11,250 bases of DNA from Nitrospinae bacterium RIFCSPLOWO2_12_FULL_45_22 (GTDB lineage Bacteria; 2-12-FULL-45-22), in assembly GCA_001803565.1 (NCBI GenBank), contig MHDQ01000313.1, forward strand, positions 1-11,250. Reading direction: 5' to 3'. Below, in pieces: positions 1 through 11,250 of this stretch. Within the stretch, counting starts at the first letter, position 1; every line of letters begins with the position of its first letter. A program made the position numbers and the translations under genes. The notes under the pieces are model-generated. The model did no database searches, was not told the DNA's origin, and saw only the letters and a list, made by a program, of their open reading frames with translations.

Positions 1-2
1 TT

Positions 3-824
3 TTTGCCGAAAAATTGGCTATCCCACAACGGAGAAAGGTCTTTATCAAACCCAACATGGTATCTCATGAAGACTACCCCACTACTACTCACCCTGATAC
101 CCTGGATGCTGTGCTGGAATATGTCTCCCGTTCTTTGCGGCACGAAGTAGTTGTGGGTGATGCTGCGGCAGTGGACCTGCCTGATCCTGGGCAGGCCATA
201 CTGAATCATCCACTCAGAAAAGTCTGTAAGACCCATGGAGTTCCTATGCTAGACCTCTACCAGGAAAGGCAATTATATCGCGAGAGCCCCCGGGGTTACC
301 CCATAAAACTGTCAGCTATCCCCGTAGAATCGGATTTTGTTATTTCTTTACCGGTATTAAAAGTCCATTTTATCTGCCAGATGACCGGTGCTCTCAAAAA
401 TCAGTATGGTTATTTGGCTAAAGGCGAGCGGCTGATGATGCACTATGATCCCAATTTCCCTGAAGAGATCAGGGAAGGGTTCCAGGCTATGGCAGCGGCA
501 GACGGTATAACTGGGACGTTAGTGAAGAAAGATTTGGACCAGGGTATTGCTGAGGTGAATGCCCTGGCTATGCCCCATCTCTTTATTATTGATGCTATAG
601 AGACCCTGATAGAGGCCAATGAGCAGCGTCATGGTGGCATCAGACAACCGCTGGGGCAGATGTTTGCCGGGACTGATCCGGTAGCATTAGACTGTTATGG
701 CTTGAGCCTCTTACAAAAGTTAGAACCTAAATTGTCTCATAAAACGCCACTAGACATAAGATATATCAAACTGGCTATAGACTATGGGTTAGGCTCGCCG
801 GACTATCAACTTGTTTGGCTTTAA
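3..824 (+). CDS. DUF362 domain protein, 5' end outside window
   Basis: The reading frame is open to the left edge (in frame from base 3), and the translation begins inside the conserved KVFIKPNMVS segment that in DUF362 proteins normally lies a few dozen residues from the N-terminus. The gene is therefore cut by the window edge; the TTG at 15 is unlikely to be the true start. Other family hallmarks are visible: a VVVGDAAA stretch, the SLPVLKVH segment followed by TGALKNQYGYL, and a C-terminal IIDAIETLIEAN then GTDPVALDCYG. The family is common in anaerobic bacteria and archaea, sometimes with ferredoxin-like clusters; no cysteine cluster is seen here. Its biochemical role is unknown. It ends 13 bases before the start codon of the exonuclease gene, so the two are probably co-transcribed. 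I am confident of the family, not of any function. Confidence 0.85.
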   Translation, partial: FAEKLAIPQRRKVFIKPNMVSHEDYPTTTHPDTLDAVLEYVSRSLRHEVVVGDAAAVDLPDPGQAILNHPLRKVCKTHGVPMLDLYQERQLYRESPRGYPIKLSAIPVESDFVISLPVLKVHFICQMTGALKNQYGYLAKGERLMMHYDPNFPEEIREGFQAMAAADGITGTLVKKDLDQGIAEVNALAMPHLFIIDAIETLIEANEQRHGGIRQPLGQMFAGTDPVALDCYGLSLLQKLEPKLSHKTPLDIRYIKLAIDYGLGSPDYQLVWL

Positions 825-837
825 CCTGTTTATTACC

Positions 838-1671
838 ATGGCTTACCAATTAATTGCAGATACGACCTTTATCGCCTTTGATGTAGAAACTACTGGATTA
901 TACCCGGTAGCAGGGAGAGTGGTAGAGCTCTCGGGGGTAAAATTCACGATTGATAGCGGAGTAATAGCTACTTTTGATGAGCTTATCAATCCCCAATCTC
1001 CTATCCCCCCTGAGGTTGTTCGTATCCATGGTATAACAGATGCGATGGTAGCGGAGCGGCCAACGGCTGACCTGATTGTCCCGAGATTTTTGGAATTCAT
1101 TGGTGGGCCAGAGATGGTGTTAATATCCCATAATGCCTCTTTTGATGTAGGCTTTGTCGGGGTAGATATTGCCCGCCAGGGCATAGCGGACCCAGGTAAC
1201 CTGATCTTAGATACCCTGGTCCTTGCTCGACACTGCCTACCTTCTCTTGGCAGTTATAAGTTAGAAAACCTGGTGCGTTATTTTAATATACCCAGCCAAA
1301 ATTATCACCGGGCCCTGGCAGATAGCTTTTCCGTTAAGGAAATATTTTTGTCCTTGCTCCAACGCTATCCCAAAATAAAAACCATCGAGCAAGTACAGCA
1401 AAAGACTTATACCTTCCACTTTTCTGATGCGGCGACTTTCCAGGTACAATTACCCCCGGGCTTTGAAGACCTTGCCTGGGCTATGGAAAACAGTCTCCCA
1501 GTCGTTATGGTCTATAAAGGTGGATCAAAAGGCCCAGAACCCCGTATCATTACCCCTTTAGCTGCTATCCAGCGCAACGGTATTATTTATGTAGCGGCCT
1601 ATTGCCACCTTGACAAGGTAGAGAAATCCTTTAGATTAGACCGCATAAAAGAATTTCGGATAAAAAAATAG
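838..1671 (+). CDS. DEDDh 3'-5' exonuclease (DnaQ-like) with C-terminal WYL-like domain
   Basis: The N-terminal ~175 residues are a DnaQ/DNA polymerase III epsilon-type exonuclease. Motif Exo I is FDVETTGL (D15, E17), Exo II is SHNASFD (D103), and Exo III is YHRALAD (H157, D162), so all five DEDDh catalytic residues are present and the enzyme should be active on DNA or RNA 3' ends. After a linker, residues about 210-277 resemble a WYL domain: a PVVMVY strand, RIITPLAAI, IIYVAAYC and the terminal FRLDRIKEF. WYL domains are known as ligand or nucleic-acid sensors in regulators and defence proteins. I chose ATG 838 because it places the Exo I motif at the usual distance from the N-terminus; an in-frame TTG at 811 would overlap DUF362. 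Neither start has a clear ribosome binding site, so translation may be coupled to the upstream gene. The stop codon is part of a target duplication made by the following insertion element. Confidence 0.85.
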   Translation: MAYQLIADTTFIAFDVETTGLYPVAGRVVELSGVKFTIDSGVIATFDELINPQSPIPPEVVRIHGITDAMVAERPTADLIVPRFLEFIGGPEMVLISHNASFDVGFVGVDIARQGIADPGNLILDTLVLARHCLPSLGSYKLENLVRYFNIPSQNYHRALADSFSVKEIFLSLLQRYPKIKTIEQVQQKTYTFHFSDAATFQVQLPPGFEDLAWAMENSLPVVMVYKGGSKGPEPRIITPLAAIQRNGIIYVAAYCHLDKVEKSFRLDRIKEFRIKK

Positions 1672-1805
1672 TAACCGTTCTCTAAACCTGTTACCCTGAG
1701 CGGAGCGAAAGGTCTCCTTAAGGTTTAGATTCTTCGCTTCGCTCAGAATGACATGGAGCGAAGGGCTGAGAATAACATGGCGATAGAAAGCTGGTGAACG
1801 GTTAC
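1672..1805. mobile_element. MITE-like non-coding element with inverted ends and 9-bp target duplication
   Basis: The ends TAACCGTTC (1672-1680) and GAACGGTTAC (1796-1805) are inverted repeats, 9 bases exact, or 10 if G1671 is counted. The element is flanked by the 9-base direct repeat AAAAAATAG at 1663-1671 and 1806-1814, which looks like a target-site duplication. No ORF lies inside. The interior is a large imperfect hairpin: TCTAAACCT (1681-1689) pairs with AGGTTTAGA (1721-1729), and the arm CCCTGAGCGGAGCGAAAGG (about 1694-1712) is nearly complementary to TCTTCGCTTCGCTCAGAATG (1731-1750). A third partial copy follows (1765-1780). This is the pattern of a miniature inverted-repeat element moved by a transposase encoded elsewhere. 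It could instead be a REP-like palindrome, but the duplication favours a transposition event. Confidence 0.65.
1741..1780. repeat. Imperfect 16-bp direct repeat inside the MITE-like element
   Basis: GCTCAGAATGACATGG at 1741-1756 and GCTGAGAATAACATGG at 1765-1780 match at 14 of 16 bases. The first copy belongs to the widespread dispersed repeat of the form AGATTCTTCGCTTCGCTCAG... followed by AATGACA; the second is a degenerate duplicate. Confidence 0.6.
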
Positions 1806-1832
1806 AAAAAATAGAGGGAGGGAAAAAATTAG

Positions 1833-2456
1833 ATGATTTTGGAGACATTAGTAGTAAGCATGTTCGGGGTAAATTGTTATATTCTGGGCTCAGAGCAAAG
1901 CCACGAGGCAGTAGTTATTGACCCTGGGGGGAATACTAACGGCATTATCGAGACCCTTAAAAAGCATGACCTGAAGATAAAATATATCCTGGCTACCCAT
2001 TGCCATCTGGATCATATTGGGGCACTGAAGAAACTAAAAGACGCTACTGGCGCAGAATTCCTGGCTCATGCGGCTGAAGAAGGAGCGATAAAGTTGATGG
2101 GGCCTATGGCAGCCATGTTTGGCGTTAAAGAAAAATTCTGTCCTAAGCCCGATAAACCCTTGTCCGAAGGGGATATAGTATCCGTAGGTGAGATTGATTT
2201 AAAAGTGCTCCATACCCCGGGCCACTCCCCAGGTGGGTTATGCTTCCACAATAATGGCTTCGTATTCGTGGGTGATACACTGTTTATGGGCTCTATAGGC
2301 CGGACGGATTTTCCTGGCTGTTCCTATCACGACCTTATTCAGTCAGTAAAGACCAAGATCTTTCCCTTAGGCGATGATGTTCGGGTATATCCGGGCCATG
2401 GCCCCGCTACTACTATTGGCATAGAGAAAACTTATAACCCCTTCTTCCAGGAATAG
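1833..2456 (+). CDS. Metallo-beta-lactamase-fold hydrolase (glyoxalase II-like)
   Basis: This 207-residue protein carries the complete dinuclear metal-binding signature of the MBL superfamily. The THCHLDH motif (H56, H58, D60, H61) is followed by HTPGHSPGG (H131), GDTLF (D148) and YPGHGP (H189). The length, the GSIGRTDFPG stretch and the simple single-domain layout match the YcbL/GloB-like hydroxyacylglutathione hydrolase-type group, which hydrolyses thioesters; the actual substrate cannot be read from the sequence. The start ATG has a good ribosome binding site (GGGAGG about 12 bases upstream). Without the inserted MITE-like element the gene would begin 18 bases after the exonuclease stop, so it was probably part of the same operon. 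No signal peptide is seen, so it should be cytoplasmic. Confidence 0.92.
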   Translation: MILETLVVSMFGVNCYILGSEQSHEAVVIDPGGNTNGIIETLKKHDLKIKYILATHCHLDHIGALKKLKDATGAEFLAHAAEEGAIKLMGPMAAMFGVKEKFCPKPDKPLSEGDIVSVGEIDLKVLHTPGHSPGGLCFHNNGFVFVGDTLFMGSIGRTDFPGCSYHDLIQSVKTKIFPLGDDVRVYPGHGPATTIGIEKTYNPFFQE

Positions 2457-2471
2457 GAATGGGGATTTTTT
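2438..2471 (+). terminator. Possible intrinsic terminator overlapping the MBL stop
   Basis: CCCC (2438-2441) and TTCC (2445-2448) can pair with GGAA (2456-2459) and GGGG (2461-2464), with a small asymmetric internal loop. The hairpin is followed by A and six Ts (2466-2471). The stem is interrupted and starts inside the coding sequence, so this is plausible rather than firm. It would end the left operon before the accessory island. Confidence 0.4.
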
Positions 2472-2569
2472 GTTTCGACTAAAAACCTATCAGCCATCAG
2501 GAATCCTCTCGATAAGATCCTGCTTCAAAATGGAGATGATGGGCTATGAGAGTTCAAGCTTATCCATAG

Positions 2570-2630
2570 GGAGGCATATCCGAACCAGTTCGTCTATGCC
2601 TCCAAATTGGCGGTATAACGGAACCAGTTC
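2570..2630. promoter_or_regulatory. 34-bp interrupted palindrome plus second copy of its core: operator-like site
   Basis: GGAGGCATA (2570-2578) is exactly inverted as TATGCCTCC (2595-2603). Between them lies a second nested palindrome, CGAAC-CA-GTTCG (2581-2592), flanked by TC on both sides. The core GAACCAGTTC (2582-2591) occurs again at 2621-2630, 39 bases downstream. The 249 bases between the MBL gene and the restriction gene hold no convincing ORF. The site lies about 75-135 bases before the nuclease start, where an operator for the restriction operon would be expected. No regulator gene is present beside it. It could also be a cruciform or a recombination remnant. Confidence 0.45.
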
Positions 2631-2659
2631 AGAGATAAACAAGGTATATGAAATAGCGG

Positions 2660-2687
2660 TTGCAAGTTTTAATGGAGTCGATAAAAT
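2660..2687 (+). promoter_or_regulatory. Weak candidate promoter for the restriction operon
   Basis: TTGCAA (2660-2665) and TAAAAT (2682-2687) are spaced by 16 bases and resemble sigma-70 elements. The predicted transcript start would fall around 2694, inside the apparent GAGAGG ribosome binding site (2692-2697), which makes this promoter doubtful or its message poorly translated. Confidence 0.25.
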
Positions 2688-2705
2688 AATCGAGAGGCGT
2701 TTACT

Positions 2706-3683
2706 ATGAATATCTATGAGAAACTGACACGTTTTGTTAAGCAGGTTTTTAAAACCACTGTGGAAATATTCCTTGAAGCTTTGAAACTCAGTCCCAACGC
2801 TCAAGGATATGTCAGCGGCTCAATAACTGAACTTCTGCTGAAAAAGAAACTTGAGGAAGAATATGGGTTTGAAATCAAAAGAATTAGAGAGAAATGGGAA
2901 GGAAGAAAGCACCTGCGCCATCATGGCGATTTTTATTTCAGAAAGCCTGATTCTTCATATTGGTATGTAGTTGAGTCAAAAGGGGTTAAATCTAATTCGG
3001 AAAAATGGCATAAGCTTTACAATTTCGATAACCTAAAAAATTTTTTGATCACTCATTCAGATAAAATTCCATGGATAGATAATACACTTAATGTAGAGGA
3101 GCAAGTAACCAACTGGATTTACACCAACCTACCTAAGTTCCGAGATGAATATTTGTCTAATTTCTACGAGTACGAAGAAGTTCAGAAATACAAGTCTAAA
3201 CGCGAAACAGAGAAAGCCAGAGATATTGCTGCATTGCGTGATTATACCCGCAACCAAATCAATGATATGATTGAAGAAAGGTTGAATTATGTGATGTCAA
3301 AAATAAAAGTCTTGGAAACTCACTTTGTTTCAGGCCGATCTGGAATAAGTGAACGAACGCAGGCAACTCCACGCAAGGACGAATTCAATGTTATCGCCAT
3401 TAATATTGTCCTTCGGTACCCCGAGCATAAATTTCTATTTGCCAACCCCAAAAATCTAGAGTCATCAGGAGACGACCCCAACCATTTACAGCAAAACTAT
3501 ATCATGGGTTTTATTTTCACCGGCGAACAAGGTAATCCAACTTTGACGATTACGGACGATTGGTATGAAGATTTAAAAGATGTTTATGATACATTAGATG
3601 CTGAAGATTCAGTGGATGAAGACGACATGCAAATTGATAACAGGCATATTGTTCTGGACGAGGGGGAACAAAATGAGAAGTAA
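2706..3683 (+). CDS. Putative restriction endonuclease, PD-(D/E)XK fold, without helicase domain
   Basis: This 325-residue protein precedes and overlaps the methylase-specificity gene, the position of a restriction subunit. Residues 74-93 form a PD-(D/E)XK-like core: GDFYF with D75, a short loop, then YVVESKG with E90 and K92. A helix containing E42 (GSITELLLKKKLEEEYGFE) lies upstream as in many nucleases of this fold. No Walker A, DEAD box or other helicase motif is present, so it cannot be a type I HsdR translocase. A charged, probably helical middle part (about 160-215) and an acidic C-terminal tail (about 290-325) follow. GAGAGG lies eight bases before the ATG. Base composition is more AT-rich than the flanking genes, consistent with transfer. 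Nuclease assignment rests on the motif and on context; the family name is not recognised. Confidence 0.65.
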   Translation: MNIYEKLTRFVKQVFKTTVEIFLEALKLSPNAQGYVSGSITELLLKKKLEEEYGFEIKRIREKWEGRKHLRHHGDFYFRKPDSSYWYVVESKGVKSNSEKWHKLYNFDNLKNFLITHSDKIPWIDNTLNVEEQVTNWIYTNLPKFRDEYLSNFYEYEEVQKYKSKRETEKARDIAALRDYTRNQINDMIEERLNYVMSKIKVLETHFVSGRSGISERTQATPRKDEFNVIAINIVLRYPEHKFLFANPKNLESSGDDPNHLQQNYIMGFIFTGEQGNPTLTITDDWYEDLKDVYDTLDAEDSVDEDDMQIDNRHIVLDEGEQNEK

Positions 3684-5775
3684 AAAGAGTAAGAAGAACA
3701 TATATAAGCCTGTTACACAACAAGAATGGAAAGTTAAAGAACAGCAACTTCTCTTTTCTGAAGAGAGTTTGCTGCCACAAAACCTACCACACTTAAAAGA
3801 ATTACGCCAAGTACACAATCTCTCAGCCATATTCGATGAATGTCATAATTATATCTATGCTAATGAAGGATTACTCAAGGATAAGATATTTCACGAAATT
3901 GTAAAACTTCTTACCATGAAACTTTATGATGAGCAGAATACTACAGATGGCATTTTGCAATTTGGAATTACTTCAAGTGAATATAGAAGCATACTTGCAC
4001 ATAAACCAGGTAACTTTGAAGTTCGTATCAACAAACTATTCAATACAGTGCGAAATAAGTATCAGTCTTTGTTCTCGGACGATTCACTAAAATTGAAACC
4101 CCTAACGCTTGCTTATATTGTTGGACGATTACAGTTTGTTAACCTCACTCAGATACCCGGTGACATCAAGGGTGAAGCCTTTCAAAAGTTTGTCTATCGG
4201 CATCAACGGGGAGATCGTGGTGAGTTTTTTACTCCATATCCAATTGTAAGATTGGCTGTCGAAATGATGGCTCCAAAACCCAATGAAATGGTCATTGACC
4301 CGGCCTGTGGGAGTGGCGGTTTTCTAATTCAAACCATCTCACATGTTTGCCGAAATAATCCCAATATTGATAGGAGAGGCTACATCCAGAAACGTATTTA
4401 TGGCATTGAGTTTAATCCCGATGTTGCACTATCCGCGATGATTCGACTTGCATTCGAAGGTGGTACAGGCACAGAAATCATTTGTGCAAATGCCTTAGTA
4501 GAAAATGAAGAGTTTAATAATGCTTTTGATGTGGTTCTCACCAATCCACCTTTTGGCAGCAAAGGTAAAATAGAAGAGCAAAAGATTCTCAAATTCTATC
4601 AGTTGGCTCGTAAATGTAATAAATCTCACAAGGGCGATTGGGAAGTGACGAGAAATGTTCTTTCAGGACAATCTCCAGAAATTCTTTTTATCGAGAAATG
4701 TTTGAAGTTACTTCGCCCTGGTGGTCGTATGGCAATTGTCTTGCCAGATGGCTTGCTTCAAAACATTACCAATAGTCATATCAGATTCTGGATCCGTTCT
4801 CAAGCTAAAGTGTTAGGTGTTGTTTCAATTCCACAGGAAGCTTTCGTACCATATGGCACGGGAATCAAGACCTCTCTTCTCTTTTTACAAAAAATGCCTT
4901 CCGATTCAGAAAAAGTATTCATGGCTCAAATACAAAAGATTGGCTATGATGTAAAAGGGCAACCTATTCACAAGAAAACAAACGATGGCAAGATGGTGAG
5001 AGGGGAATCAGGACTACCCATTGTTGATACGGACATAGATGAGATTATTTCAGAATACAACAGGTTTAAAAATGGCGAATATGAAATAAATAAGGAAAGC
5101 ATTCACACAGTTCCTGAGAAATCCTTAAATACACGCTTGGACGTACAACATTATAAACTAGAAGATAGAAAGCTTCTTGAAATGTTGCAAGCAAGTGAAG
5201 CAAAACTACTTGGCGAATTAGCAGATATTCTCAAAGAAACCGACGATTTCCGTTTGGCGTCCAATGGCGAAATAAGATATATCGCCATTTCCGATGTTGA
5301 TGCACGCACGATGCAAGTAGTCTCTTATCAAATAATTAAACCACATGAGGCACCATCAAGGGCAACTTACCGTGTACGGACTGGGGACATTATTACTGCT
5401 GTATCTGGTGCAAGCACTGGTACAAAACGACATGCAACCGCATTGATTACCGAGGATGAAGATGGAGCAATTTGCTCTAATGGTTTTGCTGTGCTCCGTA
5501 ATATTCATGGTATAGAACCGTTATTCCTTTTATCATACATGCGTACGGAATATTTTTTGCGGCAGGTTAGACGCTTGATGACGGGTCATGCTATTCCAGC
5601 AATTTCTATTGAAGATTTATCAAAGGTGCTGGTGCTGGTTCCACCAAAAGAAGTTCAGAAGCAAATATCTGATGAAATTGCAAAGGTTTTGTCCATGCGT
5701 AAAGAAGTATTCAAAGTCGGGGGAAGAGTTATAGAAGAGGTTGAGTCATTAGTAGGTAAAATGATTAAAGCATGA
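3673..5775 (+). CDS. Fused type I-like N6-adenine methylase and specificity protein (HsdM-HsdS)
   Basis: The protein (700 residues) modifies adenine N6 in a target chosen by its own C-terminal part. The N-terminal ~480 residues are HsdM-like: YRHQRGDRGEFFTPYPIVRL (about 174-193), S-adenosylmethionine motif DPACGSGGF (209-217) and catalytic NPPF (291-294). From about residue 500 there is one HsdS target-recognition domain: LGELADILKETDDF, then a VRTGDIITAVSGASTG segment and ISIEDLSKVLVLVPP, ending in a helical stretch that resembles the HsdS conserved coil. Ordinary HsdS has two such domains; here there is one, as in half-S proteins that act as dimers. I chose ATG 3673 because AGGGGGAA precedes it; it overlaps the nuclease gene by 11 bases, implying translational coupling. 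A longer frame to 3598 has no ribosome binding site. Confidence 0.88.
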   Translation: MRSKKSKKNIYKPVTQQEWKVKEQQLLFSEESLLPQNLPHLKELRQVHNLSAIFDECHNYIYANEGLLKDKIFHEIVKLLTMKLYDEQNTTDGILQFGITSSEYRSILAHKPGNFEVRINKLFNTVRNKYQSLFSDDSLKLKPLTLAYIVGRLQFVNLTQIPGDIKGEAFQKFVYRHQRGDRGEFFTPYPIVRLAVEMMAPKPNEMVIDPACGSGGFLIQTISHVCRNNPNIDRRGYIQKRIYGIEFNPDVALSAMIRLAFEGGTGTEIICANALVENEEFNNAFDVVLTNPPFGSKGKIEEQKILKFYQLARKCNKSHKGDWEVTRNVLSGQSPEILFIEKCLKLLRPGGRMAIVLPDGLLQNITNSHIRFWIRSQAKVLGVVSIPQEAFVPYGTGIKTSLLFLQKMPSDSEKVFMAQIQKIGYDVKGQPIHKKTNDGKMVRGESGLPIVDTDIDEIISEYNRFKNGEYEINKESIHTVPEKSLNTRLDVQHYKLEDRKLLEMLQASEAKLLGELADILKETDDFRLASNGEIRYIAISDVDARTMQVVSYQIIKPHEAPSRATYRVRTGDIITAVSGASTGTKRHATALITEDEDGAICSNGFAVLRNIHGIEPLFLLSYMRTEYFLRQVRRLMTGHAIPAISIEDLSKVLVLVPPKEVQKQISDEIAKVLSMRKEVFKVGGRVIEEVESLVGKMIKA

Positions 5776-5784
5776 AACCGCCAC

Positions 5785-5879
5785 TTCATATAACACAGCA
5801 TAAAAGGTTCGTGCCTTACGGCACTCACCCAAATTTTTGCTTCGCAAAAACTTCTTTTATGCTGGAAACGTTATGTGAA
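5785..5879. repeat. 95-bp attC-like cruciform at the end of the restriction system
   Basis: Outer arms TTCATATAAC (5785-5794) and GTTATGTGAA (5870-5879) pair in 9 of 10 positions plus a T-G wobble. An inner stem CAGCATAAAAG (5796-5806) pairs perfectly with CTTTTATGCTG (5854-5864). The two stems are separated by 1 base on the left and 5 on the right. The loop holds two further hairpins, GTGCC-TTAC-GGCAC (5811-5824) and TTTTTGC-TTC-GCAAAAA (5834-5850). ATAAC/GTTAT ends and position just after a stop codon resemble integron attC sites (core GTTATGT, consensus GTTRRRY). The inner stem lacks the extrahelical bases typical of attC and the spacers are asymmetric, so attC identity is likely but not certain. 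Confidence 0.5.
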
Positions 5880-5963
5880 ATTGCGTCCCTGAAAGATGTG
5901 GTTGTCCTTCATGGCGACCCTAAATGACAAAAAAAATGATAAAATATTGCAGGAGATTATCCA

Positions 5964-6248
5964 TTGAAAATAAAGAGCATCGTTTGGTTTAATGACATCA
6001 TTGAGAAACTTATACGCAAACATAATGTTCAACAATATGAAGTCCGAGAGGTTTTGGCCAACAAACCTCATTTCAGGTTTGTTGAGAAAGGACATCGCAC
6101 TAGTGAAAATGTTTATGCAGCACTGGGTAAGACTGATAGCGATCGTTACCTCGTGGTCTTTTTTGTCTATAAAACTGATCAACGTGTCTTAATTCTTTCG
6201 GCGCGGGACATGACAAAAGCAGAAAGGAGACGATATGATAAAACATAA
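5964..6248 (+). CDS. brnT: BrnT-like toxin (RelE-fold ribonuclease family)
   Basis: The 94-residue product has the layout of BrnT toxins, which inhibit translation as ribonucleases. An N-terminal IVWFNDIIEKLIRKHNV stretch corresponds to the family's F-W-D...K...KHGV segment. Then comes a YEVREVLAN helix, a central R-hydrophobic strand (RYLVVFFVYK), and a C-terminal ISARDMT-like segment, here LSARDMTKAERRRYDK, which is the most diagnostic part. TTG 5964 is the start: GGAG lies about eight bases upstream and no ATG is in frame nearby. The end overlaps the antitoxin gene by 14 bases. A perfect 10-base inverted repeat lies inside the gene (6059-6084). Toxin-first order is usual for BrnTA. Confidence 0.8.
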   Translation: MKIKSIVWFNDIIEKLIRKHNVQQYEVREVLANKPHFRFVEKGHRTSENVYAALGKTDSDRYLVVFFVYKTDQRVLILSARDMTKAERRRYDKT

Positions 6249-6501
6249 AAGTTCAGTATCAAAGGCGACAACCTACAAAGAAATTGGCGAGTTCTGGGAC
6301 ACTCATGATTTATCAGAGTTTTGGGATAAAACCAAAGAAACCTCCTTTGAAGTTGATATTGAATCAGAGGTCACTTATTACGCTGTCGATAAGATGCTCT
6401 CGGAGAAAATACAAGCTATAGCTCAAAAACGTGGTGTTACCGCCGACACTCTGATTAATCTTTGGGTTCAAGAAAAACTTCAGGAACAAAAAGCATCATA
6501 A
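6235..6501 (+). CDS. brnA: BrnA/CopG-type antitoxin
   Basis: This 88-residue protein should neutralise the BrnT-like toxin and repress the operon. The segment TYKEIGEFWDTHDLSEFWDKT (about residues 12-32), with the repeated EFWD motif, is typical of the CopG-type antitoxin family paired with BrnT. It is followed by FEVDI and a ribbon-helix-helix-like region in the second half (SEKIQAIAQKRGVTADTLINLW). AAGGAG at 6222-6227 gives a strong ribosome binding site for ATG 6235, inside the toxin gene, so the antitoxin can be made in excess. Family assignment is firm; exact subfamily naming is by context. Confidence 0.8.
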   Translation: MIKHKSSVSKATTYKEIGEFWDTHDLSEFWDKTKETSFEVDIESEVTYYAVDKMLSEKIQAIAQKRGVTADTLINLWVQEKLQEQKAS

Positions 6502-6513
6502 AAGGCGAAGATA

Positions 6514-6705
6514 ATGGATGACACAGAGATTAGAATTAATGGGATAGAAGCTTTAAATAAGGCTCTTGGTCCTGCTGCTGCCCTCAGATTCCTTACTCTG
6601 CTCCACCGTGAGCCGACCGACTATGTGGAAATCTCTCGGCGGCTCTATGAGGGACAGACAATAGACGAGATATTTGAAAGGGCAAGGGAGCATTGGAAGG
6701 AATAA
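6514..6705 (+). CDS. Small hypothetical protein in the brnTA transcript
   Basis: The 63-residue product begins 12 bases after brnA with an AAGGCGAAG ribosome binding site, so it is probably co-transcribed with the toxin-antitoxin pair. It contains INGIEALNKALGPAAALRFL followed by a predicted second helix and a C-terminal DEIFERAREHWKE helix. Short proteins with this GLEAL-x-K-x-LGP-x-x-x-RFL pattern occur widely in bacteria, often near toxin-antitoxin genes; no function is known to me. It is entirely soluble and mostly helical, without cysteines or a DNA-binding motif I can identify. It could be an antitoxin whose own toxin is lost, or an accessory to BrnTA. Confidence 0.7.
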   Translation: MDDTEIRINGIEALNKALGPAAALRFLTLLHREPTDYVEISRRLYEGQTIDEIFERAREHWKE

Positions 6706-6894
6706 TCCAGTGGCCGCAATGGCAGATAACACGTCGTGGGCGGCTGGCGCCCAAACCCGTCACTTTAAGCAATCAAAGGCCGTTTGCCGGTGAGGTATCT
6801 TGGCGTACGCAGGTACAAGAAAATTCTGGTTAAGTTTATAACCACAAAGACACAAATTATTGGTTATTGGTTACTGGTGAGATGCCACCCTTAT
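6706..6894. other. Gap with a GC-rich hairpin and short tandem repeat; no gene
   Basis: TGGGCG (6737-6742) and CGCCCA (6748-6753) form a six-pair hairpin with a five-base loop. No run of T follows, so it is not a good intrinsic terminator. Further on, TTGGTTA is repeated in tandem at 6860-6866 and 6867-6873, with a degenerate third unit CTGGTGA. The stretch AACCACAAAGACACAAA (6840-6856) looks like a worn dispersed repeat. The frame of the following lipoprotein is open here, but its first part lacks a plausible start and signal. Confidence 0.4.
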
Positions 6895-7587
6895 ATGCAA
6901 AGGAAGCTGATGTCCTTTTATTTATCGCTTGTCTTAATCATAGTGGGTTGCGGCGGCCAGGGCAGCACCAAGGGTAGTGTGACTGCGGCAGGGGCGGTGC
7001 TCGGTACAGCGGCTATGCCTGGTTTTGGAACCGCAATAGTGGCTGGGGTAGGATGGGGTGATGAGAGGGCTGTCAATGAAGGAGAGGCCCAAAGCCATAG
7101 GGAAGCGATAAGGGATGAGGTACAGAAGCAGATAGATTTGCAGCAAAAGCTCCTGGCACAAGGCCTGCACTACTCAAACATTACTGAAAACATGACCAAA
7201 GAATTTGCTTCAGAAATAGAAAAAGGCAGGTTAGCAATCTTTGATAATGGAGCAGGTTTAAATCTTTACCTTAATGAGACCTTTTTCTTTCCCCAAGCTA
7301 AAACCCTCAGTAAAGAGGGTAGGGTTATATTCCACAAGATATATGAGAAAATATCTCCTACCCCACAGGTATTATTTATAGTTGAAGATAGTAATGACAG
7401 CCGTAAAAATGACTCCGGACAAAATATCTGGTCTGTAGCGAGTTTTTTGCATCAAAAAATGCCCCTCAAACCCAAGCAGGTTCTGGTTAAGAGCAATGGT
7501 AAGCTGCTAAATATTTCCCGCAAGGCCGCCGCCCTTCCTCCTAAGGCTTATTCTGTTAGAATAATCCTCATTTCCCCCAGCACCTAA
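6895..7587 (+). CDS. Putative lipoprotein with glycine-rich segment and OmpA-like C-terminus
   Basis: The first 19 residues form a lipoprotein signal: basic MQRK, a hydrophobic core (FYLSLVLII) and a lipobox VGC with the lipidated cysteine at 19. Residues about 25-55 are rich in Gly and Ala (AAGAVLGTAAMPGFGTAIVAGVGWG), as in glycine-zipper proteins. A charged helical part follows (about 60-105). The last ~120 residues recall an OmpA-like peptidoglycan-binding domain: GLNLYLNETFFFPQAKTLSKEG, a central helix and a VLFIVEDSNDS strand, then SVASFLHQKM. The usual GHTD and R of the peptidoglycan site are not recognisable, so binding may be lost or altered. ATG 6910, with AAGGA six bases upstream, is an alternative start, but it removes the basic N-terminus. 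It should sit in the cell envelope. Confidence 0.65.
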   Translation: MQRKLMSFYLSLVLIIVGCGGQGSTKGSVTAAGAVLGTAAMPGFGTAIVAGVGWGDERAVNEGEAQSHREAIRDEVQKQIDLQQKLLAQGLHYSNITENMTKEFASEIEKGRLAIFDNGAGLNLYLNETFFFPQAKTLSKEGRVIFHKIYEKISPTPQVLFIVEDSNDSRKNDSGQNIWSVASFLHQKMPLKPKQVLVKSNGKLLNISRKAAALPPKAYSVRIILISPST

Positions 7588-7841
7588 GTGCTTCATTTCA
7601 TAAATACAGTTACGTATTATGCCTATTTTTAACCTTTCCTGTATTCCTGGTTTCCTTATCATAAGCACTTTCTCTCAAATACGTCACCGTAATTATGGAT
7701 TAGAGCACCTAAGACTTCTTTGATCATGATAGGAGCAGATGCTATTTGCCCTACCAGCTTGGTCAACAATATAGGACTAGAGGCTTGGCCCTAGCCCGAT
7801 TAGCCCAAATAACAATTGATTTCAGGGCTATAAAAATTTTG
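7588..7841. other. Intergenic stretch with short repeats and a coding-like minus-strand remnant
   Basis: AGCACCTAAG occurs at 7579-7588 and again at 7704-7713. AGCAC-CTAA-GTGCT (7579-7592) is a small hairpin at the lipoprotein stop, without a T run. On the minus strand a frame from TTG at 7766 to a stop at 7659 reads as a protein-like 35-residue segment, LTKLVGQIASAPIMIKEV followed by LGALIHNYGDVF, with no start signal. TAGCCC (7801-7806) is inverted as GGGCTA (7825-7830). No RNA gene or attC site is recognisable here. Confidence 0.35.
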
Positions 7842-7870
7842 TTGACAAAGTATTCTTTCTGGGGTATTTT
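7842..7870 (+). promoter_or_regulatory. Sigma-70-type promoter for the CopG/MazF operon
   Basis: TTGACA (7842-7847), a perfect -35 consensus, is followed after 17 bases by TATTTT (7865-7870). The predicted start of transcription falls about seven bases later, at or next to the ATG at 7877. There is no ribosome binding site directly before that ATG, so the antitoxin message is probably leaderless. Confidence 0.65.
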
Positions 7871-7876
7871 TGTAGT

Positions 7877-8107
7877 ATGAAAGTCAAGACATCTATAACC
7901 TTGTCTGAAGATTTACTGAAAGCGATCGACGAATATGCAGGGGAATACAAAAACAGGTCAGAATTCATCGAAGATGCTGTCCGGGCTTTTATCATACAAT
8001 TGATCCGCAGCCAGCAAGATGCCAGAGACCTTGAGATTATCAATCAGCATGCGGATTATTTAAACCGAGAAGCAGCGGATGTTCTTACCTATCAGGTCGC
8101 TCTGTGA
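7877..8107 (+). CDS. Ribbon-helix-helix (CopG-type) antitoxin
   Basis: The 76-residue product starts with the ribbon-helix-helix fold: strand VKTSITL, helix [15 protein letters not shown], turn [15 protein letters not shown] (to about residue 45). The strand would bind DNA as a dimer, here the gene's own promoter. The helical C-terminal part ([20 protein letters not shown]) is the expected binding region for the toxin encoded next to it. The stop codon TGA overlaps the toxin start GTG (GTGA), implying translational coupling. Gene order antitoxin-toxin and overlap are typical of MazEF-like modules with RHH antitoxins. Confidence 0.85.
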
Positions 8108-8442
8108 AACGTGGTGAATTGTATCGTGTTGTTAACCCTTCAGCCAAGGATCCCAAAAAATCCAGAGTCTTTGTTGTTGTAAGTCGCCAAGTTCTCATCG
8201 ATTCTCGTTTCTCCACAGTCATTTGCGCCCCGATTTATTCAGCTCATGACGGTCTTTCCACTCAAGTCATAGTTGGGGTGGATGAGGGATTGAAGCATGA
8301 TAACACTGTTCACTGCGATGAGCTTGTGAGTTTGCCTAAGTCGCTTCTGACCAACTTTGTCGGATCGCTCTCTCCACAAAAAACCGAAGAGCTTAATAGG
8401 GCTCTAAGTATAGCCTTGGATATTCGGGATTTAAAGGGCTAA
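8104..8442 (+). CDS. mazF: MazF/PemK-family mRNA interferase toxin
   Basis: The 112-residue protein has the MazF signature: [11 protein letters not shown] at the N-terminus, [10 protein letters not shown], the [10 protein letters not shown] strand, and a C-terminal [12 protein letters not shown] segment followed by a helix ([18 protein letters not shown]). MazF toxins cut single-stranded mRNA at short motifs and arrest growth; the adjacent ribbon-helix-helix protein is the antitoxin. The start is GTG 8104, overlapping the antitoxin stop. The stop codon TAA at 8440-8442 lies inside the left core of the attC site that follows, as is common for integron cassette genes. Confidence 0.88.
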
Positions 8443-8527
8443 CAAGTCAGTCAAGCTGACGTCGTGGAGCGTGGTTTGCTTTTTCTGGAGGGACAGCGGT
8501 CGGCGCGGCTGACTTCCGTTGTTATAC
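8437..8527 (+). repeat. Integron attC recombination site following mazF
   Basis: The 91-bp site has full attC geometry. Left core GGCTAAC (8437-8443); 10-base spacer AAGTCAGTCA (8444-8453); stem arm AGCTG-a-CGTCG (8454-8464) with one unpaired A; loop; complementary arm CGGCGCGGCT (8501-8510, two G-T pairs); 10-base spacer (8511-8520); right core GTTATAC (8521-8527). The unpaired base and the 7+10 spacing on both sides equal those of well-known attC sites such as those of aadA cassettes, and AACAAGTCAGTCAAGCTGAC strongly resembles their left half. GTTATAC deviates from GTTRRRY at one position. The site lies at the end of the toxin gene, the expected cassette position. Confidence 0.75.
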
Positions 8528-8531
8528 GGAA

Positions 8532-8558
8532 AGATTTCTCACGGCGCTCGAAATGACA
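8532..8558. repeat. Dispersed 27-bp repeat, second copy of the family in the MITE-like element
   Basis: This stretch matches 1727-1753 at 20 of 27 positions without gaps, sharing the AGATT start and the GCTC...AATGACA end. The family (often written on the other strand, beginning TGTCATT and containing GAGCG) is scattered in intergenic regions of many unrelated bacteria. Here it lies between the attC site and the end of the oppositely oriented oxidoreductase gene. Confidence 0.55.
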
Positions 8559-8583
8559 AAGAACCTGAACTGTTACGAATTTT

Positions 8584-11133
8584 TTATGCCTTATAAATTC
8601 TTACTTTTTGGCATAGATCCAGATTATTGGTGGGCATATCAGTATGCTCCAGGTCAATGGGCTGGAGCTCGCATACCCGCGCCCCTTTGCCTTTGGCAAT
8701 CGGGAGCCCTTCTGCCCAATGGCCACAATTATTAGCTATCCCCAGGGCCTCGGGATGGATCCCTTCGGTCAACCTGACCCGCCCTTTTATCTTATAGCCA
8801 TCTATGGATTCTATCCAGATCAGGTCACCATCTCTTATACTACGCCTTTTCCCTTCGCCGGCATTGATGACTACATAGTAAGTCCAGGGGTCCAGCTCTG
8901 AAAGCTCATTCAGCCAGGGGTTCTCCATAGTCCAGGAGAAGGTATGCCAGGCTACCCGATAATAGAAGGCATAGAAATCATATCCCGCTTGCTCCACCAA
9001 ATGCGATGGGCAAGGCTTCCAATCGGGCAAAGGCTGATAATCGCTGATATCCCAGTTGATACCCAACTCGCTGGTAATCTTCTTGATATCTTCCCCTACC
9101 CGTAAAAAGTATTCAAAATAGATAGGTATCCGGACATCCACAAAGGCCCGCCAATAGACTTCTTCTACCTTCTTAGGCCATTTGATCAGGCCATGCTCCT
9201 TGAACCACTCTAGCCCATGCCCTGGTCCAAAATATGACTTGGCCCACCGGTCTACAACCTCTTCCCAGGAATATTTGCCATTGGGCTCCAGCATATATGG
9301 CCCGGTTAGACCACCAGCAAAATTGATCACAGCATAAAAATCCTCCAGGAACCCTATCCGCTCAGCCAATTCTAATAAGACCTCATTAGATGATCGGATA
9401 CTGGCAGGTGGTTCAACTACTGGCTGTCTTATCTGCCAGGCCCATTCCCCTCGGCCGCCCGGGAAGTTGAAGATAAGGTTGTTTATCGGGTAAGTATCGA
9501 GTCGTTCCAGATAGCAGGCATCAGGCAAGACAATATCAGAAAAGTCAGTAGTCTCATCCAGGGTGAGGTTAAAAGAGACAATGAAAGGGATATTTTTGAG
9601 GAAATTAGCTATTATCTGAGGATTACCCAGGCTGAACAAGAGATTAGAGCCAAAGTTTATCATAACCCCGGCACCATAGGGCACCCCCCATTTCTCTGGA
9701 TCCAGGACAGTTAAGACCGGCATGTATGAGCCAATGGCCAGGGGAAGAAATTCTGATAGGGTAAGGGATTCCGGCGATTTGACTTCGCCCGGGGGGAAGG
9801 GCACCGTCGGTACTACCCAGGTCCCAGTGACCATAAGACCATCCGGGCCGGGCTTAGGGATATAATTGGGCCGGCCCGTCTCTGGATGACCATGACATAC
9901 CGGGTTAGTACCCAGGATCCCACCCGGGACATCACATGCCCCCATCAATAAGTTTAACAATTCCAGGGACATACAGGTAAGGAGGGAGTGTTTATGGCCC
10001 TGGGCCCCTTTAAAATATACAATGGCTGCGGGCCGGTAAGGCAGCTCCTTGCCCTCGATATTAATGGTGCTACCGATGCGGGCTGCCTGGCCAAATTCCT
10101 GTGCCAGCCGCCGGATGGTATGGGCCGGTATGGTAGTTATTTTGGCGGCCTCTTCTGCGGTATATGGTTTTATATGATCTTTTAGCTTCTGGAAGGCAGG
10201 CTGCGCTTGAATCCCCTGGATTTCATAGCTCCCTTCCAGGGCATAATCCTTTATTGAAGGATCATCATAGACCTTCGCCTTGCCCTCAACGGTATCCCAT
10301 ACCAGGGGCTTGCCAGTCTCTTTATCCCTAAGATAATAGCCATCAGGTCTGATCAGATACGGGGCATTAGTATGGGTTTTGAGATGTTCGGCATCATAAA
10401 TACCCAGCTCATTAACCAGGGTGTTAATCATAGCCAGGGCCAATGCTGCATCTGTCCCTACCTTTATCGGTATCCATTCATCGGCTTTTTCGGCCGCTGC
10501 ATTGAGCATGGGGTCTACTACTACTACCTTCATACCCCGCACCCGGGCATCAGCACACCTCTGGGATATAGTACTGAAGCTGTAATAGGTCGCAAAACCG
10601 ATATTGCAGCCAAATATTATAAGATAATTACAATGGTCGTAATCCGGTATCTTGTTCCAGGAGGCATGGAGCAGGCAGGAGAAGAGGTGCTCTCCATTGC
10701 CGCAATGGATACCAGCACCCGAAGGGTACCAGTTAGGCGTGCCGAAGGCGGTAGCAAAACAGAGCGAGTTTAGCATAGGCCCTACATTGGCTACTGAACC
10801 GGTTATTATTAACTTCCTGGGGTCTTCCTGCCTTACCATCCGAAGCCCCTCTGCGATAGTGTCCAGGGCCTCTGCCCAATCAATCTCTACCCACTTAGGG
10901 TCTATCCCAATCCCTTTCTCTGGATTGCTCCTTTTTAAAGGTCTTTTAACCCGGTAAGGGTCATAAAGGGTCATTATGCCCGAAAGACCCTTGGGGCATA
11001 AGCGGCCCAGGCCGGCAGGACTATTGGGATTTCCTTCAATCTTCACCAGGGTCCCATCCACCTGGTGTGCCATTATCCCGCAACTGTTATAACACATACT
11101 GCATGCCGAGGGTATCCAGGTACCTTTATCCAT
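8584..11133 (-). CDS. Molybdopterin oxidoreductase (DMSO reductase/CISM family) catalytic subunit
   Basis: The 849-residue protein is a complex iron-sulfur molybdoenzyme catalytic subunit holding a bis-MGD molybdenum or tungsten cofactor. The N-terminal 4Fe-4S site is C11-x2-C14-x3-C18-x27-C46 (CSMCYNSC ... CPKG). C144 in GAGIHCGNGEH is the likely metal ligand. Further family segments are VVVDPMLNAAAEKADEWIPI, GTDAALALAMINTLV, DFSDIVLPDACYLER and a C-terminal dinucleotide-binding domain (RSIRDGDLIWIES, NNCGHWAEG). No Tat signal precedes it, so it is cytoplasmic. The residue corresponding to the catalytic Asp of acetylene hydratase, next to the cluster, is Tyr here, so that reaction is not indicated; the substrate is unknown. 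AGAGGAG lies 8 bases before ATG 11133. It follows an amidohydrolase gene by 22 bases, in one operon. No iron-sulfur or membrane subunit follows it in the window. Confidence 0.9.
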   Translation of the reverse strand: MDKGTWIPSACSMCYNSCGIMAHQVDGTLVKIEGNPNSPAGLGRLCPKGLSGIMTLYDPYRVKRPLKRSNPEKGIGIDPKWVEIDWAEALDTIAEGLRMVRQEDPRKLIITGSVANVGPMLNSLCFATAFGTPNWYPSGAGIHCGNGEHLFSCLLHASWNKIPDYDHCNYLIIFGCNIGFATYYSFSTISQRCADARVRGMKVVVVDPMLNAAAEKADEWIPIKVGTDAALALAMINTLVNELGIYDAEHLKTHTNAPYLIRPDGYYLRDKETGKPLVWDTVEGKAKVYDDPSIKDYALEGSYEIQGIQAQPAFQKLKDHIKPYTAEEAAKITTIPAHTIRRLAQEFGQAARIGSTINIEGKELPYRPAAIVYFKGAQGHKHSLLTCMSLELLNLLMGACDVPGGILGTNPVCHGHPETGRPNYIPKPGPDGLMVTGTWVVPTVPFPPGEVKSPESLTLSEFLPLAIGSYMPVLTVLDPEKWGVPYGAGVMINFGSNLLFSLGNPQIIANFLKNIPFIVSFNLTLDETTDFSDIVLPDACYLERLDTYPINNLIFNFPGGRGEWAWQIRQPVVEPPASIRSSNEVLLELAERIGFLEDFYAVINFAGGLTGPYMLEPNGKYSWEEVVDRWAKSYFGPGHGLEWFKEHGLIKWPKKVEEVYWRAFVDVRIPIYFEYFLRVGEDIKKITSELGINWDISDYQPLPDWKPCPSHLVEQAGYDFYAFYYRVAWHTFSWTMENPWLNELSELDPWTYYVVINAGEGKRRSIRDGDLIWIESIDGYKIKGRVRLTEGIHPEALGIANNCGHWAEGLPIAKGKGARVCELQPIDLEHTDMPTNNLDLCQKVRIYKA

Positions 11134-11155
11134 AGCTTAACTCCTCTTATATTTA

Positions 11156-11250
11156 TTAAAGGTTCAACAGTCTTTGGGCATTGCCGCCCAGTATGGCTTC
11201 TATTTCCTCCTGGCTAAAGTTAATACCCGGGGGGGCATTTTGGGGTAAGT
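11156..11250 (-). CDS. C-terminal end of an amidohydrolase-family protein (partial)
   Basis: On the minus strand the frame entering at the right edge ends at TAA (11156-11158). Its last 30 residues include INFSQEEIEAILGGNAQRLL followed by NL. The pattern I-x-x-IL-x-GNA-x-RLL-x-L is the usual C-terminus of amidohydrolase family 2 (ACMSD-like metal-dependent hydrolases and decarboxylases). Most of the gene is outside the window, so no active-site residue can be checked. Only 22 bases separate it from the oxidoreductase start, so the two are probably one transcription unit. Confidence 0.65.
   Translation of the reverse strand, partial: LPQNAPPGINFSQEEIEAILGGNAQRLLNL

Follow-up and report, generated by a model that had tools for sequence, protein, structure and literature searches.

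In the DrdI, XmnI and XcmI restriction-modification (R-M) systems, the nuclease is a separate protein, and the methyltransferase (M) is fused to a single target recognition domain (TRD) and works as a homodimer on an interrupted palindrome (PMC3874165). The class is written as a homodimeric gamma-MTase, 2 gammaM~[TRD], in Table 3 of that review, and at the time of its publication in 2013 there was no crystal structure of the M~S homodimer of the class. M.DrdI and M.XcmI are named in the same sense elsewhere (PMC4081073). AhdI, PshAI and BsaBI represent the form with separate M and S, for which the label type IIH is now rarely used (PMC4081073). Engineered fusions of HsdM with half of HsdS dimerise and methylate the palindrome ACCNNNNNGGT (PMC6158711), which directly supports that an M~S architecture can work in the way proposed below.

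The locus described here lies in a stretch of 11,250 nucleotides (the window) from Nitrospinae bacterium RIFCSPLOWO2_12_FULL_45_22. The window is the entire contig C313 of the assembly, so the sequence beyond it cannot be read in the host genome. It contains a gene for a putative restriction endonuclease (R), followed by a gene for a methyltransferase fused to one recognition domain (M~S). We consider it probable that the two genes form a type II R-M system organised like DrdI, XmnI and XcmI, and that an integron gene cassette carries them.

The putative nuclease gene and the fused methyltransferase gene

The features of the two genes are as follows.

2706 to 3683, + strand: gene of R, a putative restriction endonuclease, 325 aa, probable PD-(D/E)XK (E42, D75, E90-x-K92)
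3673 to 5775, + strand: gene of M~S, a gamma-class N6-adenine DNA methyltransferase with one HsdS-type TRD, 700 aa
4297 to 4323, + strand: codons of methylase motif I, DPACGSGGF, aa 209–217, SAM binding (from the sequence)
4543 to 4554, + strand: codons of methylase motif IV, NPPF, aa 291–294, catalytic (from the sequence)
5209 to 5679, + strand: single target recognition domain, aa 513–669 (PF01420), followed by a short C-terminal tail

The two genes overlap by 11 bases (3673–3683). M~S starts with the ATG at 3673; a longer in-frame start is present at 3598, and the relatives start near 3673. An earlier note on this DNA had described the open reading frames, the residues D75 and E90-S-K92 of R and the 11-base overlap, and all of them were found again at the same positions. 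Its statements on the domains were also confirmed. R has no helicase motif, and neither a helicase nor any other Pfam domain was matched in it. M~S joins HsdM motifs (DPACGSGGF and NPPF, within the N6_Mtase domain PF02384, E=4e-38, aa 176–425) to one HsdS-type domain (a single Methylase_S, PF01420, E=4.4e-7, aa 513–669), after which about 30 aa remain. The motif order of M~S, motif I and then NPP(F/Y/W), is that of the gamma class. In the PDB, the N-terminal part of M~S matches HsdM chains and the C-terminal part matches HsdS chains (5ybb_D and 3okg_A). No nuclease domain was matched in M~S with Pfam, and R and M~S are separate frames. A deduction of the half-site from the TRD was dropped, because M.DrdI and the S subunit with the closest solved structure are both too far removed. 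Taken from the sequence, the locus is a real type II restriction-modification pair and is probably functional.

Searches with R, as a single sequence and as profiles built from 6 and from 9 sequences, gave no significant match in Pfam, NCBIfam, PADLOC or the PDB sequences. No relatives of R were found in phage records or in IMG/VR viral contigs. Four residues (E42, D75, E90 and K92) do not vary among nine R proteins, whose identities are as low as 31%. AlphaFold gave a pLDDT of 45.6 for the whole R (5 sequences) and of 54.6 for residues 1–130 (6 sequences). Both low-confidence models contain a helix at about 37–53, a strand at 56–60, a strand at 76–79 just after D75, and a strand that ends just before E90-x-K92. 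The predicted order, helix-strand-strand-strand-helix, is that of a PD-(D/E)XK core. A Foldseek search with the models of R gave nothing at E≤0.001. With VIA-align, EcoRV entries accounted for about half of the weak rows listed, with a Z of only about 3 over about 50 residues, and in several of these alignments the last aligned position is 93 in R as well as in EcoRV. On this alignment, the EcoRV active-site residues D74, D90 and K92 would fall near D75, E90 and K92 of R. This match is at most consistent with a PD-(D/E)XK reading. Because the structure models are poor, the fold assignment rests on the motif and the strand order, and these suggest that R is probably a PD-(D/E)XK nuclease. R extends some 200 residues beyond the catalytic region.

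R might instead be a partner of the M~S methyltransferase that is not a nuclease, for example a regulator or an effector. That R matches no family or solved structure and that its models are of low confidence would agree with such a partner, but the four invariant residues have a spacing and a strand placement like those of PD-(D/E)XK enzymes, and the EcoRV alignments described above point in the same direction. In addition, R is frame-broken and M~S is intact in two related loci (L016:761-1722 and L018:6001-6962), which is typical of restriction genes, although both are draft assemblies in which a sequencing error is possible. A partner of this kind is therefore very unlikely. The earlier note had made its reading depend on R not belonging to a clear non-nuclease family, and the profile search of R matched none.

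Comparison with described systems and search for a translocase

The earlier note knew of no named enzyme with such an arrangement. This was wrong, since DrdI, XmnI and XcmI have been published with the same layout as in the window, that is, a free nuclease gene (in the window a putative one), M and one TRD in one chain, gamma motifs and no translocase. On pDrdI, the source plasmid of DrdI, one of the two strongest N6 methylase genes adjoins a separate S gene (type I). The other encodes a 703-aa fused M~S, which is 24% identical to residues 76–664 of the window M~S (P0002). This 703-aa protein is probably M.DrdI. The gene of R.DrdI was not identified next to it. DrdI differs from the window pair in being distant in sequence (24% to the probable M.DrdI, 23% in the TRD), and the nuclease of the window pair matched no family. 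The window pair is probably of the DrdI-type organisation, with a nuclease that matches no family, and the arrangement is already known and named. A close match to a characterised system, which would have spoken against the reading of the earlier note, was not found at the level of sequence in the searches made here (24% to the probable M.DrdI), but the arrangement itself is characterised.

AhdI (type IIH, 'type 1 1/2') resembles the window pair in its type II-like nuclease, its HsdM/HsdS-like methylase and its one TRD per S. The earlier note had proposed an AhdI-like logic, which stands for the free nuclease, the fused M and S, the one TRD and the absence of a translocase. However, AhdI is not the nearest match, because its M and S are separate, whereas they form one chain in the window (700 aa) and in the complete relatives. 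BcgI-like type IIB/IIG enzymes also have a modification part derived from HsdM/HsdS and no ATP-driven translocation, but in BcgI/BsaXI-like enzymes the nuclease and the methylase are in one chain, and the nuclease of the window is separate. Among the NCBIfam profiles, the closest to the M part and to the TRD part are the MADS methyltransferase MAD2 (332 bits, cut-off 720) and the MADS specificity protein MAD5 (56 bits, cut-off 400), and both scores remain far below these curated cut-offs. The window pair also differs from MADS in that M and S are fused and other MADS genes were not seen beside it. In type I R-M systems, S has two TRDs, in contrast to the one TRD fused to M in the window. A plasmid of Acinetobacter baumannii, pA1296_2 (L044:1514-4881), carries in a row a controller-like HTH gene, an unassigned 386-aa gene and a gene for a 633-aa N6 methylase, which probably represent another system of a free nuclease and a fused methylase.

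No helicase or HsdR was recognised in the window, that is, in the whole contig, and the ResIII matches of the genome are all on other contigs. In the flanks of the relatives, where the open frames were read by eye and some were scanned with profiles, no HsdR was recognised either. A helicase subunit encoded nearby, against which the earlier note had set its reading, was thus not seen in the contig or in these flanks. Elsewhere in the host genome there are HSDR_N matches on C133, C251 and C189, and HsdM-type methylases and helicase genes on C44 and C189, indicating that ordinary type I systems exist in other parts of the genome. These genes raise the question whether the pair is a type I remnant, in which an HsdR encoded elsewhere serves M~S. 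However, C44 and C189 have their own HsdM, the pair is found as a unit in 11 loci, with no hsdR recognised in those of their flanks that were read, and the single TRD is fused to M. We give this explanation almost no weight.

Relatives of the pair and the proposed recognition of the target site

The relatives of R were found by scanning genome contigs with a two-sequence R profile and by whole-genome searches. The profile scan gave six relatives that are 58–93% identical to R, from Chloroflexota (two), Lentisphaerota, Bacillota, Atribacteria and Ignavibacteriota. A further relative with 39% identity is encoded on a 23-kb plasmid of Thermus thermophilus, and three more were obtained from the whole-genome searches. 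In every one of the 11 loci, counting the window, the gene of R comes immediately before the gene of such an M~S. The loci come from at least six named phyla, and in two of them (L014 and L017) M~S is truncated by the contig end. The taxa with the pair include Chloroflexota, Lentisphaerota, Bacillota, Atribacteria, Ignavibacteriota, Thermus and others. The dN/dS, calculated for unsaturated dS only, was 0.09–0.28 for R and 0.16–0.23 for M~S, and these low values show that both genes are kept by purifying selection.

In type I and type IIG systems, M and R remain similar, whereas the TRDs are free to vary. Here, the identity of the TRD to the window went along with that of M in each of the eight relatives compared. 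The identities of TRD and M to the window were 94% and 94% for L015, 87% and 85% for L016, 87% and 83% for L038, and 83% and 75% for L013. They were 48% and 44% for L011, 42% and 43% for L039, 39% and 40% for L043, and 35% and 41% for L018. The divergence of the TRD in step with M suggests that a nuclease with its own DNA recognition holds the specificity fixed. In two loci the divergence is unequal: L018 and L043 are 58–59% identical to the window in R, and only 40–41% in M and 35–39% in the TRD, which is not obviously expected of an R locked to one partner. In the M~S tree, L018 and L043 cluster with L039 (support 100/100), and in the AU test the R data do not reject the grouping of the M~S tree (p=0.16). 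An exchange of partners between R and M~S was hinted at by the identities, but it is not claimed, given this AU test on R.

In the preferred reading, a system of the DrdI/XmnI/XcmI organisation, M~S would homodimerise through the single recognition domains, and the dimer would methylate one adenine per strand of an interrupted palindrome. For the window pair, an M~S dimer on such a site is our best inference. R alone, as a homodimer, would recognise the same sequence, and it would cut the unmethylated copies with Mg2+ and without ATP.

Alternatively, R may have no reading of its own and may dock on the M~S dimer and cut at or near its site, as in a stripped-down type I or BcgI-like system that has been split. 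The close likeness of M and the TRD to HsdM and HsdS, the constant adjacency of the R and M~S genes, and the identities in L018 and L043, where R (58–59%) looks as if it served a diverged partner (35–41%), would all fit a docking R. However, the TRDs are not freely exchanged and track M in every comparison, unlike those of type I and type IIG, the roughly 200 residues past the catalytic region of R leave room for a recognition part of its own, and, at the key branch, one tree shared by R and M~S is not rejected by the AU test. A docking R is unlikely. Slightly less likely again is the fuller form of this proposal, that a nuclease without its own specificity is directed by M~S in a minimal two-chain, ATP-free complex derived from type I, which moves between phyla as an integron cassette.

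The probable integron cassette and its significance

The features of the putative cassette and its surroundings are as follows.

2644 to 5870, + strand: putative integron gene cassette with both genes (from homology limits and core sites)
5788 to 5876, + strand: attC-like site after M~S, an imperfect hairpin with an asymmetric spacer, ATATAAC ... GTTATGT
8437 to 8527, + strand: weaker attC-like candidate, downstream of the gene for the PemK/MazF-like toxin, score 15.2, tentative

In blastn searches of the window against the relatives, only about 2650–5813 aligned, with identities of 94% for L015, 89% for L016 and 81.5% for L038, and the genome of L038 shares only the domain with that of the window. 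The left edge of the cassette carries a GTTA core in L015, L016 and L038 and a degenerate GGTA in the window, where no left attC was recognised. The right core site in the window is CGTTATG. The hairpin at 5788–5876 has a DNA fold z of -5.74, and a score of at least 19 occurred in 1 of 400 Markov shuffles (one strand). The site at 8437–8527 is tentative because 22 of 400 shuffles scored at least 15. Rfam gave no match in the window.

Sites of the same type were sought with a pattern search, since the attC scanner had low sensitivity on the contigs that carry the integrases. The attC type of 5788–5876 recurs beside unrelated genes, on C55 and C211 of the host genome (G000) and once in G454, and the reversed-pattern control gave 0. 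As read by eye, the site on C55 has a small membrane-protein-like gene on one side and a PIN-like gene on the other, the same contig carries an integrase-like gene as well, and the site on C211 follows an NTPase-like gene. In L015, a long hairpin ending in GTTAGGC precedes the pair, and attC-like sites are present downstream of M~S and of a GmrSD gene, as well as close to the left end. Two intact IntI above the TIGR02249 cut-off are encoded in the genome of the window (C243:1188-2132 and C304:4868-5809) and one in the genome of L015, compared with 0 in 14 controls. Since the IntI of the host are on other contigs, the array of the window cannot be joined to an integrase. Further integrase fragments are present in the host genome on C115, C136, C7, C317, C55 and C202. 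These results indicate that the pair sits in an integron cassette, and it appears to move between distantly related bacteria, presumably having been mobilised by an integrase in the past.

Other genes near the pair were also noted. Downstream on the same strand are two toxin-antitoxin pairs, BrnT/CopG-like (5964–6501) and ribbon-helix-helix/PemK-like (7877–8442), which are typical cassette cargo. A gene at 811–1671 encodes a protein in which a DnaQ-like exonuclease domain (RNase_T) is joined with a WYL domain at the C-terminus. In the Bacillota locus (L015:599-9993), the pair is found amid an N6/N4 methylase, a D12 methylase, a PDDEXK_13 nuclease and the GmrSD gene, and with its several attC-like sites this region is apparently a defence array in integron form.

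R-M cassettes in integrons were already known (PMC12444791), and works of 2025 on integrons as defence libraries are cited there. The defence cassettes of Xanthomonas and Vibrio integrons (PMC12444791 and works cited therein) are similar in that defence genes are followed by attC in an integron-bearing genome, but they belong to another gene family, and the hosts of the window pair are uncultured and from distantly related phyla. What is new here is the place of the pair in an integron cassette; the arrangement and R-M cassettes were each known before.

The locus adds an unnamed putative nuclease family, linked to a type I-like fused methylase, to a known type II class. A thermostable enzyme might be obtained from the relatives, one of which is encoded on the Thermus thermophilus plasmid. 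Uncultured bacteria carry this probable DrdI-type system in their integron cassettes, and its DNA is 81–94% identical across distant taxa.
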